NCBI RefSeq assembly: GCF_037031225.1
Contig: NZ_JAYEZN010000001.1
Span: 2,418,001-2,482,000, forward strand
Length of the DNA: 64,000 nt
Source of the DNA: Halorientalis sp. LT38
GTDB lineage: Archaea > Halobacteriota > Halobacteria > Halobacteriales > Haloarculaceae
Reading direction: 5' to 3'
Part shown: positions 1 to 64,000 of the stretch, one piece after another
Numbering within the stretch: the first letter of the stretch is position 1
Layout of the letters: the number at the start of each line of letters is the position of its first letter
The notes under the pieces: model-generated
What the model was told of the DNA's origin: nothing
The model's database searches: none
Seen by the model: only the letters and a program-made list of their open reading frames with translations
Program-made: the position numbers and the translations under genes

Positions 1-665
1 TCGATCCCGACACGCTGGCCCAGTTCGGCCTCAATCGCCAGCAGATCGACTGGATCCGCGAGGAGGCGACGCCCGGGAAGGCCGGACACGGCTACTCGGA
101 GTCGCTGACCTACTTCGAGGACTACGAGGGCTGGTTCCCGACCTACGTCGAGGCGTCGCCGTTCGAGGACCTGGTGTACAACTACACGCCGCGGGAACAC
201 GGGGACTTCCGCGAGTACGTCCAGCGCCACTGGGGCGCGGTCGAGGACGGCATCATCGTCGACGGCGAGATCACGGTCGACCCGAGCGTCCCGCTGGTCG
301 ACTCGAAACCCGCAGACGCCGAACCGGTCACGGACGGCAAGGGCCAGGACACCGACGCGGCGTTCACGCTCGAACCGCCGGAACCGGAACCCGTGGAGCC
401 CGACGCCGGGCCGTCCGCCGACGCCGAGTCGACGGGTGACGCGGGCGCTGCGCGGTCCGGGTCGACCGCGGCGTCCGACGGCGACGCCCGGAACCCGGAC
501 GGGGACGCGAGCATCGGGACCGAACCGGCGGCCGATCCGTTCGACCCCGGCCTGGACGAGAACCACACCGAACCGACCTCGGCGACCGATCTCGACGGGA
601 CCCCGCACTGGCTCGACGAGGACGACGAGGACGAACCGTCGGCCGACGACGTGGACCTATTCTAG
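1..665 (+). CDS. C-terminal part of a possible VirB4/TraC-like transfer ATPase (5' truncated)
   Basis: The frame is open from base 3, so the start lies outside the window and only about 220 residues remain. The first 70 or so residues (FGLNRQQIDWIREEATPGK, then GWFPTYVEASPFED) look like the folded end of a large protein and resemble, from memory, the C-terminus of haloarchaeal VirB4-type conjugation ATPases. No Walker motif is visible in this fragment. The last 130 residues are an acidic, Pro/Asp/Glu-rich linker-like tail. The stop codon overlaps the end of the convergent acetyltransferase gene by 9 bases. The assignment is tentative; the reading frame is secure. Confidence 0.45.
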   Translation, partial: DPDTLAQFGLNRQQIDWIREEATPGKAGHGYSESLTYFEDYEGWFPTYVEASPFEDLVYNYTPREHGDFREYVQRHWGAVEDGIIVDGEITVDPSVPLVDSKPADAEPVTDGKGQDTDAAFTLEPPEPEPVEPDAGPSADAESTGDAGAARSGSTAASDGDARNPDGDASIGTEPAADPFDPGLDENHTEPTSATDLDGTPHWLDEDDEDEPSADDVDLF

Positions 666-1178
666 GCGGATCGTCATCTCCAGCTCGAAGCTCTCGGAGC
701 TGGTCATCGTGAACCCGACCTTCTCGTAGAGCGAGACCGCGGGGTCGTTCCAGCGCTCGACGGTGAGCCACACGCGCTCGATGCCCGCCTCCTGGGCCAC
801 CCCGAGCAGGTGTTCGAGCAGGTGAGTGCCGATGCCGGCCCCCTGGTACTCCCGGAGGACGAAGATCGCCAGTTCGTAGCTCCCGTCCTCGTCGGGGACG
901 AGCGTCGCGTGCCCGACCGGATCCTCGTGGACGGCGACGACGTTGAGGCAGTCCTCGCCGAGCAGGACGTCGAGCCAGTCGCGGATCTGGCCCTCCCGGA
1001 CCGGGGGGATGCCCTGCGCGCGGTCCTCCGGATCGAAGTCGAGATACATCTCGACCAGGGCTTCGGTGTCGGCGGCGTCACCGGACCGGAGGTCGATCGA
1101 CCGGTCGTCGGCGTCGGTGACGGTCGCCGGCGGGCGTGGGAACTCGTCGGCGGATCCCTCGGGGTACTTCCGGGTCAT
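657..1178 (-). CDS. GNAT family N-acetyltransferase
   Basis: This 173-residue protein carries the acetyl-CoA loop QGAGIG at about 112-117, preceded by the beta4 strand YELAIFVLREY, and ends with the usual LYEKVGF segment, so it is a GCN5-related acetyltransferase. The substrate cannot be predicted. The start at 1178 gives MTRKYPEG and overlaps the stop of the upstream UspA gene by four bases (ATGA), which implies translational coupling and one operon. A longer in-frame extension upstream is Arg-rich shadow sequence of the UspA gene and was rejected. The 3' end overlaps the convergent gene ending at 665. Confidence 0.85.
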   Translation of the reverse strand: MTRKYPEGSADEFPRPPATVTDADDRSIDLRSGDAADTEALVEMYLDFDPEDRAQGIPPVREGQIRDWLDVLLGEDCLNVVAVHEDPVGHATLVPDEDGSYELAIFVLREYQGAGIGTHLLEHLLGVAQEAGIERVWLTVERWNDPAVSLYEKVGFTMTSSESFELEMTIRLE

Positions 1179-1543
1179 CTGACGAGGGTCACCGTCGTTT
1201 CGGAGTTGAGGAGGACGAACTCCAGGGTCTCGTCGAACTGGATCTTCCCGAGCGGGCTGCGTTCGCCGCCGGCCAGGACGAGCCGGTCGAATCCCTCGCG
1301 CTCGGCGAGTTCGACCAGTTTGCTCCCGGGATGGCCGGAGAGCCGCCGGATCTCCGGGTCCAGCCCGGCGTCGGCCAGTCGCTCGCGAACTTCGGTCTCG
1401 ACGTCCTCGGGGGTCAGGGCGATGTCTTCGCGGTCGACGACGGCCACCGTCACCTCGTCGCCGGCCTCCGCGGCCCGGTCGACGGTGTCGGCGAGCGCGG
1501 CGAAGGATCCGTCGCTTCCGCCCACGCCCAGCAGTACCTTCAT
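1175..1543 (-). CDS. Universal stress protein family (UspA)
   Basis: A 122-residue single UspA domain. It opens with the beta strand MKVLLGVGGSDGS and has the ATP-loop region GGERSPLGK near residue 93, close to the G-2x-G-9x-G(S/T) signature, although the second half of the signature is degenerate (IQFDETLEFVL). The start at 1543 places Met directly before the first strand; the upstream MTRECEDTC extension is unlikely. It is the first gene of a two-gene unit with the GNAT acetyltransferase, which starts inside its stop codon. UspA proteins bind ATP or sense stress; no specific role is visible. Confidence 0.8.
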   Translation of the reverse strand: MKVLLGVGGSDGSFAALADTVDRAAEAGDEVTVAVVDREDIALTPEDVETEVRERLADAGLDPEIRRLSGHPGSKLVELAEREGFDRLVLAGGERSPLGKIQFDETLEFVLLNSETTVTLVR

Positions 1544-1704
1544 GCAGGTGTCCTCGCACTCACGGGTCAAAAACCCTCAACTCCGTTCGGCCCAGTCCGA
1601 CGGGGGTGACAGAGCAGTGGCAGGGCGCACTGCGGCGCGCAGGCCGTCTGACGCGCGGCCGACGGCGCCGATACGCTTTTTCACCCGGGGGCCCCAGAAC
1701 CGGT

Positions 1705-2427
1705 ATGCCCGATTCTCCCGCCGCTGACGCCGACGACGCCGTGCTGCCGGAATTCGTCGACCCGCCCGCCGACCCGTCGGGTGACGGTGCCGACGTCCCC
1801 GCCGAACCGGCCGAACCGGCCGCACCGACGGACGGCGTCGGCCCCGAGGGCCCCCAGTCCGACCCCGACGTGCCCGCCGACGTCCAGAAGTACGACCGGT
1901 TCAAGAAGATCGAGGGCGGGACCTACGACCGGGCCAACGAGTTCCTCCGCGACCGGACCTACGTCACCGCCCGCGAGTGGGCCATCGCCCGCCTCTGCGC
2001 CGACTTCCGGACCGAAACCGGCGTCGAGATGACCAAGATCGGCGAGAACCTGCCCGAACTGGTCCCCTTCATGACCGACACCTACACGCCCCAGGCGGTC
2101 AACCAGGCCCGCCACTCCTTCGAGGAGAAGGTCCGGAAAGCCGGCGCGACCTTCCTCTACGGCGCGATGTGTGACTTCTTCACCGCCGAGGAACTGGACG
2201 ACGTGATGTACGAGGCCACCGAGGTCGCGAAGTTCCTGCTGGAGGTCGAGGGCGTCGAACTCTCCGTCGAGGAGGAACTGGAGGCCGAAGACCGCATCTC
2301 CGAGGTCATGCGCGACGTGCGCGAGCACTCCGCCGCGCTGCGCCACGACGAGTGCCCCCACTGCGGCGGCGACCTCGACGGCGGCGAGCACGACGGGAGT
2401 AACACGACGGCGGAAGCCGACGACTAG
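1705..2427 (+). CDS. Conserved haloarchaeal protein, DUF5806-like
   Basis: A 240-residue protein. The first 55 residues are Pro/Ala/Asp-rich and probably disordered. The core (VQKYDRFKKIEGGTYDRA onward) is helical and matches my memory of the haloarchaeal DUF5806 family, whose function is unknown. The C-terminus has a CPHC pair near residue 218 that could be half of a metal site, but no partner pair is visible. The start at 1705 was chosen because the frame upstream reads as Arg-rich shadow sequence. The stop is followed at once by a T-tract and a strong GC hairpin, which fits a transcript end. Confidence 0.7.
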   Translation: MPDSPAADADDAVLPEFVDPPADPSGDGADVPAEPAEPAAPTDGVGPEGPQSDPDVPADVQKYDRFKKIEGGTYDRANEFLRDRTYVTAREWAIARLCADFRTETGVEMTKIGENLPELVPFMTDTYTPQAVNQARHSFEEKVRKAGATFLYGAMCDFFTAEELDDVMYEATEVAKFLLEVEGVELSVEEELEAEDRISEVMRDVREHSAALRHDECPHCGGDLDGGEHDGSNTTAEADD

Positions 2428-2444
2428 ACCCCCACTTTTTACGT

Positions 2445-2471
2445 CGGGGGGTGCGCGGAGCGCACCCCCCG
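2445..2471 (+). terminator. Terminator-like hairpin after the DUF5806-like gene
   Basis: A perfect 11-bp stem (cggggggtgcg / cgcaccccccg) with a five-base loop, preceded by ccccactttttacgt and followed by gaagcaaaaac. The same T-tract, G6 stem, C6 stem, gaag, A-run arrangement occurs after valS, suggesting a shared 3'-end module. A terminator role is inferred. Confidence 0.6.
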
Positions 2472-2667
2472 AAGCAAAAACTTGGGGAAAAACTGCTCCG
2501 AGCGAGCGCATGCGCTCGCTCGGAGGGTTCCCGTGAGTGACCGCAGGGAACGAACGGGAGTCCTCGAAAATCGGAGATTTTCGGGATGCCACGAGAGCGG
2601 CGGTCTCGTGAGCACTCGGAAGTCGCAGTCCGCGCAGCACCGCAGGTGCGAGCAGAACCGTCTTCCG

Positions 2668-2700
2668 GTGAACCGCGCGCCTCCGGCGCGCGGATGCTGG
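2668..2700 (+). repeat. 33-bp dispersed palindromic unit, copy 1
   Basis: Begins gtgaaccgcgcgc and ends gcgcggatgctgg around a short loop. It matches the reverse complement of 17943-17975 with one mismatch, and is related to units at 23498-23527 and 24354-24385. It ends five bases before the stop codon of the convergent AAC(3)-like gene. Confidence 0.8.
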
Positions 2701-2704
2701 CCCG

Positions 2705-3499
2705 CTACCGCACCAGATAGTACGGGTCCTCCTCGATGCGCGGTTCGAGGGCCTCCCTGAGGTCCCTGGCGTTCACCGAGATGACGTTCAGCCCGTTGAG
2801 GCCGTGGTGGTCCATGACGCCCTCGGCCACCAGATCGCGCTGGAGACCCAGCCGGTCCCAGAAGTAAACGTAGTTGTTCTTGTCGTAGTTCTTCTGGGTG
2901 ACCGCCTCCTCGCTCCCGTCGGCGTACCGGACGGTGCCCTCGACCTCGGTCGTCTCGCTGTAGGGCACGTCGGTCACGCGCTCGACGTAGTGCAGTTGCG
3001 TGCTGACGAGCCACTCAGTCCCGACGTTGAGGATCCGCACGTCGTCCTCTTCCAGCTGGGCGTAACAGCCGTCCGGTGAGAAGGTGTCCCGGAGGTCGCA
3101 GCCGTCGAAGCGGTAGTCGCCCTGCACCTGGACCGAGTGGAGCGGGTCGGCGGTCCGGTGGTCGGCGTCCTCGAAGAAGAGGCCCGCGAACGCACCCAGT
3201 TCCGGCTCGGAGTCCGCCCGGTGGAAGGTCCCGGTCTCGCGGAAGGACTTGGTGAACGCGGGGGTGAGGATCGAGTCGAAGTGGTCGGCCAGCGCGTCGG
3301 TGACGAACTCGTAGGGGTCGCCCTCGAAGGCGGCGTTCACGTCGCTGAGACCGACGTGGACGAAGACCTCGCTCTCGTCGTAGCCGTCCAGGATCTCCTC
3401 GAAGACGGCCTCGTCGACGGGCCCCGTCGGCTCGTCGCGCTGCATGATGGCGTAGTGTTTCGCGCTACACCAGAGCGTTTCCGGGAGGTGTCGCACCAT
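2705..3499 (-). CDS. AAC(3)-family (aminoglycoside 3-N-acetyltransferase-like) protein
   Basis: A 264-residue protein with the family layout: an early HVGLSDVNAAF segment, ALADHFDSILTPAFTKSF (compare LxxxxG(T)LvmPtFt), an ELGAFAGLFF helix, and HSVQVQGDY, which corresponds to the catalytic-site HSxxaxG of AAC(3) enzymes. These enzymes transfer acetyl from acetyl-CoA to an amine. In archaea the natural substrate is unknown, and antibiotic resistance should not be assumed. The start at 3499 is the only Met before the conserved region. It stands alone, facing the DUF5806-like gene across a hairpin-rich gap. Confidence 0.75.
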   Translation of the reverse strand: MVRHLPETLWCSAKHYAIMQRDEPTGPVDEAVFEEILDGYDESEVFVHVGLSDVNAAFEGDPYEFVTDALADHFDSILTPAFTKSFRETGTFHRADSEPELGAFAGLFFEDADHRTADPLHSVQVQGDYRFDGCDLRDTFSPDGCYAQLEEDDVRILNVGTEWLVSTQLHYVERVTDVPYSETTEVEGTVRYADGSEEAVTQKNYDKNNYVYFWDRLGLQRDLVAEGVMDHHGLNGLNVISVNARDLREALEPRIEEDPYYLVR

Positions 3500-3604
3500 C
3501 TCTCCGGAATCGCGACTCGCGAGGGTTAGTTATGGAGCGCCCCGTCCCGGTCCCGGCGCGGTAAGCCGTCCATAGGCGCGATCCCGCGGTCGGGAGGGTC
3601 GGCG

Positions 3605-5095
3605 CTACTCGTCGGAGGGATCCGGGTCTGCCGGATCGGCACCCGATTCGCCAGCGGTGTCCGTCTCGCTCCCCGGCTCGGCGTCTTCCCCCGTGGCCGT
3701 CGCCGGCGACGATCGGTCGATGGTGCGGACGTTGACGCCCACCGGATCGCCGAAGCGCTCGTTCTCTGCTCGCGGGCTTCGCCCGCTCGCTTGTTCCGAG
3801 GCGCTTCGCGCCTCGCCCTCCCCTGACTCTGCGGCCTCGATGGCAGAGTCCGGGCCGAATCGCTCGTAGACGACCTCGCCGCGGACCAGCGTGAGTTCGG
3901 GGAACACCCCCCGTTTCCCCTCGAACGGGGTCCACCCGCACTTCGAGTGGAGGTCCTCGCCGCGGATCTCCCGGCTCGCTTCGGGGTCGACGAGGACGAG
4001 GTCAGCGTCCATCCCCTCGGCGATCTCGCCCTTCGTCGGCAGGTCGAACAGGTCGGCGACGTTTTTGGCCGTGAGGTCGCGGACGCGCTCGTAGGAGATG
4101 TCGCCCTCGCGGGCCCGTTCGAGCAGGAGCGGCAGGGCGGTCTCGACGCCGGGCACGCCCGACGGGGCGTCCCAGATGCTCGCGTCTTTCTCCTCGCGGG
4201 TGTGGGGCGCGTGGTCGGTGGCGACGATGTCGACGGTGCCGTCGACGACCCGTTCCCAGACCTTGCTGCGGAGACGCTCCCGGCGCAGCGGCGGGTTCAT
4301 CCGGCCCAGGGTCTCCAGGTCGCGGCTGTCCTTCCGCGAGAGGAACATGTGGTGGGGCGTCACCTCCGTCGTCATGCCGTGCTCGGCGGCGGCGTCGATG
4401 CCCTCGGGCGTCGAGGCGTGCGCGACGTGCAGGTCGGCGTCGAACCGGTCGCCAACTTCTGCGGCGGCGCGGACGGCGGCGGCCTCCGCGCGGGCGGTGC
4501 GGTAGGCGCTCCAGGCGTCGGCGTCCTCGCGCTCCTGGGCACCGGGCTCGAACTCCGTGGCGTCCTCGGCGTGGACGGTGACGACGGTGTCCTGCCGGGT
4601 CGCGGTCTTGACCGCGCTTGCAAACAGTTCCACGTCGATCCCCATCTCGCCGGTCGAGTCGGCGAGGAAGACCTCGCCGAGGGCGAACATGGGCCGCTGG
4701 AAGAGCGCGCTGGGGACCCAGTGTTCGGTGACGCCGCCGTTGATGCCGAAGTCGACGAGCGAGCCCTCGCTCGCTCTGTCCTGTTTCTCGTCGAAGGAAG
4801 CGCCGTCGATCGTCGGCGGGTCGGTGTTGGGCTGGTCGACGGCGCAGGTGACGCCGCCGGCCGCGGCCGAGCGGCTGCCGGTCTCCCAGGTCTCCTTGTG
4901 GGAAAAGCCCGGCTCGCGGAAGTGAACGTGCGCGTCGATCATCCCGGGCATGAGACGCTTGCCGCTGGCGTCGACGAACCGCTCGTCGGCGTCCTCGGGC
5001 ATCGGGAGGTCCTCGCCGACGGCCGCTATCTCTTCGCCCTCGACCAGGACGTCGCGCTGTCGACCGTCCGGGAGGGTCGCGTTCCGGATGAGCAT
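3605..5095 (-). CDS. pyrC: Dihydroorotase
   Basis: A 496-residue class I (allantoinase-type) dihydroorotase that closes carbamoyl-aspartate to dihydroorotate in pyrimidine synthesis. Visible signatures are the metal site DAHVHFREPG (residues 54-63), the DQPNTDPP loop, HAED and HAST histidines, and the catalytic TDHAPHT motif. The ATG at 5095 (MLIRNATL) is preferred over the GTG two codons upstream. The body appears to finish near residue 408 with LVRGEVVYERFG. It is followed by a Ser/Glu-rich stretch (about 411-448) encoded by three consecutive DNA hairpins, then a second ERFG and a disordered acidic tail. That insertion looks foreign to the family. Confidence 0.93.
   Translation of the reverse strand: MLIRNATLPDGRQRDVLVEGEEIAAVGEDLPMPEDADERFVDASGKRLMPGMIDAHVHFREPGFSHKETWETGSRSAAAGGVTCAVDQPNTDPPTIDGASFDEKQDRASEGSLVDFGINGGVTEHWVPSALFQRPMFALGEVFLADSTGEMGIDVELFASAVKTATRQDTVVTVHAEDATEFEPGAQEREDADAWSAYRTARAEAAAVRAAAEVGDRFDADLHVAHASTPEGIDAAAEHGMTTEVTPHHMFLSRKDSRDLETLGRMNPPLRRERLRSKVWERVVDGTVDIVATDHAPHTREEKDASIWDAPSGVPGVETALPLLLERAREGDISYERVRDLTAKNVADLFDLPTKGEIAEGMDADLVLVDPEASREIRGEDLHSKCGWTPFEGKRGVFPELTLVRGEVVYERFGPDSAIEAAESGEGEARSASEQASGRSPRAENERFGDPVGVNVRTIDRSSPATATGEDAEPGSETDTAGESGADPADPDPSDE
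3750..3867. repeat. In-frame hairpin block flanked by 13-bp direct repeats inside pyrC
   Basis: The direct repeats ccgaagcgctcgt (3750-3762) and ccgaatcgctcgt (3855-3867) differ at one base. Between them lie three stem-loops: gcgggc/gcccgc (3772-3786), gaggcgc/gcgcctc (3798-3814) and gactctgc/gcagagtc (3825-3850). Two of them have ttc loops, like the intergenic hairpins elsewhere in the window. The block keeps the reading frame. Confidence 0.75.
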
Positions 5096-5163
5096 ACCCA
5101 CCCTCCGGGCGGGTGGGTCCTAAAACTCGCGGACGGCACACGCCGCAACCGTGGCCGGCGCCG

Positions 5164-5874
5164 TCACTCGCCGGCCCACTCGACCGCCGGCAGGTCGTCC
5201 ACCCACTCGACGCTGCCGAGGTGGTCGCCGACGAGGGCGTCTTCTAGCCGCATGATGATCGCGACCGGATCGACCTCGCCGCCGGCCCGCTCGACGCTCC
5301 CCACGGTGTCGGGGTCGAAGGGCACGTCCAGGGCCTCGTAGACGGGGTCGAGCACCGCACCGATCTCCTCGTGGCCGTCGACGACCAGGATCCCCGCGAC
5401 GAGCGCCGCGTCGCCTGTCACGCGCTGGGCGATACCGACCAGTTTGCCGCCCGCGGCCTGCAGGGAGAAATTTCCAGGACAGAACGCGTCGTCGGGTTCG
5501 CCCCGCTCGGCGTCGACGCCGATCTCCCGGAGCGCGTCCCGGACGTCGACGCGGACGGCGGCGTAGCGTTCTTCTAAATTCGCGCGCTCGTCCTCGACGG
5601 GTTCGATCCTGGCGAAGGCGATGGTGTCGCCGGTGTAGGCGACAGGCCGACCACCGACCCGGCGCTCCGTGACGGGATACCCGTGCTCCCCCGCGGCTTC
5701 GACCGCGGCCTCGTACCCGTCGGCGTTCGCGTCCCGGGGCCCGAAGGCGACCTGGCGGTGGGGTCGCCACACCCGGACCGCAGGCTCCCCGGCGGTCCCG
5801 GCGTGGTCGATCAGTAGCCGGGTGACCGCCCGGTCGGCCTCGGCGTCGTCCCCGCAGCCCCGGACTACTCGCAT
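5164..5874 (-). CDS. Lipoate-protein ligase A / octanoyltransferase family protein
   Basis: A 236-residue protein of the BPL/LplA fold. The ligand loop RRVGGRPVAY (71-80) corresponds to RRxxGGGxVxH, and the catalytic lysine lies in GGKLVGIAQR near residue 145, after NFSLQAAG. Family members attach lipoyl or octanoyl groups to E2 or GcvH subunits. The final His of the RRxxGGG motif is Tyr here. The start at 5874 excludes a 105-codon upstream extension that is shadow of the divergent gene. No lipoyl-enzyme gene is nearby, so the exact acceptor is unknown. Confidence 0.8.
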   Translation of the reverse strand: MRVVRGCGDDAEADRAVTRLLIDHAGTAGEPAVRVWRPHRQVAFGPRDANADGYEAAVEAAGEHGYPVTERRVGGRPVAYTGDTIAFARIEPVEDERANLEERYAAVRVDVRDALREIGVDAERGEPDDAFCPGNFSLQAAGGKLVGIAQRVTGDAALVAGILVVDGHEEIGAVLDPVYEALDVPFDPDTVGSVERAGGEVDPVAIIMRLEDALVGDHLGSVEWVDDLPAVEWAGE

Positions 5875-5961
5875 GAGTGAGAGAGAGGGACCGCCGAATA
5901 AGGACCTGACGGCTCGACGCGCCCGACGGGTTGAAAGCCCGTCCCGCCCGACGTTCGGGCG

Positions 5962-6837
5962 ATGGTCGTCACGCTCGGGCCCGCACTGCTCGACCGCTAC
6001 CCCCGATTCTCCCTGTACAACTCCCCCTACGCCGCCCACGACCGCGGGGCCGCCGTCGACCTCTATCCCGAGACCGGCGATCCCGACCCGGGTCGCGGCG
6101 GCGTGGCCCCGTCCCCGGTCGCGGGCGACGTGCTCGACGTCCGGACCGTCGACGCGCCGCCGAAACCGTACGCCACCGACAGCGACCACCTCGTCCTGAT
6201 CGACACCGGCTCACACGTCGTCCGCGTCCTCCACGTCGACCCCGCCGTCTCGGCGGGCGATCGGGTCGAACCCGGCGACTCGCTGGGGCGACTGATCCGC
6301 TCTGGCTTCTTCGCCCCCTGGGTCGACGACCACATTCATCTCGGGTTCCGGAACCAGGGGGCGAACCACTACCGGGCGTCGGGGTCGCTCGAACTCGATC
6401 CGGGCGTCGACGTGGCCCCCGTGCCCTGGGACGGAACTGGCAGGGTCGTCGCGACGGGCGAGACCTACGCCGTCCTCGACGGCCCCGCCCACCCCGCGCC
6501 CGGCGAGTGCTTCGCCGGCCTCGCTGCCGACGTCGCCGGCACCGACCGCGTCCTCGACGGCGGGGTTCCCCACTACGACGGCGGCGGCGCCCTCGGCGCG
6601 GACGAGGAGGCCGGCACCTTCGAGGGTCCAGTCACCTTCCTCGGACGGCGGATCGGTACCGGTGGGGGCGACGGCCGCACCGTCGCCTGGGACGACGTGA
6701 CAGTCCGGGCGAACGGGGACCCGATCACGGGGCTCTCGCTGTTTTGCGCCCGGGACGCGCTGGCGGTGAAACTCGTCTGTCCCGACCGGTCGTTCGCTGT
6801 CGGCGACGCGGTGTCAGTGGCCGTGGAGCCCGTGTAA
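5962..6837 (+). CDS. M23 (LytM)-like fold protein, hypothetical
   Basis: A 291-residue protein. The first 130 residues resemble a lysostaphin-type M23 peptidase: HDRGAAVDLYP (26-36) in the position of the HxGxD zinc motif, a barrel segment SPVAGDVLDV, a second His in VLHVDP (91), and the paired histidines DDHIHLGF (122-129). The H to D spacing in the first motif is longer than usual, so activity is uncertain. The remainder (130-291) is beta-rich with no recognised domain. There is no signal peptide, which is unusual for a wall-type hydrolase fold in an organism without murein. Cytoplasmic location is inferred. Confidence 0.6.
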   Translation: MVVTLGPALLDRYPRFSLYNSPYAAHDRGAAVDLYPETGDPDPGRGGVAPSPVAGDVLDVRTVDAPPKPYATDSDHLVLIDTGSHVVRVLHVDPAVSAGDRVEPGDSLGRLIRSGFFAPWVDDHIHLGFRNQGANHYRASGSLELDPGVDVAPVPWDGTGRVVATGETYAVLDGPAHPAPGECFAGLAADVAGTDRVLDGGVPHYDGGGALGADEEAGTFEGPVTFLGRRIGTGGGDGRTVAWDDVTVRANGDPITGLSLFCARDALAVKLVCPDRSFAVGDAVSVAVEPV

Positions 6838-6907
6838 GAAACTTAACACCTTCGCCAGCCGAAAGAACCGGTGGGTAAAAGATGGCCGGTGCACACCGTT
6901 TGCTCAC

Positions 6908-7354
6908 ATGGCCAACGACCTTCCGGAAGGCGCACCGGTGATGCTCCGGATGTCCGTCGAGCGGGAGAACGGCTATCTCTCCTGGCTGGGCGTCCAGATG
7001 GACGACATCGAGTTCGGCGAGGCCAGTCTCTCGATCCCTTTCGACGAGCGATTCACCGACGAGGAGGCCGATCCGCCCACGGTCCACGACGGCATCGTCA
7101 CGACGCTGGTCGAACAGACCACGGAACTGGCGGTCCGGACGACGATGCCCGACCCCGTCAACGACCGGGTCGACCTACTCAGCACGACCGTCAACTTCGT
7201 CGGCGACGCCGCCCACGACCTCGAGGCGACCGCCAGCGTCGTCGAGAGCGGCGGTGGCTCCGCGGTCGCCGAGGTGACGGTGGAGAGCCGCGACACCGAC
7301 GGCACGCCTGGGGCCGTCGCCACCGGGCAGGCGATCTTCCGCGTCGAGAGCTGA
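6908..7354 (+). CDS. PaaI-type thioesterase (hotdog fold)
   Basis: A 148-residue hotdog-fold protein. NGYLSWLGVQMDDIEFGEASLSIPF followed by VHDGIVTTLVEQTTELA has the pattern of a PaaI domain, with the HDG turn at the start of the central helix and a closing strand ATGQAIFRV. These enzymes hydrolyse acyl-CoA thioesters; the substrate is unknown. The stop codon (tga, 7352-7354) abuts the reverse-strand stop of the hydrolase gene that follows, so the two genes converge with no gap. Confidence 0.75.
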   Translation: MANDLPEGAPVMLRMSVERENGYLSWLGVQMDDIEFGEASLSIPFDERFTDEEADPPTVHDGIVTTLVEQTTELAVRTTMPDPVNDRVDLLSTTVNFVGDAAHDLEATASVVESGGGSAVAEVTVESRDTDGTPGAVATGQAIFRVES

Positions 7355-7927
7355 TCAGGCGAACCCGATCTCCTCGCGCGGTTCGACCTCCCCGAACAGC
7401 CAGTCCGCGTGGTCCAGCGCGTACTCGTGGTGGGCCTCGTCGATGTAGCCGATGGCGTCCTCGATCAGCACCGGCCGGTAGTCGCGCAGGCCGGCGCTAC
7501 CCGCGGTGTGGAGGACGCAGACGTTCGCGAGCGTCCCGCAGAAGAGCAGGTCGTCGATCCCGTGCGCGGAGAGCCAGCCGTCCAGTTCCGTCTCGTGGAA
7601 GGCGTCGTAGGTGTGTTTCTCGACGACGTGGTCCTCGGGGCGGACGTCCAGTTCCGCGACGAGTTCGGCCTCCCAGGACCCCTCCACGACGTGTTCCCCC
7701 CAGCGCTCGAACTCGTCGTAGTAGTGAGCGTCCTCGAACTGCTCGGGCGGGTGCACGTCCCGGGTGTAGACGATCCGGACGCCGGCCTCACGGGCGCGCT
7801 CGACCAGTTCCGTGACGGGTTCGACGACCGCTTCGCTCTCGGGCGCGTACAGGCTCCCGTCGGGATGGCAGAAGCCGTTCTGTACGTCCACCACCACCAG
7901 CGCCGTCGCGTCGGCGTCGAATGGCAT
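7355..7927 (-). CDS. Isochorismatase-family cysteine hydrolase (nicotinamidase-like)
   Basis: A 190-residue cysteine hydrolase with the family triad: Asp in VVVDVQNGFCHPDGSL (near residue 14), Lys in EKHTYDAFHETELD (near 103) and Cys in GTLANVCVLHTAG (near 138). TRDVHPPEQ supplies the metal-binding Asp and His region seen in nicotinamidases. Nicotinamidase is plausible because a nicotinate phosphoribosyltransferase gene lies 3 kb away, but the family also includes other amidases. The start at 7927 puts Met eight residues before the first strand; the longer upstream frame runs into the promoter of the lipoprotein gene. Confidence 0.8.
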   Translation of the reverse strand: MPFDADATALVVVDVQNGFCHPDGSLYAPESEAVVEPVTELVERAREAGVRIVYTRDVHPPEQFEDAHYYDEFERWGEHVVEGSWEAELVAELDVRPEDHVVEKHTYDAFHETELDGWLSAHGIDDLLFCGTLANVCVLHTAGSAGLRDYRPVLIEDAIGYIDEAHHEYALDHADWLFGEVEPREEIGFA

Positions 7928-8014
7928 GGCCGTGGCTACGGCGGGATTCGGAAAAACCGTTTCCCGAGCGACCGGTGCGCACCACTTTTGACGCCCCGGC
8001 CCCAGCCTCAGGGC

Positions 8015-9502
8015 ATGCGAGCCGTCCACGGACTGATACTCGTCGCTCTCGTCGTGCTGGCGGGCTGTAGCGGGCTCCCGGGATCCGGCACCGACGCGCC
8101 GGGAACGACCATCGCCGAGACCGACGGCGCTGGGGATCGGACCACCGGTGACGACACGGACGGCAGTCCTGACCGATCGACGAACGCACTGGCCGACCCT
8201 GGCACGGACAGGATCGGCTGGGAAGACGGGTACTGGGCCAACGAGTCGCTGTCGGTGACGAACGCCGACGGGCTGAACGAGAGCGAACGGGCGGCCGTCG
8301 TCGCGCGGTCGATGGCCCGCGTCGAGGTCATCCGGGACCAGGAGTTCGAGTCGTCGGTTCCCGTCGAGATCATCTCCCGCGAGGAGTTCCTCGCCGAGAG
8401 CCGCCCGGACTACACCGAGTCACTGCGGACCTTCGACAACGCGAAGTTCGAGGCGCTCTTCTTCGTCGGCGAGGACCGCGACTCCATCGCGGTCCAGCGG
8501 GCGAACCGGGGCGAGAACGTCCTCGGCTACTACGACCCCCGCAACGACACGATCAAACTCGTCGCCGACGGCGGGCAACCGACCCTCGCGAGCGAGCGCA
8601 CGCTGGGCCACGAACTCGTCCACGCGATGCAGGACCAGTCGCACAACCTCTCCGCGATCACCGCCGAGACGCGCGACGAGCGCAACGGCCAGACCGCCCT
8701 GATCGAGGGCGAGGCCCGGACCGTCGGGGCCGCCTACGGGAACCGCTGTGGCAGCGAGTGGGACTGCGTCAGCGCCCCCCGGTCGCCGCCCTCGGATCTC
8801 CACCTGGGCATCTACATGTTGAACTACTTCCCCTACGACGACGGCCCCGGGCTGGTCGCCGCCCTCCGCGACCAGGGCGACTGGGGCGCCGTCGACGACG
8901 CGTTCGAGGACCCGCCCGAGAGCGCGGAGCAGGTCATCTACCCCGACCGGTACACGCCGCCGCGGGACGACGTCGAGTCGGTGACGATTGCCGACGATAC
9001 CTCGGACGGCTGGACGCGGGTGCGACCGGAGGCCACCTCCGCCGCCACCGAACGCGCCGACTACGGCCGAGTCGGCCAGTCGGGGCTGAGCGCCATGTTC
9101 GCCTACCCGGCGCTGGACGGGTCGGGGGAGTCGGTCCTCCCCCGGAGCGCGGTGCTGGACGCTGACCCGTCGGTCCAGTTCGAGTACGACCTCTCGGTCA
9201 CGCGCGGCTGGGAGGGTGACCGGCTCCACGTCTACGAGAACGCCGACGCCGGCGCGGACGAGACCGCCTACGTCTGGCGGCTGACCTGGGACTCCCCGGC
9301 CGAGGCCGCCGAGTTCGCCGACGGCTACCGGGCGCTCCTGCGCTACAACGGGGCCAGCCGGGTCGAGGGCAACGAGAACGTCTTCCGCATCCCGGACGAC
9401 CGGTCCTTCGGCGACGCCTTCGCCGTCCGGACCGACGGCGAGACGGTGACGGTCGTCAACGCCCCGACGGTCGAAGACCTGGACGCGGTCCACCAGCCGT
9501 GA
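8015..9502 (+). CDS. Hvo_1808-family surface lipoprotein with HExxH motif (copy 1)
   Basis: A 495-residue lipoprotein. A short hydrophobic leader ends in the lipobox LVVLAGC, followed by a Thr/Asp-rich stalk. The mature part contains IGWEDGYWANES, the helix NESERAAVVARSMARVEVIR and a metalloprotease-like HELVH (199-203) followed by AMQDQ, then a distal EGEA glutamate. This matches the haloarchaeal Hvo_1808 surface protein family as I remember it. The gluzincin-like motif suggests zinc binding; activity is not established. The stop overlaps the start of a close paralogue (GTGA), so the two are translationally coupled. The start at 8015 is fixed by the leader peptide. Confidence 0.8.
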   Translation: MRAVHGLILVALVVLAGCSGLPGSGTDAPGTTIAETDGAGDRTTGDDTDGSPDRSTNALADPGTDRIGWEDGYWANESLSVTNADGLNESERAAVVARSMARVEVIRDQEFESSVPVEIISREEFLAESRPDYTESLRTFDNAKFEALFFVGEDRDSIAVQRANRGENVLGYYDPRNDTIKLVADGGQPTLASERTLGHELVHAMQDQSHNLSAITAETRDERNGQTALIEGEARTVGAAYGNRCGSEWDCVSAPRSPPSDLHLGIYMLNYFPYDDGPGLVAALRDQGDWGAVDDAFEDPPESAEQVIYPDRYTPPRDDVESVTIADDTSDGWTRVRPEATSAATERADYGRVGQSGLSAMFAYPALDGSGESVLPRSAVLDADPSVQFEYDLSVTRGWEGDRLHVYENADAGADETAYVWRLTWDSPAEAAEFADGYRALLRYNGASRVEGNENVFRIPDDRSFGDAFAVRTDGETVTVVNAPTVEDLDAVHQP

Positions 9503-10827
9503 ACCGGCGCACGACCGGCGCCATCCTCCTGCTCGCGCTCGTCGCGCTGGCGGGCTGTAACGCCCCTATCGACGACGCCGGCCGCCCCGACCCGCTCTTC
9601 GACCGGATCGGCTGGGAGGACGGCCACTGGCACGACGATCCGGTGTCGGTCACCACCGAGGACGGCCTGAACCAGAGCGAGCGCGAGGCCGTGACCGCGC
9701 GGGCGATGGCCCGGCTCGAGCACATCCGGGGCAAGGAGTTCCGGCGGTCGGTATCGGTCGCGGTCGTCTCGCGCGAGGAGTACCGCGAACGTTACGGTGG
9801 CAGTGTGGGCGGTGGCGGTCCGGATCGCTTCACCGATCAGGTCTCCGAGGCGCTCCTTTTGGTCGGCGAGAACGAGTCGACCGCCGCCGACAGAGGTCAG
9901 GCCCTCGACGCCTCCGTCCAGGGATTCTATTCGTCGCGAACCGGCGAGGTCGTCCTCGTCAGCGACTCGCCCACGCCGACCGTCGACCGGGTGACGCTGG
10001 TCCACGAACTCGTCCACGCGCTCCAGGACCAGCGGCTCTCGCTCGGGGGTCGGACGGAAACGTCGGACGCCCGCCGCGCGCAACTGGGCGTCGTCGAGGG
10101 CGAGGCCAACTACCTCCAGTCGCAGTACGCCGAACGCTGCGGGGCCGACTGGTCCTGTATCGAACGGCCGCCTCGCCAGGGGAGCGGCGGCGGGAGCGAC
10201 CCCGACTTCAACGTCGGCCTGTTCCTGACCATCTACGCGCCCTACGCCGTCGGGCCGGAGTTCGTCGAGACGGTCCGCGACCGCGGCGGCTGGCGGGCGG
10301 TCGACGCCCTCTACCGCGACTTTCCGACGAGCACCGAGCAGGTGATCCACCCCGAAACGTATCCCGGTGAGTCGCCCGAGACGGTGACCGTCGCCGACCG
10401 GTCGAGCGCCGACTGGGAGCGCTACGATCGGACCCCCGACGGCGACACGGCCGGCGAGGTTGCCATCTACGCGATGCTGTGGGCCAACGGGGCGATAAAC
10501 GTGCAGGGGCCGGCGGTCTACGAGTACGACCACCGGTTCTCGGCGGGGTGGGCCGGCGACCGCGTCGTCCCCTACAGGAACGGCGACCGGGACGGCTACG
10601 TCTGGGCGACCCGGTGGGACACGGACGACGACGCCCGCGAGTTCGAGCGGGCCTACCGGGCGATCCTCTCCTCGCGGGCGAGCGAGCGACGGGGTTCGGA
10701 CACCTACGTCCTCCCCGAGTCGGACCCGTTCGGCGACGCCTTCCGGGTGACCCGCGACGGCCGGGGCGTCCGGATCGTCAACGGGCCGACGGTCGGGTCG
10801 CTCGCCCGGATCGGCGGCGAAGCGTAG
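9499..10827 (+). CDS. Hvo_1808-family surface lipoprotein with HExxH motif (copy 2)
   Basis: A 442-residue paralogue of the preceding gene. It starts with GTG inside the upstream stop codon. The leader TTGAILLLALVALAGC is a lipobox signal. The mature part repeats IGWEDGHWHDD, NQSEREAVTARAMARLEHIR, HELVH (169-173) with ALQDQ, and EGEA downstream, plus a C-terminal segment GDAFRVTRDG paralleling GDAFAVRTDG in copy 1. The conserved HExxH and downstream Glu in both copies argue for a retained metal site. The pair probably arose by tandem duplication and may form a heteromer or have split substrates. Confidence 0.8.
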   Translation: MNRRTTGAILLLALVALAGCNAPIDDAGRPDPLFDRIGWEDGHWHDDPVSVTTEDGLNQSEREAVTARAMARLEHIRGKEFRRSVSVAVVSREEYRERYGGSVGGGGPDRFTDQVSEALLLVGENESTAADRGQALDASVQGFYSSRTGEVVLVSDSPTPTVDRVTLVHELVHALQDQRLSLGGRTETSDARRAQLGVVEGEANYLQSQYAERCGADWSCIERPPRQGSGGGSDPDFNVGLFLTIYAPYAVGPEFVETVRDRGGWRAVDALYRDFPTSTEQVIHPETYPGESPETVTVADRSSADWERYDRTPDGDTAGEVAIYAMLWANGAINVQGPAVYEYDHRFSAGWAGDRVVPYRNGDRDGYVWATRWDTDDDAREFERAYRAILSSRASERRGSDTYVLPESDPFGDAFRVTRDGRGVRIVNGPTVGSLARIGGEA

Positions 10828-10852
10828 GTTTTTCGTTCGCCAGCGGGTAGCG

Positions 10853-12007
10853 ATGGGTATGACCGCGTTCGACGTCGTTTCGCCCGAGGCCATCGCCGAG
10901 GGGCGCGCGACGGACGCTTACTTCGACCGGACCGTCGAGTCGCTCTCCCACGCCGGCCGCAACCCCCACGTCGTCGCCGAGGTGACGGCCGACCAGTTCC
11001 CGACCGGCGAGTTCGAGGTCCTCGCGGGGCTGAAAGACGCCGCCCACCTCCTCGAAGGGCTGGACGTCGACGTCGCCGCCCTCCCGGAAGGCCAGCTGTT
11101 CGACGGGGGTCCCGTCTGCCGGATCGAGGGGCGCTATCTCGACTTCGCCGTCTACGAGACGGCCCTCCTCGGATTCCTCTCGCACGCCTCGGCGGTCGCG
11201 ACGAAGGCGCTGGAGGCCAAGCTGGCGGCCCCCGACTCGCAGGTACTCAGCTTCGGCACCCGACACGTCCACCCCTCGATCGCCGCGATGGTCGAGCGCA
11301 GCGCCCTGATCGGCGGGATGGACGGCATCTCGAACGTCGCCGGCGGCGAGGTGATCGGCCGAGAAGCGGGCGGGACGATGCCACACGCAATGATGATCGC
11401 CTTCGGCAGAGGCGAGCAGGCCGAAGCCTGGCGGGCCTTCGACGAGGCGGTCGCGCCCGACGTCCCCCGGATCGCGCTCTGTGACACCTACGAGGACGAG
11501 GTCCAGGAGAGCATCCGCGCGGCCGAGACGATTCCGGACCTCGACGGCGTGCGGATCGACACCACCGGTTCGCGGCGGGGCGACTTCCGCCACATCCTCA
11601 GGGAGGTCCGCTGGGAGCTGGACGCCCGGGGCCACGCGGACGTCGACATCTTCGCCAGCGGCGGGCTCGGGCCGGCGGCCATCCGGGACCTGCGGGACGT
11701 GGCCGACGGCTTCGGCGTCGGCAGCTACGTCAGCAACGCCGATCCGGTGGACTTCGCGCTCGACATCGTCGAGGTCGAGGGCGAACCGGCCGCCAAGCGC
11801 GGCAAACTCTCCGGTACCAAGGAGGTCTACCGGACCGCGGACGGCGGCCACCACGTCGGCCTCGCCGACCGCGAGGGGCCGGCCGATGGCGAGGCCCTCA
11901 TGGAACCGCTCATCGAGGACGGCGAGATCGTGCGGTCGTTCGACATAGACGCGGCGGCGACACGCGCCCGCGAGGACGCGGCGCTCGTTGGATTCGGCGA
12001 AGAGTAG
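10853..12007 (+). CDS. Nicotinate phosphoribosyltransferase (archaeal type)
   Basis: A 384-residue enzyme making nicotinate mononucleotide from nicotinate and PRPP in NAD salvage. It shows the type II PRTase pattern: an early ATDAYFDRT segment (compare TDxYf), SFGTRHVHP with the catalytic-region His, GGMDGISNVAGGE, IDTTGSRRGDF and FASGGLGPAAIRDL, which forms the phosphate-binding loop of the barrel. ATG at 10853 was used; a second ATG lies two codons on. The gap to the upstream lipoprotein gene is only 25 bases, so they may share a transcript, though gtttttcg in the gap is a possible promoter element. Confidence 0.88.
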   Translation: MGMTAFDVVSPEAIAEGRATDAYFDRTVESLSHAGRNPHVVAEVTADQFPTGEFEVLAGLKDAAHLLEGLDVDVAALPEGQLFDGGPVCRIEGRYLDFAVYETALLGFLSHASAVATKALEAKLAAPDSQVLSFGTRHVHPSIAAMVERSALIGGMDGISNVAGGEVIGREAGGTMPHAMMIAFGRGEQAEAWRAFDEAVAPDVPRIALCDTYEDEVQESIRAAETIPDLDGVRIDTTGSRRGDFRHILREVRWELDARGHADVDIFASGGLGPAAIRDLRDVADGFGVGSYVSNADPVDFALDIVEVEGEPAAKRGKLSGTKEVYRTADGGHHVGLADREGPADGEALMEPLIEDGEIVRSFDIDAAATRAREDAALVGFGEE

Positions 12008-12050
12008 TCGGGGAATACGCTCTAAATACCGGAACGGGCGCCCGTCGCGC

Positions 12051-12656
12051 TCAGAACTGCAGTTCCTGGATCGAGCCTTCCGGCTCGCGCTCGCGGAAGA
12101 CGCGGCCCTCGAACAGCGAGACGAGGGTGTCCTCGTCCTCCCAGGCGGTCGCCCCGAGGCCGCTCGTGCGGCAGGCGCGGTCGAGGTACTCGGCCTCGCT
12201 CCAACCGTTCTCCATGGGGACCGTCGGGTAGAGCCAGCCGCTCTCGGAGCCGCGTTCGACGGCGACGCCGTGGCGGCCGAGTTGGAGGTCCGCGAGCGGG
12301 TCGTCGGTGAGGACGACGTTGCCGACGATGCAGACGGAGACACAGAGCGAGGAGAGTTCGGCGGCGTCGACGGCCGACCCGCAGGAGCTCTCGCTCGCGG
12401 CGTCGATGGCCGCGTCGACGAGCGCCTCGCCGAGGTGGTCGTCCCACTCGTAGCTGCCGGCGCAACCGCGCAGGCGGCCTCGGCCGTGGGTGTTCTCGAG
12501 CCGGACGAACGCGCCGGTCCGGTTGTAGAAGGCCTCCCGCATGCTCCCGAGTTGTTCGCGCTGGCCGTTCTCGACGAAGGACTCGACGGCGTTTCGGACC
12601 AGTTCCACCGCGCGCACGCCGTCCGTCTGGGAGAGATCGACCGCTGCCTTTGACAT
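12051..12656 (-). CDS. AMMECR1 domain protein
   Basis: A 201-residue AMMECR1-family protein (TIGR00296 group). The signature LRGCAGS sits at 62-68, matching the LRGCIG hallmark, and the distal GVAVERG segment plus WLYPTVPMENGW matches the LPQV..E region of the family. The molecular function of AMMECR1 proteins is unknown. The start at 12656 gives MSKAAVDLSQ; the seven-residue extension upstream is less likely. It converges on the nicotinate phosphoribosyltransferase gene, and its promoter region is divergent to rnpB. Confidence 0.85.
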   Translation of the reverse strand: MSKAAVDLSQTDGVRAVELVRNAVESFVENGQREQLGSMREAFYNRTGAFVRLENTHGRGRLRGCAGSYEWDDHLGEALVDAAIDAASESSCGSAVDAAELSSLCVSVCIVGNVVLTDDPLADLQLGRHGVAVERGSESGWLYPTVPMENGWSEAEYLDRACRTSGLGATAWEDEDTLVSLFEGRVFREREPEGSIQELQF

Positions 12657-12735
12657 TGGTATTCTTATGGACACCAACTCCTTGAAGATTCCTACATCAT
12701 CGTTCCGCCCGAACCGGGGGCCGGCCCGACCGAAC

Positions 12736-12745
12736 GCCTTAATCC
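12736..12745 (+). promoter_or_regulatory. TATA-like box of rnpB
   Basis: The AT-rich gccttaatcc element lies about 27 bases before the first paired base of the RNase P RNA, the usual archaeal spacing. It is the only AT-rich step in the local GC-rich sequence. Confidence 0.5.
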
Positions 12746-12768
12746 CGGGGGTCGTCTACTTCTCGGTG

Positions 12769-13177
12769 GCAGAGGGAGTCCGGCTCCCGTGCCCCGGCCC
12801 GCACACGCGCGAGGGGCATGAGGAAAGTCCCCCCACCGTCCGGGCAGGTGACCGGGCGCAAGCCCGGAGCGGGAGACCGCTGGCTCTGGAACAGAAACGA
12901 GACCCCTCCGCGGCAGCGATGAGGCGTGCGAACCCGGACCGCAAGGGACGGGGAGTTAACCCGCCGAGCGTTGGGAGGTCTCTGACCTCCATAGGCGAGC
13001 GGCGTAGCCGCTCGCCCTAACGTGGCGACTCCGTCGCCACGCCATCGCGGAGAACGGATGGAACGGCGAACCCTCACCGGTGCAAGCCCGCGCCGTCAAG
13101 GTAGCCCGGAGACGGGACCTGGTGCGGGTGCGTAGCCGAATGCCGGACCGAACAGAAGGGGGCTTACTCCCCTCAGC
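12769..13177 (+). ncRNA. rnpB: RNase P RNA, archaeal type A
   Basis: The conserved blocks are in order: gaggaaagtcc (CR-I and P4 5' strand), acagaaa, gagttaacccgcc, agaacggatgg, cggtgcaagcccg, ggtagcc, and the 3' block gccgaatgccggaccgaacagaagggggctta with the P4 3' strand. P1 forms from gagggagt (12772-12779) with actcccctc (13166-13174). Three strong stem-loops at about 12975-13060 fit the variable P10-P12 region. The ends are approximate to within about 5 bases. The length of about 410 nt is typical. Reading frames across this segment are shadows. Confidence 0.93.
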
Positions 13178-13248
13178 CGATCGATATCCCGAGCCACGGC
13201 GCTCCCCGGCCGCAATTGACAAGACGCTTCACCGTGAGGATCCGGTAG

Positions 13249-14241
13249 ATGGAGCGTCGCGTGGTCGCCCTGCTGACCGTGTTCGCCGCCGTCGTCCTCG
13301 CCGGCTGTACGCTACCGAGCGACGTGCTCGGTTCGGACGTCGAGCCGTGGGACGAGACGGAGTTCGTCGTCGCCGTCGACACCGACGCGCAGGACGATCA
13401 CGGCGCGTTCGTCGCCGACACGCGCGAGGCGGTCGCGTTCTGGGAGCGAACCGCCGAGGAACACCTCGGTCACCCCGTGCACTTCCGCGTCGAACCGAAC
13501 GCCAGCGATCCGGACGTGGTCGTCAGCGTCGTCGCCGACGTCGAGGACTGCGGGACGGAGGAACACGTCGCCGGGTGTGCGCCGCTGGCCGACGACCTCC
13601 GCCGGCAGGAGAAACCCGTCGACGTGCGGGTCAAGCGCGGCTTCGACCGCGAGTCGATACGGCAGGTCCTCACCCACGAGTTCGGCCACATCCTCGGCCA
13701 GGGCCACGACGACCCGCCGGCGTCGGCCATGGCCGCGGAGAGCCAGCTGGCCACCGAACCCCGGCCCGACGCGACCGAGCGGCCGGTCCCCTGGGCCGAT
13801 CCGGAGCTGACCGTCTTCCTCGACGACCGCAACGTCTCGGCCGCCGACCGCGAGCAGGTGCGCGACCAGGTGGGCCACGCCCTCGACTACTACGAGCGCG
13901 GCGCCGACGGAATGGTGCCCGAAAACGTCACCCTCCGGCTGGTCGACGACCGCGAGTCGGCCGACGTCCTGGTCTCCTTCCCGGATCCGCTCCCCTGCGA
14001 CGGGGTCGAGGAGTCCAGCGCCTCCTGCCGGCAACTGACGGGGGTCGACCCGGACCGCGACGGCGTGAGCGAACGGTACACCCGCGCGGACGTCTACCTC
14101 TCCGACATCGACCCCGACGCGGTCGGCTGGCACGTCGGCCGCTGGCTGGGCGACGCGCTCGGGGCCGACGAGACGTCCGACCTCGCGCCGCCGTTCCGCG
14201 ACGCCTCCTACGAAGAGCGCCGGAGCGAGTGGTGGCGCTAA
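13249..14241 (+). CDS. Metzincin-like zinc metalloprotease lipoprotein
   Basis: A 330-residue secreted protein. The leader ends in the lipobox VVLAGC (near residue 20). The mature domain has the full metzincin zinc motif HEFGHILGQGHD (143-154), i.e. HExxHxxGxxHD, and a Met-turn candidate SAMAAES soon after, as in matrixin-like proteases. A second half from about 190 repeats the predicted topology (DREQVRDQVGHALDYYERG) without a zinc motif, suggesting an internal duplication that has lost catalysis. Paired Cys residues (CGTEEHVAGC) may form a disulfide outside the cell. It follows rnpB by about 70 bases. Confidence 0.8.
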   Translation: MERRVVALLTVFAAVVLAGCTLPSDVLGSDVEPWDETEFVVAVDTDAQDDHGAFVADTREAVAFWERTAEEHLGHPVHFRVEPNASDPDVVVSVVADVEDCGTEEHVAGCAPLADDLRRQEKPVDVRVKRGFDRESIRQVLTHEFGHILGQGHDDPPASAMAAESQLATEPRPDATERPVPWADPELTVFLDDRNVSAADREQVRDQVGHALDYYERGADGMVPENVTLRLVDDRESADVLVSFPDPLPCDGVEESSASCRQLTGVDPDRDGVSERYTRADVYLSDIDPDAVGWHVGRWLGDALGADETSDLAPPFRDASYEERRSEWWR

Positions 14242-14265
14242 CCCGCCCCGATTCTTCAGCACTCG

Positions 14266-14832
14266 TCAGGCGCTCGCCCCGCCTGCAGGCTCGCCGGCGG
14301 CGTCGGTCCCGCCCTCCCAGGAAGAGTAAAAGCGCACGTTCGAGACGACGAAGCGGGCACCCTCCTCGCCGTCGGTCACCGCGACGTCCCAGCCGTAGGC
14401 CTGACAGAGCGTCCGGACCAGGACCAGCCCCATCCCCGCGCGGTCGGCCCGGGTGCTGTAACCGGGGTCGAAGATCCGCTCGCGTTCGCCCGCGGGGACG
14501 CCCGGCCCGTCGTCGTCCACGGCGAAGCCGTCCGCCGTCCGGGAGAGTCGAACCGTGACGTCCCGCCCGGCGTACTCGATCGAGTTTTCGAACATCGCCT
14601 CGAACAGGCCCTCGAGTTTCTCCGGGTCCGCCGACACCGCCAGGTCGTCGTCGATCTCGACGAGCAGTCGAGCGGATTCGGGGGCGCAGTCGTCCCACGC
14701 CGCTCTCGCGGTCGCCGCCAGCGACACCTTCGTCCGCTGGGACCGGCCCCACAGCCAGAGCCCGTAGACGCCGAGCACGGCTCCCAGCCCGCTGACGAAC
14801 AGCGCCCCCTTCAGGACCGCCTCCGCGACCAT
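14266..14832 (-). CDS. Membrane-anchored histidine-kinase-like ATPase lacking a phosphoacceptor domain
   Basis: A 188-residue protein with one N-terminal membrane helix (VLKGALFVSGLGAVLGVY) followed directly by a GHKL ATPase domain: N box FENSIEYA, G1 box VDDDGPGVP, F-box region IFDPGYST and G2 box GMGLVLVRTL. No His-containing DHp segment (HxxxN/R) is seen between the helix and the ATPase domain, so it may not autophosphorylate. ATG at 14832 is preferred because tacttttc lies 27-33 bases upstream; ATG at 14877 would add 15 residues. No partner kinase or regulator gene is adjacent. Confidence 0.7.
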   Translation of the reverse strand: MVAEAVLKGALFVSGLGAVLGVYGLWLWGRSQRTKVSLAATARAAWDDCAPESARLLVEIDDDLAVSADPEKLEGLFEAMFENSIEYAGRDVTVRLSRTADGFAVDDDGPGVPAGERERIFDPGYSTRADRAGMGLVLVRTLCQAYGWDVAVTDGEEGARFVVSNVRFYSSWEGGTDAAGEPAGGASA

Positions 14833-14882
14833 CTCCCGAAAGTAGGCGATTCGTGGTGAAAAGTACCATACCCGCATTTTTC

Positions 14883-15129
14883 GATTCGATACCTGGGGGT
14901 CGCAAGAAGCTCTCGGACGAGCAAGGGGTTCTGGCGTTTCGCCTGCTCGCGGTTCGCTCCGCTCACCGCTCGTTAGTCCCGGGATGCTCCCTTCGGTCGC
15001 ATCCCGCTGCTCACGGGTCACTCCGTTCCCCGCTCGTTGTTCGGAGGACTCGCTGCGCTCGTCCTCCCTGCTCACGGCTCCCGACGGTCGCCGTTCGCTT
15101 TTCCGGGGCTCTCACTCCGTTCGAGCCCC
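14883..15129. repeat. Hairpin-rich intergenic segment
   Basis: No gene is seen here. The segment is a run of stem-loops such as gggatgctcccttcggtcgcatccc, gaggactcgctgcgctcgtcctc and ggggctctcactccgttcgagcccc, all with short cgctgcg- or cttcggt-like loops. They resemble the other palindromic blocks in this window but lack the 33-base unit. Confidence 0.6.
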
Positions 15130-16224
15130 CTACTCCCACGCAAACAACCCATCCTCCTGCACCACCTCGCCGTCCACCTCCAGCCGCGACCCCTCGTCCA
15201 TCCACCGAATCAGGTCCACGTGCACCGCCGACTCGTTGCGCTCGTCCTCGTACCCCTCCGGGAAGTTCGACGCGTAGGCCCGCCCGAGCGCCAGGTGGAC
15301 CGTCCCGCCCATCTTCTCGTCGAAGAGGATCCGATCGGTTGGCTGGTCGATCCCGCGGTTCATCCCGATCCCGAGTTCGCCCAGCTGCCGGGCCCCCGCG
15401 TCGGTCTCCAGGGTCTCCGCGATGGCGGCCTCGCCCTGCGCGGCTGTGAAGTCGACGACCTCGCCGTCCTCGAAGGTCAACTCGACGTCCCGGACCCGCC
15501 GGTCCGAGACGGTCATCGGCACGTCGAAGGTCACGGAGCCCTCGACGGAATCGGCTACAGGGGCGGTGAACACCTCGCCGCTGGGGAGATTGTGCGAGTC
15601 GTAGGCCACCGAAGCGGCGCTGTTGACGGCGATGCGGTTTGCGATGGACATCGACAGGTCGGTGCCGTCGCCGACGATCCGGACCTCCGTACCGGAATCG
15701 AGCAGGTCTTTCAACTGCGCCATCTCCTCGGCCAGCGCCTCCCAGTCCCGGAGGACGGCGTCGTAGACGAAGTCCTGGTACTCCTCGTAGGCCATTCCGG
15801 CCTGCTGGGCGAGCGACCGGGTGGGGTGGACGGTGGACACCCAGTCGGTCGCGAGGCGGGCTTCCCGGATTCCCTCGTGGGCACGGGCGGCTGATTGTCG
15901 ACGGTCACTGGGCACGTCCGCGAGCGCTGTCGTGTTGCGCCCGCCGCCCAGCGAGAGGACGCTATCCGCGCGCTCGTAGAGGGCCAGTTCGTGCTCGGGG
16001 TCCTCGTCGAACTCGCCGTCGTGGCCCTGGAGGTACGCCCGCGAGATCTCGTCGGAACCGTAGACGGAGACGAGGTTCGCGCCGCGTGCGCCCAGTTTCT
16101 CGGCGACGGCGACGGCCAGGTCGTGTGCCCCCTCCGCCACGCGGAGGACGACGTCGTCGCCGGCCTCGATGCGTGCGCTCCAGTCCACCAGCGTCTCGGC
16201 GTGGTCGTCGACGCGTGGGTCCAT
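15130..16224 (-). CDS. Aminopeptidase, M29 family
   Basis: A 364-residue protein matching the M29 (thermophilic aminopeptidase T / AmpS) family. VDDHAETLVDWSARIEAGDDVVLRVAE is the N-terminal Rossmann-like part. The metal and active-site region includes NLPSGEVFTAP (Glu ligand), GSVTFDVPM, LGELGIGMNRGI, and the closing EKMGGTVHLALGRAY with a conserved Glu and His. Members are dinuclear metal exopeptidases of the cytoplasm. The start at 16224 (MDPRVDDH) is the last Met before the conserved sequence; the longer frame upstream overlaps the methyltransferase gene. Confidence 0.85.
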   Translation of the reverse strand: MDPRVDDHAETLVDWSARIEAGDDVVLRVAEGAHDLAVAVAEKLGARGANLVSVYGSDEISRAYLQGHDGEFDEDPEHELALYERADSVLSLGGGRNTTALADVPSDRRQSAARAHEGIREARLATDWVSTVHPTRSLAQQAGMAYEEYQDFVYDAVLRDWEALAEEMAQLKDLLDSGTEVRIVGDGTDLSMSIANRIAVNSAASVAYDSHNLPSGEVFTAPVADSVEGSVTFDVPMTVSDRRVRDVELTFEDGEVVDFTAAQGEAAIAETLETDAGARQLGELGIGMNRGIDQPTDRILFDEKMGGTVHLALGRAYASNFPEGYEDERNESAVHVDLIRWMDEGSRLEVDGEVVQEDGLFAWE

Positions 16225-16267
16225 ACCCCGGAGGTCGCGCGGCACGGGCAAAACGGCGGTGGTCCCG

Positions 16268-16876
16268 TCACGCCGGCAGTTCTGCGAGGAAAAAGAGCGC
16301 GGAACTGCCGAGTGGGTCGTCGACCTGGCGCTCCCAGCGGATCTCGAACCCGGCCGCCTGCAGTTGCTCGCGGGTGCGGTCCCGGCCGGGCGTGCTGAAG
16401 AACATCCGCTCGTCGCCGCCGAGCCAGCCGCGGCGAACCGTCTCGTAGCGCGCACCACCGACGGTCGTGAGGACGAACCCACCGGGGCGGAGGACTCGCG
16501 CGAACTCCCGGTATACCTCTGGGTGGTCAGTCTGTGGGACGTGGAAGACGGCGTGGTAGGCGGTGACCGCGTCGACGGTCTCCTCCCGGAGCGGGAGCCG
16601 GGTCATATCGCCCTGGACGAGCCGGGCGTCTGGCACCGCACGCGCGGCCAGATCGAGGCCCGACCGTGCGAAATCCAGGCCGACGCGCTCGGTGCCGTCG
16701 AGATTCGCCAGCGTCCGCCGGCCGTCGCCACAGCCCACGTCCAGCACCCGCGCGTCGTCGGGGAGCAGTTCGACGAGTTCCACCAGCAGCGCCACGTCGT
16801 TGCCGTCGGTCGGTCGCGTCTGCGCGTACCTCTTCGAGAGTGCCTCCCAGGACTCCCTGACCTGCCTGCGGTCCAT
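16268..16876 (-). CDS. Class I SAM-dependent methyltransferase
   Basis: A 202-residue methyltransferase with motif I VLDVGCGDGRR (44-54), the acidic end of beta2 at VGLDFARSGL, motif II near LVQGDMTRLPLREETVDAV, a post-II AYHAVFHV helix, and VLRPGGFVLTTVGG as motif III. This is the UbiE/Methyltransf_11 pattern. The substrate is unknown. The start at 16876 gives MDRRQVRESW; the upstream extension of the frame is shadow. It is 43 bases from the M29 aminopeptidase gene on the same strand, so co-transcription is likely. Confidence 0.82.
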   Translation of the reverse strand: MDRRQVRESWEALSKRYAQTRPTDGNDVALLVELVELLPDDARVLDVGCGDGRRTLANLDGTERVGLDFARSGLDLAARAVPDARLVQGDMTRLPLREETVDAVTAYHAVFHVPQTDHPEVYREFARVLRPGGFVLTTVGGARYETVRRGWLGGDERMFFSTPGRDRTREQLQAAGFEIRWERQVDDPLGSSALFFLAELPA

Positions 16877-16978
16877 GGCTACCGTACGGGCCGGACAGGT
16901 ATCGACCTTCGGTCGGGCGACCCGGGAGTCGCCGATCGCCGCGTCGGGTTCATACCGCTGCAGATCCAACCCGGGCTG

Positions 16979-17218
16979 ATGCAGTTGCCAACCCCCTACC
17001 ACCTCGGCGGCCGCTACTACGTCGAGGCCGTCTCCGTCGGCCGGGATACCGAGAGCGAGACCGTGCGCGACTGTCCCAGCTGTGGCGGGCACGTCTTCGA
17101 CGACGAGTGGCATCTCGTGGCGACGGTCCTCGACCGGGCCGGCGACGCGAGACAGCGCCACGTCTACTGTGGCGACGACTGTTTCCGCGGCTGGCTCCGC
17201 CTGTTCGTCGCAGGCTGA
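16979..17218 (+). CDS. Small CPxCG-type zinc finger protein
   Basis: A 79-residue protein with a zinc ribbon: CPSCGG (residues 32-37), and YCGDDCFRGW near 63-72 provides the second pair. Such small CPxCG proteins are abundant in haloarchaea, and most have no known function. The ATG at 16979 is the only start before the zinc motif that avoids the divergent methyltransferase promoter. The stop codon abuts the reverse-strand stop of the carbonic anhydrase gene. The histidine-containing strand DEWHLVATVLD lies between the two knuckles. Confidence 0.7.
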   Translation: MQLPTPYHLGGRYYVEAVSVGRDTESETVRDCPSCGGHVFDDEWHLVATVLDRAGDARQRHVYCGDDCFRGWLRLFVAG

Positions 17219-17836
17219 CTACTCCACCCGGGTGTTGACCCCCGCCGCGACGCGCTCGCCGGGGCGGCGCAACTCGCCGCTTTCGACCTCGTAGACGTAG
17301 CCCGTGATCGTCACGTCGTCGGGAATCAGGGGATGGCTCCGGAGGTGCTCCACCTGCGCCGCGCAGGCCTCGTCGATATCGTCGGTCATCTTCACCCACT
17401 CCTCGATCCCGGCGCCGCCGATGGTCAACTCGGGCAGGGACGGATCGAGGTCGACGCCGCCGAGGTCGCCCGCCTGGGTCTGGAGGCCGGAGACGACGGC
17501 CTCGTCGCTCGCGCTCATCATCCCACAGTCGGTGTGGTTGATCACGATGATCTCATCGGTGTCGAAGAAGTTGGTCGTCAGCGCCGCCGATCGGATCACG
17601 TCGTCGGTCACCTTCCCGCCCGCGTTGCGGTAGATCTGGGCGTCGCCCAGGCTGAGTCCCAGGGCGTCCTCGACGGGGATGCGCTCGTCCATGCAGGCGA
17701 TCACCAGCAGGTTCTCGTCGGTCGGGATCCCCTCGCGGCGCCGCCTGGCCCAGTCCTCGCGTCGCTGGACCCGCTCGTCGACGGCCTCGTGGACGCGGTC
17801 GTAGTCGTGTTTGTACTCGTGGTCTGGGGTGGCCAT
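17219..17836 (-). CDS. Beta-class carbonic anhydrase-like protein
   Basis: A 205-residue protein. Zinc ligands are visible as Cys48 in ACMDER (with the Asp50-Arg52 dyad), His101 and Cys104 in NHTDCGMM, the standard beta-carbonic anhydrase set. Flanking IYRNAGGKVTDDVIRSAAL is also conserved in the family. It interconverts CO2 and bicarbonate in the cytoplasm, although some members of this small archaeal clade act on other substrates (for example CS2). The start at 17836 is the Met before the first helix. It converges on the zinc-finger gene with no gap. Confidence 0.82.
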   Translation of the reverse strand: MATPDHEYKHDYDRVHEAVDERVQRREDWARRRREGIPTDENLLVIACMDERIPVEDALGLSLGDAQIYRNAGGKVTDDVIRSAALTTNFFDTDEIIVINHTDCGMMSASDEAVVSGLQTQAGDLGGVDLDPSLPELTIGGAGIEEWVKMTDDIDEACAAQVEHLRSHPLIPDDVTITGYVYEVESGELRRPGERVAAGVNTRVE

Positions 17837-17942
17837 GCGCGGGTCCGTTCCACGTTCCCCGTGATAACCGATAGCGTGCCGGGAAAAGCGGCCGGTAGCT
17901 GTGACACCGGGGGGTGAACCATCCACCCGCTGGCGGTTAGCA

Positions 17943-17975
17943 CCAGCATCCGCGCACCGGAGGCGCGCGGTTCAC
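17943..17975 (-). repeat. 33-bp dispersed palindromic unit, copy 2
   Basis: The reverse complement of 2668-2700 with one mismatch. In the transcription direction of valS it occupies the same place relative to the terminator-like hairpin as copy 1 does to the DUF5806-like gene. Confidence 0.8.
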
Positions 17976-18033
17976 TTCACGCGAGGCTCGTAGAGCCGAG
18001 CGTGAAGGAAGTTTTTGTACTAAATTTTTGCGA

Positions 18034-18062
18034 GGGGGGTGGCGGCGGTGCCGCCACCCCCC
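18034..18062 (-). terminator. Terminator-like hairpin after valS
   Basis: A perfect 13-bp stem (ggggggtggcggc / gccgccacccccc) with a three-base loop, flanked on the valS side by taaatttttacttcg and on the far side by an A-rich run. It shares its architecture with 2445-2471. Confidence 0.6.
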
Positions 18063-18074
18063 CGAAGTAAAAAT

Positions 18075-20714
18075 TTAGGGGTAGACGAGGATCGTCGCCA
18101 GGTCGCTCTCGATGACCTCGACCTCCTCACCGGATTCCGCCCGGTGCTCCTCGCGGATCTCGACGGCGTCGCCCGGAACCACGGCGACCTCTCCGCCCAG
18201 ATCCACCTCGATCTCACCGTCGAGCTGTTTCTGTTGCTTCACGTCCTCGGGGTCGGCGTCCTCCAGCGCTGCGACGACCTGGCCGGCCTGATCGCGGAAC
18301 TCCGGCCCGATGGTCGCGTGGTCGGGGTCGACCTCGACCGGGACGAGTTCGACCGCGGGCACACCCTCGCGGACGTGGACGGGGGCGTTGACCGCCTCGC
18401 TCAGGTCGTAGGTGTCGACGGCGCGCTCGGGCGTCTCCTCGGGGTAGACCTCGATCTTCCCGAGTTCGGCGTTCAGCGCCATGCCGGCGTCGGACTTCCA
18501 GCTTCTCACTGTGGCGGCCACGTCGGCGATGAGTTCGCCGGCGATCTCGGCGTCCTCGTCGCGCATGTCGACGTCGGGCCAGTCGGCGGCGTGGACGCTC
18601 CCCTCGGTGTGGGGGAGTCCCTGGTAGGCCTCCTCGGTCAGGAAAGGGGCGAAGGGCGAGACCATCCGGAGCGAGGCCGAGAGCGCCGTCGCGAGCGCCT
18701 GCTTCGCGGCGTTGGCCTCACCGGGGCGGCCCTCGTAGAGCCGGCCCTTGATGAGTTCGAGGTAGTCGTCGGCGAGGTCGTGCCAGACGAACTCGCGGAG
18801 CTCGCGCAACGCGGCGTCGAACCGGTACGCGTCCATGTGCTCGGCCACCGATTCGGCGACCTCGGAGGTCCGCGAGAGGATCCACTTGTCGGCGTCGCGG
18901 TAGGCCGGGTCCGGTCGGTCGAGGTCGTCCTCGCTCAGGTGGCCTTCGGCGAACTTCGTGATGTTCCAGATCTTCGTGCCGAACTTGGAGGCGGACTTGA
19001 CCTCCTTCCACTGGAACTGGATGTCGGAGCCGGGCTGGCCGCCGAGGGCCATCGCCTGGCGGAAGGCGTCGGCGGAGTACTCCTCGACGGCCTCCTCGGG
19101 CTGGACGAAGTTGCCCCGGGATTTGGACATCTTGTTGCCGTCCTCGCCGAACACCATGCCGTTGATGAGCGCCTCGTCCCACGGCTTCTCGTCGGCGATG
19201 GCGTCGGTCCTGAGGAGCGTGTAGAACGCCCACGTGCGGATGATGTCGTGGCCCTGCTCGCGGAGCGAAGTCGGCTCGAACTCCTCCTCGGGCCACCCTC
19301 TGACGTAGAGCGGCGTGATCGAGGAGTCCATCCAGGTGTCCATCACGTCGGTCTCGCCGGTCCACTCGGTGCCCCCACACTCCGGGCACTCCGAGATGTC
19401 GGGCCCCTCCTCGGTCGGATTCGCCGGCAGTTCGTCTGCCGTGGCGACGTGGATGTGGTCGCAGTCCTCGCCCTCGCAGAACCAGGCGGGGATCGGCGTG
19501 GCGAACACGCGCTGGCGGGAGATGACCCAGTCCCACTCCATCCCCTCGGTCCAGTCCTCCAGGCGGTCGTACATGTGCTCGGGGATCCAGTCGACTTCCC
19601 GGGCGGTCTCGAGGATGGCGTCCTGGTCGACCTCGACGAACCACTGCTCCTTCGAGAGGATCTCGATGGGCGTGTCACACCGCCAGCACTGCCCGACCGC
19701 CTGCTCGGTCGGTTCGGTGTCGGTGAGGTAGCCCTCGTCGTCGAGGTCGTCGGCGATGGCTTCCTTGGCCTCGTCGATGCCGAGTCCGGAATACTCGTCG
19801 GCCTCGTCGTTCAGGTGGCCGTCCTCGGTGAAGACCATCCGCAGGTCGAGGTCGTGTTCGGCCCACCAGGTGACGTCCTGTTTGTCCCCGAAGGTACAGA
19901 TCATCACCGCGCCGGTCCCGAAGTCGGGATCGGACTCCTCGTCGGCGATGAGTTCGACCTCGTGACCAAAGAGTGGGACCTCGAAGCGGTCGCCGAGGCG
20001 GTCCGCGTAGCGCTCGTCGTCGGGGTGGACCGCCATCGAGACGCAGGCCGCCAGCAACTCGGGGCGGGTCGTCGCGATCTCGATGTCCTCGGTGTCCTCG
20101 TCGGCGCCCTCGAAGGTGACGTAGTAGAGGGTCCCGTCGACGCCCTCCTCGGTCTCGACCTCGGCGTCTGCGATGGCGGTCTCACAGCGGGGACACCAGT
20201 TGACGGGGTGCTCGTCGCGGTAGACGAGGTCGTCGTCGGCCATCTCGACGAAGGAGCGCTGGGTCGTGCCCCAGTACTCGGGGTCCATGGTCCGGTACTC
20301 GTGGTTCCAGTCCTGGGAGAACCCGAGCGTCCCCATCGTCTCCTTCATCGCGTCGATCTGGTCCTCGGTGTGCTCGATGCACATCTGCCGGAACTCGTCG
20401 CGGGGGACCTCCGTCCGGTGGATCCCCTCGTTCTCCTCGACCTTCACTTCCGTCGGGAGGCCGTGGCAGTCCCAGCCCTGCGGGAAGAGCACGTCGTCGC
20501 CCACGAGCCGGTGATAGCGGGCGGCGAAGTCCATGTAACACCAGCCCAGCGCGTTGCCGATGTGGAGGTTGCCCGTCGGGTACGGCGGCGGGGTGTCGAC
20601 GACGTAGTCCGTATCTGCGTCGCCGGCGTACTCGTACACGTCCATCTCCTGCCACTGCTCGCGCCACTTCGGCTCGACCTGGTCGGGTTCGTAGTTGTCC
20701 GGTAGCTCACTCAT
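18075..20714 (-). CDS. valS: Valine-tRNA ligase
   Basis: An 879-residue class Ia synthetase that charges tRNA-Val. Signatures: [16 protein letters not shown] (HIGH motif at 51-54), the zinc-type cysteines [15 protein letters not shown] and [10 protein letters not shown], the CP1 editing domain with [22 protein letters not shown], the catalytic [15 protein letters not shown] segment, and NKMSKSRGN near residue 527. A long anticodon-binding region and acidic C-terminal tail follow. The TTRPE plus DTWMDSS pattern is typical of archaeal ValRS rather than IleRS. ATG at 20714 is used. A strong hairpin follows the stop. Confidence 0.95.
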
Positions 20715-20930
20715 GATTTAGATTGCGCTGATGGGTCGGCCGTACGGGTACAGAATACGTGCGACTGTCGGCCTCGCTAACGTACTACCGACGACATCAG
20801 GCCCATGGGCGTGGCTTCGCCCCGTCGCCTGTATAACTTTTCGCTTTGCGCCACCCCTCGGCCGACAGACCTCTCCCCTGTGCGAGCCGTTCCCACAGTC
20901 TGATCGTTGCGGAGCACGTACCGTCGCGGT
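20715..20930. other. Divergent promoter region between valS and a GNAT gene
   Basis: No gene is recognised in these 216 bases. The most AT-rich element is ctgtataacttttcg at about 20829-20843, a possible TATA box on either strand. The segment otherwise holds only short ORFs. Confidence 0.4.
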
Positions 20931-21443
20931 ATGGCGGGAGACACCGTTACCACGAGGGAGGCAGCGGCCGCGGACGCACCGGCGATCCAGCGCGTCGCCC
21001 GGGCATCGTGGGAAGGTGCCTACGAGGGGATCCTCGCCGAGGCAGTCACCGAGGCGATGCTCGAGGGCGGGTACTCCGCGACCGCCCTCGAGACTCTGGC
21101 GGCGGATCCGGACACCGGACTGTTCGTCGCCGAGGCCGACGACGAGGTGGTCGGATACGCTAACGGCGAACCCGTCGGTGGCGGCGACGGCGAGGTCAGC
21201 GTCTACGTCGATCCCGACTACTGGGGCGAGGGCGTCGGGTCCGCGCTGCTGGCCCGGGCAGTCGACCACCTCGACGAGCTGGGCGTCGAGCGGGTCAGCG
21301 ACGAGGTCCTCGCGGAAAACGAGGTGGGCAACGCGTTCTACGCCAGCCACTTCGCGAAGACCGGCGAGGAGATGGTCGAGATCGCCGGCGAGACCCACCG
21401 GGCCAACGTCTACGGCGGCCCGGTCGACGCCGTCTCGCCCTGA
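20931..21443 (+). CDS. GNAT family N-acetyltransferase
   Basis: A 170-residue GCN5-type acetyltransferase. It has VTTREAAAADAPAIQRVARASW at the N-terminus, the beta4 strand EVSVYVDPDYWGEGVGSALL with the acetyl-CoA loop WGEGVG, then a helix and an ENEVGNAFYASHFAKTG segment corresponding to the usual N-x-A-x-x-f-Y-x-x-x-G-F region. The substrate is unknown. ATG at 20931 is used in preference to a TTG eight codons upstream. It precedes gnd by 64 bases on the same strand. Confidence 0.82.
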   Translation: MAGDTVTTREAAAADAPAIQRVARASWEGAYEGILAEAVTEAMLEGGYSATALETLAADPDTGLFVAEADDEVVGYANGEPVGGGDGEVSVYVDPDYWGEGVGSALLARAVDHLDELGVERVSDEVLAENEVGNAFYASHFAKTGEEMVEIAGETHRANVYGGPVDAVSP

Positions 21444-21507
21444 GCCGGGCGAACGGCTCGGCCGGCCGAACCACAACCCATACTTCCCTCCCCTCGGACT
21501 CCCAGGT

Positions 21508-22419
21508 ATGGAACTCGGCGTCATCGGACTCGGGCGGATGGGCCGCATCGTGGTCGACCGCACGCTTGCGGCCGGCCACGACGTGACGGCCTTCGACATC
21601 GACGAGGAAGCCGTCGCGGACGCGGCCGAGGCGGGCGCGACCCCCGCCGACTCGATCCCCGACCTCGCACAGCGACTCGGCGAGGAGAAACGGATCTGGC
21701 TGATGGTCCCGGCCGGCGACCCGATCGATGCCGCACTGGAGGAACTCGCGCCCCACGTCGACGGCGACGACGTCATCGTCGACGGCGGGAACTCGAACTT
21801 CCACGATTCGGTCCGCCGGGCCGAGTCCACCGAGGCGGCCTTCCTCGACTGTGGGACGTCGGGCGGCCCCGCGGGCGCGGAACTGGGTTTCTCCCTGATG
21901 ATCGGCGGCCCCGAGTGGGCCTACGAGGAACTGGTGCCCGTCTTCGACGCCGTGGCGACCGGACCCGAGGGCCACGACCGCATGGGGCCCGCCGGCTCGG
22001 GCCATTACGTGAAGATGGTCCACAACGGCGTCGAGTACGCGCTGATGCAGGCTTACGGCGAGGGGTTCGAACTGCTGGCGGACGGCCGATACGACCTGGA
22101 CCTCGAAGCCGTCGCGCGCACCTGGAACAACGGCGCAGTGATCCGCTCGTGGCTGCTGGAACTCTGCGAGGAGGCCTTCCGCGAGGAGGGCAGCGACCTC
22201 GGGACGGTCGCGGACCACGTCGCCGGCGGCTCGACGGGCACCTGGACCGTACAGGAGGCGCTCGAACAGGAGGTGCCGGTGCCGCTGATCTATCAGGCCC
22301 TCTCCGAGCGGTTCGGATCGCGCGCGACCGACGAAGCGCCGGGGCGGTTCTCCCGACGGCTCGCCAATCGACTGCGGTACGGGTTCGGCCGGCACGAGGT
22401 CGCGCGGCGGGAGGAGTAG
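21508..22419 (+). CDS. gnd: 6-phosphogluconate dehydrogenase, decarboxylating (short form)
   Basis: A 303-residue short-form 6PGDH converting 6-phosphogluconate to ribulose 5-phosphate and CO2 with NAD(P). It shows the Rossmann motif GVIGLGRMG (4-12), DGGNSNFHDS, the substrate loop DCGTSGGPAGAE, the catalytic lysine in GHYVKMVHNGVEYALMQAYGEG, and WNNGAVIRSWLLEL. Archaeal members of this form serve in the oxidative pentose phosphate pathway. ATG at 21508 directly precedes the first strand. The last 29 bases of the gene, including its stop codon, are repeated 212 bases downstream. Confidence 0.9.
   Translation: MELGVIGLGRMGRIVVDRTLAAGHDVTAFDIDEEAVADAAEAGATPADSIPDLAQRLGEEKRIWLMVPAGDPIDAALEELAPHVDGDDVIVDGGNSNFHDSVRRAESTEAAFLDCGTSGGPAGAELGFSLMIGGPEWAYEELVPVFDAVATGPEGHDRMGPAGSGHYVKMVHNGVEYALMQAYGEGFELLADGRYDLDLEAVARTWNNGAVIRSWLLELCEEAFREEGSDLGTVADHVAGGSTGTWTVQEALEQEVPVPLIYQALSERFGSRATDEAPGRFSRRLANRLRYGFGRHEVARREE
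22391..22419 (+). repeat. 29-bp direct repeat, left copy (gnd 3' end)
   Basis: This is the gnd 3' end, starting ggcacgaggtcgcgcggcg and ending gaggagtag. It recurs at 22603-22631 with one mismatch. Confidence 0.8.
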
Positions 22420-22695
22420 GTCATTGTACCGTGAGCGCGCTCGTCGCGCTCACGGGCCAAGCTCCGACCATCGGGAGGAGCGCAGGATTTTGGTCCAGCT
22501 TTTGCGAGTGAGCGGTGCGAGATACGAACGAAGTGAGTATCTCGATGGCGAACGGCGAAGCCGTGAGCCGCGCGAGCGAACGTGGCAAAAGGTGGTCCCG
22601 ACGGCACGAGGTCGCGCGGCGCGAGGAGTAGCTGTGGGTCAGCTTTGGGGCGGGAGTTCGTCAGTTAGATAAACCCGTATTCCGTACCGCCGGGC
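22420..22695. other. Palindrome-containing intergenic region after gnd
   Basis: No gene is seen. It contains gtgagcgcgctcgtcgcgctcac, gagatacgaacgaagtgagtatctc and ggcgaacggcgaagccgtgagcc stem-loops, then the second copy of the gnd 3' end (22603-22631), then a possible TATA element gttagataaacc (about 22663-22674) for the ferredoxin gene. Confidence 0.6.
22603..22631 (+). repeat. 29-bp direct repeat, right copy
   Basis: A duplicate of the last 29 bases of gnd including an in-register TAG; it differs only at one position (gcg versus ggg in the middle). The 183 bases between the copies hold hairpins. Confidence 0.8.
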
Positions 22696-23277
22696 ATGGT
22701 TAGCACTGTGGGAATCGCGCTCGGTGCGGTTCTGACGCTCGTGGCCGTCGCTCTCCACTACTCGAAGGGGACCGGCTGGGAGACCAACGACGACATCTCC
22801 CAGGAGGTCCTCGAGAAGCGGGCGGCGACGGTCCCGGAGACGGAGTTCCCGGAGCCGATGAACCGCTCGATCGGCGGTGGCGGCGTCGCCGCGGGCGCGG
22901 TCGCCGGCGGTTCGGAGGGCGAACTCGCCGAGGGCGAAGAAGCGGAAGACGACGGCTTCGACCCCGACGCGATCCCGGACGACGAGATCGAGACGTACGA
23001 GATCGAGTTCGCCAAGGAAGGCGAGACCATCGAGATCGCGAACAACGAGAACATCCTCGATATTGGCGAGGACCAGGGCTGGGACCTGCCCTACGCCTGT
23101 CGCGAGGGCTCGTGTCTCTCCTGTGCCGGCCACATAGAGGAGGGCCCGGCCGAGGAGTACATCCGGCACAGCAACAACGACACGCTCAACGAGGAGGAGA
23201 TGGAGAACGGCTACTGTCTGACCTGTACGGCGTACCCGACTGCGGACTTCACGCTGGAGACCGGCGAGCAGCCCTGA
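22696..23277 (+). CDS. Membrane-anchored 2Fe-2S ferredoxin
   Basis: A 193-residue protein with an N-terminal hydrophobic helix (STVGIALGAVLTLVAVAL), a Gly/Glu-rich linker and a plant-type 2Fe-2S domain from about residue 98. The cluster ligands are CREGSCLSCAG (CxxxxCxxC) and the distal Cys in NGYCLTC. The halophilic acidic insert DTLNEEEMEN sits before the last ligand, as in haloarchaeal ferredoxins. The membrane anchor is atypical of the soluble Fdx used by pyruvate oxidoreductase and suggests a membrane redox partner. The ATG at 22696 places the helix at the N-terminus. Confidence 0.85.
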   Translation: MVSTVGIALGAVLTLVAVALHYSKGTGWETNDDISQEVLEKRAATVPETEFPEPMNRSIGGGGVAAGAVAGGSEGELAEGEEAEDDGFDPDAIPDDEIETYEIEFAKEGETIEIANNENILDIGEDQGWDLPYACREGSCLSCAGHIEEGPAEEYIRHSNNDTLNEEEMENGYCLTCTAYPTADFTLETGEQP

Positions 23278-23328
23278 CGCTTTTCGGTTCACAACGGTTA
23301 AACCGACACCTCCGCTATCGATTATCGT

Positions 23329-23401
23329 GGGCGGCTAGTTCAGTGGACAGAACGCCTGGTTCCGGACCAGATGGTCGGGGGTTCGAATCCCTCGCCGCCC
23401 G
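23329..23401 (+). tRNA. tRNA-Arg (anticodon CCG)
   Basis: A 73-base cloverleaf: acceptor gggcggc/gccgccc, D stem gttc/gaac, anticodon arm cctgg-ttccgga-ccaga with CCG at 34-36 (one C-A mismatch at 27-43), five-base variable region, T arm ggggg-ttcgaat-ccctc with one G-T pair, and discriminator G. CCA is not encoded and no intron is seen. Its last 18 bases are repeated at 24331-24348. Confidence 0.93.
23384..23401 (+). repeat. 18-bp direct repeat, left (tRNA 3' end; attL-like)
   Basis: cgaatccctcgccgcccg, the T-arm and acceptor 3' strand of tRNA-Arg. It is identical to 24331-24348. Confidence 0.85.
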
Positions 23402-23655
23402 TCCACCTTTTTCTTCGTCGGGTGACTCGCTTCGCTCGTCACCACTCCTCGAAAAACGTGGGCGAAAAAAGCCGAGTGCTCACTTCGTTCGCACTCGGTG
23501 AACCGGCGCGCAGAGCGCGCCGGATGCCTGTTTGAAATTCTTCACCGCAGGTACCGGCCCCCGTCCCTCAATTTTAGATGCCAGTTTGAGGTTACCGATC
23601 ACGATTTTATAATACTGTGCGCATCTTTATCATCGTCTGATACAAACGCTGAGTC
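23402..23655. other. Intergenic hairpins and promoter of the tRNA-linked insert
   Basis: Stem-loops ggtgactcgcttcgctcgtcacc and cgagtgctcacttcgttcgcactcg are followed by a palindromic unit (23498-23527). AT-rich boxes ttttataa (about 23605) and ctttatca (about 23625) precede the ORF; the second is correctly placed for a leaderless start at 23656. Confidence 0.55.
23498..23527 (+). repeat. Dispersed palindromic unit, copy 3 (diverged)
   Basis: gtgaaccggcgcgc - aga - gcgcgccggatgc. It has the same start, palindrome and ggatgc end as the 33-base unit, with one extra G-C pair per arm. Confidence 0.65.
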
Positions 23656-24162
23656 ATGTTTGGTGAAGGGAATCAAACGTATCAGCAAGTAGTGGAGCTG
23701 GTTGATGCGTGGCGGCCATCACAGAATTACGGTCACGAAAGCAAATTTCAGAAGGAGTTGTCCGAATTTCTGGACGAGGAACTGAACAGGCAAACGGGAG
23801 GGATTATGGGCGGGAATGGCGATAATCACGTAGTCAGCCGTGAACGTGGGAACTCCCGCGGTGATGTCGTCATTGATGACCTAGTCGGAATCGAGATGAA
23901 ACGGCATTTCTCGAACAGCCAGAAGAAGAAACTCCGGGGACAGTTGGAGGACTACGCCGACAATTACCCCTATGTGATCGCTCTCGCCTGTGGTATCGAC
24001 GACATGGATGGGTGGCGTGAACTAGAGAACAAATTCTCGGGAGGGCGCGGAATGGGAATTGACCAGACGCAGTTCTCGTTCATTATCAAGCGTCGAGAGA
24101 ATTTCGGCGATGACCACGACCTGGGTAGTGGCGGCGGTTTCGGCGGTATTCCGGGTATCTGA
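23656..24162 (+). CDS. Putative PD-(D/E)XK nuclease-fold protein
   Basis: A 168-residue protein of unknown family. Residues 61-100 fit a restriction-endonuclease-like core: SRGDVVIDD (Asp70) followed by GIEMK (Glu80, Lys82), i.e. D-x9-ExK, then a helix with Gln96 and Tyr100 (RGQLEDY). A Glu-containing helix (ESKFQKELSEFLDEEL) precedes it, as the fold expects. The Gly-rich C-terminus (GSGGGFGGIPGI) is probably flexible. It lies in a low-GC insert beside tRNA-Arg and precedes a tiny membrane ORF. A role in defence or element maintenance is a guess. No close homologue is recognised. Confidence 0.6.
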   Translation: MFGEGNQTYQQVVELVDAWRPSQNYGHESKFQKELSEFLDEELNRQTGGIMGGNGDNHVVSRERGNSRGDVVIDDLVGIEMKRHFSNSQKKKLRGQLEDYADNYPYVIALACGIDDMDGWRELENKFSGGRGMGIDQTQFSFIIKRRENFGDDHDLGSGGGFGGIPGI

Positions 24163-24211
24163 ATATGGACGCTACTGATGAAACCATCTGTTACCACGGG
24201 GGAGTACACTG

Positions 24212-24310
24212 ATGGCCGAGCAGGACCCGCTTCAGGGACTGCCTGACTGGCTGGTGTTACTGATGATCGTTCTGTTCCTGATCGGGGCTGCTATCGTTCT
24301 ATACCTGTAG
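24212..24310 (+). CDS. 32-residue single-pass membrane peptide
   Basis: The reading frame gives MAEQDPLQGLPDW followed by a continuous hydrophobic helix (LVLLMIVLFLIGAAIVLYL) to the C-terminus. Such a composition is unlikely by chance in a random frame, and the codons are of the same low-GC style as the nuclease-like gene 49 bases upstream. The gap between the two genes contains no hairpin, so they may be co-transcribed. A small membrane effector or holin-like peptide is possible; nothing in the sequence identifies a function. Confidence 0.5.
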   Translation: MAEQDPLQGLPDWLVLLMIVLFLIGAAIVLYL

Positions 24311-24330
24311 CCGATCACGCACTGCCAGGA

Positions 24331-24348
24331 CGAATCCCTCGCCGCCCG
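24331..24348 (+). repeat. 18-bp direct repeat, right (attR-like)
   Basis: An exact copy of the tRNA-Arg 3' end (23384-23401). The bases on either side differ, so the repeat is precisely 18 bases. No tRNA can be formed here. Confidence 0.85.
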
Positions 24349-24654
24349 CTTTTCACGAACCGGCGCGCCCTGTGCGCCGGACGCCATCGTAGGATTACCC
24401 ATGGGCAGACGTGCCGTCGTCCGTGAACGTACAGGACGAGCGTGCAGCACCCGGCGGGGAGTCCGCGAGGCGGCGACCCGGGTGGTGTGACACCGGTCGC
24501 GAATTTGAAAATCCTTGATGTGATCGCTGCCCACCAGGGCTCGTCTGCCGGCGGTAGGGCACGGAAAACCCGACTTGGGTGCTGTTACCGGCGAAACGAT
24601 CGACCGGACTTATCGTGTTACCAATGCTCATGGAAGGCGCCCGAGGTGGGAGCA
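24349..24654. other. Intergenic region between the insert and the cupin gene
   Basis: These 306 bases hold a diverged palindromic unit at 24354-24385 and then mixed sequence without a convincing ORF; the reading frame running into the cupin gene from 24442 lacks any leader or domain. An AT-rich cttatcgtgtta at about 24609 may be promoter-related. Confidence 0.45.
24354..24385 (+). repeat. Dispersed palindromic unit, copy 4 (diverged)
   Basis: cacgaaccggcgcgcc - ctg - tgcgccggacgcc. It follows attR-like sequence by five bases and is related to copy 3, which lies on the other side of the insert. Confidence 0.5.
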
Positions 24655-25251
24655 ATGACCAGGAAAGGCACTCTATCTGACAGTATCATGCGTCGAACGC
24701 TCCTGAAAGCAGGCACGGTGGGGGCAGGGCTGCTCGCGCTGGGTGGATCCGCGTCCGCGAGCAGTGGCCAGGAGGACGAGAACGGGGGCACACCCGAGGG
24801 GGATTCCGCCGTCGACCAACCCGATGGCTTCGAGATCGAGGTCCTCCAGGGGCACACGCCGTTCCCGGACGAACTGGCGGCGACGTTCTCGCTCTCCTTT
24901 ACCGGCACTGGGGGCGAGGACGAGGGCCCACCGATCGGCGCGCACGCGCACCTCGACGACGATTCGACGATGATCGTCGCCGAGGTGACGTGGGAGCCGG
25001 GTGGCACGTCCGGCTGGCACCGCCACCCCGGGGTGGTTTTCGTCAGCGTGCTCGAAGGCGACGTCGAAGTCACCTGGGAGCGAGACTGCGTCCCCCGGAC
25101 CTACGCGGAAGGCGAGGGGTTCTTCGATCCCGGCGTGATCCACAACGCCGACAATCTGAGCGAGGACGAAGGGGCGCGTGCGTACGCGGTCTTCCTCGGC
25201 ATCCCCGACGGAGAACCGGCGACGATCTGGGTCGAACCGGTGGACTGCTGA
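24655..25251 (+). CDS. Exported cupin-domain protein
   Basis: A 198-residue protein. A twin-arginine-like leader (MRRTLLKAGTVGAGLLALGGSASA at residues 12-35, with RRTLLK) is followed by an acidic linker and a cupin barrel. Metal ligands are likely in GWHRHPG (near 121-127) with a following Glu in SVLEGDVEV, and His in DPGVIHNADN. Such single-domain cupins are often sugar- or oxygen-related, but the function cannot be assigned. ATG at 24655 is preferred; a second Met at residue 12 would start directly at the RR motif. Confidence 0.75.
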   Translation: MTRKGTLSDSIMRRTLLKAGTVGAGLLALGGSASASSGQEDENGGTPEGDSAVDQPDGFEIEVLQGHTPFPDELAATFSLSFTGTGGEDEGPPIGAHAHLDDDSTMIVAEVTWEPGGTSGWHRHPGVVFVSVLEGDVEVTWERDCVPRTYAEGEGFFDPGVIHNADNLSEDEGARAYAVFLGIPDGEPATIWVEPVDC

Positions 25252-25289
25252 CGGTCCCCGCAGTCGAAATCACTCGCCGGTTTCGGCCG

Positions 25290-26297
25290 TTACCCCAGCA
25301 GCCCGCCGCTGGTATCCGTCTCCGAATCCCCGTCGGAACCCTCTAGGAGTCCGCCGTCGGTCGTCGTCTCGTTCTCGATCCCGTCGAGCAGCCCGCCGTC
25401 GGTCGTCTCGCTCTCGTCGGTGCCATCGAGCAGTCCGCCGTCGGACTGGTTACCGACGATCCCGTCGAGTGACTCGTTCTCGCCGTCGGAGCTGTCGCCC
25501 TCGTCGAGGCCGCCGAGGACGTCTTCGAGCGTCTCGTCGTCGGGCGACCAGTCCGTCCGGTTCCCCGGATCGACGGTCTCGTTGAGACGGTCGAGCAGGT
25601 CGCTGGCGTCGAGGTTCGCGTCGAGTGCGGCCTCGCCGGTCAGATTCGCGGCGACGCGGGCACCTGCGAACGCCCGGACGTCGCTTTCGAGCGACGCGGT
25701 CACGGACCGGGAGCGGTCGCCGAGGGCCTCGAACGCGGTCGCGGAGACGCCGTACTCGGCGGCGACGCTCTCGGGGAGGTCTGTCGCGGCGCGCTCGCCG
25801 CGTTCGGCCAGTCGCTCGCTCGCGGCGGCTTCGACCGAGACCGAGGCGGCGACGTAGGCGTACTCGCCGGCGGAGATCGACCGGTTCTCGGCCGCCGCCC
25901 GGATGCGCTCGCGGCGGTCGGAGAGGGCGCCGAGTCGCTCGTCGGTCCGGGCCTCGAGCAGGGAGAGGACCGCAGCGCGTTCGCTGGCGGAGTCGGCGCG
26001 GCCGAGCCTGACGAGTAGCGTCCGCGTGTCGATCTCGGCGGCGATGTCGGCTTGCTGACTCCCGACTGTGCCGGCGAGCCGGCTCCCCGACGTGTGGGTG
26101 ACGTTGGCGGTCGCGCCCTGCGTCCCGCTGGCGTCGTGGTTCGTCGTCGCGGACGCCGCCTGGGCCGACCCGTCGGTCGCGGCGTCGTCGGTCACGGCCG
26201 GGCCCGCATCGGCGAGGTAGCCCGCGGCGGGGATGGCGGCGCCGACGACGAGGCAGGCGACGAGCGCGGCGACGACGGTGGTTCGCATGGGATTCAT
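25290..26297 (-). CDS. Secreted protein with GGLL(D/E)G repeats, unknown function
   Basis: A 335-residue protein with a signal peptide (TTVVAALVACLVVGAAIPAAG) and a helical middle section rich in Ala, Glu and Arg (about 85-240). The C-terminus repeats the motif GGLL(D/E)G four times (SDGGLLDG, TDGGLLDG, TDGGLLEG, SGGLLG) separated by Thr/Glu/Asp spacers. Asn-X-Ser/Thr sites are common, consistent with surface glycosylation. I do not recognise a family. It lies 126 bases downstream of a membrane HTH gene on the same strand, a frequent haloarchaeal pairing. Confidence 0.65.
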   Translation of the reverse strand: MNPMRTTVVAALVACLVVGAAIPAAGYLADAGPAVTDDAATDGSAQAASATTNHDASGTQGATANVTHTSGSRLAGTVGSQQADIAAEIDTRTLLVRLGRADSASERAAVLSLLEARTDERLGALSDRRERIRAAAENRSISAGEYAYVAASVSVEAAASERLAERGERAATDLPESVAAEYGVSATAFEALGDRSRSVTASLESDVRAFAGARVAANLTGEAALDANLDASDLLDRLNETVDPGNRTDWSPDDETLEDVLGGLDEGDSSDGENESLDGIVGNQSDGGLLDGTDESETTDGGLLDGIENETTTDGGLLEGSDGDSETDTSGGLLG

Positions 26298-26423
26298 GAG
26301 AGGGCCCTCGTGGACTTGTATCCGCAGGTCGCGTGCGCCGGTTTGCAGTCGATTCTATCGAGTTCGCGCGGGGACGCGGTCGCTGGCTCGGCGTGCGTCC
26401 GGGTCTCTGGGTGGGTGGGTCGG

Positions 26424-27467
26424 TCAGTCATCGGTCTCCTCCGGTCTTGCAATGACGTTCTCGCGGCCGAGCCGGAACACCTCGATCTCGCCGTCGTCCC
26501 GGAGTCGGCTCACGACTCTGCTGGTCTTCGAGTCGCCCCAGTCGCAGGCGTCGGCCAGTTCCTGCTGTTTCATCCGCCCGCCGCTGTCGTCCAGCGCGGC
26601 CAGCGCGCGTTCCCCGTCGCTGAGGAGTTCGGCCGGGGGTCGATCGTCGTCTCCCGCCGCAGTCTCCGCGGCCGCCGGACCCACGGCGGGTGGTGCGCCG
26701 TCGTCCGTCGAGCGGCGACGGACGTACAGCACGCCGCTGGCGCCGAGGCCGGCCAGCAGCAGACCGACGAGTCCGACCGCGAGCCACGGGGACCCGCCCG
26801 CGCCGGCGGGATCGGGATCGGGATCGGTGCTCTCCTCGGCCACGACGCGTGGTTCCGTCGCGGCGAATCCCAGCTCCCCGTCCCAAGCGACCCGATCGCT
26901 GCGCCGGTCGTCCGGTTCCGGGGTGACGCTCGTCGCCTCGTAGCCGTCGGGCCAGGTAACGGTGAGCCGCGTGTCGGGGCCGAGGTAGAACCCGCCGATG
27001 GCGTCGCCGATCCGGAGCGTCGAACCGTCCGTGCCGGCGAAGGCCGACCAGCCGAAGCTGTAGGTAACGATGCCGGTCGGCTGGGCCAGTCGCTGTCGCC
27101 GGACCGTCACGGTGACGTTCGAGAGCGCCATCTCGCGGCCGGTCTCGTTCTCGGCGGCCCGGACTGTCGGTCGGAGGTCCGCGCCGAAGTCGTCGGTGTA
27201 GGTCGAGCGGTTCTCCTCGACGTCCTGTCGGTAGGAGGCGAAGGCCTCCTCCTCGCCCGCCTCGGTCAGGTAGTACTGGTACTGGATCTCCCACGTGGCG
27301 TCACCGTCGGCGGCGGTATCGACCCGGATGAGCGTGCTGTCGGCCGACAGCGACTCGTTGTCCGTGCCCGCGGTCTGGGCCTTGGTCGCCGTCGCCGAAC
27401 CGACGCCGAGCAGGCAGGCGGCGACGAGGATCGCGCTCGCAAGCAGCCACCGGGAAACTCGTCTCAT
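26424..27467 (-). CDS. Membrane-bound winged-helix regulator (DUF7345/DUF7343-like)
   Basis: A 347-residue protein. A signal peptide (WLLASAILVAACLLGVGSATA) leads to an extracellular beta domain (about 35-205, with YQYYLTEAGEEEAF and WPDGYEATSVTPEP), one membrane helix (WLAVGLVGLLLAGLGASGVLYV, about 225-246) and a cytoplasmic winged helix at the C-terminus (MKQQELADACDWGDSKTSRVVSRLRDDGEIEVFRLGRENVI). This layout is typical of haloarchaeal one-component membrane regulators annotated as DUF7345 and DUF7343. It could sense an external cue and regulate nearby surface genes. ATG at 27467 is used. Confidence 0.75.
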   Translation of the reverse strand: MRRVSRWLLASAILVAACLLGVGSATATKAQTAGTDNESLSADSTLIRVDTAADGDATWEIQYQYYLTEAGEEEAFASYRQDVEENRSTYTDDFGADLRPTVRAAENETGREMALSNVTVTVRRQRLAQPTGIVTYSFGWSAFAGTDGSTLRIGDAIGGFYLGPDTRLTVTWPDGYEATSVTPEPDDRRSDRVAWDGELGFAATEPRVVAEESTDPDPDPAGAGGSPWLAVGLVGLLLAGLGASGVLYVRRRSTDDGAPPAVGPAAAETAAGDDDRPPAELLSDGERALAALDDSGGRMKQQELADACDWGDSKTSRVVSRLRDDGEIEVFRLGRENVIARPEETDD

Positions 27468-27696
27468 TCCGTCTGTAACGTGATAGATCGGGTATCGGTA
27501 TTCTATCTTCGGTTGTGAAACGTGGCGCGGAAACGCCCAGCAGCGAAGCGTCAGCGGGGGAATCGGACGTCATGGGGTGGGAGTGTGGGGGATTGGGGTC
27601 TGGGGGTTCGGGTGGGGGAGTGTGGGGGTGTTGGGAGCGTTGGGGGTGTGGGGAGGGGCAGATGGGTGGATCCCGCGCTCGACCTGAGGGAGTCGA
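27468..27696. other. G-rich tract in an intergenic region
   Basis: From 27571 to 27667 the plus strand has about 13 runs of three to five G separated by one to seven bases (for example ggggtggg, gtgggggattgggg). It lies just downstream of the acidic secreted protein gene, whose transcript would be correspondingly C-rich. No ORF is convincing. Confidence 0.7.
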
Positions 27697-28482
27697 TTAC
27701 TCCGCGAGCTCGGACTGGAGATCGTCGACCTCCTCACTCAGCTCCTCGTTTGCGTCGCTCAGCTCCTCGCTGGTCTCGTCGTCTACCGTCTCGAGCGCGT
27801 CGCTCGCGTCCTCGCGTGCGTCGTCGAGTTCGCCACTGGCCTCGCCGCTGACCTCGGCGTCGACGCTGACGTCAGCGCTGGCCTCGGCGTCGGCACGGGT
27901 TTCGCCGTCGGCCTCGGAATCGTTCTCGTCGGCCTCCGCGTCGTTCTCGCTGGAGTCTGCGTCGTTCTCGCTGGAGTCTGCGTCGCTCGACGCGTCAGCG
28001 CCGGTCTCGACGCCGAGGGCGCCGAGCAGCTTCGCGACGAAGTCGGGCTTGCCGTCGCCGTCCTTCTGGGACGCGTTGGCGTCGGCCTCGCTCTCGGCGT
28101 CGGCCTCGGCGTCAGCGTCGCCCTGGAACGGCAGGTCGATCACGACGCCGAAGGGCAGGGTGACCTCGCCGTCACCCGACACGTCGGCGGAGCCGTTCGC
28201 GGCGGCCTCGCCGCGGTCCGCGCGGGCGTCACCGTCGGCCGCAGCGTTCGCCGACGCGTCGGCGCTCACCGAGGCGTCGCCGTCAGCGGAGCCGTTCGCG
28301 CTCCCCGCGACCGACGCGGTGACCGCGACGTCGGCCCCGGCCTGGGCCTCGGCGTCGCCGGCCGTCTCGTTCTCCATACTGTGCGTCGCGTCCGTGTTCG
28401 CGGCCGCCGCCACGGGCACCGTCGCGGTGAGGACCACCGCGAGCGCCAGCAGCAGCGAACCGATGCGGGTGTTCAGGCGCAT
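27697..28482 (-). CDS. Secreted, highly acidic low-complexity protein
   Basis: A 261-residue protein. The signal peptide (IGSLLLALAVVLTATVPVAAAA) follows the ATG at 28482. The mature chain is almost entirely Ala, Asp, Glu, Ser and Gly, with tandem SSENDADSSENDA units and a final Glu/Asp/Leu helix (DDETSEELSDANEELSEEV). One short less biased patch, EVTLPFGVVIDLPFQGD, may be the only folded core. No family is recognised; a surface or matrix role is inferred from the leader. A clear TATA box (28509-28517) sits about 30 bases before the ATG, indicating a leaderless mRNA. Confidence 0.65.
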   Translation of the reverse strand: MRLNTRIGSLLLALAVVLTATVPVAAAANTDATHSMENETAGDAEAQAGADVAVTASVAGSANGSADGDASVSADASANAAADGDARADRGEAAANGSADVSGDGEVTLPFGVVIDLPFQGDADAEADAESEADANASQKDGDGKPDFVAKLLGALGVETGADASSDADSSENDADSSENDAEADENDSEADGETRADAEASADVSVDAEVSGEASGELDDAREDASDALETVDDETSEELSDANEELSEEVDDLQSELAE

Positions 28483-28508
28483 TGCATCCCTCGCTTGAGC
28501 CGGGAGGT

Positions 28509-28517
28509 GTATATAAA
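28509..28517 (-). promoter_or_regulatory. TATA box of the acidic secreted protein gene
   Basis: On the minus strand this reads ctttatatac, 27-35 bases before the ATG at 28482. It is a near-consensus haloarchaeal TATA box for a leaderless transcript. Confidence 0.7.
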
Positions 28518-28594
28518 GGGATGGCGCTGGCGCCGGTTTGGCCACGTTGGCAGCCGATTGCAGCGATTCCGAGACCGTTCACGTCACGCGGTTT

Positions 28595-28648
28595 CGTTCA
28601 ACGACACCGAACGACGCCGTTGAACGGTCGAAAGGTATAAATAGGGTG
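28595..28648. promoter_or_regulatory. Inverted repeat next to a strong TATA-like element
   Basis: cgttcaacg (28595-28603) and cgttgaacg (28618-28626) form a 9-bp inverted repeat; ggtataaatagg follows at 28634-28645. The TATA does not lead to a recognised plus-strand gene, since the uspA 3' end starts at 28649 on the other strand. Confidence 0.4.
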
Positions 28649-29071
28649 TCAGTCGTCGCCGGTCGCGACGAAGACCGGTCGGTCGGCGTCGAGCAGGACG
28701 GCCTGCGTGACGCTCCCGAAGAGGGCCTTCCCGACGGGCGAGCGTTTTCGGCCGTGGACCGCGATGGCGTCGACGTCGAGGTCCCTTGCCGTCTCCAGGA
28801 TGACGGTCGCCGGGTCGCCGTGTTCGTGGCGGATCCGCGCGGTGATGCCGGCAGCCTCCAGGGCGTCGACGGCCTCGGTGACGCCGTCGGGCACGCGTTC
28901 TTCTTCGTAGAGGTCCTCGGAGGAGACCGACTGCCCCTCGTCGTGGACCTCGAACTCCTCGAAGACGTTCAGGACGGTGACTTCGACGTCTTCGGCGCCC
29001 GACGGGAGATCGGTGATCGTCTCGACGAGCGCCGACGGATGGTCCTCGGTCGCGAGTAACACGTGATACAT
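28649..29071 (-). CDS. Universal stress protein family (UspA)
   Basis: A 140-residue UspA domain. It has MYHVLLATEDHPSALVETI at the first strand, a mid VDAIAVHGRKRSPVGKALFGSV segment carrying the ATP-binding signature (GRKRSPVGKALFGS, near G-2x-G-9x-G(S)), and VLLDADRPVFVATG as the closing strand. It is likely an ATP-binding stress protein that dimerises in the cytoplasm. ATG at 29071 directly precedes the first strand. It is divergent from truA, with 106 bases between them. Confidence 0.85.
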   Translation of the reverse strand: MYHVLLATEDHPSALVETITDLPSGAEDVEVTVLNVFEEFEVHDEGQSVSSEDLYEEERVPDGVTEAVDALEAAGITARIRHEHGDPATVILETARDLDVDAIAVHGRKRSPVGKALFGSVTQAVLLDADRPVFVATGDD

Positions 29072-29177
29072 AGCTACTCGTTAGAGCGGCCGGTACTTAG
29101 TTCGGCGGACCAGCGCAGTCCGGAGCCGCCGGCATCGCGTCGAAACCCTCATCGCCCTCGCAGGTCACGCTGGACCC

Positions 29178-30005
29178 ATGCGCGCCTACCGGATCGCCTA
29201 CGACGGGCGGCCGTTCCACGGCTTCCAGCGCCAGCCCGACGTGGCGACCGTCGAGGACATTATTCTGTCTGCGCTCCGGGACCTCGACGTGCTGGGAACC
29301 GACGCCGACACGCCGCCGGGGTACGCGGCCGCCGGGCGGACCGACGCCGGCGTCTCCGCGGTCGCCCAGACCGTCGCCTTCGACGCGCCCGACTGGCTCT
29401 CCCCGGCGGCGTTCAACGGCGAACTCCCGGCCGGGGTGCGAGCCTGGGCGGTCGCCGACGCGCCCGCCGACTTTCACGCGACCCACGACGCCACCCGTCG
29501 CGAGTACGTCTACCACCTCCACGCGCCGCCGGCGACCGTCGACGACGACCGCGCGAGGGACGCCCTCGACGCGCTCTCCGGCGAGCACGACTTCCACAAC
29601 CTGACGCCCGACGAGACCGGGACGGTGCGGGACCTCGACGGCTCGATACGACGTGACGGCGACTTCCTGATCGTCCGGGTCGGCGCCGGGGGGTTCGCCC
29701 GTCAGCTGGTGCGCCGGCTCGTCTCGCTCGTCGCGGCCGTCGGTCGGGACGAACGCGATCCGGGCGCCGTCGATCGGGTCCTGGCACCAGAGCCGTTGCC
29801 GGGTCCCGCCGGCGTGTCGCCCGCGCCGGCCGAACCGCTGGTGCTCGCGGCCGTGTCCTACCCGGACCTGGATTTCGAGCGCGATCCCGACGCGGCGGCG
29901 AGCGCGCGGGCGGTGTTCCGCGAGCGCCGGGTCAGGCACGCGACGCGGGAGCGGGTGGCCGTCGATCTCGCGGCAGGGGTCGAGGGGGCCCCGGACGACG
30001 CGTAA
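29178..30005 (+). CDS. truA: tRNA pseudouridine(38-40) synthase
   Basis: A 275-residue TruA. The catalytic motif AAGRTDAGVSA (51-61) has nucleophile Asp56. FHGFQRQP near the N-terminus, the RREYVYHL strand and the KII-type motif region FLIVRVGAGGFARQLVRRLVSLV are also conserved. It isomerises uridines 38-40 in the tRNA anticodon arm. ATG at 29178 precedes RIAYDG. The gene ends 32 bases before pepF on the same strand. Confidence 0.93.
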   Translation: MRAYRIAYDGRPFHGFQRQPDVATVEDIILSALRDLDVLGTDADTPPGYAAAGRTDAGVSAVAQTVAFDAPDWLSPAAFNGELPAGVRAWAVADAPADFHATHDATRREYVYHLHAPPATVDDDRARDALDALSGEHDFHNLTPDETGTVRDLDGSIRRDGDFLIVRVGAGGFARQLVRRLVSLVAAVGRDERDPGAVDRVLAPEPLPGPAGVSPAPAEPLVLAAVSYPDLDFERDPDAAASARAVFRERRVRHATRERVAVDLAAGVEGAPDDA

Positions 30006-30037
30006 AGGCTTACCGCGCCCCCTTCCTACGCCACCGC

Positions 30038-31828
30038 ATGAGTTCGGTTCCCGAGCGCAGCGACATCGACGAGCAGTACAAGTGGGACCTCGAAGCCCTC
30101 TACGCCGACGACGAGGCGTGGGAGGACGCCTTCGAGTCCGTCCAGGAACGGCTGTCCGACCTGGAGGCCTACGAGGGCCGGGTGACCGAGGACGCCGGGA
30201 CGCTGCTCGACGTGCTGGAACTGCGCGAGGAGATCATGCGGAGCGTGTCGAACGTGACCTCCTACGCGCGGATGCGCCGCGACGAGGACACGACGGATAG
30301 CCACTACCAGGCGCTGCTCGCGCGGTCGCAGTCGCTGTCCTCGGAGGCCCAGAGCGCCGCCTCCTTTATCGAGCCCGAACTGCAGGCACTGGACCGCGAC
30401 GACGTCGACGAGATGGTCGACGCCGAACCGGACCTCGAGACCTACGAGCACTACTTCGACGACGTCCTGCGGATGAAAGACCACACCCGCTCGGCCGAGA
30501 TCGAGAACCTGCTGGCCGAACTGGGCGAGGTCACCGGCGCGGCCGGCGAGGTGTACAACACGCTCGCCAACGCCGACATGGAGTTCCCGGCCGTCGAAGA
30601 TCCGGAGGGCGAGACCCGGCGGATCACGCTCAACAACTTCACCACCCTCCAGAAGAATCCGGACCGGGCGTTCCGCCGGGAGGTCTACGAGCAGTTCTAC
30701 GACGAGTGGGCGACGGTCCGCAACGCGGTCGGAGCGGCCTACAAGAACAGCGTCAAGACGGACGGGAAACTGGCCCGGGCGCGCAATTACGACACCGCAC
30801 GCGAGGCCGCGCTGGACGGTCCGAACGTCCCCGTCGAGGTGTACGACAACCTGGTCGACACCGTTCGATCGAACCTCGACCAGCTCCATCGCCACGCCGA
30901 CCTCAAGCGCGAGTCGATCGGGGCGGACGAGTTGCGGATGTGGGACCTCTACGTCCCGATGGTCGAGGGCGAGAGCCCCGAGGTCACCTATGAGGAGGCC
31001 CGCGAGTACGTCACCGAGGCCGTCGCGCCGCTGGGCGAAGAGTACCAGTCGCGGCTCGCGGAGGGTCTGGAGTCGCGCTGGGTGGACGTCTACGAGACCG
31101 ACGGGAAGCAGTCGGGCGCCTACAGCGGCGGGACCTACGACTCCCAGCCGTACATCCTCATGAACTACCAGGACGACGTCTCCTCGATGTACACGCTGGC
31201 CCACGAACTCGGCCACTCGCTGCACTCACAGCTGACGAGCGAGGAACAGCCCTACGTCTACTCGGGCTACGAGATCTTCGTCGCCGAGGTGGCCTCGACG
31301 GTCAACGAGACGCTGCTCACCCACCACCTGCTCGACACCGTCGACGACGAACGGCTGCGCCGGCACGTCCTCAACGAGTACCTCGAGCGGTTCCGGTCGA
31401 CGCTCTACCGCCAGACCATGTTCGCCGAGTTCGAACACCGCGCGCACGAGCTCTCGGAGGCCGGCGAGGCGCTCACGCCGGACCGCCTGGACGAACTCTA
31501 TCGCGACCTGAAGGGCGACTACTACGCACCCGCCGAACTCGACGACCGGATCGAACGCGAGTGGATGCGCATCCCGCACTTCTACCGGGCCTTCTACGTC
31601 TACCAGTACGCGACGGGCATCAGTGCGGCCGTGGCGCTGGTCGATGAGATCCTCGAAAACGGCGATACGGCCGCCGAGCAGTACGTCGACTTCCTGCGCC
31701 GGGGCTCCCGTGAATATCCCCTCGAACTGCTCCGGGGGGCCGGCGTCGACATGGCCTCGCCGGAGCCGGTGGAGTCCGCACTCTCCGTCTACGGCGACTA
31801 CCTCGACGAGTTCGCCGAGCTGTCCTGA
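30038..31828 (+). CDS. pepF: Oligoendopeptidase F (M3B family)
   Basis: A 596-residue M3 metallopeptidase. The zinc motif HELGHSLH lies at 389-396 (HExxH), with the distal Glu in [13 protein letters not shown] (GxxxxEvaSt type). The N-terminal lobe ([19 protein letters not shown]) and C-terminal [17 protein letters not shown] are characteristic of PepF. It is a cytoplasmic oligopeptidase degrading short peptides, possibly downstream of the proteasome, whose ATPase gene follows 91 bases later. ATG at 30038 is used. Confidence 0.93.
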
Positions 31829-31885
31829 GACGGGGCGAGCGGGCCGATCGCGGCGATCCGTCGGGGATGGCCGCGACCCAAAGGC

Positions 31886-31895
31886 CCTTTTACGA
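31886..31895 (+). promoter_or_regulatory. TATA-like box of pan
   Basis: ccttttacga lies 25-34 bases before the pan ATG at 31920, right for a leaderless haloarchaeal transcript. Confidence 0.55.
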
Positions 31896-31919
31896 GCACC
31901 CGTTAGCACCGACACTCAG

Positions 31920-33140
31920 ATGTCCCGGAGTCCGTCGCTTCCGGACCGGCCGCGACTCGATCTCGATCCGGAGATGTCTCCGGACGAGCGGCTGGATGCG
32001 TTACGGGAGCACTTTATCAAGCTGGAACAGGTCAACGAGGAGCTGACGAGTCAACTCGACGCGGCCCAGGAGCGCCGGGAGGACCTCAGCGGCGAGGTCG
32101 ACCGCCTCGAACGGGAAAACGAGACGCTCAAGACCTCCTCGCTGTACATCGCCACCGCCGAAGAAGTCACCGACGAGGGCGTCGTCGTCAAACAGCACGG
32201 CAACAACCAGGAGGTCCTCACCGAGGTGTCGCCCAACCTCCGCGAGGAACTGGAGGCCGGCGACCGGGTCGCCATCAACGACTCCTTCGCCGTCCAGACG
32301 CTGCTCGACGCCGAGACCGACGCCCGGGCGCAGGCGATGCAGGTCGACCACAGCCCCGACGTCACCTACGCCGACATCGGCGGGCTCGAAGAGCAGATCC
32401 GCGAGGTCCGCGAGGCCGTCGAGGAACCGCTGATCAACGCCGAACAGTTCCGCGAGGTCGGCATCGATCCGCCCAGCGGCGTGCTCCTGCACGGCCCGCC
32501 CGGCACGGGGAAGACGATGCTCGCCAAAGCGGTCGCCAACGAGACCGACGCCACCTTCATCAAGATGGCCGGCTCCGAACTCGTCCGGAAGTTCATCGGC
32601 GAGGGCGCACGGCTGGTCCGGGACCTGTTCGAACTCGCCTCCGAGCGCGAACCGGCCATCATCTTCATCGACGAGATCGACGCCATCGCTGCCAAGCGGA
32701 CCGAATCGAAGACCTCCGGCGACGCCGAGGTCCAGCGGACGATGATGCAGTTGCTCTCGGAGATGGACGGCTTCGAGGACCGCGGCGAGATCCGCATCAT
32801 CGCCGCGACGAACCGCTTCGACATGCTCGACCGCGCCATCCTCCGCCCAGGCCGGTTCGACCGCCTCATCGAGGTGCCCGAACCGGACGCCGAGGGTCGC
32901 GAGCGCATCCTCGAGATTCACACGAAGGACCTCAACCTCGCGGCGGACCTGGACCTGGCCGCCATCGCCGCCGAGACCGACGGGTTCAGCGGCGCCGAAC
33001 TGGCCAGCCTCACGACCGAGGCCGGGATGTTCGCCATCCGCGACGGCCGCACCGAGGTCCGGATGGCCGACTTCGAGGAGGCCCGCGAGAAGGTCACCGA
33101 CGCGGACGGATCCGAGACGGGCCCCATCGCCTTCTACTGA
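31920..33140 (+). CDS. pan: Proteasome-activating nucleotidase (PAN)
   Basis: A 406-residue AAA+ ATPase that unfolds substrates for the 20S proteasome. It has an N-terminal coiled coil (about 20-80), an OB-like domain ([11 protein letters not shown] to DRVAINDSF), Walker A GPPGTGKT near 192, the pore loop [10 protein letters not shown], Walker B IIFIDEID near 246 and the second region ATNRFDMLD. The C-terminus ends PIAFY, so the aromatic pair is shifted relative to the canonical hydrophobic-Tyr-X tail. Haloarchaea often carry two PAN paralogues; which one this is cannot be told. ATG at 31920 is supported by the upstream TATA box. Confidence 0.93.
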
Positions 33141-33221
33141 GGGTCGCGGGCGGTTTCTTCCGGGATCTGCGACGTGGTATCGCCCAGCAGCCTTTTGCCC
33201 GCGCGGGAACTGGACTAAACG

Positions 33222-34646
33222 ATGGAGTGGTCAGGCCCTGCCACGGCGTTGCTCGACCACGCCCAGGACAAGATCGTCGTGCTGGACGAGCAGGGGGTGT
33301 TCCGCTACCTCAACCGGGCGACCGAGGACATTCTCGGCTTCGACCCGGAGCAACTCCGTGGCGAAGAGGCCTTCGACTATATTCACCCGGACGACCGCGA
33401 CCGGGTCACGGCCAGGTTTGCGGCGGTGGTCGACGGGCCCGAGGGCGGGGGCGGGACGATCGAGTACCGCCACCGGACCAGCGACGGGGAGTACGTCTGG
33501 CTGGAGAGCCGGTTCGCGGCACTCGCCGATCCGTCGACCGACGGCGAGCGCTACGTCGTCAGTTCGCGCGACATCACCGAACGCGTCGCGGCCCAGCGCC
33601 AGCGCGACGAGACCACTGTCCGACTCGAGGAACTGGCTGCCAAGTCGACCGACGTGCTGTGGATGTTCTCGGCGGACTGGGAGGAGGTGCTCTTCCTGAA
33701 CGAGGCCTACGAACCGATCTACGGCCAGCCCGCATCGGTGATCGAGGACGACCCGAGCCGGCTGATAGACGTGATCCACCCGGAAGACAGGGCGACGGTC
33801 AGAGACGCGATGGACCGCCTCTCCGCTGGCGAGTCGGTCGACTTCGAGTTTCGCGTCAACCCGAACCAGGACTACAACCGCTGGGCCTGGGTCCAGGCCG
33901 AGCCAATCTTCGACGACGACGGCGACGTGGTCCGGATCGTCGGCTTCACGCGGGACGTCACCGACCGGCGACGGCGGGAACAGCAGCTACGCGTGATCGA
34001 CACGATCCTCCGGCACAACCTCCGCAACGACCTCAACACGGTCCTCGGCCACGCGGAGTACATGGGGGAACATCCCGACGACGAACCGGAGAGACACGCC
34101 GACGCCATCGAGCGGTCGACGACGGAGTTGCTCCACAAGGCCGAGAAACAGCGCCGAACCATCGAGTTGCTCACCGGGCCGGTCGCGCCCTGTCGGGTCG
34201 ACCTCGTGCCCGCGATCGAGAGCGCCGTGGCGGCGCTGACCGACCGGTACCCCGACGCGACGGTCGAGACGGTCCTGCCGAGTGCCCTCGCCGCCCACGC
34301 GCTCGAGGATATCGGGCGGGCGATCCGGGAACTGCTGGACAACGCCGCCAGGCACGCCGAGGGATCGGCCCCGTGGATCCGGATCACGGCCGACCGGACG
34401 GCCGACCGCGCCGTCGTCGAGATCCAGGACGCCTGCCCGCCGATCCCGGAGTACGAGTACCGCATCCTGACCGGCGAACAGGAGATGAACGGCGTCACCC
34501 ACACCAGCGGCCTCGGCCTCTGGCTGGTCTACTGGATGGTCGACCTCTCGGACGGCCACATCGCCTTCGAGACCAGCCCCGAGGGCGGGAACACGGTCAC
34601 CGTGTCGCTGCCGCTCGCAGCCGAGGCCGTCGATCAACTCGATTGA
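33222..34646 (+). CDS. PAS-PAS sensor histidine kinase
   Basis: A 474-residue soluble kinase. PAS domain 1 spans about 10-120 (VVLDEQGVFRYLNRATEDILGF, closing SSRDITERVAA) and PAS domain 2 about 130-250 (closing FTRDVTDRRRRE). The phosphoacceptor is His265 in LRHNLRNDLN, the haloarchaeal HisKA variant. The ATPase domain has N box LLDNAARHA, G1-like IQDACPPIP (Gly replaced by Cys-Pro) and G2 SGLGLWLVYW. No membrane helices are present, so it probably senses a cytoplasmic signal such as redox or a small ligand. No response regulator gene is adjacent. Confidence 0.88.
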   Translation: MEWSGPATALLDHAQDKIVVLDEQGVFRYLNRATEDILGFDPEQLRGEEAFDYIHPDDRDRVTARFAAVVDGPEGGGGTIEYRHRTSDGEYVWLESRFAALADPSTDGERYVVSSRDITERVAAQRQRDETTVRLEELAAKSTDVLWMFSADWEEVLFLNEAYEPIYGQPASVIEDDPSRLIDVIHPEDRATVRDAMDRLSAGESVDFEFRVNPNQDYNRWAWVQAEPIFDDDGDVVRIVGFTRDVTDRRRREQQLRVIDTILRHNLRNDLNTVLGHAEYMGEHPDDEPERHADAIERSTTELLHKAEKQRRTIELLTGPVAPCRVDLVPAIESAVAALTDRYPDATVETVLPSALAAHALEDIGRAIRELLDNAARHAEGSAPWIRITADRTADRAVVEIQDACPPIPEYEYRILTGEQEMNGVTHTSGLGLWLVYWMVDLSDGHIAFETSPEGGNTVTVSLPLAAEAVDQLD

Positions 34647-34688
34647 TCCGGCCGCTCGCTCACGCTCGCGGCCGGGTCAGTACCGGGG

Positions 34689-35336
34689 TCACGCCTCGGC
34701 GCAGATCTCGACGAAGTTCTGCAGGATCCGCAGCCCCGTCTCCCCGGACTTCTCCGGGTGGAACTGCGTCCCGAAGACGTTCCCGGCCTCGTCGGCGATG
34801 ATGCTGGGGAAGTCGCGGTCGTAATCGGTCGTCGCGACCACCGCGTGATCGGCCTCGGGTTCGGCGTAGTAGGAGTGGACGAAGTAGGCGTACTCCCCGT
34901 CGACTCCTTCGACCAGCGGGTGGTCACGCTGGACTTCGAGTTCGTTCCAGCCCATGTGTGGGACCTTCAGGTCGCCGGTGAACCGGCGGTTGGTGCCGGG
35001 GATCAGGTCCAGCCCCTCTGCGCCACCCTGGCCCGCGTGCTCGGCCTCCTCGCTCGTGGTGAGCAGCATCTGCATCCCGAGACAGATGCCGAACAGCGGT
35101 GTCCCGTCGGCGGCGGCGTCGGCGAGCGCATCCCGGAACGGGCCGGCGTTCTCCATGCCCTCGCTGAACGCGCCGACGCCGGGGAGGACGATCCCGTCGG
35201 CGCGGGAGAAGGCGCCCGGATCCTCCACGATATCGACGCTCGCGCCCGCGCGTTCGAGTCCGCGGGTGACGCTCCGGAGGTTCCCCAGGCCGTAGTCGAC
35301 GACGACCACCTCTGCGGCCGTCTGCGTCGCGTTCAT
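34689..35336 (-). CDS. hisH: Imidazole glycerol phosphate synthase subunit HisH
   Basis: A 215-residue class I glutamine amidotransferase. The nucleophile is Cys85 in GICLGMQML; His193 and Glu195 in FHPEKSGE complete the triad. VVDYGLGNLRSV at the N-terminus and KVPHMGWNEL are HisH hallmarks. It supplies ammonia to HisF for histidine and AICAR synthesis. The start at 35336 is the Met before VVVVDYG. No other his gene is in the window, as is common for dispersed archaeal his genes. Confidence 0.94.
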   Translation of the reverse strand: MNATQTAAEVVVVDYGLGNLRSVTRGLERAGASVDIVEDPGAFSRADGIVLPGVGAFSEGMENAGPFRDALADAAADGTPLFGICLGMQMLLTTSEEAEHAGQGGAEGLDLIPGTNRRFTGDLKVPHMGWNELEVQRDHPLVEGVDGEYAYFVHSYYAEPEADHAVVATTDYDRDFPSIIADEAGNVFGTQFHPEKSGETGLRILQNFVEICAEA

Positions 35337-35452
35337 GTGTCGGGGTAGACCGGTCCCGGCCAAGTCAGTTCCGTTCCAGCCGAACCTGTGAGGCTGGAGC
35401 TCGGGGGAGCTTGCTCTCCCGGTGTTCCTGTGAGCGAAGCGAACAGGGGTGC
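35337..35452. repeat. Short hairpin-rich gap between hisH and the UDG gene
   Basis: Contains ggggagcttgctctccc and cctgtgagcgaagcgaacagg stem-loops downstream of the UDG stop. A terminator or processing role is possible; no gene. Confidence 0.45.
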
Positions 35453-36037
35453 TCAAAACGAGCCCAGCGTCGACTGCCCGCCCGATCCGGCGAGGTCGGC
35501 GGCCCGCTGGATCGTCGCCTCGAAGGCTTCCTCCTGACTCCGGTCGTACAGCGTCGCGGCCGGGTGGACCGAGAGCAACACGGTCCGGGTCTGGCCGCCC
35601 AGTTCGCAGTCGACGGTGTTGCCGGCCTCCCCCGTCACCGCGACGTCGCGCTCCAGCAGGTGCTCGCTGGGGACTTTGCCGAGGGTGACGATCGCCGTCG
35701 GATCGATCAGGTCGATCTCCCGCTCCAGGTACTCCCGGCAGTTCTCGAGTTCCTCCTTGCTGGGGTCGCGGTTCTCCGGCGGTCGACAGCGCACGCAGTT
35801 GGTGATCCGCACGTCGCTCCGTGCCAGCCCGGCGTCGCGGAGCGCGTCGTCCAGCACCGTGCCGCTCCGGCCGACGAACGGTTCGCCCTGTTCGTCCTCG
35901 TTCGCGCCGGGTCCCTCGCCGACGAACAGCAGGTCGGCGTCCGCCGGGCCGACGCCGTTGACGATCCGACTGCGACACGCGGCCAGGTCGGGACAGCGCG
36001 TGCACTCGATCACGTCGAGGTCCTCCATCTCGCCCAT
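35453..36037 (-). CDS. Uracil-DNA glycosylase, family 4
   Basis: A 194-residue UDG that removes uracil from DNA. It shows the 4Fe-4S ligand set (Cys12-x2-Cys15, then cysteines in TNCVRCRPPENR and LENCREYL), active-site motif A GEGPGANEDEQGEPF, and motif B SVHPAATLY. Family 4 enzymes are usual in archaea. A Met at residue 4 is an alternative start. It lies near the DUF99 gene on the same strand, with 61 bases between them, and could share its transcript. Confidence 0.88.
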   Translation of the reverse strand: MGEMEDLDVIECTRCPDLAACRSRIVNGVGPADADLLFVGEGPGANEDEQGEPFVGRSGTVLDDALRDAGLARSDVRITNCVRCRPPENRDPSKEELENCREYLEREIDLIDPTAIVTLGKVPSEHLLERDVAVTGEAGNTVDCELGGQTRTVLLSVHPAATLYDRSQEEAFEATIQRAADLAGSGGQSTLGSF

Positions 36038-36098
36038 GGAGTCGCTCCGGCAGGCGGAACCAAAAGTGAGTCGCCCGCGACGGCGAGTCGCCGCGGGG

Positions 36099-36677
36099 TC
36101 AGCACCGATGGCGGAAGTCGTCGGCCCCGCGGGCGGCCAGGCGCGCGACCCGGAGCGGTTCCGGGCGGCCGCCCTCGGGCGTGAACGCGCGGACTATGGC
36201 TGCCGCGTCCTCGTCGCCGTCCAGCCCGACGCTCCGGACGAAGACGGTCTCGTCGTCGCCGTCACTGTCTCCGCCGAGGGTGACGCGTTCACGGGCGGGC
36301 TGGGCGCGGTAGGTCTCCAGCCGGCGCTCCAGGGCGTCGCCCTCGAACTGCTCGCGCAGGGCGGGTTCGAGGCCGTCGCTCTCCTCGTACGTCACGGAGA
36401 GAACCGGCGGGTCGACGTGGTCGGCGAGGCGGTGCAGGTCGAGGAGGTTGAACCAGGCAGGCGCGATCCCGGAGAGGAGAACGTATCGGAGATCCTCGCG
36501 GCCCAGGTCGTCGAACAGGGCACAGACGGCGTCTGTGGCGTCGGTCCCGCCGACGGTGCAGGTCTCGAACGCGAACCCGTCGACGACGCGGCTGGCGCGG
36601 ACGACGGCGGCAGCGAGCGTGCTCCGGTCCGCGCGGAAGGACTCGGCGATCCCGAGCGCGCGGACCCCGGGTTTCAC
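36099..36677 (-). CDS. DUF99 family protein
   Basis: A 192-residue protein of the DUF99 family, which is related in fold to endonuclease V. The N-terminal KPGVRALGIAESF is diagnostic, followed by FETCTVGGTDATDAV and the YVLLSGIAPAWFNLLDL strand-helix. Its function is unknown; a nucleic-acid role is suggested by fold and by the neighbouring DNA glycosylase. It starts with GTG overlapping the stop of the small DUF5786-like gene (GTGA), so the two are translationally coupled. Confidence 0.85.
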   Translation of the reverse strand: MKPGVRALGIAESFRADRSTLAAAVVRASRVVDGFAFETCTVGGTDATDAVCALFDDLGREDLRYVLLSGIAPAWFNLLDLHRLADHVDPPVLSVTYEESDGLEPALREQFEGDALERRLETYRAQPARERVTLGGDSDGDDETVFVRSVGLDGDEDAAAIVRAFTPEGGRPEPLRVARLAARGADDFRHRC

Positions 36678-36865
36678 GTGTTCTCGTCTTCCTCTTCTTT
36701 GATGTGTTTCAGCTTGTCGAGTAGCTCGTCGTTCGAGGCCTTGAACTCGTATTCCACGTCGCCGTCGTGTGTGTTCTCCGATGTCGATACGCCGTCTTCG
36801 TCTTCGAAATCAGTATCGTAGTCCTGATTGTCCTGTTCGGACTCGTCGTAGCTCCCAAAACCCAT
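36674..36865 (-). CDS. Small acidic haloarchaeal protein, DUF5786-like
   Basis: A 63-residue acidic protein starting MGFGSYDESEQDNQ, a start I associate with the haloarchaeal DUF5786 family. The C-terminal helix (ASNDELLDKLKHIKEEE) is the only probable structure. Function is unknown. It overlaps the DUF99 start by four bases, and its promoter region, shared with the divergent metallo-hydrolase gene, holds the AT-rich ttaataacac just upstream. Confidence 0.75.
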   Translation of the reverse strand: MGFGSYDESEQDNQDYDTDFEDEDGVSTSENTHDGDVEYEFKASNDELLDKLKHIKEEEDENT

Positions 36866-36944
36866 GTGTGTTAATAACACCTGCAGCGTAAAAAGTATCC
36901 CGCCGGTCGGTACGCTGAAACCGCTCCCGGTAGACCACACTGAC

Positions 36945-37556
36945 ATGGACGTGTACAACGTCACGGAGGGTGCTGAGACCTTCACCTGTAACGCCTACCT
37001 GGCGACGGGCGAGCGGCCGGTCCTCGTCGACGCCGGCGCGATGGACGGCGTCGTCGACCGGATCCGTGACCACACTCGCGACCTGGCCGCCGTCGTGCTC
37101 ACACACCAGCACGGCGACCACGTGGCACAACTCGACGCCGTCCTCGACGAGTTCGACGCCGAGTGCTACGCCTACGCCGACCACGACCGGCGCAGCGTCG
37201 AACTCGAGGACGGCGATCAGGTGCTGATCGGCGACGAGGCCTTCGACGTGGTCTACACGCCCGGCCACGCAGACGACCACGTCTCTCTGGTGAGCGAGTC
37301 GAGCCTGTTCAGCGGCGACGTCGTCGTCCACGACGACGGCGCGTTCGACTACGGCTCCTTCGGCCGGACCGACATGGCCGGCCAGTCGCGTGAGCGCCTG
37401 ATCGAGAGCATCGAGGACCTGCTCGACCGGCTCCCGGAGGGGGTCGAACACATGTACGCCGGCCACGGCGGGACCTTCCACGGTGACGTGCGCGACGTCG
37501 TCGAAACAGCACTCGAGCGCGCGGAGAAGCGCGAGCCGAAGTACCCCAACGAGTAG
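36945..37556 (+). CDS. MBL-fold metallo-hydrolase
   Basis: A 203-residue metallo-beta-lactamase fold enzyme. The dinuclear site is formed by THQHGDH (His54, His56, Asp58, His59), the His in TPGHADDH near 111, the Asp in FSGDVVV near 128, and the His in YAGHGG near 175. It is of the glyoxalase II-like group with unknown thioester or other substrate. ATG at 36945 (MDVYNVTEG) is preferred; the earlier frame start would overlap the promoter of the divergent acidic protein. Confidence 0.85.
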   Translation: MDVYNVTEGAETFTCNAYLATGERPVLVDAGAMDGVVDRIRDHTRDLAAVVLTHQHGDHVAQLDAVLDEFDAECYAYADHDRRSVELEDGDQVLIGDEAFDVVYTPGHADDHVSLVSESSLFSGDVVVHDDGAFDYGSFGRTDMAGQSRERLIESIEDLLDRLPEGVEHMYAGHGGTFHGDVRDVVETALERAEKREPKYPNE

Positions 37557-37648
37557 GGACCCGACCACGGCTGGGGGCTAAAAAGGGCGGGGCGTTCGTA
37601 TGCGAACAGATTATTACGGTCCCGTGACTCACCTCGAAGCGAACGATC

Positions 37649-38191
37649 GTGGGACTGCGTGACTGGGTCTTCGGCGGCGAGACGCCCCTGGAGGCGGCCA
37701 ACAGACTCCGCGGCACGGCCAAGACGGCCCCCGAAGAGGTCGACGTCGACGCGCTCGTGGCGCTCGCGATCGACCCGGAGGACCACGCGGTGTCGCGCGC
37801 GGCTGCCGACGGGGTCGTAGCGCTGGCCGAACGGCGACCCACGCTGTTGCACCCGCACGTCGCCGACCTGCTGGAGGCGACGGCGGTGCTCGAGGGAATC
37901 GGATCGAAGCAGCGCGGCGCGTTCGCGCGGGCGATCGAGCACGTCGCCAGGCAGGATCCCGACGCGGTCGCGGCGGCGGCAGGGGCGCTGCTCGACTCGC
38001 TGGAGGCCGAACTCGAGGCCGACAGAGCCGCGGGGCGGGACGTCTACGTCGACCCGGAGAAAGCCCAGGGGCTCAGTCACGCGGCCGCGGCGGCCGGGAT
38101 CGACGACGCGGAACCGCTGCTGGAGCGACTGCGACGCCACTCCGATCCGACCGTGAGCGACGCCGCGAGAGAAGCGCTGCGAGAACTCTAG
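37649..38191 (+). CDS. HEAT-like helical repeat protein, hypothetical
   Basis: A 180-residue all-helical protein starting with GTG (GLRDWVFGG). Segments [27 protein letters not shown] and the final [18 protein letters not shown] resemble HEAT-repeat helices, with one longer central pair. It may be a scaffold, but no partner is evident. Its stop overlaps the stop of the convergent L40e gene by four bases. Confidence 0.6.
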
Positions 38192-38337
38192 GCCGCGTTG
38201 CGTTCGCGGTTCTTCGGTCGGAGGTTCCCGTAGCCGCACTTCCGGCAGCGGTCCCCGCCCTTCGGGTTGCGGGCGTTACACCGCATGCAGATCATCTTGT
38301 CCAGCACGCGCCCTTCCGCTTTCTCGAACGTAGCCAT
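38188..38337 (-). CDS. rpl40e: Large ribosomal subunit protein eL40
   Basis: A 49-residue zinc-binding ribosomal protein. It has [10 protein letters not shown] followed by C17MRC20 and C31RKC34, and ends [10 protein letters not shown], the standard archaeal L40e layout. It is often missed because of its size. ATG at 38337 is used. The rest of the open frame upstream is a shadow of the enolase-superfamily gene on the other strand. Confidence 0.93.
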
Positions 38338-38421
38338 GCGCGTCCGTTTCCGGTCGTCGCGGTTAAGTGTTCCGAGACCCACGCGGACGGGCTTTTTGTC
38401 CGCCCCGACAGTACGGGAGAT

Positions 38422-39465
38422 ATGGACTTCGACCGCGTCGCCGACCTGCCCCTCGCCGTCGAAGAGGTCGACCTTCGGCTCAGGGAGCGGGACACCTCGA
38501 GCGGATTCGCCCGCGCCACGACCACCGTCGCGCTCTCGGGGAACGGCGAGACGGGGCTGGGGGAGGACGTCACCTACGAGACCGCCGACCAGCGCGAACT
38601 GGTCGAATCGGGACTGCCGGACCTGACCGGCGAGTACACCTTTCGGGAGTTCTCGGACCTGGTCGGCGACCTGGACCTGTTCCCGTCGCCGCCCGAGCGC
38701 GAGGACTTCCGGCACTACCGCCGGTGGGCCGTCGAGAGCGCCGGGCTCGACCTGGCGCTCCGGCAGCAGGGGACCGATCTGGCGACCGTTCTCGACCGCA
38801 GCTACGACCCCGTCACCTTCGTCGTGAGCACGCGACTGGGCGACCCGCCGACGACCGACCGGCTCGAGCGCCTGCTCGACCTCCGGCCAGACCTGCAGTT
38901 CAAACTCGACCCGACGACCGACTGGACCCCCGACCTGACCGCCGCGGTGGCCGACCTCGCCCCGGTTCGGATCTGTGACCTCAAAGGGCAGTACGAGGGG
39001 ACCGAGGTGGACGCGCCGGCCGACCCCGACCTCTACGAACTGGTCCTCGACTCGTTCCCCGAGGCCGTGATCGAGGACCCGCGGCTCACCGACGAGACGC
39101 GCCCGCTCTTCGAGGGCCGCGAGGGTCGCGTCTCCTGGGACGCGCCGATCACCGGGCTGGAGAGCGTCGAGGCGCTCCCCTTCGAGCCCGACTGGCTCAA
39201 TATCAAACCCTCCAGGTTCGGGAGCGTGCGGTCGCTGTTCGAGACGATCGAGTACTGTCTGGATCGCGACGTTCGGATGTACGGCGGCGGCCAGTTCGAA
39301 CTCGGCGTGGGTCGCGGCCAGATCCAGGCGCTCGCCTCGCTGTTCTACCCCGATGGGCCGAACGACGTGGCTCCCGGCGCGTACAACGATCCAGAACTGG
39401 AGGGGGACCTCCCCGCGAGCCCGCTCGATCCGCCCGCCGACCCGGCCGGGTTCCGCTGGGAGTGA
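38422..39465 (+). CDS. Enolase-superfamily-like protein of unknown substrate
   Basis: A 347-residue protein. The N-terminal capping domain contains GLGEDVTYE, as in muconate cycloisomerase relatives. The barrel has candidate general acids and bases in FKLDPT and NIKPSRFGS, and candidate metal ligands in [15 protein letters not shown] and SWDAPI, followed by [23 protein letters not shown], which resembles the conserved C-terminal end of the barrel. The usual KxK pair is not exact, so the reaction is unknown. It is divergent from eL40 with 84 bases between. Confidence 0.6.
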
Positions 39466-39492
39466 GCGTGCGGGGTCACCGCCCGGCGTCGG

Positions 39493-40011
39493 TCACTGCG
39501 TCTCGAGGTAGTCGTCCTGCACCGCGAGGATCTCGTCGGCGTCGACGCAGTCGGCGTAGCGGCGGAGCGGTTCCTCGTTGAGTTCGAGGAAGGTGTGGCC
39601 CCATGTGAACTTCGAGAGGATCTCTTCTGCCTGCTCGCGCTCGCCGAGGAGACAGAGCGCGCCGGCGAAGGCCTCGACGGTGTTCAACTCGAAGGGCGTC
39701 CCGTAGTTGACGGGGTTGGCCGCGACGAGGAAGGGAAGCGCCCGGTGGATCCCCTCGAGGTCGAAGGCCTCGCGTTCGGCGGTCTCCCACGAGCAGTCGA
39801 GGGCGGTCAGGCGGTCGTGGCGCGCGCCGCGGCCGACGCCGTCCTCGGGCGAGAGGACCCGATCCGCGAAGGGGTTGAGGACGATCCCCGGCGGGGTCGA
39901 GCGGGTGGCCTTGTGGAGCTCCGCGAGGTCGAACCGCGCGAGTTTGCGGGCGCTGCACTTGTCGGGATCGTCGTTGCCTTCGTAGCGGACGTGAAGGTCG
40001 TATGCGCCCAT
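39493..40011 (-). CDS. tsr3: rRNA aminocarboxypropyltransferase (Tsr3, DUF367)
   Basis: A 172-residue SPOUT-like enzyme that adds the aminocarboxypropyl group to the hypermodified uridine of small-subunit rRNA. It shows [14 protein letters not shown] at the N-terminus, [26 protein letters not shown] and [21 protein letters not shown], all typical of the Tsr3/DUF367 family. ATG at 40011 precedes AYDLHV. It is divergent from the peroxiredoxin-like gene across 52 bases. Confidence 0.9.
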
Positions 40012-40034
40012 CGACTGGACGAACGCGGTCAGGC

Positions 40035-40040
40035 TTTAAG
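40035..40040 (+). promoter_or_regulatory. TATA-like box of the peroxiredoxin-like gene
   Basis: tttaag lies 24-29 bases before the GTG start at 40064, supporting that start as leaderless. Confidence 0.5.
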
Positions 40041-40063
40041 ACCCTTGCAATCAAGGTTCGATT

Positions 40064-41311
40064 GTGCTACAGGAAGGGGCGGAGGCACCGACGTTCACGT
40101 TACCCGGCGTCGTCGATGGGGCGCCGAGAGACGTCGACCTCGACGATTACGTGGGGCGGGGTATCGTCGTGCTGGCCTTCTATCCCGCCGACTTCAACCC
40201 GGCCTGCGACGAGGATTCGTGTGACCTGACGGAACTGGACCTGTTCACCATGCAGCGCGACGTGGACATCTTCGCCGTCAGCACCGACAGCGTGTTCAGC
40301 CACCGGGCGTTCGCCGAGGAGTACTCGCTCTCGATCCCGCTTCTGAGCGACACCCACGGCGAGGCCGTCGCGGCCTACGACGTGGCCCTGGAGAGCGACC
40401 AGTTGCTCGCCGAGCGGGCCGTGTTCGTCATCGACCAGGAGGGCGTCGTCCAGTACGCCTGGTCGACGGCGGATCTGGAAGAACGACCGGACGTGGATGC
40501 GGTCCGCGAGGCCGTCTCCTCGATCGGCGGGGACTCGACGGCGGTCGGTCGCTACCGGGTCGGTCACGCCCACTACATCGAGGCCCGCCGCGCGTTCACC
40601 AGCGCGATGAAGAGCTACGAGGAGCGCGACTGGCTGATCGCGCAGGGCGACTTCCAGCGGGCGATGGAGGAGTTCCAGGAGTCGGCCGACCAGTTCCAGA
40701 GCGCCGTCCGCTTCGCCGAGTCCGAACCCCTCGAGGAGGGATTCGAGCGCGCCCAGGAGAAAGCCACCGCGCTCTGGCAGGCCGCCGAGTGGCTGGCCGA
40801 CTCGGCGAGCGAGTACGCCAGCGGCGACGGGAAGGAGGCCGACGAACTCAGACAGGACGCCGAGACGCCACTCGAGACGGCTCGCGACATCGGCGAACCG
40901 CCCGACCCCGACGACTTCACGCTCGACGAGGACGGCACGGCCCGGACGCGGGAGCAGGAGCCGGCCGACGACCTCGACGCGCCGACCGACCCCGCCGAGG
41001 ACGACCGGTCGTCCGAACCCGGCGGGGACGCCAGCGGCGACCCCGGCGAACAGGACGACGTCGACGCCGCCGTGGAGGACGTCGACCCCGACGGCGTGTC
41101 CAGCGCCGTCGAGTTCGAGATGACGGACGGCGACGCCACGAGCGACGGGGACGGCGACCGCTCCGATCCGCCGGCCGACGCCGAGGACGACCCCGAGGAG
41201 CCACCTGCCGAGACGGGAGCCGACGCGGAGGGTGAGACGACCGGCGCGGACGACGCCGACGATGACGACGAGGATGACATCGAACTGGACCTGACGGACC
41301 CCACGGAGTGA
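40064..41311 (+). CDS. Peroxiredoxin (AhpC/TSA) domain with long helical and acidic tail
   Basis: A 415-residue protein. Residues 1-160 form a thioredoxin-fold peroxiredoxin (APTFTLPGV, LAFYPADFNPACDEDSC, AERAVFVIDQEGVV). Cys48 is the likely peroxidatic Cys and Cys53 sits five residues later, as in BCP-type enzymes; the usual Thr three residues before Cys48 is Asn. Residues about 165-275 are a helical, coiled-coil-like domain (YIEARRAFTSAMKSYEERD), and the rest is an acidic disordered tail. The extra parts suggest a complex partner or scaffold. The GTG start fits the TATA box spacing. Confidence 0.75.
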   Translation: MLQEGAEAPTFTLPGVVDGAPRDVDLDDYVGRGIVVLAFYPADFNPACDEDSCDLTELDLFTMQRDVDIFAVSTDSVFSHRAFAEEYSLSIPLLSDTHGEAVAAYDVALESDQLLAERAVFVIDQEGVVQYAWSTADLEERPDVDAVREAVSSIGGDSTAVGRYRVGHAHYIEARRAFTSAMKSYEERDWLIAQGDFQRAMEEFQESADQFQSAVRFAESEPLEEGFERAQEKATALWQAAEWLADSASEYASGDGKEADELRQDAETPLETARDIGEPPDPDDFTLDEDGTARTREQEPADDLDAPTDPAEDDRSSEPGGDASGDPGEQDDVDAAVEDVDPDGVSSAVEFEMTDGDATSDGDGDRSDPPADAEDDPEEPPAETGADAEGETTGADDADDDDEDDIELDLTDPTE

Positions 41312-41372
41312 CCGGCCACCGCCGGACGCGGGGGACCGCCGGTTTCTCGGTCCCCGGTCGCCATGGTCGGGT

Positions 41373-41717
41373 ATGGATCAGGAGGCGACCGCCCGGGCGT
41401 ACTACCGGGCTCTCGACGACCACGACTACGAGGCGCTGGCCGACATGCTGGCCCCCGGGTTCGTCCACTACCGGCCCGACCGCACCATCGAGGGCCGCGA
41501 GCGGTTCGTGGACTTCATGCGCGACGAGCGACCCATGACGGAGACGAGCCACCCGCTTGACGCCGTGTACGAAAGCGACGGTGAGGTGAGCGACGCGGGC
41601 GAGGTTGCCGTCAGGGGCCGCCTGCTGGATTCCGACGACGAGCCGATCGTCTCGTTCGTCGACGTGTTTGCCTTCGAGGGAGCCGACGTCGCGGCGATCC
41701 GCACGTACACCCGGTAG
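41373..41717 (+). CDS. SnoaL/NTF2-like protein
   Basis: A 114-residue NTF2-like fold. It has ATARAYYRALDDHDYEALADMLAPGFVHYRPDRTIEGRERFVDFM as the helices and first strand of the cone, then strands AVRGRLLD, IVSFVDVFAF and VAAIRTY. This is the nuclear transport factor 2 / SnoaL family pattern, with ligand binding in the cone, but the substrate is unknown. ATG at 41373 is used. It converges on an acidic membrane protein gene. Confidence 0.75.
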   Translation: MDQEATARAYYRALDDHDYEALADMLAPGFVHYRPDRTIEGRERFVDFMRDERPMTETSHPLDAVYESDGEVSDAGEVAVRGRLLDSDDEPIVSFVDVFAFEGADVAAIRTYTR

Positions 41718-41742
41718 CGTTCGGCCCGGGCGGAAACAGGGC

Positions 41743-42360
41743 TCAGTTCGCGTCCTCGTTTGCTGCGTCTCCGCCCTCCGTGTCTCCGCCCGCCGCGTCT
41801 TCGTCGTTCGAGCCCTCGTCCGGTGCAGTCTCGCGCTCCGGTTCTCCGCCCGCGACGTCCTCCTGGCCCGATCCGGTCGGCTCGGATTCCCTGGACTCGG
41901 GGTCGATGGTCGCGGTGTCGTTCTGCCCCATGCCCTCGTATCCCGTGTCGTGTTCGACGGTGCCGGTCTCCTCGGAGACGTCCTCGTCCGCGTCCGTCGT
42001 TCCCGGTTCGGTGGGCTCTCCGTTCGCGTCCGTCGTTCCGGCGACCTCGTCCCCGGCGAGCTCGTCGGGCAGGTCCCCCTCGTCGGAATCGGTGGTCTCG
42101 TCGGTCGGGTCCTCGTCGGTCACGGCCTCCTCGCCCGTCGCCGGCCGGCCGCCGCTCGCTAAGACGCGATTCCTCACGGTCTCGGTCGGACGCACCTCCT
42201 CGCTGGACCGTCGATACGCGAGATACGCGAGGAGGCCGATGGCCGCGATCATCGCCGCCTTCCGCGCGAGCGCGCGGCCGCCCGGTGTCGATTCCCGTTC
42301 GACCGCCGCGGGCTGGTCGGTCGCCTTCGACGCCGATCGGGTGAGTAGTGTGAACGACAT
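41743..42360 (-). CDS. Single-pass membrane protein with long acidic tail
   Basis: A 205-residue protein. Residues 1-32 are basic, then one membrane helix (AAMIAAIGLLAYLAY, about 35-49) and a tail of about 150 residues made of Asp, Glu, Thr, Gly and Ser with no predicted structure. Without an N-terminal signal, the tail orientation is uncertain; positive residues on both sides of the helix do not decide it. No family is recognised. The gene lies downstream of serS in the opposite functional class. Confidence 0.6.
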   Translation of the reverse strand: MSFTLLTRSASKATDQPAAVERESTPGGRALARKAAMIAAIGLLAYLAYRRSSEEVRPTETVRNRVLASGGRPATGEEAVTDEDPTDETTDSDEGDLPDELAGDEVAGTTDANGEPTEPGTTDADEDVSEETGTVEHDTGYEGMGQNDTATIDPESRESEPTGSGQEDVAGGEPERETAPDEGSNDEDAAGGDTEGGDAANEDAN

Positions 42361-42429
42361 AGGAACAGTACCGCAGCAGCGAGGAAAGTGGTTCGGACCT
42401 GGCGAACGGGCGAAAGTTCCAGTCGCCGA

Positions 42430-43812
42430 TCAGTCTTTCTCGCCCGCGCCGAGGGCGCTCTCGCCGACGGGGTCGTGGCCCTCGATGACGTCCTGGCCGC
42501 CCATGTATTCCCGGAGGGGTTCGGGGACGGTGATCGTCCCGTCGTCGTTCTGGTAGTACTCCATGATGGCGACCATCGTCCGCGGAACGGCGAGGCCGGA
42601 GCCGTTCAGGGTGTGCAGGTACTCGGCGGACTCGTGGCGCTCGGGCCGGTAGCGGATGCCCGCCCGCCGGGCCTGGAAGTCCTCGAAGTTCGACACCGAT
42701 GAGACCTCCAGCCAGCGACCGCCCTCGTCGGGACCCTCCTCCATGTCGTCGCCGGGTGCCCACACCTCGATGTCGTACTTCTTCGCTTGCGTGAAGCCCA
42801 TGTCGCCGGTACACATCTCCAGCACGCGGTAGGGCAGGTCGAGCCGTCGCAGGACTTCCTCGGCCTCGCTCCGGAGGTCTTCCAGTCTCTCGTAGCTCTC
42901 CTCGGGGCGGACGAAGTTGACGAGTTCCACCTTGTTGAACTGGTGGACGCGGACGATGCCCCTGGTTTCCGTCCCGTGTTCGCCTGCCTCCCGGCGGAAG
43001 TTCGGGGAGTAGGCCTGGTGCTTGAGCGGGAGGTCGTCGTCCAGCAGGATCTCGTCGCGGTACATGTTGGTGACGGGGACCTCCGCGGTCGGGAGCAGCC
43101 AGAGGTCCTCGTCGTGGTAGGGTTCGTCGTTGTCGTCGCCGACGCGGTAGGCGTCCTCGACGAACTTGGGGAACTGGCCGGTCCCCTCCATGGAGGCGCT
43201 GTTGACCGGAATCGGCGGGAACACGTCGGTGTACCCCTGCTCGCGGTGCACGTCGAGCATGAACTGGATGAGGGCGTGTTCCAGGCGCGCGCCGTCCCCG
43301 CGAAGGAAGTAGAAGCCGCCGCCGGAGACCTTGGCGCCGCGCTCGAAGTCCAGGATGTCGAGGTCCTCGCCCAGGTCGTAGTGGGGGATCACGTCGGCGG
43401 GCAGGTTACGCAGGTCGGAAAAGCCCTCGCGGTCGACCTCGACGTTGTCGCTCTCGTCGTCGCCGACGGGGGCGTCCTCGTGGGGGATCTGCGGGAGTTC
43501 CAGCAGGGCCGCTTCCAGTTCGGCCTCCAGGTCGTCGGCGCGGGCCTCGACCTCCTCGAGTTCCGCCTTCAGTTCCCCCGAGCGCTCGATGGCCTCCTGG
43601 GCCGCTTCCTCCTTGCCCTCCTGTTTGAGCTCTCCGATCTTCGAGGAGACCTCGTTGCGCTCGTGGCGCAGATCGTCGCCTTCGGCTTTGAGATCGCGCC
43701 ACTCCTCGTCGATCTCGAGGATTCGGTCGAGGTCGACGTCGTCGACGCCCTTCTTCTCGAGGGCGTCCCGGACCGTCTCGGACTCTTCCCGGAGGAACTG
43801 CCTGCTGATCAT
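42430..43812 (-). CDS. serS: Serine-tRNA ligase
   Basis: A 460-residue class II synthetase of the common SerRS type. The N-terminal tRNA-binding coiled coil spans about 25-105 ([29 protein letters not shown]). Motif 2 is [28 protein letters not shown] and serine residues lie in TAEVPVTN and [16 protein letters not shown], and motif 3 is [15 protein letters not shown]. It charges tRNA-Ser (and tRNA-Sec if present). ATG at 43812 is used. Confidence 0.95.
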
Positions 43813-43920
43813 TTGCTCCGACCTTTTCCGTGCCGTGGCAAAACCGTGTCGCTCTCGGCGACCGAGCAGCGCCGCCGCTCGCCGGTTTGCGTGCTGAAAA
43901 ATCGCGTTCCGAAACGTCGC

Positions 43921-44115
43921 TCAGTTACGAACGAGGTTCGTCGCGCGGGGGCCCTTGTCGGCCTGTTCGATGTCGAATTCGACTTCCTGTCCCTCTTCGA
44001 GATCCGGGCCGCCGACGTCTTCCATGTGGAAGAACACGTCCTCGTCCGCGTCGTCAGTCTCGATGAAACCGTAGCCGCCAGTGTCGTTGAAGAAATCAAC
44101 CGTACCGTTTGCCAT
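43921..44115 (-). CDS. Cold shock domain protein
   Basis: A 64-residue CSD protein. RNP1 is GYGFIE (14-19) and RNP2 VFFHME (27-32), on MANGTVDFFNDTGG and ending KGPRATNLVRN. It binds single-stranded nucleic acids and is a likely RNA chaperone. The usual RNP1 KGFGFI Lys is Gly13, giving GGYGFI. Haloarchaea commonly carry one to three copies. It sits between serS and a cluster of three paralogues on the same strand. Confidence 0.92.
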   Translation of the reverse strand: MANGTVDFFNDTGGYGFIETDDADEDVFFHMEDVGGPDLEEGQEVEFDIEQADKGPRATNLVRN

Positions 44116-44260
44116 TGCTCTTGGACACAGTGGCGAGGGAGGGATAAAGGTGGCGAGGGGCGCGTTACCACGACCCGACGCGGTCGATCCCGGGCGGACG
44201 AACAGACGAACGTCCGCGGCGTCCTGACGTACCTCGACCGACGTGCGGACGCGCGGTGAG

Positions 44261-44632
44261 CTACCGGCTGTCCAGGAGTTTTTCCGCTTCCTCGACGGAC
44301 TCCGCTTTCGCGACCGCGTACTCCTCAGCGCCCTGCCCGGCCCGGTCGAACTGCATCTGGCCCGTCGTCGACTCTGAGGTGACCCGGACCGCCGCCGCCA
44401 TGCCGCCCCTGGCGAGCGCTCGTTTTCCGCGCTCGGTCTCGCGCATCGCCTCCTCGCCGCCGGGTTTGAAGGTCCGCATGTCGTTGATCAGATCGAACCC
44501 CTCGTCCAGTTTTTCGGCCGCGCGCTCGCAGGCGTCCGCGGCCGCGGCGTGTTGCTCCGCGTCGAGATCACCGGCCAGTGTGAGGTAGGCGCGCTGATTC
44601 GCTTCGTCGATCTCCATGTCCCAATGAGCCAT
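44261..44632 (-). CDS. Small paralogous family protein, SpoIIAA/STAS-like (copy 1)
   Basis: A 123-residue protein starting MAHWDMEIDEANQRAYL. With the next two genes it forms a tandem family sharing W-x-(M/V)-x-x-(D/E)-E at the N-terminus, LDxGF(D/E) and NDMRTFKP in the middle, a GxxAAVRV strand and a C-terminal Y-AxAxSVExAEKLLD helix. The strand-helix alternation resembles SpoIIAA/STAS folds, but there is no phosphorylatable Ser motif that I can identify. Function is unknown. A TATA-like attcttaagc lies about 30 bases upstream, so it is probably transcribed on its own. Confidence 0.6.
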   Translation of the reverse strand: MAHWDMEIDEANQRAYLTLAGDLDAEQHAAAADACERAAEKLDEGFDLINDMRTFKPGGEEAMRETERGKRALARGGMAAAVRVTSESTTGQMQFDRAGQGAEEYAVAKAESVEEAEKLLDSR

Positions 44633-44714
44633 GTCTGTCGTTACCACCCTGTCGCTTAAGAATCACCGCGGCGTTTTCGGCATCGATAGCAGCGCGAGCG
44701 CGACCGGTGACCGG

Positions 44715-45104
44715 CTACTGTGAGGCCTGCTCGCGGCGCTTGTCGAGCAGTTTCTCGGCGGCTTCGACGGACTCGGCCTTCGCGAGTTCGTACTCCTCGA
44801 CGTCTTCGCCGGCCCGGTCGAACTGCAGTTGCGTGACCGTCGACTCGGCCACGACGCGTACTGCGGCACCCATGCCGTTCTCCGCGAGGCCTCGCTTGCC
44901 GCGTTCGACTTCCTCCAGTGCCTCCTCGCTCGTCGGCTCGAACGTCCGCATATCGTTGACCAGGTCGAACCCGTCGTCGAGCCGCTTCGCCGCCTCGATG
45001 CAGGCGTCGGACGCCGCCGCCTGCTCCTCGACCGTGAGTCCGCTGCCCAGTTTCAGGTAGACACGCTGTTTCGCCTCGTCGACTGTCACGTCCCAGTTCG
45101 CCAT
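44715..45104 (-). CDS. Small paralogous family protein, SpoIIAA/STAS-like (copy 2)
   Basis: A 129-residue paralogue (MANWDVTVDEAKQRVYLKL). It is the closest relative of copy 1: GFDLVNDMRTFEP, GMGAAVRVVAES and LQFDRAGEDVEEYELAKAESVE match nearly residue for residue. A ggtaattcttattg element about 30 bases upstream parallels ggtgattcttaag before copy 1, suggesting common regulation from separate leaderless promoters. Start at 45104. Confidence 0.6.
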   Translation of the reverse strand: MANWDVTVDEAKQRVYLKLGSGLTVEEQAAASDACIEAAKRLDDGFDLVNDMRTFEPTSEEALEEVERGKRGLAENGMGAAVRVVAESTVTQLQFDRAGEDVEEYELAKAESVEAAEKLLDKRREQASQ

Positions 45105-45193
45105 GGATGTGAGACGGTATCTATACACAATAAGAATTACCGAACGGTTCTCACTGTTGATAGCCGGGACGGCAGGGTAGAAAGACGGGTGCG

Positions 45194-45580
45194 TTACTGG
45201 GAGGCCGCTCGCTTGTCGAGCAGTTTCTCGGCCTGTTCGACGGTGTCTGCCATCGCGACGGCGTACTCTTCCTCCTCTTCACCGACGCGCTCGAAGTGCA
45301 TCTGGCCCGTCGTCGAGCCCTCGCCCATCACGCGCACGGCCGCTGACGCGCCCTCGTCACGAACGATCTGCTTGCCCTCCTCGATGTACTTGACTGCGTC
45401 CTGATCGCCCGGGACGAACCCCGAGAGGTTCGTGATGACCTCGAAGCCCGGGTCCAGTTTCGCGGCCGCCTTCTTGACCTCCTCGTTGGCCTCCTCGGCC
45501 TCCTCCGCGTCGAAGTGTGCGCTCAGGTCGATGTACAGTCGGTTCGCTGATTCGTCGGCTCGGACGTTCCAGTCTCCCAT
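45194..45580 (-). CDS. Small paralogous family protein, SpoIIAA/STAS-like (copy 3)
   Basis: A 128-residue, more diverged paralogue (MGDWNVRADESANRLYIDL). It keeps LDPGFEV, then TNLSGFVPGDQDA where the others have NDMRTF, GASAAVRVMGEGSTTGQMHFERVG and AMADTVEQAEKLLDKR. The ATG at 45580 is preferred over a GTG two codons upstream. It lies 74 bases downstream of the chemotaxis transducer gene on the same strand, with its own AT-rich promoter (caataataac), so co-transcription is possible but not required. Confidence 0.6.
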   Translation of the reverse strand: MGDWNVRADESANRLYIDLSAHFDAEEAEEANEEVKKAAAKLDPGFEVITNLSGFVPGDQDAVKYIEEGKQIVRDEGASAAVRVMGEGSTTGQMHFERVGEEEEEYAVAMADTVEQAEKLLDKRAASQ

Positions 45581-45654
45581 GCCCACGAGTACGGGGCATG
45601 TTATTATTGAACATTACCGTCCGATTATCAATTTCAAAATCTTAGGGGGTCGGT

Positions 45655-47400
45655 TCACTTCCCGTCGTGAACCTGCGCGTCGTCCCACGACAGGTCGTCG
45701 TCCCCGTCAGCGTCATCGTCGTCCGCACCGTCGTGGACCTTCGCGTCGTCCCACGACAGGTCGTCGCCAGCGTCGCCATCGTCGTCCGCGCTGTCGTCGT
45801 CGGCACCGTCGTGAACGACGGCGTCGTCCCAGGAGAGGTCGTCGTCGCCGTCCCCAGCCTCGTCCTCGTAGCCGGCCAGGAGGTCACCGAGCGTGCTGGC
45901 CTGATCGGCCAGCCGGTCCATCTGGACGGCGACCTCGGAGAGCATCGTCGTCTGCGTCCCGGTGGCCTTCGAGACCGCCTCGACTTCGCTCGCGGTCTCC
46001 TGGCTCAACTCGGCGACGTCCTCGACCATCGCGACGACTTCCTCGGTGCTCGCGGCCTGTTCGTCGGTCGCGTCGTTGATCGACTGGACGCCGTCGTTGG
46101 CTTCCTCGACCCGGTCGGCGATCACCTCGAGCGATTCGAGCGCGTCCTCGACGGTCTCGGTGCCGCTCGAGACTCGCTCGCCCATCTCGCGGACCTCGTC
46201 GACGGCCTCGGTGGTCTCGGTCTGGACCTCGTCGATCATCGCGCTGATCTCCTCGGTCGCCTGCCCGGACTCCTCTGCGAGCTGTTTGACCTCGTCGGCG
46301 ACGACCGCGAAGCCGCTGCCGGCCTCGCCGGCGCGGGCGGCCTCGATCGAGGCGTTCAACGCGAGGATCGAGGTCTGCTCGGCGATGTCGTCGATCACGT
46401 CCACGACGCCACTGATCTCCTCGATGCGCTCCTCGAGCGAGGTGACCTGCTCGATAGTCGTGTCCGCGTGGTTCTCGACGTCGCGCATCTCCTCGAGCGC
46501 GCCGGTGGCGGCGTCCCGGCCCTCGCGGCCGTGTTCGGCCGCGTCCTGGGAGATGCTCGCCACCTCGTCGGCCGAAGAGGCGATCTCCTCGACCGTCGCC
46601 GAGAGGTCGGTCATCTCGTCGGTGACCCGACCGAGGAGCTCCTCCTGTCGGGCCGCGTTGTCGGCGATCTCGCCGACGGACGTGTCGACGTCCTCGCTCG
46701 CGTCGCGCACCTCGCGGGTCGCTGCGCTCATCTCCTCGGTCTTGTCGTCGACGTCGTCGGCGAACTCGTCCAGCTCGCCGACGGTGTCCGCGAGGTCCGC
46801 GAGCAGGTCGTTGAAGGCGACCGCGGCGTCGGCTATCGCCTCGTTCTCACGGTCCGTGTCGAGCCGCTGGTTGAGGTCGCCCTCGGCGGCCGCTGCCATC
46901 GCGTCCCGGAACTCCCGCGCCGTCGCCTCGAGAACCTGGTCGGCGGCCTCACTGCCGTCAGCGGCGTCCTCCTGATCGTCGCCGCCGTCAGGGGCTCCGC
47001 CGTCGTCGGGTACATCCGCGTCGCCGCCGTCGTCGGGGATTTCCGCGTCGTCGGCAGCGGCGTCCCCCTGGTCGGCAGCGGTTTCCACGTCGTCGTCAGC
47101 CTCGTCTCCCTCGTCGTCGGCCGCCGTCTCGGCCACCGCGCCGTCCGGATCGCCGTCCTTCGCCCGGGCGCCACCGTCGGTCTCGACCCCCGCCTCGTCG
47201 GCCGTCGGCTGGTGGTCCCCGGCGACGGGGGCTCTCGCGTCGTCGCCCCGGTGCTCGATCTCGTTCGACTCGCCTGTCGCCCGCCGGGTCCCTGTCCCGT
47301 CGCCCGTTTGGCCGTCGGCTCCTCGATCGGCGTCGGCCAGACCGCCGGAGCCCGTGCGGACGGCCCGCAGGAGCTTCGAAACGCGACTCGAGAGGCTCAT
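45655..47400 (-). CDS. Soluble methyl-accepting chemotaxis transducer with three C-terminal repeats
   Basis: A 581-residue protein with no membrane helix. It has an acidic disordered N-terminus (about 20-150), a HAMP-like segment ([19 protein letters not shown]), then the methyl-accepting coiled coil with hairpin tip [20 protein letters not shown] that binds CheA/CheW. The C-terminus carries three tandem copies of DLSWDDAxVHDG separated by Asp-rich spacers. Soluble transducers sense cytoplasmic signals. The repeats are at the place where bacterial receptors carry a tether peptide. No che genes are in the window. Confidence 0.88.
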
Positions 47401-47489
47401 TGTGCCTTGGTGCCACGGTACTACGTAAATAGGTGCGGGTGTGATTATCGGTACCGATACTGCCGGCCGCCGCCGCCGCGAAGTACGGA

Positions 47490-47497
47490 CGTTTAAG
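47490..47497 (+). promoter_or_regulatory. TATA-like box of the antiporter gene
   Basis: cgtttaag lies 23-30 bases before the GTG at 47520 and supports that start as a leaderless one. Confidence 0.45.
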
Positions 47498-47519
47498 CGT
47501 CGTCCATTCTTCGGGACGG

Positions 47520-49409
47520 GTGTATGGAGGATCGCGTGTGGCGTCAGGCGAGATAATCCCGCTCGTCGCCGCCATCATCGGCCTGGGCGTGGGCGCGCAG
47601 CTCCTGGCGGCCCGGTTCCGGGTCCCGAGCATCATCTTTCTCATCTCTGCGGGACTGGTGCTCGGGCCCCTGTCGGGGTTCCTGTTCGGTGAGCGGATCC
47701 TCTCGGCGGCGACGTTCGGCGACGCGCTCCCGGCGATCGTCGGCCTGTCGGTGGCGATCATCGTCTTCGAGGGGGCCTTCCACCTGAGACTCGAACGCAT
47801 CAGGGAGGCCCCGGCCGCTGCGGTACGGCTGGTAACAGTCGGGGCCGCGATCGCGCTGTTCGGGACGGCGATCACCGTCAAGTACGTGCTGCAACAGCCC
47901 TGGGACCTGTCCTTCCTGATCGGCGCGCTGCTGGTCGCCACCGGTCCGACCGTGATCACGCCCATCCTGGACGTGGTCCCGGTCCGGGACCGGGTGGCCG
48001 CGGCGCTGGAGACCGAGGGGATCGTCAACGACGTGTCGGCGGCGATCATCGCCGTGGTGATCTTCAAGGTCATCGTCATCCAGGACGAGACCGGCGGGAC
48101 CTTCCTCGAGGAGCTGTTCTCCCGGCTCGGGATCGGGCTGCTGATCGGCGTCATCGTCGCCGCGGTCGTCTACGGCCTGCTCAGGTACGTCGACCTGTCG
48201 CCGGGGAACGCGCCGCGGAACGCGCGACTGCTCACATTCGCGGGCGCACTGGTCGCCTACGGGGCGGCGGACTCCCTCGCGAGCGAAGCCGGCGTCGCGG
48301 CCGTCGCGACCGCCGGCCTCCTGCTGGGCAATCTCGACATCCCTTACGAGGACGAGATCGAGTCGTTCAAGGGCGACGTGACGCTGATCGTGCTCTCGTT
48401 CGTGTTCATCGCGCTGGCCGCACTCCTGCAGTTCGGGGACCTGCTTCGGCTGGGGCTCCGCGGGCTCGCGGTCGCGGCGGTGATCATGCTGGTGATCCGC
48501 CCGCTGCTGGTCTTCGTCTCGACCCGCGGGGATCGGTTCACGAGCGGCGAGAAGCTGTTCGTCAGTTTCGTCGGGCCACGCGGGATCATCCCGGCGTCGG
48601 TCGCGACGCTCTTCGCCGTCCAGATGCAGGCCCAGGGGCTCGACGAGCAGGCCCAGGTCCTCGTCGGGACGGTCTTTCTGGTAATCTTCGTGACGGTGGC
48701 GGTGCAGGGCGGGTTCGCCCGTTACATCGCGGAACAACTGGACGTGATACCAATGCGAGTCATCATCGTCGGCGGCGGACAGGTGGGCCGCGCGCTCGCC
48801 GAACGCCTCGAGGATCGCGGCGAGAACGTCGTGATCGTCGAGGAGGACGAACAGGCAGTCGAACGCAACCGCAACGACGGCTACTCGGTCGTCATGGGCG
48901 ACGGGACCGACACGGACGTGCTCCGGGAGGCCGGCGCCGCGAACGCGAAGACCGTCGTCGCCGCCACCGGGGACGACGATGCGAACCTGCTGATCGCCCA
49001 GCTGTCGAGCTCGAAGTTCGGCCCCGAGCGGGTGATCGCCCGCGCGAACAACCCGGACAACGTCGAGGCGTTCGAGGACCTGGGCGTCCGCACCATCTCC
49101 TCGGCGATGGCGACCGCCTGGGCGATGGACAACCAGATCGAGCGCCCGGCGCTGGCCCACTGGATGACCGACGTGGGCCGCAAGGGCGACGTCCAGGAGA
49201 TCGAGGTCACCGCCGACTCCTTCGCGGGTCGCCCCGTCCGGGAACTCGGCCCGGAACTGCCCGAGACCTGTCTGCTCGCGCTGGTCGACCGCGACGGCCA
49301 GGTCGAGGTCCCCGGCCCGGAGTACGTCATCGAGATCGGCGACCGGGTGACGTTGCTGGGCGACCGCGACGCCGTCCGGGAGGCGATGGACATGGTCCAT
49401 CCCGAGTGA
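47520..49409 (+). CDS. CPA-type cation:proton antiporter with TrkA domains
   Basis: A 629-residue protein. About 12 membrane helices span residues 10-400 ([31 protein letters not shown], and the inhibitor/ion site region [14 protein letters not shown]). These are followed by a TrkA-N Rossmann domain ([22 protein letters not shown], about 418 on, with [17 protein letters not shown]) and a TrkA-C domain near 545-625. The layout matches NhaP/KefB-like antiporters gated by nucleotide binding. It probably exchanges Na+ or K+ for H+. The GTG at 47520 fits the upstream TATA; a second GTG at 47538 is possible. Confidence 0.88.
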
Positions 49410-49552
49410 CCGCGCCGCCGACGTTTTGCGCCGTTTCACGTTCGTTCGAACCCTCCACCTGCGAGACCGGACTGAGCTGTCGTTAAACGGCGTGTAACGA
49501 CCGATACGATCTCGGGTTAATACGTGGGCGCGGTCCGAAGCGACGGGTGAGG

Positions 49553-49711
49553 ATGACCGAGTCAGACGCCGATCTCACAGCCGGCTCCGAGGAACCGCGG
49601 CGCAGATACGGCCAGTTCGACGCGGGCGACGGCATCGTCGTCTACGACCGCGAGGACACCGCCAGGTGGATCCAGTCCGACTGCTTCGTCCCGCTCCCGG
49701 ACGTGCGGTGA
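49553..49711 (+). CDS. Small haloarchaeal protein (DUF7331-like)
   Basis: A 52-residue protein. The core RYGQFDAGDGIVVYDREDTARWIQSD resembles, from memory, small haloarchaeal proteins with a YDRE-x-x-x-AWI(x)SD ending annotated as DUF7331. It is preceded by ggttaatacg about 30-37 bases upstream of the ATG. Function is unknown. It lies between the antiporter gene and an F420-type oxidoreductase gene, on the same strand as both. Confidence 0.65.
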   Translation: MTESDADLTAGSEEPRRRYGQFDAGDGIVVYDREDTARWIQSDCFVPLPDVR

Positions 49712-49768
49712 GTGCGGTCGCCTGCCACGCTGCCCACACTTAAGTCCGCCCCCCTGTTCTGTCGGCCC

Positions 49769-50776
49769 ATGACAGCCCCGACCTGTGACCTCGTGTTATT
49801 GGGCCGCGACCACGACGACGTCGACTCGCTCGCCGACCAGGCGCAACTGGCCGAGGAGTACGGCTTCAGCCACGTCACGATGGGCGAGACGACCGGCCAC
49901 AACATCGTGCCCGTCCTCACCGTGATCGCCGAACGAACCGACGAGATCGGCATCACCGACGACGTGATCTCCCCGTACTCCCGGGCGCCGACGGTGCTGG
50001 GCCAGACCGCGCTCACGATGGACGACGTGACCGACGGGCGCTTCCGCCTCGGCCTCGGGACGAGCTCGCCCGCCATCGCCGAGCGCTGGCACGGGCAGTC
50101 GTTCGACCGCCCGCTCCGTCGGCTCCGGGAGACCATCGACGTGGTCCGGCAGGTCTGCACCGGCGATTCGGTCGACTACGACGGCGAGATCTACGACCTC
50201 GGCGGGATGGCCTTCGAGGGCCGCGTCCCCGACGAGCCGCCGGCGGTCGACGTCGCTGCCCTCGGCCCCAAGACCGTGGAACTGGCCGGCCGGTTCGCCG
50301 ACGGCTGGGTCCCGCAACTGTTCACGACCGAGGGGCTCGAGGAGCGGATGGAGGACCTCCGGCGCGGCGCGGAACTGGGCGATCGCGACCCCGCCGAGTT
50401 GCGGGTCAGCCCCCTCGTCCGCTGCTGTGCGGCCGAGGACGGCGACACCGCCCGCTCGATCGCCCGGGGGATGATCGCCTTCCTGATCGGCGCGTACGGC
50501 CCCTTCTACGGCGATTCGATCGCCGAGCAGGGGTACGAGGAGGAGGTCGAGGAGATCCGCGCCGCCTGGGAGGACCGCGACACGGCGGCGATGGCCGCGG
50601 CGCTCCCCGACGAGTTGCTCGACGCCGTCGCCGCCACCGGCACGCCCGAGGAGGTCCGCGACAAGGTCGAGGACTTCGCCGCCGTCGACGGCGTCGACGC
50701 CGTCCGGGTGGGCTTCGTCTCCGGCATGAGCCAGGAGCAAAAGGAACTGACGATGGACGCAGTGACGGATTCGTAA
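49769..50776 (+). CDS. LLM-class F420-dependent oxidoreductase
   Basis: A 335-residue luciferase-like monooxygenase-fold protein. Barrel segments AQLAEEYGFSHVTMGE, VLTVIAERTDEIGI, TDGRFRLGLGTSSPAIAERWHGQSFDRPLRRLRETIDVVR and VDVAALGPKTVELAGRFADGWV are the standard family blocks. In haloarchaea these usually use coenzyme F420, whose biosynthesis gene cofE is also in the window. The substrate is unknown. ATG at 49769 precedes the first strand; the open frame upstream is not conserved-looking. Confidence 0.85.
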   Translation: MTAPTCDLVLLGRDHDDVDSLADQAQLAEEYGFSHVTMGETTGHNIVPVLTVIAERTDEIGITDDVISPYSRAPTVLGQTALTMDDVTDGRFRLGLGTSSPAIAERWHGQSFDRPLRRLRETIDVVRQVCTGDSVDYDGEIYDLGGMAFEGRVPDEPPAVDVAALGPKTVELAGRFADGWVPQLFTTEGLEERMEDLRRGAELGDRDPAELRVSPLVRCCAAEDGDTARSIARGMIAFLIGAYGPFYGDSIAEQGYEEEVEEIRAAWEDRDTAAMAAALPDELLDAVAATGTPEEVRDKVEDFAAVDGVDAVRVGFVSGMSQEQKELTMDAVTDS

Positions 50777-50826
50777 GTTGGGGACACCGTCGTTAGCCGG
50801 ATCGATGGCGGCGCTTTCCAGCTTGA

Positions 50827-50845
50827 AGCCCTATTAATAAGGGCT
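50827..50845 (+). promoter_or_regulatory. Palindrome overlapping the TATA box of the AOR gene
   Basis: agccct - attaata - agggct. The 6-bp arms flank an AT core that is itself a good TATA box, at the right distance for transcription to start near 50863. A repressor binding here would block TBP; this is inference. Confidence 0.55.
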
Positions 50846-50893
50846 CCCTCCAGTGGCTGTTGATTTATGTGCCTCCCGGTCGTTGCACCTGAC

Positions 50894-52579
50894 ATGATAC
50901 ACGGGAAGGGTCCACTGCTGACGGTGGACGTGGGTACACAGGAGACGACGACCGAAGACATCGACGACGTGCTGGAGACCTTCGTCGGCGGCCGGGGTGT
51001 GGGGACGCGACTCGCCCACGAGCGGATCCCCTTCGACGCGGATCCGTTCGGGCCGGAGAACAGCCTCTTCTTCGCGACGGGGCCGCTCCAGACCTCGTCG
51101 ATGAGTTTCACCGGGCGGATGAACTGCACGGGATTGTCGCCGCTGACCGACGGCCTGCTCTCCTCGAACGCCGGCGGGTTCATGTCCCGGCCGTTCGCTG
51201 ACACGGGCTACGGCGCGGTCGAGATCACGGGCGCGAGCGACGAGCTGGTGGGTGTCCACGTCACCGACGAGGGCGTCACCTTCGAGGCAGTCGGCGACCT
51301 CGAGGAGGCGACCGTCGACGAGACGATCGAGTACCTCGATTCGGAACACGGCCTCGGCGACGAACACGCGGCCATCGCCGGGCCGGCCGGCGAGAACGAG
51401 GTCCGGTTCGCGGCCATCATCACCTCCGAACACCGGGCGTTCGGCCGCGGCGGCCTCGGCGCGGTGCTGGGTTCGAAGAACGTGAAGTTCCTCACCTTCG
51501 ACGGCGACTCCCGGCCGGAGATCGACCTGGACGAGGAGGTCACGCAGGCGATCCACCAGGACGCCGCCACCTCCGACAGCCCGATGAAAGACGCCGGGAC
51601 GGTCTCGGTCTCGTCGTTCGCCAACGCCGTCGAGGCGGTGCCGACGAAGTACTTCGAGGAACTGTCCTACGACAAACTCGACGAGATCGGGTCGACCGCG
51701 GTCATCGACCACAAGTACAAGAAGGGCACCTGTTCGTCGTGTGCCTTCGCCTGCAAACTCCCGACCAAGGACGAGTCCGACGGGTTCACGACTGAGGGCC
51801 CGGAGTGGGAGACGGTGATGGCCTTCGGGTCGAACGCCCTCGTGGACGACTTCCGGACGATCATGGAGGCAAACGACATGTGCGACACGCTCGGGATGGA
51901 CACCATCTCCTGTGGCGACACCATCTCGGCGTACCTCGCGGCCGAAGACGAGTTCGGCAACGAGGAACTCATGCTCGAACTGGTCGAGAAGATCGCCTAC
52001 CGCGAGGACGAGGGCGACCTCCTGGCCGAGGGGATCGACCGCATCCACGACGAACTCGGCGTCGACAACTGGACGATGAAGGGCATGGAGTTCGCCGCCC
52101 ACGACGGCCGCACGCTCAACGGCCAGGGCCTCTCCTACGCCACCTCGAACCGCGGGGCCGACCACATGTACTCGGTCGCCTACGACTACGAGTACCCGCT
52201 GGTCGCGCCGACGGAGGCCATGGACAAGGAGGGCGTCGACGGCAAGTCCGAGAAGATCATCGAACTCGAGAACATCAAGGCCGTCAGGGACAGCGGCGTC
52301 CTCTGTCAGTTCTCTTCGTCCTACACCGAGGAGGAACGCTACGAGAAGGTGTTCCAGGCCGACTACGACCAGTTGATGGACCTGGGCAGCCGGATCGTCG
52401 AGATGGAGCGACACTTCCACAACGAGCGCGGGAAGGACCGCAGCGACGACGAGGCCCTGCCCTTCGACCTGGAGGGGCTGTCGGACGAACTGGACAGCTA
52501 CTACGAGCAGCGCGACTGGAACCAGGACGGCACGGTGCCCGACGAGAACGTCGAGGGCGCCGAAGCGGCCGGAGACTGA
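50894..52579 (+). CDS. aor: Aldehyde ferredoxin oxidoreductase family protein
   Basis: A 561-residue tungsten-pterin enzyme of the AOR family. It opens IHGKGPLLTVDVG and continues FVGGRGVGTRLAHE, with AFGRGGLGAVLGSKNVK for the pterin, CSSCAFACKLP (CxxCxxxC) for the 4Fe-4S cluster near residue 280, and the distal cluster Cys probably in GVLCQF. It oxidises aldehydes to acids with ferredoxin as acceptor. Halophilic members of this subgroup have unknown substrates. ATG at 50894 aligns with family N-termini; ATG at 50867 fits the TATA spacing better and adds nine residues. Confidence 0.9.
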   Translation: MIHGKGPLLTVDVGTQETTTEDIDDVLETFVGGRGVGTRLAHERIPFDADPFGPENSLFFATGPLQTSSMSFTGRMNCTGLSPLTDGLLSSNAGGFMSRPFADTGYGAVEITGASDELVGVHVTDEGVTFEAVGDLEEATVDETIEYLDSEHGLGDEHAAIAGPAGENEVRFAAIITSEHRAFGRGGLGAVLGSKNVKFLTFDGDSRPEIDLDEEVTQAIHQDAATSDSPMKDAGTVSVSSFANAVEAVPTKYFEELSYDKLDEIGSTAVIDHKYKKGTCSSCAFACKLPTKDESDGFTTEGPEWETVMAFGSNALVDDFRTIMEANDMCDTLGMDTISCGDTISAYLAAEDEFGNEELMLELVEKIAYREDEGDLLAEGIDRIHDELGVDNWTMKGMEFAAHDGRTLNGQGLSYATSNRGADHMYSVAYDYEYPLVAPTEAMDKEGVDGKSEKIIELENIKAVRDSGVLCQFSSSYTEEERYEKVFQADYDQLMDLGSRIVEMERHFHNERGKDRSDDEALPFDLEGLSDELDSYYEQRDWNQDGTVPDENVEGAEAAGD

Positions 52580-52583
52580 ATAG

Positions 52584-53036
52584 CTACTCTTCGGTGTAGT
52601 CCGATTTCTCGGGTTCGCCGCCGTTGCGGACCCAGGGGGTGCCTTCGCTGTCGCCGCCGGTCTTGTAGACGCCGCGAGCGGAGGCGACGTGGTGCTCGTC
52701 GGCGTCCCAGACGTCGATGTCGGTGACGGCGACGCTGCCGCCCATGCGCATGACCTCGGCCTCGGCGTGGAGGTCGTCGGTCGCGGGCGCGAGGTAGTCC
52801 ATGCGCATGTCGACGGTGGGGGTGACGTCGTGGGCCAGCGAGATGACAGCGGCGCCGCCGACGGTGTCGGCCAGCGAGTAGGTGACGCCGCCGTGGGCGA
52901 CGTCGCCGCCGGGGACGGAGGCGAGTTCCTCGCGCATCTCGACCCGGCCTTCGGCGTAGCCGTCGTCGGCCTCGGTCAGCTCGATGCCGACCAGGTTCGT
53001 AAATGGCATGTACGAGAAGATTTCTGTTACGTCCAT
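52584..53036 (-). CDS. PaaI-type thioesterase (hotdog fold)
   Basis: A 150-residue hotdog protein. FSYMPFTNLVGIELTEADDGYAEGRVEM leads to GDVAHGGVTYSLADTVGGAAV, the PaaI active-site turn (HGG) and helix, followed by VDMRMDYLAPA and the AEAEVMRMGGSVAVTDIDVWDAD strands. It hydrolyses acyl-CoA thioesters. The start at 53036 (MDVTEIF) is used. Its stop lies five bases from the AOR stop on the other strand. Confidence 0.82.
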   Translation of the reverse strand: MDVTEIFSYMPFTNLVGIELTEADDGYAEGRVEMREELASVPGGDVAHGGVTYSLADTVGGAAVISLAHDVTPTVDMRMDYLAPATDDLHAEAEVMRMGGSVAVTDIDVWDADEHHVASARGVYKTGGDSEGTPWVRNGGEPEKSDYTEE

Positions 53037-53143
53037 ACGCCTCCATACCACCACCGCAAAATAAGGGTTCAGAAGACAAACTGCCGCGACGTACCGCGGT
53101 CGGGGCCGCGCGACCGTGTCCCGGAGGGGGCCAGTGCCGAGAG

Positions 53144-53257
53144 ATGATCACGCAACACTCGACTCACGACGCCCGATCGCTCGCCGACCAGTCCGAGGCA
53201 CCGGTGACGGCTCACGCCGGACCGGTACCGCGCCAGCCCGGGGGTGATCGCCCGTGA
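53144..53257 (+). CDS. Possible short upstream ORF coupled to the Bat-like regulator
   Basis: A 37-codon frame (MITQHSTHDARSLADQ to PGGDRP). It ends TGA at 53255-53257, overlapping the GTG (53254) and touching the ATG (53257) of the regulator gene. The composition is not informative and no family is recognised. It could be a leader peptide that couples translation of the regulator, or a chance frame. Confidence 0.35.
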   Translation: MITQHSTHDARSLADQSEAPVTAHAGPVPRQPGGDRP

Positions 53258-53910
53258 TGCGATACTTCACGTTCACGTTCGTCCCGCTGGAGGACCGCTA
53301 CTTCCACCCGGCGCTGGCGGAGGCCAGGGATCAACCGGACATCACCCTCGAACAGATGAAGTACATCAATCTGTTCGAAGACGAGACAGGCATCGTCCTG
53401 CTCGGGGGCCGTGGCGACGAGTCCGCGGCCGCGGCGGTCATGCAGGACAACGACGACGTCATCGACTGGGAGCTGATCCCCGGCAACGACGGCTTCTACG
53501 CCTACATCCACTTCACCGGCCGCGAACCGGCGGTCGGACTGTTGAAACTACTCGACGAGTACCGACTCGTGCTCGAACTCCCACTCCGATTCACCAGCGA
53601 GGGCTACCTGCGGGTGACGGTCATCGGCACCGACGACCACATCCAGGAGGCGCTCCAGAACGTCCCGGAGGCCATCGACGCCCAGGCCACCCAGATGGGC
53701 GAGTACAACCCCGACGACGAGCGCGCCATCGCGGGCCTCACCAAGCGCCAGCGCGAAGTCCTCGAGGCCGCCGTCGAACTGGGCTACTACCAGGTCCCCC
53801 GCGAGGCAACCTACGAGGAGATCGCCGAGGTCTGTGACTGCACCGTCGGCACCGTCGGCGAACACCTCAACCGCATCGAGTCCCAGATCATCCACGCCTC
53901 GATGGACTGA
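53257..53910 (+). CDS. Bat-like HTH_10 transcriptional regulator
   Basis: A 217-residue regulator. The C-terminal HTH_10 (bacterio-opsin activator-type) domain reads LTKRQREVLEAAVELGYYQVPREATYEEIAE and then CDCTVGTVGEHLNRIESQII. The N-terminal 145 residues are a sensor-like alpha/beta region (FTFVPLEDRYFHPALAEARDQPDITLEQMKYINL) without known ligand motifs. Such proteins activate or repress local operons in haloarchaea. ATG at 53257 and GTG at 53254 are equivalent starts. Confidence 0.85.
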   Translation: MRYFTFTFVPLEDRYFHPALAEARDQPDITLEQMKYINLFEDETGIVLLGGRGDESAAAAVMQDNDDVIDWELIPGNDGFYAYIHFTGREPAVGLLKLLDEYRLVLELPLRFTSEGYLRVTVIGTDDHIQEALQNVPEAIDAQATQMGEYNPDDERAIAGLTKRQREVLEAAVELGYYQVPREATYEEIAEVCDCTVGTVGEHLNRIESQIIHASMD

Positions 53911-53973
53911 CCGGCCAGTAAATTTCGGCTGTCCTATCCCAACAATTATGTCCGAGAGTGCGATCCACCCTCC

Positions 53974-54885
53974 ATGGAGTCGAACGACACTCGACGCAGC
54001 ACCGCGCGGTCACGGCGAACGGTTCTCGCCGGACTGGGCTGTCTCACACTGACCGGCGTCGCGGGCGCGACCCCCGGACGGGGACGCGGTCGCGGGGGCG
54101 GATCCGGGTTTCCGCCGGCGGGAATCACGACCTGGGCGGAAGACGACGACGGCGACCGCATCGAGCGGACGCTCGGCGACGGCGAACTCTCGACGTTCGC
54201 GTCGGTCACGCCCTCGGGTCGGCCGAAGTACCTGGGCGTCCACCTGACGCGGGATGCGCTCTCGGGGCTGCCGTCGGCGAGCGAACTCGCGGAGAGCGAC
54301 GAGGGGCTGACCGTCCACGGGGCCCAGTCGCAGGAGTTCTTCGTGCCCTTCCCCGAGGCCGCGCCCGACCCGTTCACGTTCCTCGGGTTCTACTGGAACC
54401 CGGAGGGACACGTCCCGCCGGGCGTCTACGACCTGCCCCACTTCGACGTGCACTTTCACTTCCAGCCAGAGTCGGTCGTGGCGGACATCGACCCGGGCGT
54501 CGCCGAGTACCCGATCCCCGACGAGCGGATGCCGGAGGGGTACACGCGCCTCCCCAACCCCGCTGGGGAGTTCGACAGGGTGATCCACATGGGCGAACAC
54601 CTGGGCGATCCCGACGCCCCGGAGATGCAGGGTGAGACCTTCGAGAACACGCTCATCTGGGGCGCCCACGACGTCGACGGCGACGACGCGGGCGAACTCA
54701 CGTTCGTCGAGCCGATGGTGACCGTCGACTACCTGTCGGAACTTTCCGGCGTCGACGGCCGAGAGATCGCCCAGCCCGGGGTCTACCCGCAGGACGGCTG
54801 GTATCCGACACGCTACGCGGTCCGCGATCTCGGCGGTGACGGCGTGGCGATCGTTCTGGAAAAGTTCCGCCGGCAGTCTGCCTGA
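53974..54885 (+). CDS. Tat-exported protein, DUF5602/TTHB210-like
   Basis: A 303-residue protein with a twin-arginine leader (SRRTVLAGLGCLTLTGVAGA, residues 13-32). The mature part contains LGVHLTRDALSGLP, FLGFYWNPEGH, LPHFDVHFHFQ and later HMGEHLGDP, and resembles the TTHB210-like/DUF5602 family as I remember it. The paired HxHxH-type histidines (FDVHFHFQ) could bind metal. The role is unknown. The leader predicts folded export across the membrane. It converges on a zinc-finger gene. Confidence 0.7.
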   Translation: MESNDTRRSTARSRRTVLAGLGCLTLTGVAGATPGRGRGRGGGSGFPPAGITTWAEDDDGDRIERTLGDGELSTFASVTPSGRPKYLGVHLTRDALSGLPSASELAESDEGLTVHGAQSQEFFVPFPEAAPDPFTFLGFYWNPEGHVPPGVYDLPHFDVHFHFQPESVVADIDPGVAEYPIPDERMPEGYTRLPNPAGEFDRVIHMGEHLGDPDAPEMQGETFENTLIWGAHDVDGDDAGELTFVEPMVTVDYLSELSGVDGREIAQPGVYPQDGWYPTRYAVRDLGGDGVAIVLEKFRRQSA

Positions 54886-54888
54886 GCG

Positions 54889-55053
54889 TCAGGCGACGAT
54901 TCCGGCCCAGTCGCAGTCCGTGCAGGCCAGGACGCCCTGGCCGTCGACGACCCGCTCGTCGCACGCCGGACAGTCGGCCTCGTGTGTCGATACCGTGTAG
55001 CGTTCGCTCCCGAACCAGTCCTCCGCCGTCGTCGGTTTGTGCTGTAGGTGCAT
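54889..55053 (-). CDS. Small zinc-ribbon protein
   Basis: A 54-residue protein, MHLQHKPTTAEDWFGSERY at the start, with knuckles CPACDE (about 29-34) and CTDCDW (about 45-50), closing AGIVA. The layout is that of haloarchaeal small zinc-finger proteins (HVO_2901 type, from memory). The start at 55053 is the only Met. It lies in a short gap between the Tat-exported protein and an orphan intergenic region. Function is unknown. Confidence 0.7.
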   Translation of the reverse strand: MHLQHKPTTAEDWFGSERYTVSTHEADCPACDERVVDGQGVLACTDCDWAGIVA

Positions 55054-55393
55054 GGTTCACTCCGGTCGACGGTTCGCGCTCGCGGCGACGCGGTGGCCCC
55101 TCGTCCACCGCCGTCCGCGCCCGGACCCGGTGGCCCCTCGCGCAGACCGTCGCTCCCTCCCTCGTTCTACGTCGGACTCCCATATAGCGATAGCCCCTTT
55201 TACGTGCGAAATCGCCGGACGTGGGTGGGGCGGCCGTAGCTCCTTAAACACATACAAAGACGGTCCCGGGTCGAGACGCGGCGGTGGCTCGGCGTCGCTG
55301 AAGGGGCGGCTCGGGGAAAAGCTCTCGTCACACGGGGCTCGGAGGGGGTAACCCTTCGTCACTGCCGCCCGCTTTTGGTACCCGACCGTTCGG
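55054..55393. other. 340-base intergenic region, no gene recognised
   Basis: It contains two copies of cggtggcccctcg (about 55090-55102 and 55129-55141), AT-rich boxes catatag, ccttttacg and ccttaaacac on the plus strand (with mirror elements for the minus strand), and GC-rich sequence near the end of the NUDIX-fusion gene. An unannotated small RNA is possible but not supported by structure that I can see. Confidence 0.4.
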
Positions 55394-56680
55394 CTAAGCC
55401 TTTGCGTTCCAGTCGGCGAGGTCGCGGTGGGCCTCGGCGACCGACCCGATCTCGTCTCCGTCGAGCAGGCCGTCCTCGGTGACGAGGCCGGCGACGAGGT
55501 CCGGCGGCGTCACGTCGAACAGCGGGGCCGCCACCGAGAGAGCCGCGTCGCCGTCGTAGACCGTCGCCGGGTCGGCCGATTCGAGGTGGGGGTCGGCCTC
55601 GGGACTCACCTTGTCCCGGGCCGCGACGACGTAGAGGGGAACGGCTTCACGGGCGGCGGCGAGCGCGAGCGCGCGCGTCCCGACCTTGTTCACCACGCTC
55701 CCGTCCGCGAGGACGGTGTCGGCGCCGACGAGCGCGGCGTCGTAAGCCCCCTCGGCCAGGAGCCACGGGAGCGCCGCGTCCGGAGCCAGCGTCACGTCGT
55801 CGCCGGCCTCGGCGCGGCGCTCCGCGACGCCGACGCCCTCCCCGCCGGGCCGGGACTCGCCGACCAGCAGGCGATCGGGATCGGCCGACGACAGGACGCG
55901 CTCGACGGTGCCCGACCGCGAGAGCGTCACCAGGCTCTCCCCCGCCACCCGCTCTGCGGCGCGGTCCGCGGCGGCGTCGTCGGCGGCCAGCGCCGCCTCG
56001 ATTCCCTCGTGGGCAGAGCTTTCGACCGCGGACGCGGTCCGATCACCGGCCGCCTGCATGACCCGGTTGACGCGGTTGCGGACGACGGTCATCGACGGCC
56101 GGGCGGCCAGCAGGGCGCGGGCGCGGTCGGCGAGGGTGGCCCAGTCGCCAGCATCGCGTTCGACCGCGAGAGCGGCGTCGTCGCGGAGCACTTCGAGCGC
56201 GCGCACGGAGAGATACGCGGCACCGTGGTCGCGGTCGTCGGCGACGGTGTCGACTGTCGGGCGCACCCGGTCGTAGGATGTCCAGAGTTTCGGGACCGTC
56301 TGGCGGCGCAGGATGGCCGTCGGCGGGACCCACTCGCACTCGGTCGTCTCTGCGTCTAGTGTCACGTTGCGGGACGCGCAGTCGAAGAGGAAGGGGTGGA
56401 CCAGCCAGCGCCGGTCCAGATCCGCGTCTTCGACGGGGAAGGGGTCGCCGCGGCGGACGAGCGTGACGGCGTCGGCCAGCCCAGTCTCCTCGGCGATCTC
56501 CCGGCGAGCGGCCGCCTCGGGCGTCGAGTCGGGATCGGTCGCCGTTTCCGACTCGCGGGCGACGTGACCGGCGACCCCGCCCCATCTTCCCCTGTAGGAC
56601 CCCACGGTCTCGCTCCGCCGGAGGAGGAGGACGGCCCCACGGTTGCGAAGAAAGCAGGTGACGACGGGCGTCTCGTCCAT
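55394..56680 (-). CDS. NUDIX hydrolase fused to an eIF2B-alpha-like domain
   Basis: A 428-residue two-domain protein. Residues 1-150 are NUDIX: the box runs GHVARES to AARREIAEETGL (G-x5-E-x7-REUXEEXGU with an insertion in the first loop). Residues about 190-425 match the eIF2B-alpha / ribose-1,5-bisphosphate isomerase family: RPSMTVVRNRVNRVM, LLVGESRPGGEG, ALVGADTVLADGSVVNKVGT and PLFDVTPPDLV. The fusion suggests a nucleotide- or sugar-phosphate-handling enzyme rather than a translation factor. The start at 56680 precedes the NUDIX strand. Confidence 0.85.
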   Translation of the reverse strand: MDETPVVTCFLRNRGAVLLLRRSETVGSYRGRWGGVAGHVARESETATDPDSTPEAAARREIAEETGLADAVTLVRRGDPFPVEDADLDRRWLVHPFLFDCASRNVTLDAETTECEWVPPTAILRRQTVPKLWTSYDRVRPTVDTVADDRDHGAAYLSVRALEVLRDDAALAVERDAGDWATLADRARALLAARPSMTVVRNRVNRVMQAAGDRTASAVESSAHEGIEAALAADDAAADRAAERVAGESLVTLSRSGTVERVLSSADPDRLLVGESRPGGEGVGVAERRAEAGDDVTLAPDAALPWLLAEGAYDAALVGADTVLADGSVVNKVGTRALALAAAREAVPLYVVAARDKVSPEADPHLESADPATVYDGDAALSVAAPLFDVTPPDLVAGLVTEDGLLDGDEIGSVAEAHRDLADWNAKA

Positions 56681-56779
56681 GGTCGGGGCTCGACGGGGAC
56701 GGGCAAAAATCCGCGGGCCGGGGGCTGGACGAGCGAGCGGCGGGGGACGGCTTTTGCCGCCGCGGTCGGAAGGAGGCGT

Positions 56780-57277
56780 ATGGAAGTGGCCATCGTCAGC
56801 GACACGCACGTCCCGTCCCGGATCGCGCGCATCCCCGACTGGGTTCGCGACCGGCTACGGGAGGCCGACCACGTGATCCACGCCGGGGACTTCGACTCCG
56901 CGGCGGCGCTGGCCACCGTCGAGGACCTCGCCAGCGGCCTCACCGCCGTCTCGGGGAACACCGATGCCGGACTCGGACTGCCAGGGGTCGCGACCACGAC
57001 GCTCGGCGGGGTCGAGTTCGTCGTCACGCACGGGACTGGCAGTCCGGTCGGGTACGAGGACCGGGTCGCGGAGACTGTCCGGGAGGAGGCCGGCCCCGGT
57101 CCGACAGTCGGCGTCGCCGGCCACACCCACCGGGTCCTCGACGAGACGGTCGGGGGCGTCCGACTGCTCAACCCGGGGAGCGCGACGGGCGCGCCCCCGG
57201 CCACGACCGTCACGATGCTGACCGCGACGGTCGCGGACGGGGACCTATCGGTCGAGCGTCACGAACGCGACCGGTGA
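56780..57277 (+). CDS. YfcE/MJ0936-type phosphodiesterase
   Basis: A 165-residue calcineurin-fold metallophosphoesterase. The metal motifs are SDTH (7-10), GDFD (near 35), GNTD (near 60), TH (near 81) and GHTHR (near 108). Family members are phosphodiesterases of unknown physiological substrate. An aggagg lies three bases before the ATG, closer than usual for a Shine-Dalgarno site. It is divergent from the NUDIX-fusion gene. Confidence 0.85.
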   Translation: MEVAIVSDTHVPSRIARIPDWVRDRLREADHVIHAGDFDSAAALATVEDLASGLTAVSGNTDAGLGLPGVATTTLGGVEFVVTHGTGSPVGYEDRVAETVREEAGPGPTVGVAGHTHRVLDETVGGVRLLNPGSATGAPPATTVTMLTATVADGDLSVERHERDR

Positions 57278-57621
57278 TCGGGCCGAATTCCTACGACGGA
57301 AATCGAAGGGCTGCAGAGGTTTGCTGGCACGTCACAAGGTACTTAATGGTACTCAGATCTATGGCAGAAATTAAATACGGGATTCGCTCGTAGGTATTCG
57401 TGTACAGGGTATGTTGGACCCGGTCGAGGGGATCGCGTCGGGTCCGTCTCGTTCGGAGCGGACCCGCGAGTCGACGTGGGGGCGACGGCGGACCGCGGCG
57501 TCCGTCACCGCTCCAGGTCCCTGTGGGGGGACGGAGACGGCCATCGTAGCCGGCGACGAGACCGTCGGTTTCGCCAGTCCGACATGCCGGTAGCAACCAG
57601 CGACACGACGGAGGTAACACA
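57278..57621. other. 344-base intergenic region with AT-rich promoter elements
   Basis: ggtacttaatggtac (about 57339-57353, nearly palindromic) and gaaattaaatacg (about 57367-57379) are strong TATA-like elements far upstream of the coiled-coil gene, so its transcript may have a leader of roughly 200 bases. A 60-codon frame at 57411-57593 has no convincing features. Confidence 0.45.
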
Positions 57622-58293
57622 ATGAGCGAAGACAGCAACTCACCGATCAGCACGATCTTCGAGGTGCAGCGTCGGACGATCGAAACCGGGCAGGACGTCA
57701 TCGAGCAGACGCTCAAGGTCCCGAAGGCGGCCAACGAGTCGCTCCACGGCACCATCGGCGACCAGAAACAGGCCCAGCAGGACACGGTCAAGTTCGTCCA
57801 GGACACGATCGACCAGCTGCTGGACACGCTCGAGTCCGCCACGCCCGAGCAGGGCGAGGAGACGGTCCAGGACATCCGCGAGGCCGTCGACGAGGGCTTC
57901 GAGGAGATCCTCGAACAGCACGAGGAGGCCCTCGACCAGCTCGACGATACCTACGAGGACAGCCTCGACCTCTACGAGGAGCAGCTCGACCAGACCCTCG
58001 AGATCATCGACAAGCAGTTCGAGGTCCTGCTCGAGGCCAACGAGACCGTCGAGGAGCAGACCGTCGACGCCCTCGACGAACTCGTCCAGCAGTTCGAGGA
58101 GCTCCAGGAAGAGGTCAGCGAGCAGGCAGAGGACCTCGGCGGCCGCTTCGAGGAGCAGGCCGAGGAGTTCGAGGAAGCGCTCGGCGACCAGATCGACCGC
58201 TACCGTGAGCAGGTCGACGACCTGCAGGAGCAGTTCGAGGAGCTGCCCGAGGAGATCGGCTCCGACGACGACGGCGACACCGCGGAAGCGTAA
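57622..58293 (+). CDS. Long coiled-coil protein, phasin-like
   Basis: A 223-residue, almost wholly helical acidic protein. The start ISTIFEVQRRTIETGQDVIEQTLKVPK resembles phasin-type granule proteins, and continuous heptads run from about 60 to 210 (DEGFEEILEQHEEALDQLDD, LEEVSEQAEDLGGRFEEQ). Phasins coat polyhydroxyalkanoate granules; a phasin role is plausible but not shown, and a structural partner for the downstream membrane protein is equally possible. It precedes the DUF445 gene by 210 bases on the same strand. Confidence 0.65.
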   Translation: MSEDSNSPISTIFEVQRRTIETGQDVIEQTLKVPKAANESLHGTIGDQKQAQQDTVKFVQDTIDQLLDTLESATPEQGEETVQDIREAVDEGFEEILEQHEEALDQLDDTYEDSLDLYEEQLDQTLEIIDKQFEVLLEANETVEEQTVDALDELVQQFEELQEEVSEQAEDLGGRFEEQAEEFEEALGDQIDRYREQVDDLQEQFEELPEEIGSDDDGDTAEA

Positions 58294-58503
58294 CGGCTCC
58301 GGCCCGCGGCACCGCGCCGCGCCGGTTCCTGTCGTACCGGGCGTTTCGGATGAGGGGGTTTCACATGCGACGACCGAGACAGTACAGTCACGAGACGGAT
58401 GTGGGGGCACAACGAGCACCGGGGGGAGCGACGGCGAAGCGACGACGGTGACCGGACCGACGGCGACCGGCCACCGCGTCCCGCGAGGGGTGACTGAGCC
58501 GAG
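58294..58503. other. Gap between the coiled-coil and DUF445 genes
   Basis: GC-rich with short alternative frames (a 33-codon one starts at 58351) but no terminator-like hairpin with a T-run. The two genes could be co-transcribed. Confidence 0.35.
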
Positions 58504-59784
58504 ATGGTCCCCTCGATCGACTGGACGCTGGTGTTGATCCCGCCGATCACCGGGATCATCGGGTACGTCACCAACTGGGTCGGAATCCGACTCCTCTTTC
58601 ACCCGCTGGATTTCCACGGGTTCAAGATGCCCGGCCTGAAGCAACTGGCGCCGATGCTCCCGATGAAGATCCAGCAGATCCCGGGGGTGATGGAGGGCAA
58701 GATCGGCTGGCAGGGGATCATTCCCTCCAGATCGGCGAAGATGGGGAGCATCGCATACGACACCTCCATCGCCAAACTCGCGAGCCAGCGGGAGTTCTAC
58801 GAGCGGTTCGACCCCGACCGGATCGCCCAGCACATCGTCACCGAGTCCAGGGACAACGTCCACGCCTACGTCGACGACCTGATGAGCCGGGAGCAGCCAG
58901 TGGTCTGGAGCAGTATCCCGGACGGCTCCCGGAAGTTCGTCCACTCGCAGATCGAAGACCAGCTTCCGGCAGTCACCGACCGGATCGTCCAGGCGACGGC
59001 CGAGCACATCGACGAACTGCTGAGCCTGAAACTGATGGTGATCGACTACCTGGACGAGCACCCCGAACTGCTCAACCGACTGTTCCTGGAGGTCGGCGAG
59101 GAGGAACTGCAGTTCCTGGTCAACTCCGGCTTCTACTTCGGGACGCTTTTGGGCGTGTTCTCGATCCCCCTCTTCGTGTTCTTCGGGGGCGCGTGGTGGG
59201 TGCTCCCGGTCTCGGGGGTGTTCGTGGGCTACTTCACGAACTACATCGCGATCAAGGCCATCTTCAACCCGCAAGAGCCGATCGAGATCGGGCCGTTCAC
59301 GATCCAGGGACTGTTCATCCAGCGCCAGGAGGAGGTCTCCGAGCGCTACGCCGAGATCGTCGCCGAGGAGATCATCACGATCGGCAACGTCACGGAGAAC
59401 CTGCTGTACGGGAAGCGTTCGGACCGGACCCGGCAGTTGATCGAGGAGGCGATCCGGCCCTCGCTCGACGAGGCCCTCGGGATGGTGGCTCCGGTCGTCC
59501 GGATCGCGACGGGCGACCGTCGCTACGAGGAGATCCGGGAGGCGCTGGCGACCGAGGGCGTCGAGTACGGGCTCGAACCGCTCAAGGACAGCGACTTCAA
59601 CCGGGAACGGAGCGTCGCGATCCAGCACCTGATCTCGAGCCGGATGCAGGAGTTACCCCCACAAGACTTTACCATGACGCTGCGTTCTGCTTTCAAGGAA
59701 GACGAGTGGCTGCTCATCGGCATCGGGGCGGCGCTCGGGTTCGTCGCGGGGTGGATCCAGCTACTGGTGGTGACCACGATATGA
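58504..59784 (+). CDS. DUF445 family membrane protein
   Basis: A 426-residue protein with paired DUF445 hallmark segments: IIGYVTNWVGIRLLFHP near the N-terminus and VGYFTNYIAIKAIFNPQEPI near 250, each preceded by hydrophobic helices (WTLVLIPPITGI; LLGVFSIPLFVFFGGAWWVLPV), plus a final helix (WLLIGIGAALGFVAGWIQLLVV). Long charged helical regions lie between. The family's function is unknown. The stop overlaps the ATG of the next gene (ATGA), so the two proteins are translationally coupled. Confidence 0.88.
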   Translation: MVPSIDWTLVLIPPITGIIGYVTNWVGIRLLFHPLDFHGFKMPGLKQLAPMLPMKIQQIPGVMEGKIGWQGIIPSRSAKMGSIAYDTSIAKLASQREFYERFDPDRIAQHIVTESRDNVHAYVDDLMSREQPVVWSSIPDGSRKFVHSQIEDQLPAVTDRIVQATAEHIDELLSLKLMVIDYLDEHPELLNRLFLEVGEEELQFLVNSGFYFGTLLGVFSIPLFVFFGGAWWVLPVSGVFVGYFTNYIAIKAIFNPQEPIEIGPFTIQGLFIQRQEEVSERYAEIVAEEIITIGNVTENLLYGKRSDRTRQLIEEAIRPSLDEALGMVAPVVRIATGDRRYEEIREALATEGVEYGLEPLKDSDFNRERSVAIQHLISSRMQELPPQDFTMTLRSAFKEDEWLLIGIGAALGFVAGWIQLLVVTTI

Positions 59785-61589
59785 GCGACTTCGACGACGA
59801 CAGCCCGACCGAGGAGTTCGAGACGGAGGGGGCCGTCAACGACGACTGGGTCGACGAGATCGAACGGGAGACCGCCGGTGGCACGACCAGGGGGTCGGCC
59901 ACGGACGATACCGCCGCGGACGATACCGCTGCGGACGATACCGCTGCGGACGAGCCCTCGACAGCCCGGGCCGACCGCGGGGCCGCCCGGAGCGCAGACA
60001 CCGGCGACTCGGCCGGTCCACTGGACGGGATCGCGACCGGCGACGTGGCCGAGGACGTCGAACCCCTCGATCCCACGACGGTCACCCAGGTGTTCGACGT
60101 CCTCGACGGGGCGGTCGGCGACCGGGGCGGCGATCTCGGTCCGGACCAGGTCGACCAGGTCCTGTCGGTGTTAGAGCAGTCCATCGTGACGCCGACACCG
60201 GTCGACCCGACCGAGACCGAGCGGCTGCTCTCCGTCCTGGAGGACACTGTGGTGAATCCGGTCGAGCCGGCGGCCACGGAGGACGTCCTCTCGGTGCTTA
60301 ACACGGCCATCGTCGATCCGACGGGGTCGGCGGCGACGGAGACGACGGGGGTCCTCTCGGTGATCGAGTCGGCGATGGCGGACCCGACGGCGCCCGAGCA
60401 GGGGATCGAGGAGGCGTTCACGCTGTTCGACGCCGCCCTGGCGACGCTGACGGACCCGTCGAGCGACTCGGAGGAGGTGTTCTCGACGCTGGACTCGACG
60501 GTCACCAAGCTGTTCGACCCCTCGACCGACACGGACGAACTGGTCTCCTCGCTCGACGCGGCCGTCGCGGACCTGGCCGATCCGGCCAGCGACTCCAGCG
60601 ATCCGCTCTCGTCGGTCGACTCGGTCATGTCGCACCTGCTCGACCCCTCCGTCGACGAGGACGTGTTCTCGCCACCGGACATCGCAGACGTGGACCGGTC
60701 GTCGCTGCAAGACAAGGCGGGCGACATCGACGACTCGTTCCGGGTCGCCCGGATCGGCGCGGCCGCCCTCCAGCGGTCGTCGGGCTACTCCGTGCGGTCG
60801 GGGGTCCGGACCGGGCCGCGACTGGTCAGGGCAGCCGTCACGTCGGAGTCGATGGTCGACCTCGTCGAGGAGGTGCGGTCGATCACGCTGGGCGAACTGG
60901 ACCGAATGGGCATCGATACGGGCTTCGAGCCCGACGACGCGGACGTCGAGCGCGAGACGGACACGTTGCCGGCGGACCGCGATCGCCTCCGACGGAAGGG
61001 CGCGCGGCTGATGGAGGCGTCGGCCGACGTGGACTACGTCGAGGAGGTTCACCCGGCCTACGCGTCGATCCTCGACCAGGTGGCGCCCGACGAGGTGCGC
61101 ATCCTGCGGCTGCTGGCGACGGAGGGCCGCCAACCCTCCATCGACGTCCGCGACGTCGGCTTCGTCCCGCTGTCTTCGGAACTGATCGCGGCCGGGCTGA
61201 CGATGATCGGCGACGAGGCGGGCTGCCAGCACGGCGACCGGACCCACGCCTACCTGAACAACCTCAAGCGCCTGGGCCTGATCTGGTTCTCCGACGAACC
61301 GGTCGAGGACGTCAACGACTACCAGGTGTTGCAGGCCCAGCCCGAGGTCGACGAGGCCATCGAGGAGGCCCGCCGGGCGCGGATCATCCGCCGGAGCATC
61401 CACCTGACGCCCTTCGGCGTGGACTTTTGCCGGGAGGTGCTCCCCGTCGAGGTGGTCGTCGAGACGGCCGCCGGCGTCTACGAGACGCCCGTCACCCCGG
61501 ACGAGCGCGAGGCCGACCGGCCAGAGTTCCCGGAGGCCGAACCCCCGCCGGATGCCTTCGACCCGTCGAAACCGACCGAGAAGGACTGA
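59781..61589 (+). CDS. Multi-repeat protein with C-terminal Abi-alpha-like (DUF4393) domain
   Basis: A 602-residue protein. Residues 1-85 are acidic with TAADD tandem repeats. About 95-300 hold roughly eight degenerate repeats of about 27 residues (LSVLEDTVVNP, LSVLNTAIVDP, LSVIESAMADP, FTLFDAALATLTDP, FSTLDSTVTKLFDP). After a linker, 410-555 (HPAYASILDQVAPDEVRILRLLA, LNNLKRLGLIWF, LTPFGVDFCREVL) matches the DUF4393/Abi-alpha domain linked to abortive infection in bacteria. Domain identity is from memory of the family. It is coupled to the DUF445 membrane protein by an ATGA overlap. Confidence 0.75.
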   Translation: MSDFDDDSPTEEFETEGAVNDDWVDEIERETAGGTTRGSATDDTAADDTAADDTAADEPSTARADRGAARSADTGDSAGPLDGIATGDVAEDVEPLDPTTVTQVFDVLDGAVGDRGGDLGPDQVDQVLSVLEQSIVTPTPVDPTETERLLSVLEDTVVNPVEPAATEDVLSVLNTAIVDPTGSAATETTGVLSVIESAMADPTAPEQGIEEAFTLFDAALATLTDPSSDSEEVFSTLDSTVTKLFDPSTDTDELVSSLDAAVADLADPASDSSDPLSSVDSVMSHLLDPSVDEDVFSPPDIADVDRSSLQDKAGDIDDSFRVARIGAAALQRSSGYSVRSGVRTGPRLVRAAVTSESMVDLVEEVRSITLGELDRMGIDTGFEPDDADVERETDTLPADRDRLRRKGARLMEASADVDYVEEVHPAYASILDQVAPDEVRILRLLATEGRQPSIDVRDVGFVPLSSELIAAGLTMIGDEAGCQHGDRTHAYLNNLKRLGLIWFSDEPVEDVNDYQVLQAQPEVDEAIEEARRARIIRRSIHLTPFGVDFCREVLPVEVVVETAAGVYETPVTPDEREADRPEFPEAEPPPDAFDPSKPTEKD

Positions 61590-61608
61590 TTTCGGCGAAC
61601 AGCTGGCG

Positions 61609-61983
61609 TCAGGCCGTGGACGCGGTCCCGCGGAACCGTCGGCCGGCGGCGGTGATCATGTACCCCACGATCACCACGTCGACGGGGGCCATGAACAGCG
61701 CGTAGAACACCAGGAAGCTGTTCATGGGGGCAAAGAGGAGGAAGGGGAGGTAGAGAAAGCGCGCCACGAACAACACCATCGCGACCATCGACAGCGCGAG
61801 CGACTCCTCGACGGCGTACATCACCAGCAGCAGGTTCATCGGCGCCATCCAGATCAGCGGTACTAACAGCGCCCGCGTCTGGGTCGCCAGGAACCACAGT
61901 TCGACCCCGATCAAGGCGAGCGTCGGGACGAGCACTTTCAGGTCCACGTCCGGGAGCCGCCGCCCACGAGTTGCAGTCGCCAT
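61609..61983 (-). CDS. Small multi-pass membrane protein
   Basis: A 124-residue protein with four hydrophobic stretches (VLVPTLALIGVELWFLA, LVPLIWMAPMNLLLVMYAV, LALSMVAMVLFVARFLYL, SFLVFYALFMAPVDVVIVGYMI), a positively charged N-terminus and an RR C-terminus, so both ends are probably cytoplasmic. No family is recognised. The start at 61983 is preferred over the one three codons upstream. It converges on the Abi-alpha-type gene and is divergent from the cofE region. Confidence 0.65.
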   Translation of the reverse strand: MATATRGRRLPDVDLKVLVPTLALIGVELWFLATQTRALLVPLIWMAPMNLLLVMYAVEESLALSMVAMVLFVARFLYLPFLLFAPMNSFLVFYALFMAPVDVVIVGYMITAAGRRFRGTASTA

Positions 61984-62061
61984 CTCGATCACCTACCTGA
62001 CTATCGGCCGCGTCGGCACTTGAATTGTTCGTTGAATAGTGATATAATAGCCCGCCACGAC

Positions 62062-62100
62062 AGCCGGTACTTTATATACTATACTTAAAAACTGCCGGCT
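62062..62100 (+). promoter_or_regulatory. Inverted repeat bracketing TATA boxes
   Basis: agccgg (62062-62067) and ccggct (62095-62100) flank tactttatatactatacttaaaaac. Two overlapping TATA-like elements lie inside (tttatata and acttaaaa). It may be an operator or a hairpin. Confidence 0.5.
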
Positions 62101-62108
62101 ATTCGGGA

Positions 62109-62153
62109 ATGATGGGATTCTGGTAGGTCGGCCGGACAGAGCCGGCCGTTTTT
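62109..62153 (+). ncRNA. Candidate short RNA or leader: 5-codon ORF followed by an intrinsic terminator
   Basis: ATGATGGGATTCTGGTAG encodes MMGFW. Three bases on, a perfect 7-bp stem (cggccgg/ccggccg, loop acagag) is followed by TTTTT. With the promoter at 62071-62090 the transcript would be about 50-60 nt. The function is unknown; leader peptide or sRNA. Confidence 0.4.
62129..62153 (+). terminator. Intrinsic-type terminator
   Basis: Stem 62129-62135 with 62142-62148, loop acagag, and a run of five T. Unlike the other hairpins in this window it has a downstream T-run. Confidence 0.6.
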
Positions 62154-62332
62154 CCGCGGTGCGATGGCAAGGGGGTGGCGGTGCCGTTGCCGCGGTCGGT
62201 GGGTGGACGCCTCGTGCGTGGTCGGTCGCGCGCGTGCCGCGGTCGGTGAGCGGGGCGGGGCGACGCGTCCGCGATGGTGGCCGACCTTGCTCGTAGCGGG
62301 TGCCTTTTTGTGACCCACCCCCCAGTGGGGGT

Positions 62333-63091
62333 ATGGAAGTGATCGCGGTCCCGGGGCTGCCCGAGATCCGGCCGGGCGACGACCTGGCCGCCCTCGTCGC
62401 GGACCGGATCGACCTCCGCCCGGACGACGTGGTGGTGGTCGCCAGCACGGTCGTCTCGAAGGCGGCGGGTCGGACGGCGTCGCTGTCGGACTTCGAGCCG
62501 GGCGAGCGCGCCCGCGAGATCGCCGACCGCATCACGGCCCTGACCGGCGAGGCGAAGGACCCGCGGTTCGCCCAGGCGGTCATCGAGGAGAGCGAGGCCC
62601 TGGTGCTCGATGCCCCGTTCCTCCTCGCGAAGACCCGCTTCGGCCACGTCACCGTCAACGCGGGCATCGACCGCTCGAACGTGCCCGAGGCAGACCTGCT
62701 CTTGCTCCCGGAGGACCCGGGCGCCAGCGCGCAGGCGCTCCACGAAGCCCTCGACGTCCCGGTGATCGTCTCGGACACGTCCGGACGGCCATTCCGGCAC
62801 GGCCAGCGCGGCGTCGCCGTCGGCTGGGCCGGGATGCCCGCCAGCCGCGACTGGCGGGGCGAGGCCGACCGCGATGGCCGAGAACTGGGCGTCACGGTGC
62901 AGGCGGTCGTCGACGAACTCGCGGCGGCGAGCAATCTGGTCGCCGGCGAGGGCGGCGGCGGCACGCCCGTCACGGTGATCCGGGACTGGTCGTTCGGCGA
63001 CCACGCGGGCAGCGACGAACTGTTCCGGGACCGCGAGGCCGACCTGGTCCGGCAGGCACTGGAGGACTGGACGTACGAGGACGACTCATGA
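62333..63091 (+). CDS. cofE: Coenzyme F420:L-glutamate ligase
   Basis: A 252-residue CofE, which adds gamma-linked glutamates to F420-0 using GTP. It shows VIAVPGLPEIRPGDDLAAL, VVVVASTVVSKAAGRTASLSDF, TRFGHVTVNAGIDRSN, SDTSGRPFRHGQRGVAVGWAGM and the C-terminal WSFGDHAGSDELFR segment, as in archaeal CofE. The start at 62333 precedes IAVPGL. The stop overlaps the start of the mer-like gene (ATGA), so the two form an F420 operon. Confidence 0.94.
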   Translation: MEVIAVPGLPEIRPGDDLAALVADRIDLRPDDVVVVASTVVSKAAGRTASLSDFEPGERAREIADRITALTGEAKDPRFAQAVIEESEALVLDAPFLLAKTRFGHVTVNAGIDRSNVPEADLLLLPEDPGASAQALHEALDVPVIVSDTSGRPFRHGQRGVAVGWAGMPASRDWRGEADRDGRELGVTVQAVVDELAAASNLVAGEGGGGTPVTVIRDWSFGDHAGSDELFRDREADLVRQALEDWTYEDDS

Positions 63092-64000
63092 GAGGCATCG
63101 AACTCACCCCCGAGCATCCGATCGAACAGGTCACCGATCTCGCCGTCGCTGCGGAGCAGGTCGGCTTCGACACCGTCCTGGCGTCGTGTCACTACTTCAA
63201 CCGCGACCCCTACGTCGCGCTCTCCCGGATCGCCGACGCCACCGACGAGGTGGCGCTCGGTCCGGCAGCGGCGAACCCCTACGATACCCACCCGGTCGCA
63301 CTCGCCTCCCGGGTCGCCACGATCCAGGAGGTCAGCGACGGGCGAGCGGTGTTCGGGATCGGCCCGGGCGACCGCTCGACGCTGTCGGCGCTGGGCGTCG
63401 AGCGCGACAGCCCCCTCCGGAGAGTGCTGGAGACGTTCAAGACCGCACGGGACCTCTGGGCGGGCGAGTCCGTCGACGTCGACGGCACCTTCCGCGCGGC
63501 CGACGCCGACCTGGAGTACGAGGTCCCCGGCGAGATCCCGGTGTACGTCGGCGCGCAGGGTCCGCACATGATCCGGATGGCGGCGAAACACGCCGACGGC
63601 GTCCTCTACAACGGGTCGCACCCGCGCGACGTGGCGTGGGCCGCCGACCAGGTCGAGCAGGGGCTCGTCGACCGCCCTGACGAGCGGGGCCAGTTCGAGT
63701 TCGCCGTCTACGCGAGCGTCAGTATCGCCGAGGACGAAGCCGCCGCCCGCGAGGCCGCCCGGCCGCCGGTGGCGTTCATCGCCGGCGGCGCGGCCCCGCC
63801 GGTGCTCGACAGACACGATCTGGACCGCGAGCGGGCGGACGAGATCGGCGCGGCCATCGAGAACGGCTCGTTCTCGGAGGCGTTCGGGCTGGTGACCGAG
63901 GAGATGATCGACGCCTTCTGCATCGCCGGCACGCCCGCGAAGGTCGAGTCAGAGATCGAAGCCGTACTGGAGTACGCGGACGGGTTCGTCGTCGGTGCGC
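63088..64000 (+). CDS. mer: 5,10-methylenetetrahydromethanopterin reductase-like F420 enzyme (3' truncated)
   Basis: At least 304 residues of a luciferase-like, F420-dependent protein that runs off the window. Blocks match the Mer family: IELTPEHPIEQVTDLAVAAEQVGFDTVLAS, LGPAAANPYDTHPVALASRVATIQEVSDGRAVFGIGPGD, and VYVGAQGPHMIRMAAKHADGVLYNGSHP. Mer reduces methylene-H4MPT in methanogens; in haloarchaea the C1 carrier is a folate, so the exact reaction is uncertain. It starts inside the cofE stop codon (ATGA). Confidence 0.88.
   Translation, partial: MRGIELTPEHPIEQVTDLAVAAEQVGFDTVLASCHYFNRDPYVALSRIADATDEVALGPAAANPYDTHPVALASRVATIQEVSDGRAVFGIGPGDRSTLSALGVERDSPLRRVLETFKTARDLWAGESVDVDGTFRAADADLEYEVPGEIPVYVGAQGPHMIRMAAKHADGVLYNGSHPRDVAWAADQVEQGLVDRPDERGQFEFAVYASVSIAEDEAAAREAARPPVAFIAGGAAPPVLDRHDLDRERADEIGAAIENGSFSEAFGLVTEEMIDAFCIAGTPAKVESEIEAVLEYADGFVVGA

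Follow-up and report, generated by a model that had tools for sequence, protein, structure and literature searches.

Why should a DUF5806 gene and valS, in one and the same haloarchaeal genome, be followed by the same succession of tracts and hairpins? The window in which this was seen, that is, the whole stretch of 64,000 nucleotides that was analysed, comes from Halorientalis sp. LT38 (G000:C1:2418001-2482000; the G000 genome comprises 3.58 Mb). The initial annotation had described one shared order at the two gene ends (stop codon, T-tract, G6/C6 hairpin, GAAG/A-run, hairpins, and a 33-mer), and this order reads base for base; the 33-mer does recur inverted 3′ of valS, with a 32/33 (97%) complementary match. 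The two look-alike sequences are members of a family of short, non-coding mobile elements of ~100-270 bp, which appears not to have been described before, no account of it having been found in the open-access literature.

Copies of the element in the window

The copies and the features to which they are anchored are as follows, with scores taken from the covariance model described below.

1900-2427, plus strand: 3′ part of the DUF5806 gene (Pfam PF19122, E 1.7e-64); its stop codon TAG at 2425-2427 anchors copy 1
2428-2700, plus strand: copy 1, a composite element with two model matches (43.4 + 34.4 bits)
2428-2440, plus strand: left arm of copy 1, ACCCCCACTTTTT, directly 3′ of the DUF5806 stop
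2444-2472, plus strand: hairpin 1 of copy 1, a 13-bp stem with G6/C6; GAAGCAAAAACTTGGGGAAAAA comes next, and further hairpins after it
2476-2487, plus strand: right arm of copy 1, AAAAACTTGGGG; the second A-run is at 2488-2492
2496-2525, plus strand: hairpin 2 of copy 1; optional modules occupy 2526-2665
2668-2700, plus strand: 33-mer of copy 1, GTGAACC-hairpin 3-GGATGCTGG
17943-18080, minus strand: copy 2, 3′ of valS (87.7 bits); its left arm CTAAATTTTT, also on the minus strand, includes the valS stop codon TAA
17975-18007, minus strand: hairpin 2 of copy 2; the 33-base unit is at 17943-17975
18034-18062, minus strand: hairpin 1 of copy 2, a 13-bp stem with G6/C6
22390-22419, plus strand: 3′ end of gnd (gene at 21508-22419), first copy of the target repeat, 29/30 identical to 22603-22632
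22420-22602, minus strand: copy 3, 3′ of gnd (27.3 bits); its right end abuts the gnd stop
22603-22632, plus strand: displaced second gnd 3′ end, the target-site duplication
23402-23530, plus strand: copy 4 (129.9 bits, the top model score in the window), which begins at the 3′ end of tRNA-Arg(CCG) and includes a hairpin-3 unit at 23497-23526
24332-24348, plus strand: attR-like duplicate of the tRNA-Arg 3′ end, GAATCCCTCGCCGCCCG, identical to the tRNA 3′ end
24357-24384, plus strand: diverged hairpin-3 unit GAACC-GGCGCGCCCTGTGCGCC-GGACGC, found by direct reading, with a weak model match nearby

On the minus strand the end of valS, whose product carries a class I tRNA synthetase domain (Pfam), reads CCCCTAAATTTTT, then the G6/C6 hairpin, the A-runs, hairpin 2, and the 33-mer. 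Read along gnd, copy 3 presents a hairpin, TTTT-GGTCCAGC-TTTT (22488-22503), hairpins, and AAAAGGTGG. This gnd copy had been overlooked, as had the covariation of the stems and the fact that the T-tract and the A-run are the arms of one stem.

Two further units had been proposed near tRNA-Arg, and both are there: the one at 23497-23526 lies in a full copy after the tRNA, and the diverged one at ~24357-24384 follows the duplicated tRNA 3′ end. Within 23402-24384, ~930 bp with a 168-aa ORF (23656-24162) separate tRNA-Arg from the duplicated 3′ end at 24332-24348, and this interval is in all probability an integrated element of small size; past its distal tRNA repeat comes the diverged hairpin-3 unit. 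Similar hairpins, with tandem TC/TC and short loops, can also be seen outside recognizable copies, at 3768-3815, 14980-15129, and 34648-34675. An Rfam scan of 2300-24700 returned tRNAs and the archaeal RNase P RNA at 12768-13178 (RF00373, 148.8 bits), and no curated model matched the element.

Frame, number, and distribution of the family

Matches to GAACC-N(6-34)-GGATGCTGG recur far beyond chance (16 in G000 vs 0 for the reversed control), and all but two, which resemble coding sequence, have the surroundings typical of the family. Reading upstream of these matches gives the common frame CCACC-TTTTT-cttcG-[hairpin 1]-ctcG-AAAAA-CGTGG-GCG-AAAAA-[hairpin 2]-(T)GAACC-[hairpin 3]-GGATGCTGG, to which extra hairpin modules may be added; in its short form this is CCACC-TTTTT, hairpin 1, AAAAA-nGTGG, the A-run, hairpin 2, and GAACC-hairpin 3-GGATGCTGG.

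A covariance model built from six copies (threshold E<1e-4) finds at least ~40 copies in G000 and 33-67 in each congener. The other Haloarculaceae genera have 2-44 copies, and outside the family there are mostly few or none, two genomes of other families having 25-26. These counts are lower bounds, since only the best candidates from the pattern and model searches were scored (the best 150 in G000 and the best 88 per genome in the survey). The four units first noticed are, therefore, not the only ones in the genome. In GTDB genomes, 84 stretches contain the exact linker TCGAAAAACGTGGGCGAAAAA; to go by the genus names, almost all are from Haloarculaceae, with Salinarchaeum in addition. In viral, plasmid, and phage records the linker was found in one viral contig, one plasmid, and no phage, and these were set aside as carriers.

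A word on search motifs is in order. G6-N4-C6 returned no matches because stems and loops vary, and a loose pattern with three mismatches gave mainly noise. The terminal TCAGTACA, considered as a target signal, proved to be no more than an extension of the right end, present in some copies, mainly those from Halorientalis salina. Two loci in G000, L060 (G000:C1:1637783) and L064 (G000:C1:2577034), each have the same optional module by itself (GGAAGTCGCAG...hairpin...CGTCTTCC), which in one case lies between sequences resembling tRNA 3′ ends, and low-complexity sequence like CCGCACCGCNACCGC lies 3′ of many right ends (e.g., L089, L109, L169, and L197).

Stems that keep their pairing but not their sequence

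In 67 aligned copies, 31/36 pairs are altered on both sides. Cells with double changes number 439 vs 139 in shuffles, and the covariation score is 0.454 vs 0.03-0.08 with the partners slid, in an alignment that was model-fitted and so favours structure. The sequence of the hairpins is thereby shown to turn over freely while their pairing persists. Fixed letters are limited to flanks such as GAACC and GGATGC, the stems varying with compensation, and wobble pairs are rare (1.2% on the plus strand and 1.6% on the minus strand).

The outer stem covaries as well, with the pairs of arms CCACCTTTTT/AAAAACGTGG, CTAAATTTTT/AAAAATTTAG (which holds the gene's stop codon), and GCACATTTTT/AAAAATGTGC; the T-tract and the A-run are, therefore, the two arms of one stem.

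Placement at gene ends and a likely terminator role

A random orientation relative to genes would have spoken against the initial reading, and placement is not random: in 60 copies, no more than 5 nt separate the left end from a stop codon, which puts a T-tract just behind the gene as in archaeal intrinsic terminators, and eight copies are found 3′ of tRNAs. In right-anchored copies, the right end lies against the stop of an opposite-strand gene. With both kinds of anchoring, the gene remains intact.

In Haloferax, a T-stretch serves as an intergenic terminator and a hairpin is able to terminate (PMC7237163). The element resembles these terminators in its T-tract directly behind the gene and in its hairpins; unlike it, they do not belong to a repeated family of mobile elements with several hairpins. 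The initial annotation also had the family end transcripts, and the anatomy agrees with this. One way, transcription would meet a T5 tract right at the stop and, the other way, a GC hairpin followed by T5-N8-T5, so that, to judge from these motifs, the element likely terminates transcription arriving from either side. Such a two-way role, if correctly predicted, would explain why the element is retained and why it is positioned to the base.

Mobility, target repeats, and exchange between copies

The initial annotation had suggested a mobile or recombining family, and mobility is well supported by the comparison of genomes: besides the ~40 copies, there are identical copies elsewhere, filled and empty sites, target duplications, and exchanged hairpins. 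In G020, three copies are identical across 156-167 bp in unrelated flanks; these are not flush with the preceding genes but lie ~45-55 bp past the stops.

Presence and absence among congeners can be read at the DUF5806 and gnd sites. The DUF5806 site of G003 has no element, and only 4 bp separate the gene from the convergent gene next to it. The gnd site is filled in G000 and G003 (where the repeat is ~39 bp) and empty in G001, G002, and G004-G007, where the native spacer directly follows a single gnd end, with the ferredoxin gene after it. At valS, G000, G003, and G002 (cut by the contig end) carry the element, and G001 and G004-G007 lack it. The gnd copies of G000 and G003 are not grouped together by a weak 1-kb tree, and one loss or a transfer must, therefore, be assumed; some absences may be losses across repeats.

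Copy 3 lies between two gnd 3′ ends, which form a 30-bp direct repeat (29/30) around 22420-22602. Direct repeats of 29-74 bp flank 8/42 copies in G000, with scores of 26-74 as against a 99th percentile of 12 in 1722 mismatched flank pairs; in seven of the eight they are flush with both edges of the element, and in the eighth the right edge had been set short. Among 80 named copies, chosen by the exact linker and enriched for one subtype, 39 score ≥16, with lengths up to ~104 bp. Repeats of the 3′ end of the target gene, 20-100 bp long, surround roughly a quarter of 183 copies, and tRNA 3′ ends of 21-22 bp are duplicated likewise. Insertion often doubles the final 20-100 bp of the gene that is entered, so that this gene remains whole.

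The repeat is absent in most left-anchored copies and in the three identical G020 copies, so that more than one mode may be mixed. Tandem arrays of the element plus a gene 3′ end, with two units visible, occur in L258, L290, L292, and L309; their repeats could have arisen by unequal exchange instead of insertion, and target repeats could in part be generated or homogenized through tandem amplification. At L188 (G006), the element sits between overlapping operon genes, and a 26-bp duplication appears to restore both the 3′ end of the first gene and the 5′ end of the second.

Copies also exchange parts. At one orthologous site of H. sebkhae and H. argentinensis, the left halves are 98% identical, and hairpins 2 and 3 are only 66% and 65% identical, values near those of random pairs (54% and 59%, respectively). 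Between H. amylolytica and H. japonica, the flanks are 97% identical, the loop of hairpin 2 is inverted, and hairpin 3 is unrelated. Right halves have been exchanged at orthologous sites, the outcome to be expected of recombination between copies.

Strand polarity

The 183 copies contain 443 hairpins, 386 of them with a 3-nt loop. Their 2x2 stem mismatches are nearly always TC/TC on the plus strand, which is tandem G·A on the minus strand (191 vs 6 of opposite polarity), and GNA triloops number 228 on the minus strand and 38 on the plus strand. If one sorts the copies by the anchoring gene, the G·A polarity is 57:3 in left-anchored and 48:0 in right-anchored copies; being equal in both, it is independent of the direction of the neighbouring mRNA. 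Of such hairpins, 65/68 near family linkers are of the G·A type vs 37/164 elsewhere in the same loci. Folding energy makes the minus strand the steadier one in 160/183 copies, but control flanks lean likewise (76/103), and for this reason we use the specific G·A count.

C(GNA)G loops as a class form DNA mini-hairpins of extraordinary stability. For loops such as d(GCGAAGC), this stability is documented (PMC10527192 and references therein). Taken together, the strand bias and these loops favour single-stranded DNA over RNA, and we infer a stage in which single-stranded DNA is recognized by its structure. One should keep in mind, as a point against the DNA reading, that GNA triloops and tandem G·A pairs form in RNA too.

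Comparison with known systems and alternative explanations

REP and BIME sequences are dispersed intergenic palindromes near gene 3′ ends, with asymmetric hairpins and one meaningful strand, and in this the element is like them. Unlike it, REPs have a conserved stem, a GTAG foot, and dependence on a RAYT (Y1); in place of a conserved palindrome with a fixed tetranucleotide foot, the element has stems that vary with compensation. MITEs and SMRs are likewise small, transposase-free, and present or absent among relatives, and the element shares their mobility (identical copies, presence/absence). MITEs, however, have terminal inverted repeats that match an IS, and short, fixed target duplications, whereas those of the element are ~20-100 bp, variable, and often lacking, and CCACCTTTTT at one end of it does not form an inverted repeat with GGATGCTGG at the other; SMRs have inverted repeats and no duplication. 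The label REP/MITE-like, given at first, is thus apt as an analogy and fails as membership: the palindrome sequence is not conserved, the ends are not mutual inverted repeats, G000 has no Y1, and the target repeats are much longer and more variable than those of a MITE. Integron attC sites also combine conserved short ends with a variable palindromic core of which one folded strand matters; the element has neither integron integrase nor cassettes, and the analogy is mechanistic only.

The PATEs of Haloquadratum are IS605-derived and make no target duplication (PMC3119063). Like the element, they are short, non-coding, palindromic (near the termini, as the model and alignment place the palindromes here), haloarchaeal, and without terminal inverted repeats, and their mobility too was inferred from filled and empty sites. 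Unlike the element, whose stem sequence is free, PATEs have near-terminal palindromes that are conserved and IS605-related, and they lack the 20-100 bp target repeats that flank 8/42 copies in G000 and about half of the 80 named copies; nor does the host of the element need a resident Y1 gene.

A PATE- or REP-type origin, in which an IS200/IS605 derivative is moved by a Y1 (HUH) transposase reading one folded strand, would suit the strand-polarized palindromes near the ends, the lack of coding capacity, the presence of PATEs in haloarchaea (PMC3119063), and the identical G020 copies without target repeat, in a genome with two Y1 genes. We nonetheless hold it to be unlikely, since no Y1_Tnp (IS200-type) match was found in G000 (99.97% complete, ~40 copies) or in G009, G012, G018, and G021, all with many copies, and since PATEs go without target duplications and the palindrome sequence is unconserved here. 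Y1 as a resident driver is, therefore, not supported.

Ordinary, non-mobile terminators or 3′-UTR RNA elements, whose likeness would be maintained by selection and gene conversion, are improbable too. Such sequences would be strictly placed at stop codons, with T-tracts and conserved pairing, and the same gene ends do bear copies in several species; against this stand the identical copies at unrelated loci, the empty sites, the duplications of target genes flush with the element's edges, the few wobble pairs, and a stable strand that is constant whichever way the gene runs. As a complete account, this explanation is mostly refuted already.

Quite improbable is retro-insertion, in which an RNA of the minus strand, folded and with its 3′ end fixed at the left end of the element, would be copied at a nick behind the gene by target-primed reverse transcription. 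It would explain the long, variable target repeats and a constant left end with a variable right end (after hairpin 2, hairpin 3, or later), which resembles 5′ truncation, but the loops are DNA-type triloops instead of the usual RNA tetraloops and left-anchored copies mostly have no repeats. Attachment-site remnants of integrase-driven elements entering tRNA and gene 3′ ends are very improbable despite the duplication of such ends, since dozens of unrelated genes have the same ~130-bp content directly bounded by repeats, the repeats are target-specific at >20 unrelated genes, and tyrosine recombinases require an att homology that one element cannot carry for all these genes.

A proposed mechanism

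We consider it likely that Haloarculaceae harbour short, non-coding mobile elements that settle exactly at gene 3′ ends, are recognized through a folded strand, and act as terminators. The minus strand of the element, with its tandem sheared G·A pairs and C(GNA)G triloops, would be recognized as a folded single strand during mobility or exchange; it would probably be DNA, acted upon by a host or element enzyme. The element would reach a gene 3′ end, often doubling the final 20-100 bp of that gene, and would there serve as a transcription terminator both ways, and copies would recombine, exchanging hairpins or right halves. No enzyme or autonomous partner was found for the family.

More tentatively, and as a possibility that we would not yet favour, the family may stand for a class of mobile DNA that is read by the shape of folded single-stranded DNA and not by its sequence, with GNA-capped hairpins, bearing tandem G·A pairs on one strand, as freely interchangeable modules, and with insertion at termination sites duplicating 20-100 bp of the gene end by a route, driven by a transposase or by repair, that would be new. 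The long, variable target duplications fit no well-known prokaryotic transposition mechanism.

Implications

If this reading is correct, each genome of a whole archaeal family has tens of transcription ends that can move and that spare genes as they land, and the regulation of gene ends can spread via transposition. Pairing that persists while its sequence is free, together with a polarity confined to one strand, would then offer a test case for how an enzyme or a cell reads the shape of a DNA hairpin.

Follow-up and report, generated by a model that had tools for sequence, protein, structure and literature searches.

Why should a gene carry its 3' end twice, the second time beyond a block of hairpins? 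The question is raised by a 64-kb stretch of haloarchaeal chromosome (G000:C1:2418001-2482000; called the window here, with positions counted from its first letter), in which a gnd-like gene of the 6-phosphogluconate dehydrogenase family is followed by such a block and by a copy of its own end (Table 1). The terminal sequence of this gene (21508-22419) is CGGCACGAGGTCGCGCGGCGGGAGGAGTAG. As the sequence-only reading had it, the last 29 nt of gnd, including the TAG stop codon (22391-22419), recur with one mismatch at 22603-22631, at a start-to-start distance of 212, and the repeat can be extended to 30 positions. When ungapped direct repeats with a spacing of 60-600 bp and a score of at least 19 were sought across all 64 kb, the gnd repeat was one of four matches, the remaining three lying at 44-46 kb. 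The description of the intervening gap as rich in hairpins also proved right: the stretch folds better than 200 of 200 shuffled versions of it (z -3.64). The same gap between gnd and the ferredoxin gene is found in G080, a genome of the same genus, with an element that is 90% similar (match at query positions 6-211) and a 36/38 copy of that genome's own gnd end. Because this second genome has the same locus with element and copy, and because many other loci are similar, we reject an assembly error as the source of the duplication.

Table 1. Features of the gnd locus, in window coordinates
Feature	Position	Strand	Basis
gnd-like gene, 3' end duplicated	21508..22419	+	Pfam NAD_binding_2 and 6PGD on the ORF; translation
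Left copy: functional gnd 3' end including stop codon	22390..22419	+	Direct-repeat comparison
Hairpin A, 11-bp perfect arms, 5-nt loop	22429..22455	+	Inverted-repeat search and fold
Element core	22485..22595	+	Full-length match to covariance model R2, 46.8 bits, E 1.6e-7 in own genome (G000:C1:2440485-2440595)
Conserved left motif TTTTGGTCCAGCTTTT, containing the left arm of the closing stem	22488..22503	+	Motif comparison
Variable hairpin region of the element	22504..22586	+	Fold; similar hairpins elsewhere
Conserved right end AAAAGGTGG, right arm of the closing stem	22587..22595	+	Motif and covariation
Right copy of the gnd 3' end, 29/30 identical	22602..22631	+	Direct-repeat comparison
2Fe-2S ferredoxin gene, first downstream of the gnd block	22696..23277	+	Pfam Fer2

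The block between the gnd copies belongs to a family of short, structured haloarchaeal elements found at gene 3' ends. Each element is laid out as TTTTGGTCCAGCTTTT, a variable hairpin and AAAAGGTGG. The terminal triplets are complementary in 78 of the 84 copies with a readable right end; the left triplet is other than CCA in 20 copies, 18 of which show the matching change on the right, against 3.7 expected if the two sides were independent. Across 20 hand-picked aligned cores, 98% of the cells are paired, compared with 90.9% in shuffles, and 16 cells have changed on both sides. Individual folds repeatedly have one mismatch in the closing stem, an internal loop of uneven sides and a long, variable hairpin; T runs are present on both strands within this covarying stem. 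In many cores the inner hairpin is flanked by a left-hand GAG and a right-hand CGA; these may form tandem G-A pairs, as a feature of a structured RNA or DNA. In the window element, the inner hairpin (22508-22580; query 88-160) resembles hairpins that are scattered over many genomes of the order. A known RNA family was considered and rejected, as Rfam at gathering score matched only RNase P and tRNA in the window and left the element unmatched.

The 16-nt motif TTTTGGTCCAGCTTTT, with at most one mismatch, is present in 77 of 116 genomes of the order (surveyed with a requested completeness of at least 95%), while its backward-read control gave only a few matches. The covariance model R2, built from 20 hand-picked cores out of 68 kept, found four copies in its own genome at E <=1, three of them below 0.001. 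At E <=0.01 it had matches in 20 of 29 genomes, its own among them. Searches of the open papers in PubMed Central brought up none on elements of this sort with duplicated gene ends around them, nor did the motif appear in an archaeal context among the titles found there; the class with its gene-end duplication is apparently undescribed and unpublished.

Comparison of the gap between gnd and ferredoxin in relatives, as had been proposed, covered 47 gnd loci (30 from a first set and 17 new ones). Element and copy occur together in five of them (G000, G080, G140, G161 and G232), and neither occurs in the remaining 42 by a pattern test, which missed one element-like block in the other orientation beside a convergent gene (L078, among the 42). 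None of the 47 was scored as having the element alone in the gnd-sense orientation. At the gnd locus of G178 (L248), GCGCGAGGAGTAG stands twice with a short spacer 3' of the gene, with no element; this is possibly the footprint of a lost module.

Other genes with repeated 3' ends were easily found, and similar cases abound across the order. Our first sample comprised all 96 distinct motif copies with enough flank, drawn from 90 loci (30 + 60 stretches) and chosen regardless of their flanks. Flanking direct repeats with a score of at least 18 are present in 16 of these 96, compared with 0.16% when left and right flanks were swapped between loci and with 0.35% for 576 positions drawn at random within those loci, an excess that led us to reject chance repeats. 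The repeats of this sample are 17-85 nt long and mostly duplicate the end of the gene directly upstream. Among the 16, the repeat of L181 lies within the element's own hairpins and not at a gene end, that of L126 looks like tRNA sequence (as does L118, with a score of 17), three come from a single array (L180), and L178 is counted with its gene unassigned. A second sample of 32 copies chosen by R2 has repeats of the same score in nine, with a control of 0.27%; it partly overlaps the first, since L254, L255, L262, L263 and L267 had been seen before, and among the new copies the count is 5/27. Further cases (L012, L044, L056, L060, L063, L080 and L096) were found through similarity to the window block or to gnd. 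The duplicated ends belong to gnd, to an M29 aminopeptidase and to several unidentified genes, and tRNA 3' ends are also duplicated around hairpin blocks. Many repeats are perfect (33/33, 43/43, 44/44, 52/52, 62/62 and 67/67), and in L190, L193, L195, L080 and L138 the right copy includes part of a second element. Neither of the two outcomes that would have spoken against the sequence-only reading, a lack of similar cases elsewhere and relatives with duplication but no hairpins, was found: such cases are abundant, and the element-free gnd relatives have no duplication.

The right end could be recognised in 80 of the 96 copies (the other 16 were dropped), and 15 of these have repeats at a gapped score of at least 30 (control 0.3%). 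The remaining 65 have none, and not one of them gains a repeat even with a left flank of 690 nt. In these copies the element is often reversed, with its AAAAGGTGG end 0-4 nt from the stop codon of a convergent gene. For 29 of the 65, an open frame on the opposite strand has its stop no more than 12 nt from the CCACCTTTT end, compared with 40 of 692 control positions; 26 of the 29 stops fall 0-4 nt from the AAAAGGTGG end, and none of the 15 copies with repeats shows such a stop. The element thus lies at gene ends in either orientation; at protein genes, repeats are associated with elements that follow the gene in sense. A T run stands just after the stop codon, as in archaeal terminators. With its T runs on either strand beside hairpins and its position at stops, the element is probably a terminator for transcripts arriving from both sides. 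In a reporter in Haloferax volcanii, the T stretch T5C ended 95% of transcripts, according to the part of that report dealing with it (PMC7237163). The present elements are like these terminators in having T runs beside hairpins after stop codons, but the same part of the report describes the latter neither as a repeat family nor with gene-end duplications (PMC7237163).

The M29 aminopeptidase genes were compared in 18 genomes of Halorussus. Element and copy are present at nine of 18 loci of the a paralogue, counted by direct locus comparison because the automated gene-end finder apparently misplaced the end in L208, L216 and L222; for the b paralogue they are present at seven of the 12 loci returned. 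The MAG SW_6_65_15 has them as well, and Haloferax (4), Halorubrum, Natrialba (2), Halobacterium and others compared all lack them. L218, L222, L223 and L272 have the element with no clear copy, L227 has it with an apparently decayed copy, and at one b locus three elements stand in an array that repeats every 98 bp. The stretch between stop codon and core is specific to the gene, and the junctions fall into two kinds. The first, AAAAGGTG with a G or C and four further bases, then AGGTCGTCC, is found in several species and in both paralogues, and in near-identical form in G150, which belongs to another family; the second, AAAAAGGTCG followed by (C)TGGGACGTTCC, is found mostly at b paralogues.

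The one clean pair of an empty and a filled site comes from two sister genomes. In G220, which has no element, the M29 gene ends in GAGGAGTGA, a few nucleotides before its convergent neighbour. The right copy in G251, with the DNA downstream of it, aligns with this uninterrupted sister, whereas the left copy ends in GGCTAA and runs on into the element. The same difference in stop codons, TAA on the left and TGA on the right, is seen in G239. The right copy of G235 reads on into a C-terminus of another kind (ESEA*) and then into a remnant of a second kind of element, the same stretch that follows the b paralogue of that genome. The match of the G251 right copy to the element-free G220, together with the ends in G235 and G239, suggests that the native end may have been displaced to the right and that the left end may have arrived with the module. 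In G235 and G253 (L213, L217, L230 and L232), downstream sequence is common to the two paralogues, which are about 53% identical; this may be a sign of exchange between their 3' ends.

We tentatively favour, at somewhat under an even chance, a reading in which terminator-like modules of gene end plus element enter the end of a gene, displace the native end, and spread and multiply by recombination through the duplicated end. An element in sense orientation would form a module of gene 3' end, stop codon and element, upstream of a second, older copy of the gene end. Homologous recombination would carry such a module into the 3' end of a paralogue, or of the gene's counterpart in a different genome, with the duplicated end as second homology arm; the native end would be pushed to the right, the module would supply the working end, and the same repeats would then permit tandem growth into arrays, loss and homogenisation. 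Since the duplicated gene end gives a second homology arm, the module could enter any empty allele, grow, shrink and be homogenised, and since a second copy of the last bases follows the element, the host gene would keep an intact end. For the first duplicated allele, our guess is that it might have arisen by template switching at a hairpin during replication. Against the module reading stand the majority of copies that have no repeat (65 of the 80 with a recognised right end) and the M29 loci that have the element with no clear copy. Perfect repeats, moreover, are as compatible with gene conversion or local duplication as they are with import. In ten coding pairs, chosen for having mismatches (an eleventh, of unequal lengths, was left out), the two copies differ by 16 synonymous and 11 non-synonymous codon changes, a mixture that would not cleanly mark them as two functional alleles; we rejected this count as proof of import, for which it is only suggestive.

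The module reading has a more far-reaching form, which we judge unlikely: homing terminators, in which a selfish or useful module of gene end and two-way terminator would spread among genomes and paralogues of the same gene with no enzyme of its own, replacing the host's C-terminal codons and 3' UTR and leaving layers with the newest next to the gene. Spread of this kind would be possible because, with the copied gene end adjoining the element, recombination would find an arm of homology on either side in any empty allele. If this form is true, it amounts to enzyme-free spread in which the host gene's own end is borrowed as homology. Apart from this form, the family is a widespread class of haloarchaeal repeats at gene ends, which it remodels, and its arrays, layers and empty sites offer a natural record of the gain and replacement of terminators and C-termini.

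The array of three elements, the partial second elements in the right copies of L190, L193, L195, L080 and L138, and the perfect repeats are what one would expect if an ordinary terminator already stood 3' of the gene, if slippage or template switching at its hairpins doubled the gene end together with the element, and if the distal element then decayed. Such local tandem duplication is possible, although on the unlikely side: 42 of 47 gnd loci have neither element nor copy and none was scored with the element alone in the gnd orientation, near-identical junctions are shared across species and paralogues, and G251 has a left end unlike the native one in G220. A non-autonomous, transposon-like element that is moved by an enzyme and inserts at stop codons with a long and variable target duplication (about 20-70 bp) is quite improbable. 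No enzyme was identified, repeat length and repeat start vary widely, most copies have no repeats (0/65 even in the wide window), and the stop-to-core stretch is gene-specific at M29, although the dispersal of the family over 77 of 116 genomes, its exact placement near stop codons and the repeats at many unrelated genes would all suit such an element. Scars of integrative elements that use gene 3' ends as attachment sites for a tyrosine recombinase, since shrunk to a hairpin, are very improbable, for although tRNA genes are among the targets and regenerated gene ends are typical of such sites, the inserts are short and the same core is found at unrelated genes with unrelated repeats.

How does the family compare with known systems? 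Archaeal integrative elements with a tyrosine recombinase insert at the 3' ends of tRNA and other genes, where a duplicate of the 3' end regenerates the gene. Here, unlike there, a tiny non-coding core is shared and the duplicated sequence differs from gene to gene; instead of the same attachment sequence for the same element, we find one core with many unrelated repeats. Integron attC sites have conserved paired ends and a variable terminal hairpin and follow the stop codon. The present element is like attC in its paired ends, variable hairpin and position after the stop, and unlike it in having no cassette genes and carrying only a gene end. The SMR, PATE and MITE repeats of Haloquadratum walsbyi are described, in the sections of the report devoted to them, as short, palindromic, dispersed and transposase-free (PMC3119063), all of which also holds for the present element. 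According to the same sections, SMRs and PATEs make no target duplication, SMR-A lies mostly in other mobile elements, and the duplications of MITEs are determined by the helper transposase (PMC3119063). The present repeats are unlike those so described (PMC3119063) in that they are gene ends of 20-70 bp and that the sites are gene stops. Absence of target duplication, as in SMRs and PATEs, does not describe a family in which 16 of 96 copies have flanking repeats (0.16% in the control). The closing stem provides terminal inverted repeats as in MITEs, closing the core and not the whole inter-repeat stretch, but the duplications, at 17-85 nt and absent from most copies, are not short and of fixed length.

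The sequence-only reading had set the gnd block beside two others in the window, at a tRNA-Arg and at a pyrC-like gene, and had suggested one process that bounds hairpin blocks with copies of gene ends. A strong excess over swapped flanks and random positions, at many genes and in several families of the order, supports such a process well beyond the window, but the three window cases are not of one kind. The pyrC case is not a gene-end copy: on the minus strand at 3740-3870, an in-frame, hairpin-rich stretch lies within the reading frame of the amidohydrolase gene, between ACGAGCGATTCGGC and ACGAGCGCTTCGGC, which match at 13/14 nt and are spaced by 105 bp. At tRNA-Arg(CCG) the duplication is real, an exact 18-nt copy of the 3' end (window 23384-24348), but of a different kind, since it lies 947 bp downstream, beyond an A+T-richer stretch and with an open reading frame (23656-24162) between the copies that has no Pfam match; this stretch looks like a small integrated island. 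Five tRNA-Arg loci of the same genus (L071, L072, L073, L074 and L082) have two or three copies of the 3' end in all, about 80-120 bp apart, with hairpins and an inverted T-arm-like stretch between them. At the contig end of G000:C1 (L019), a 64-bp hairpin unit forms a tandem array.
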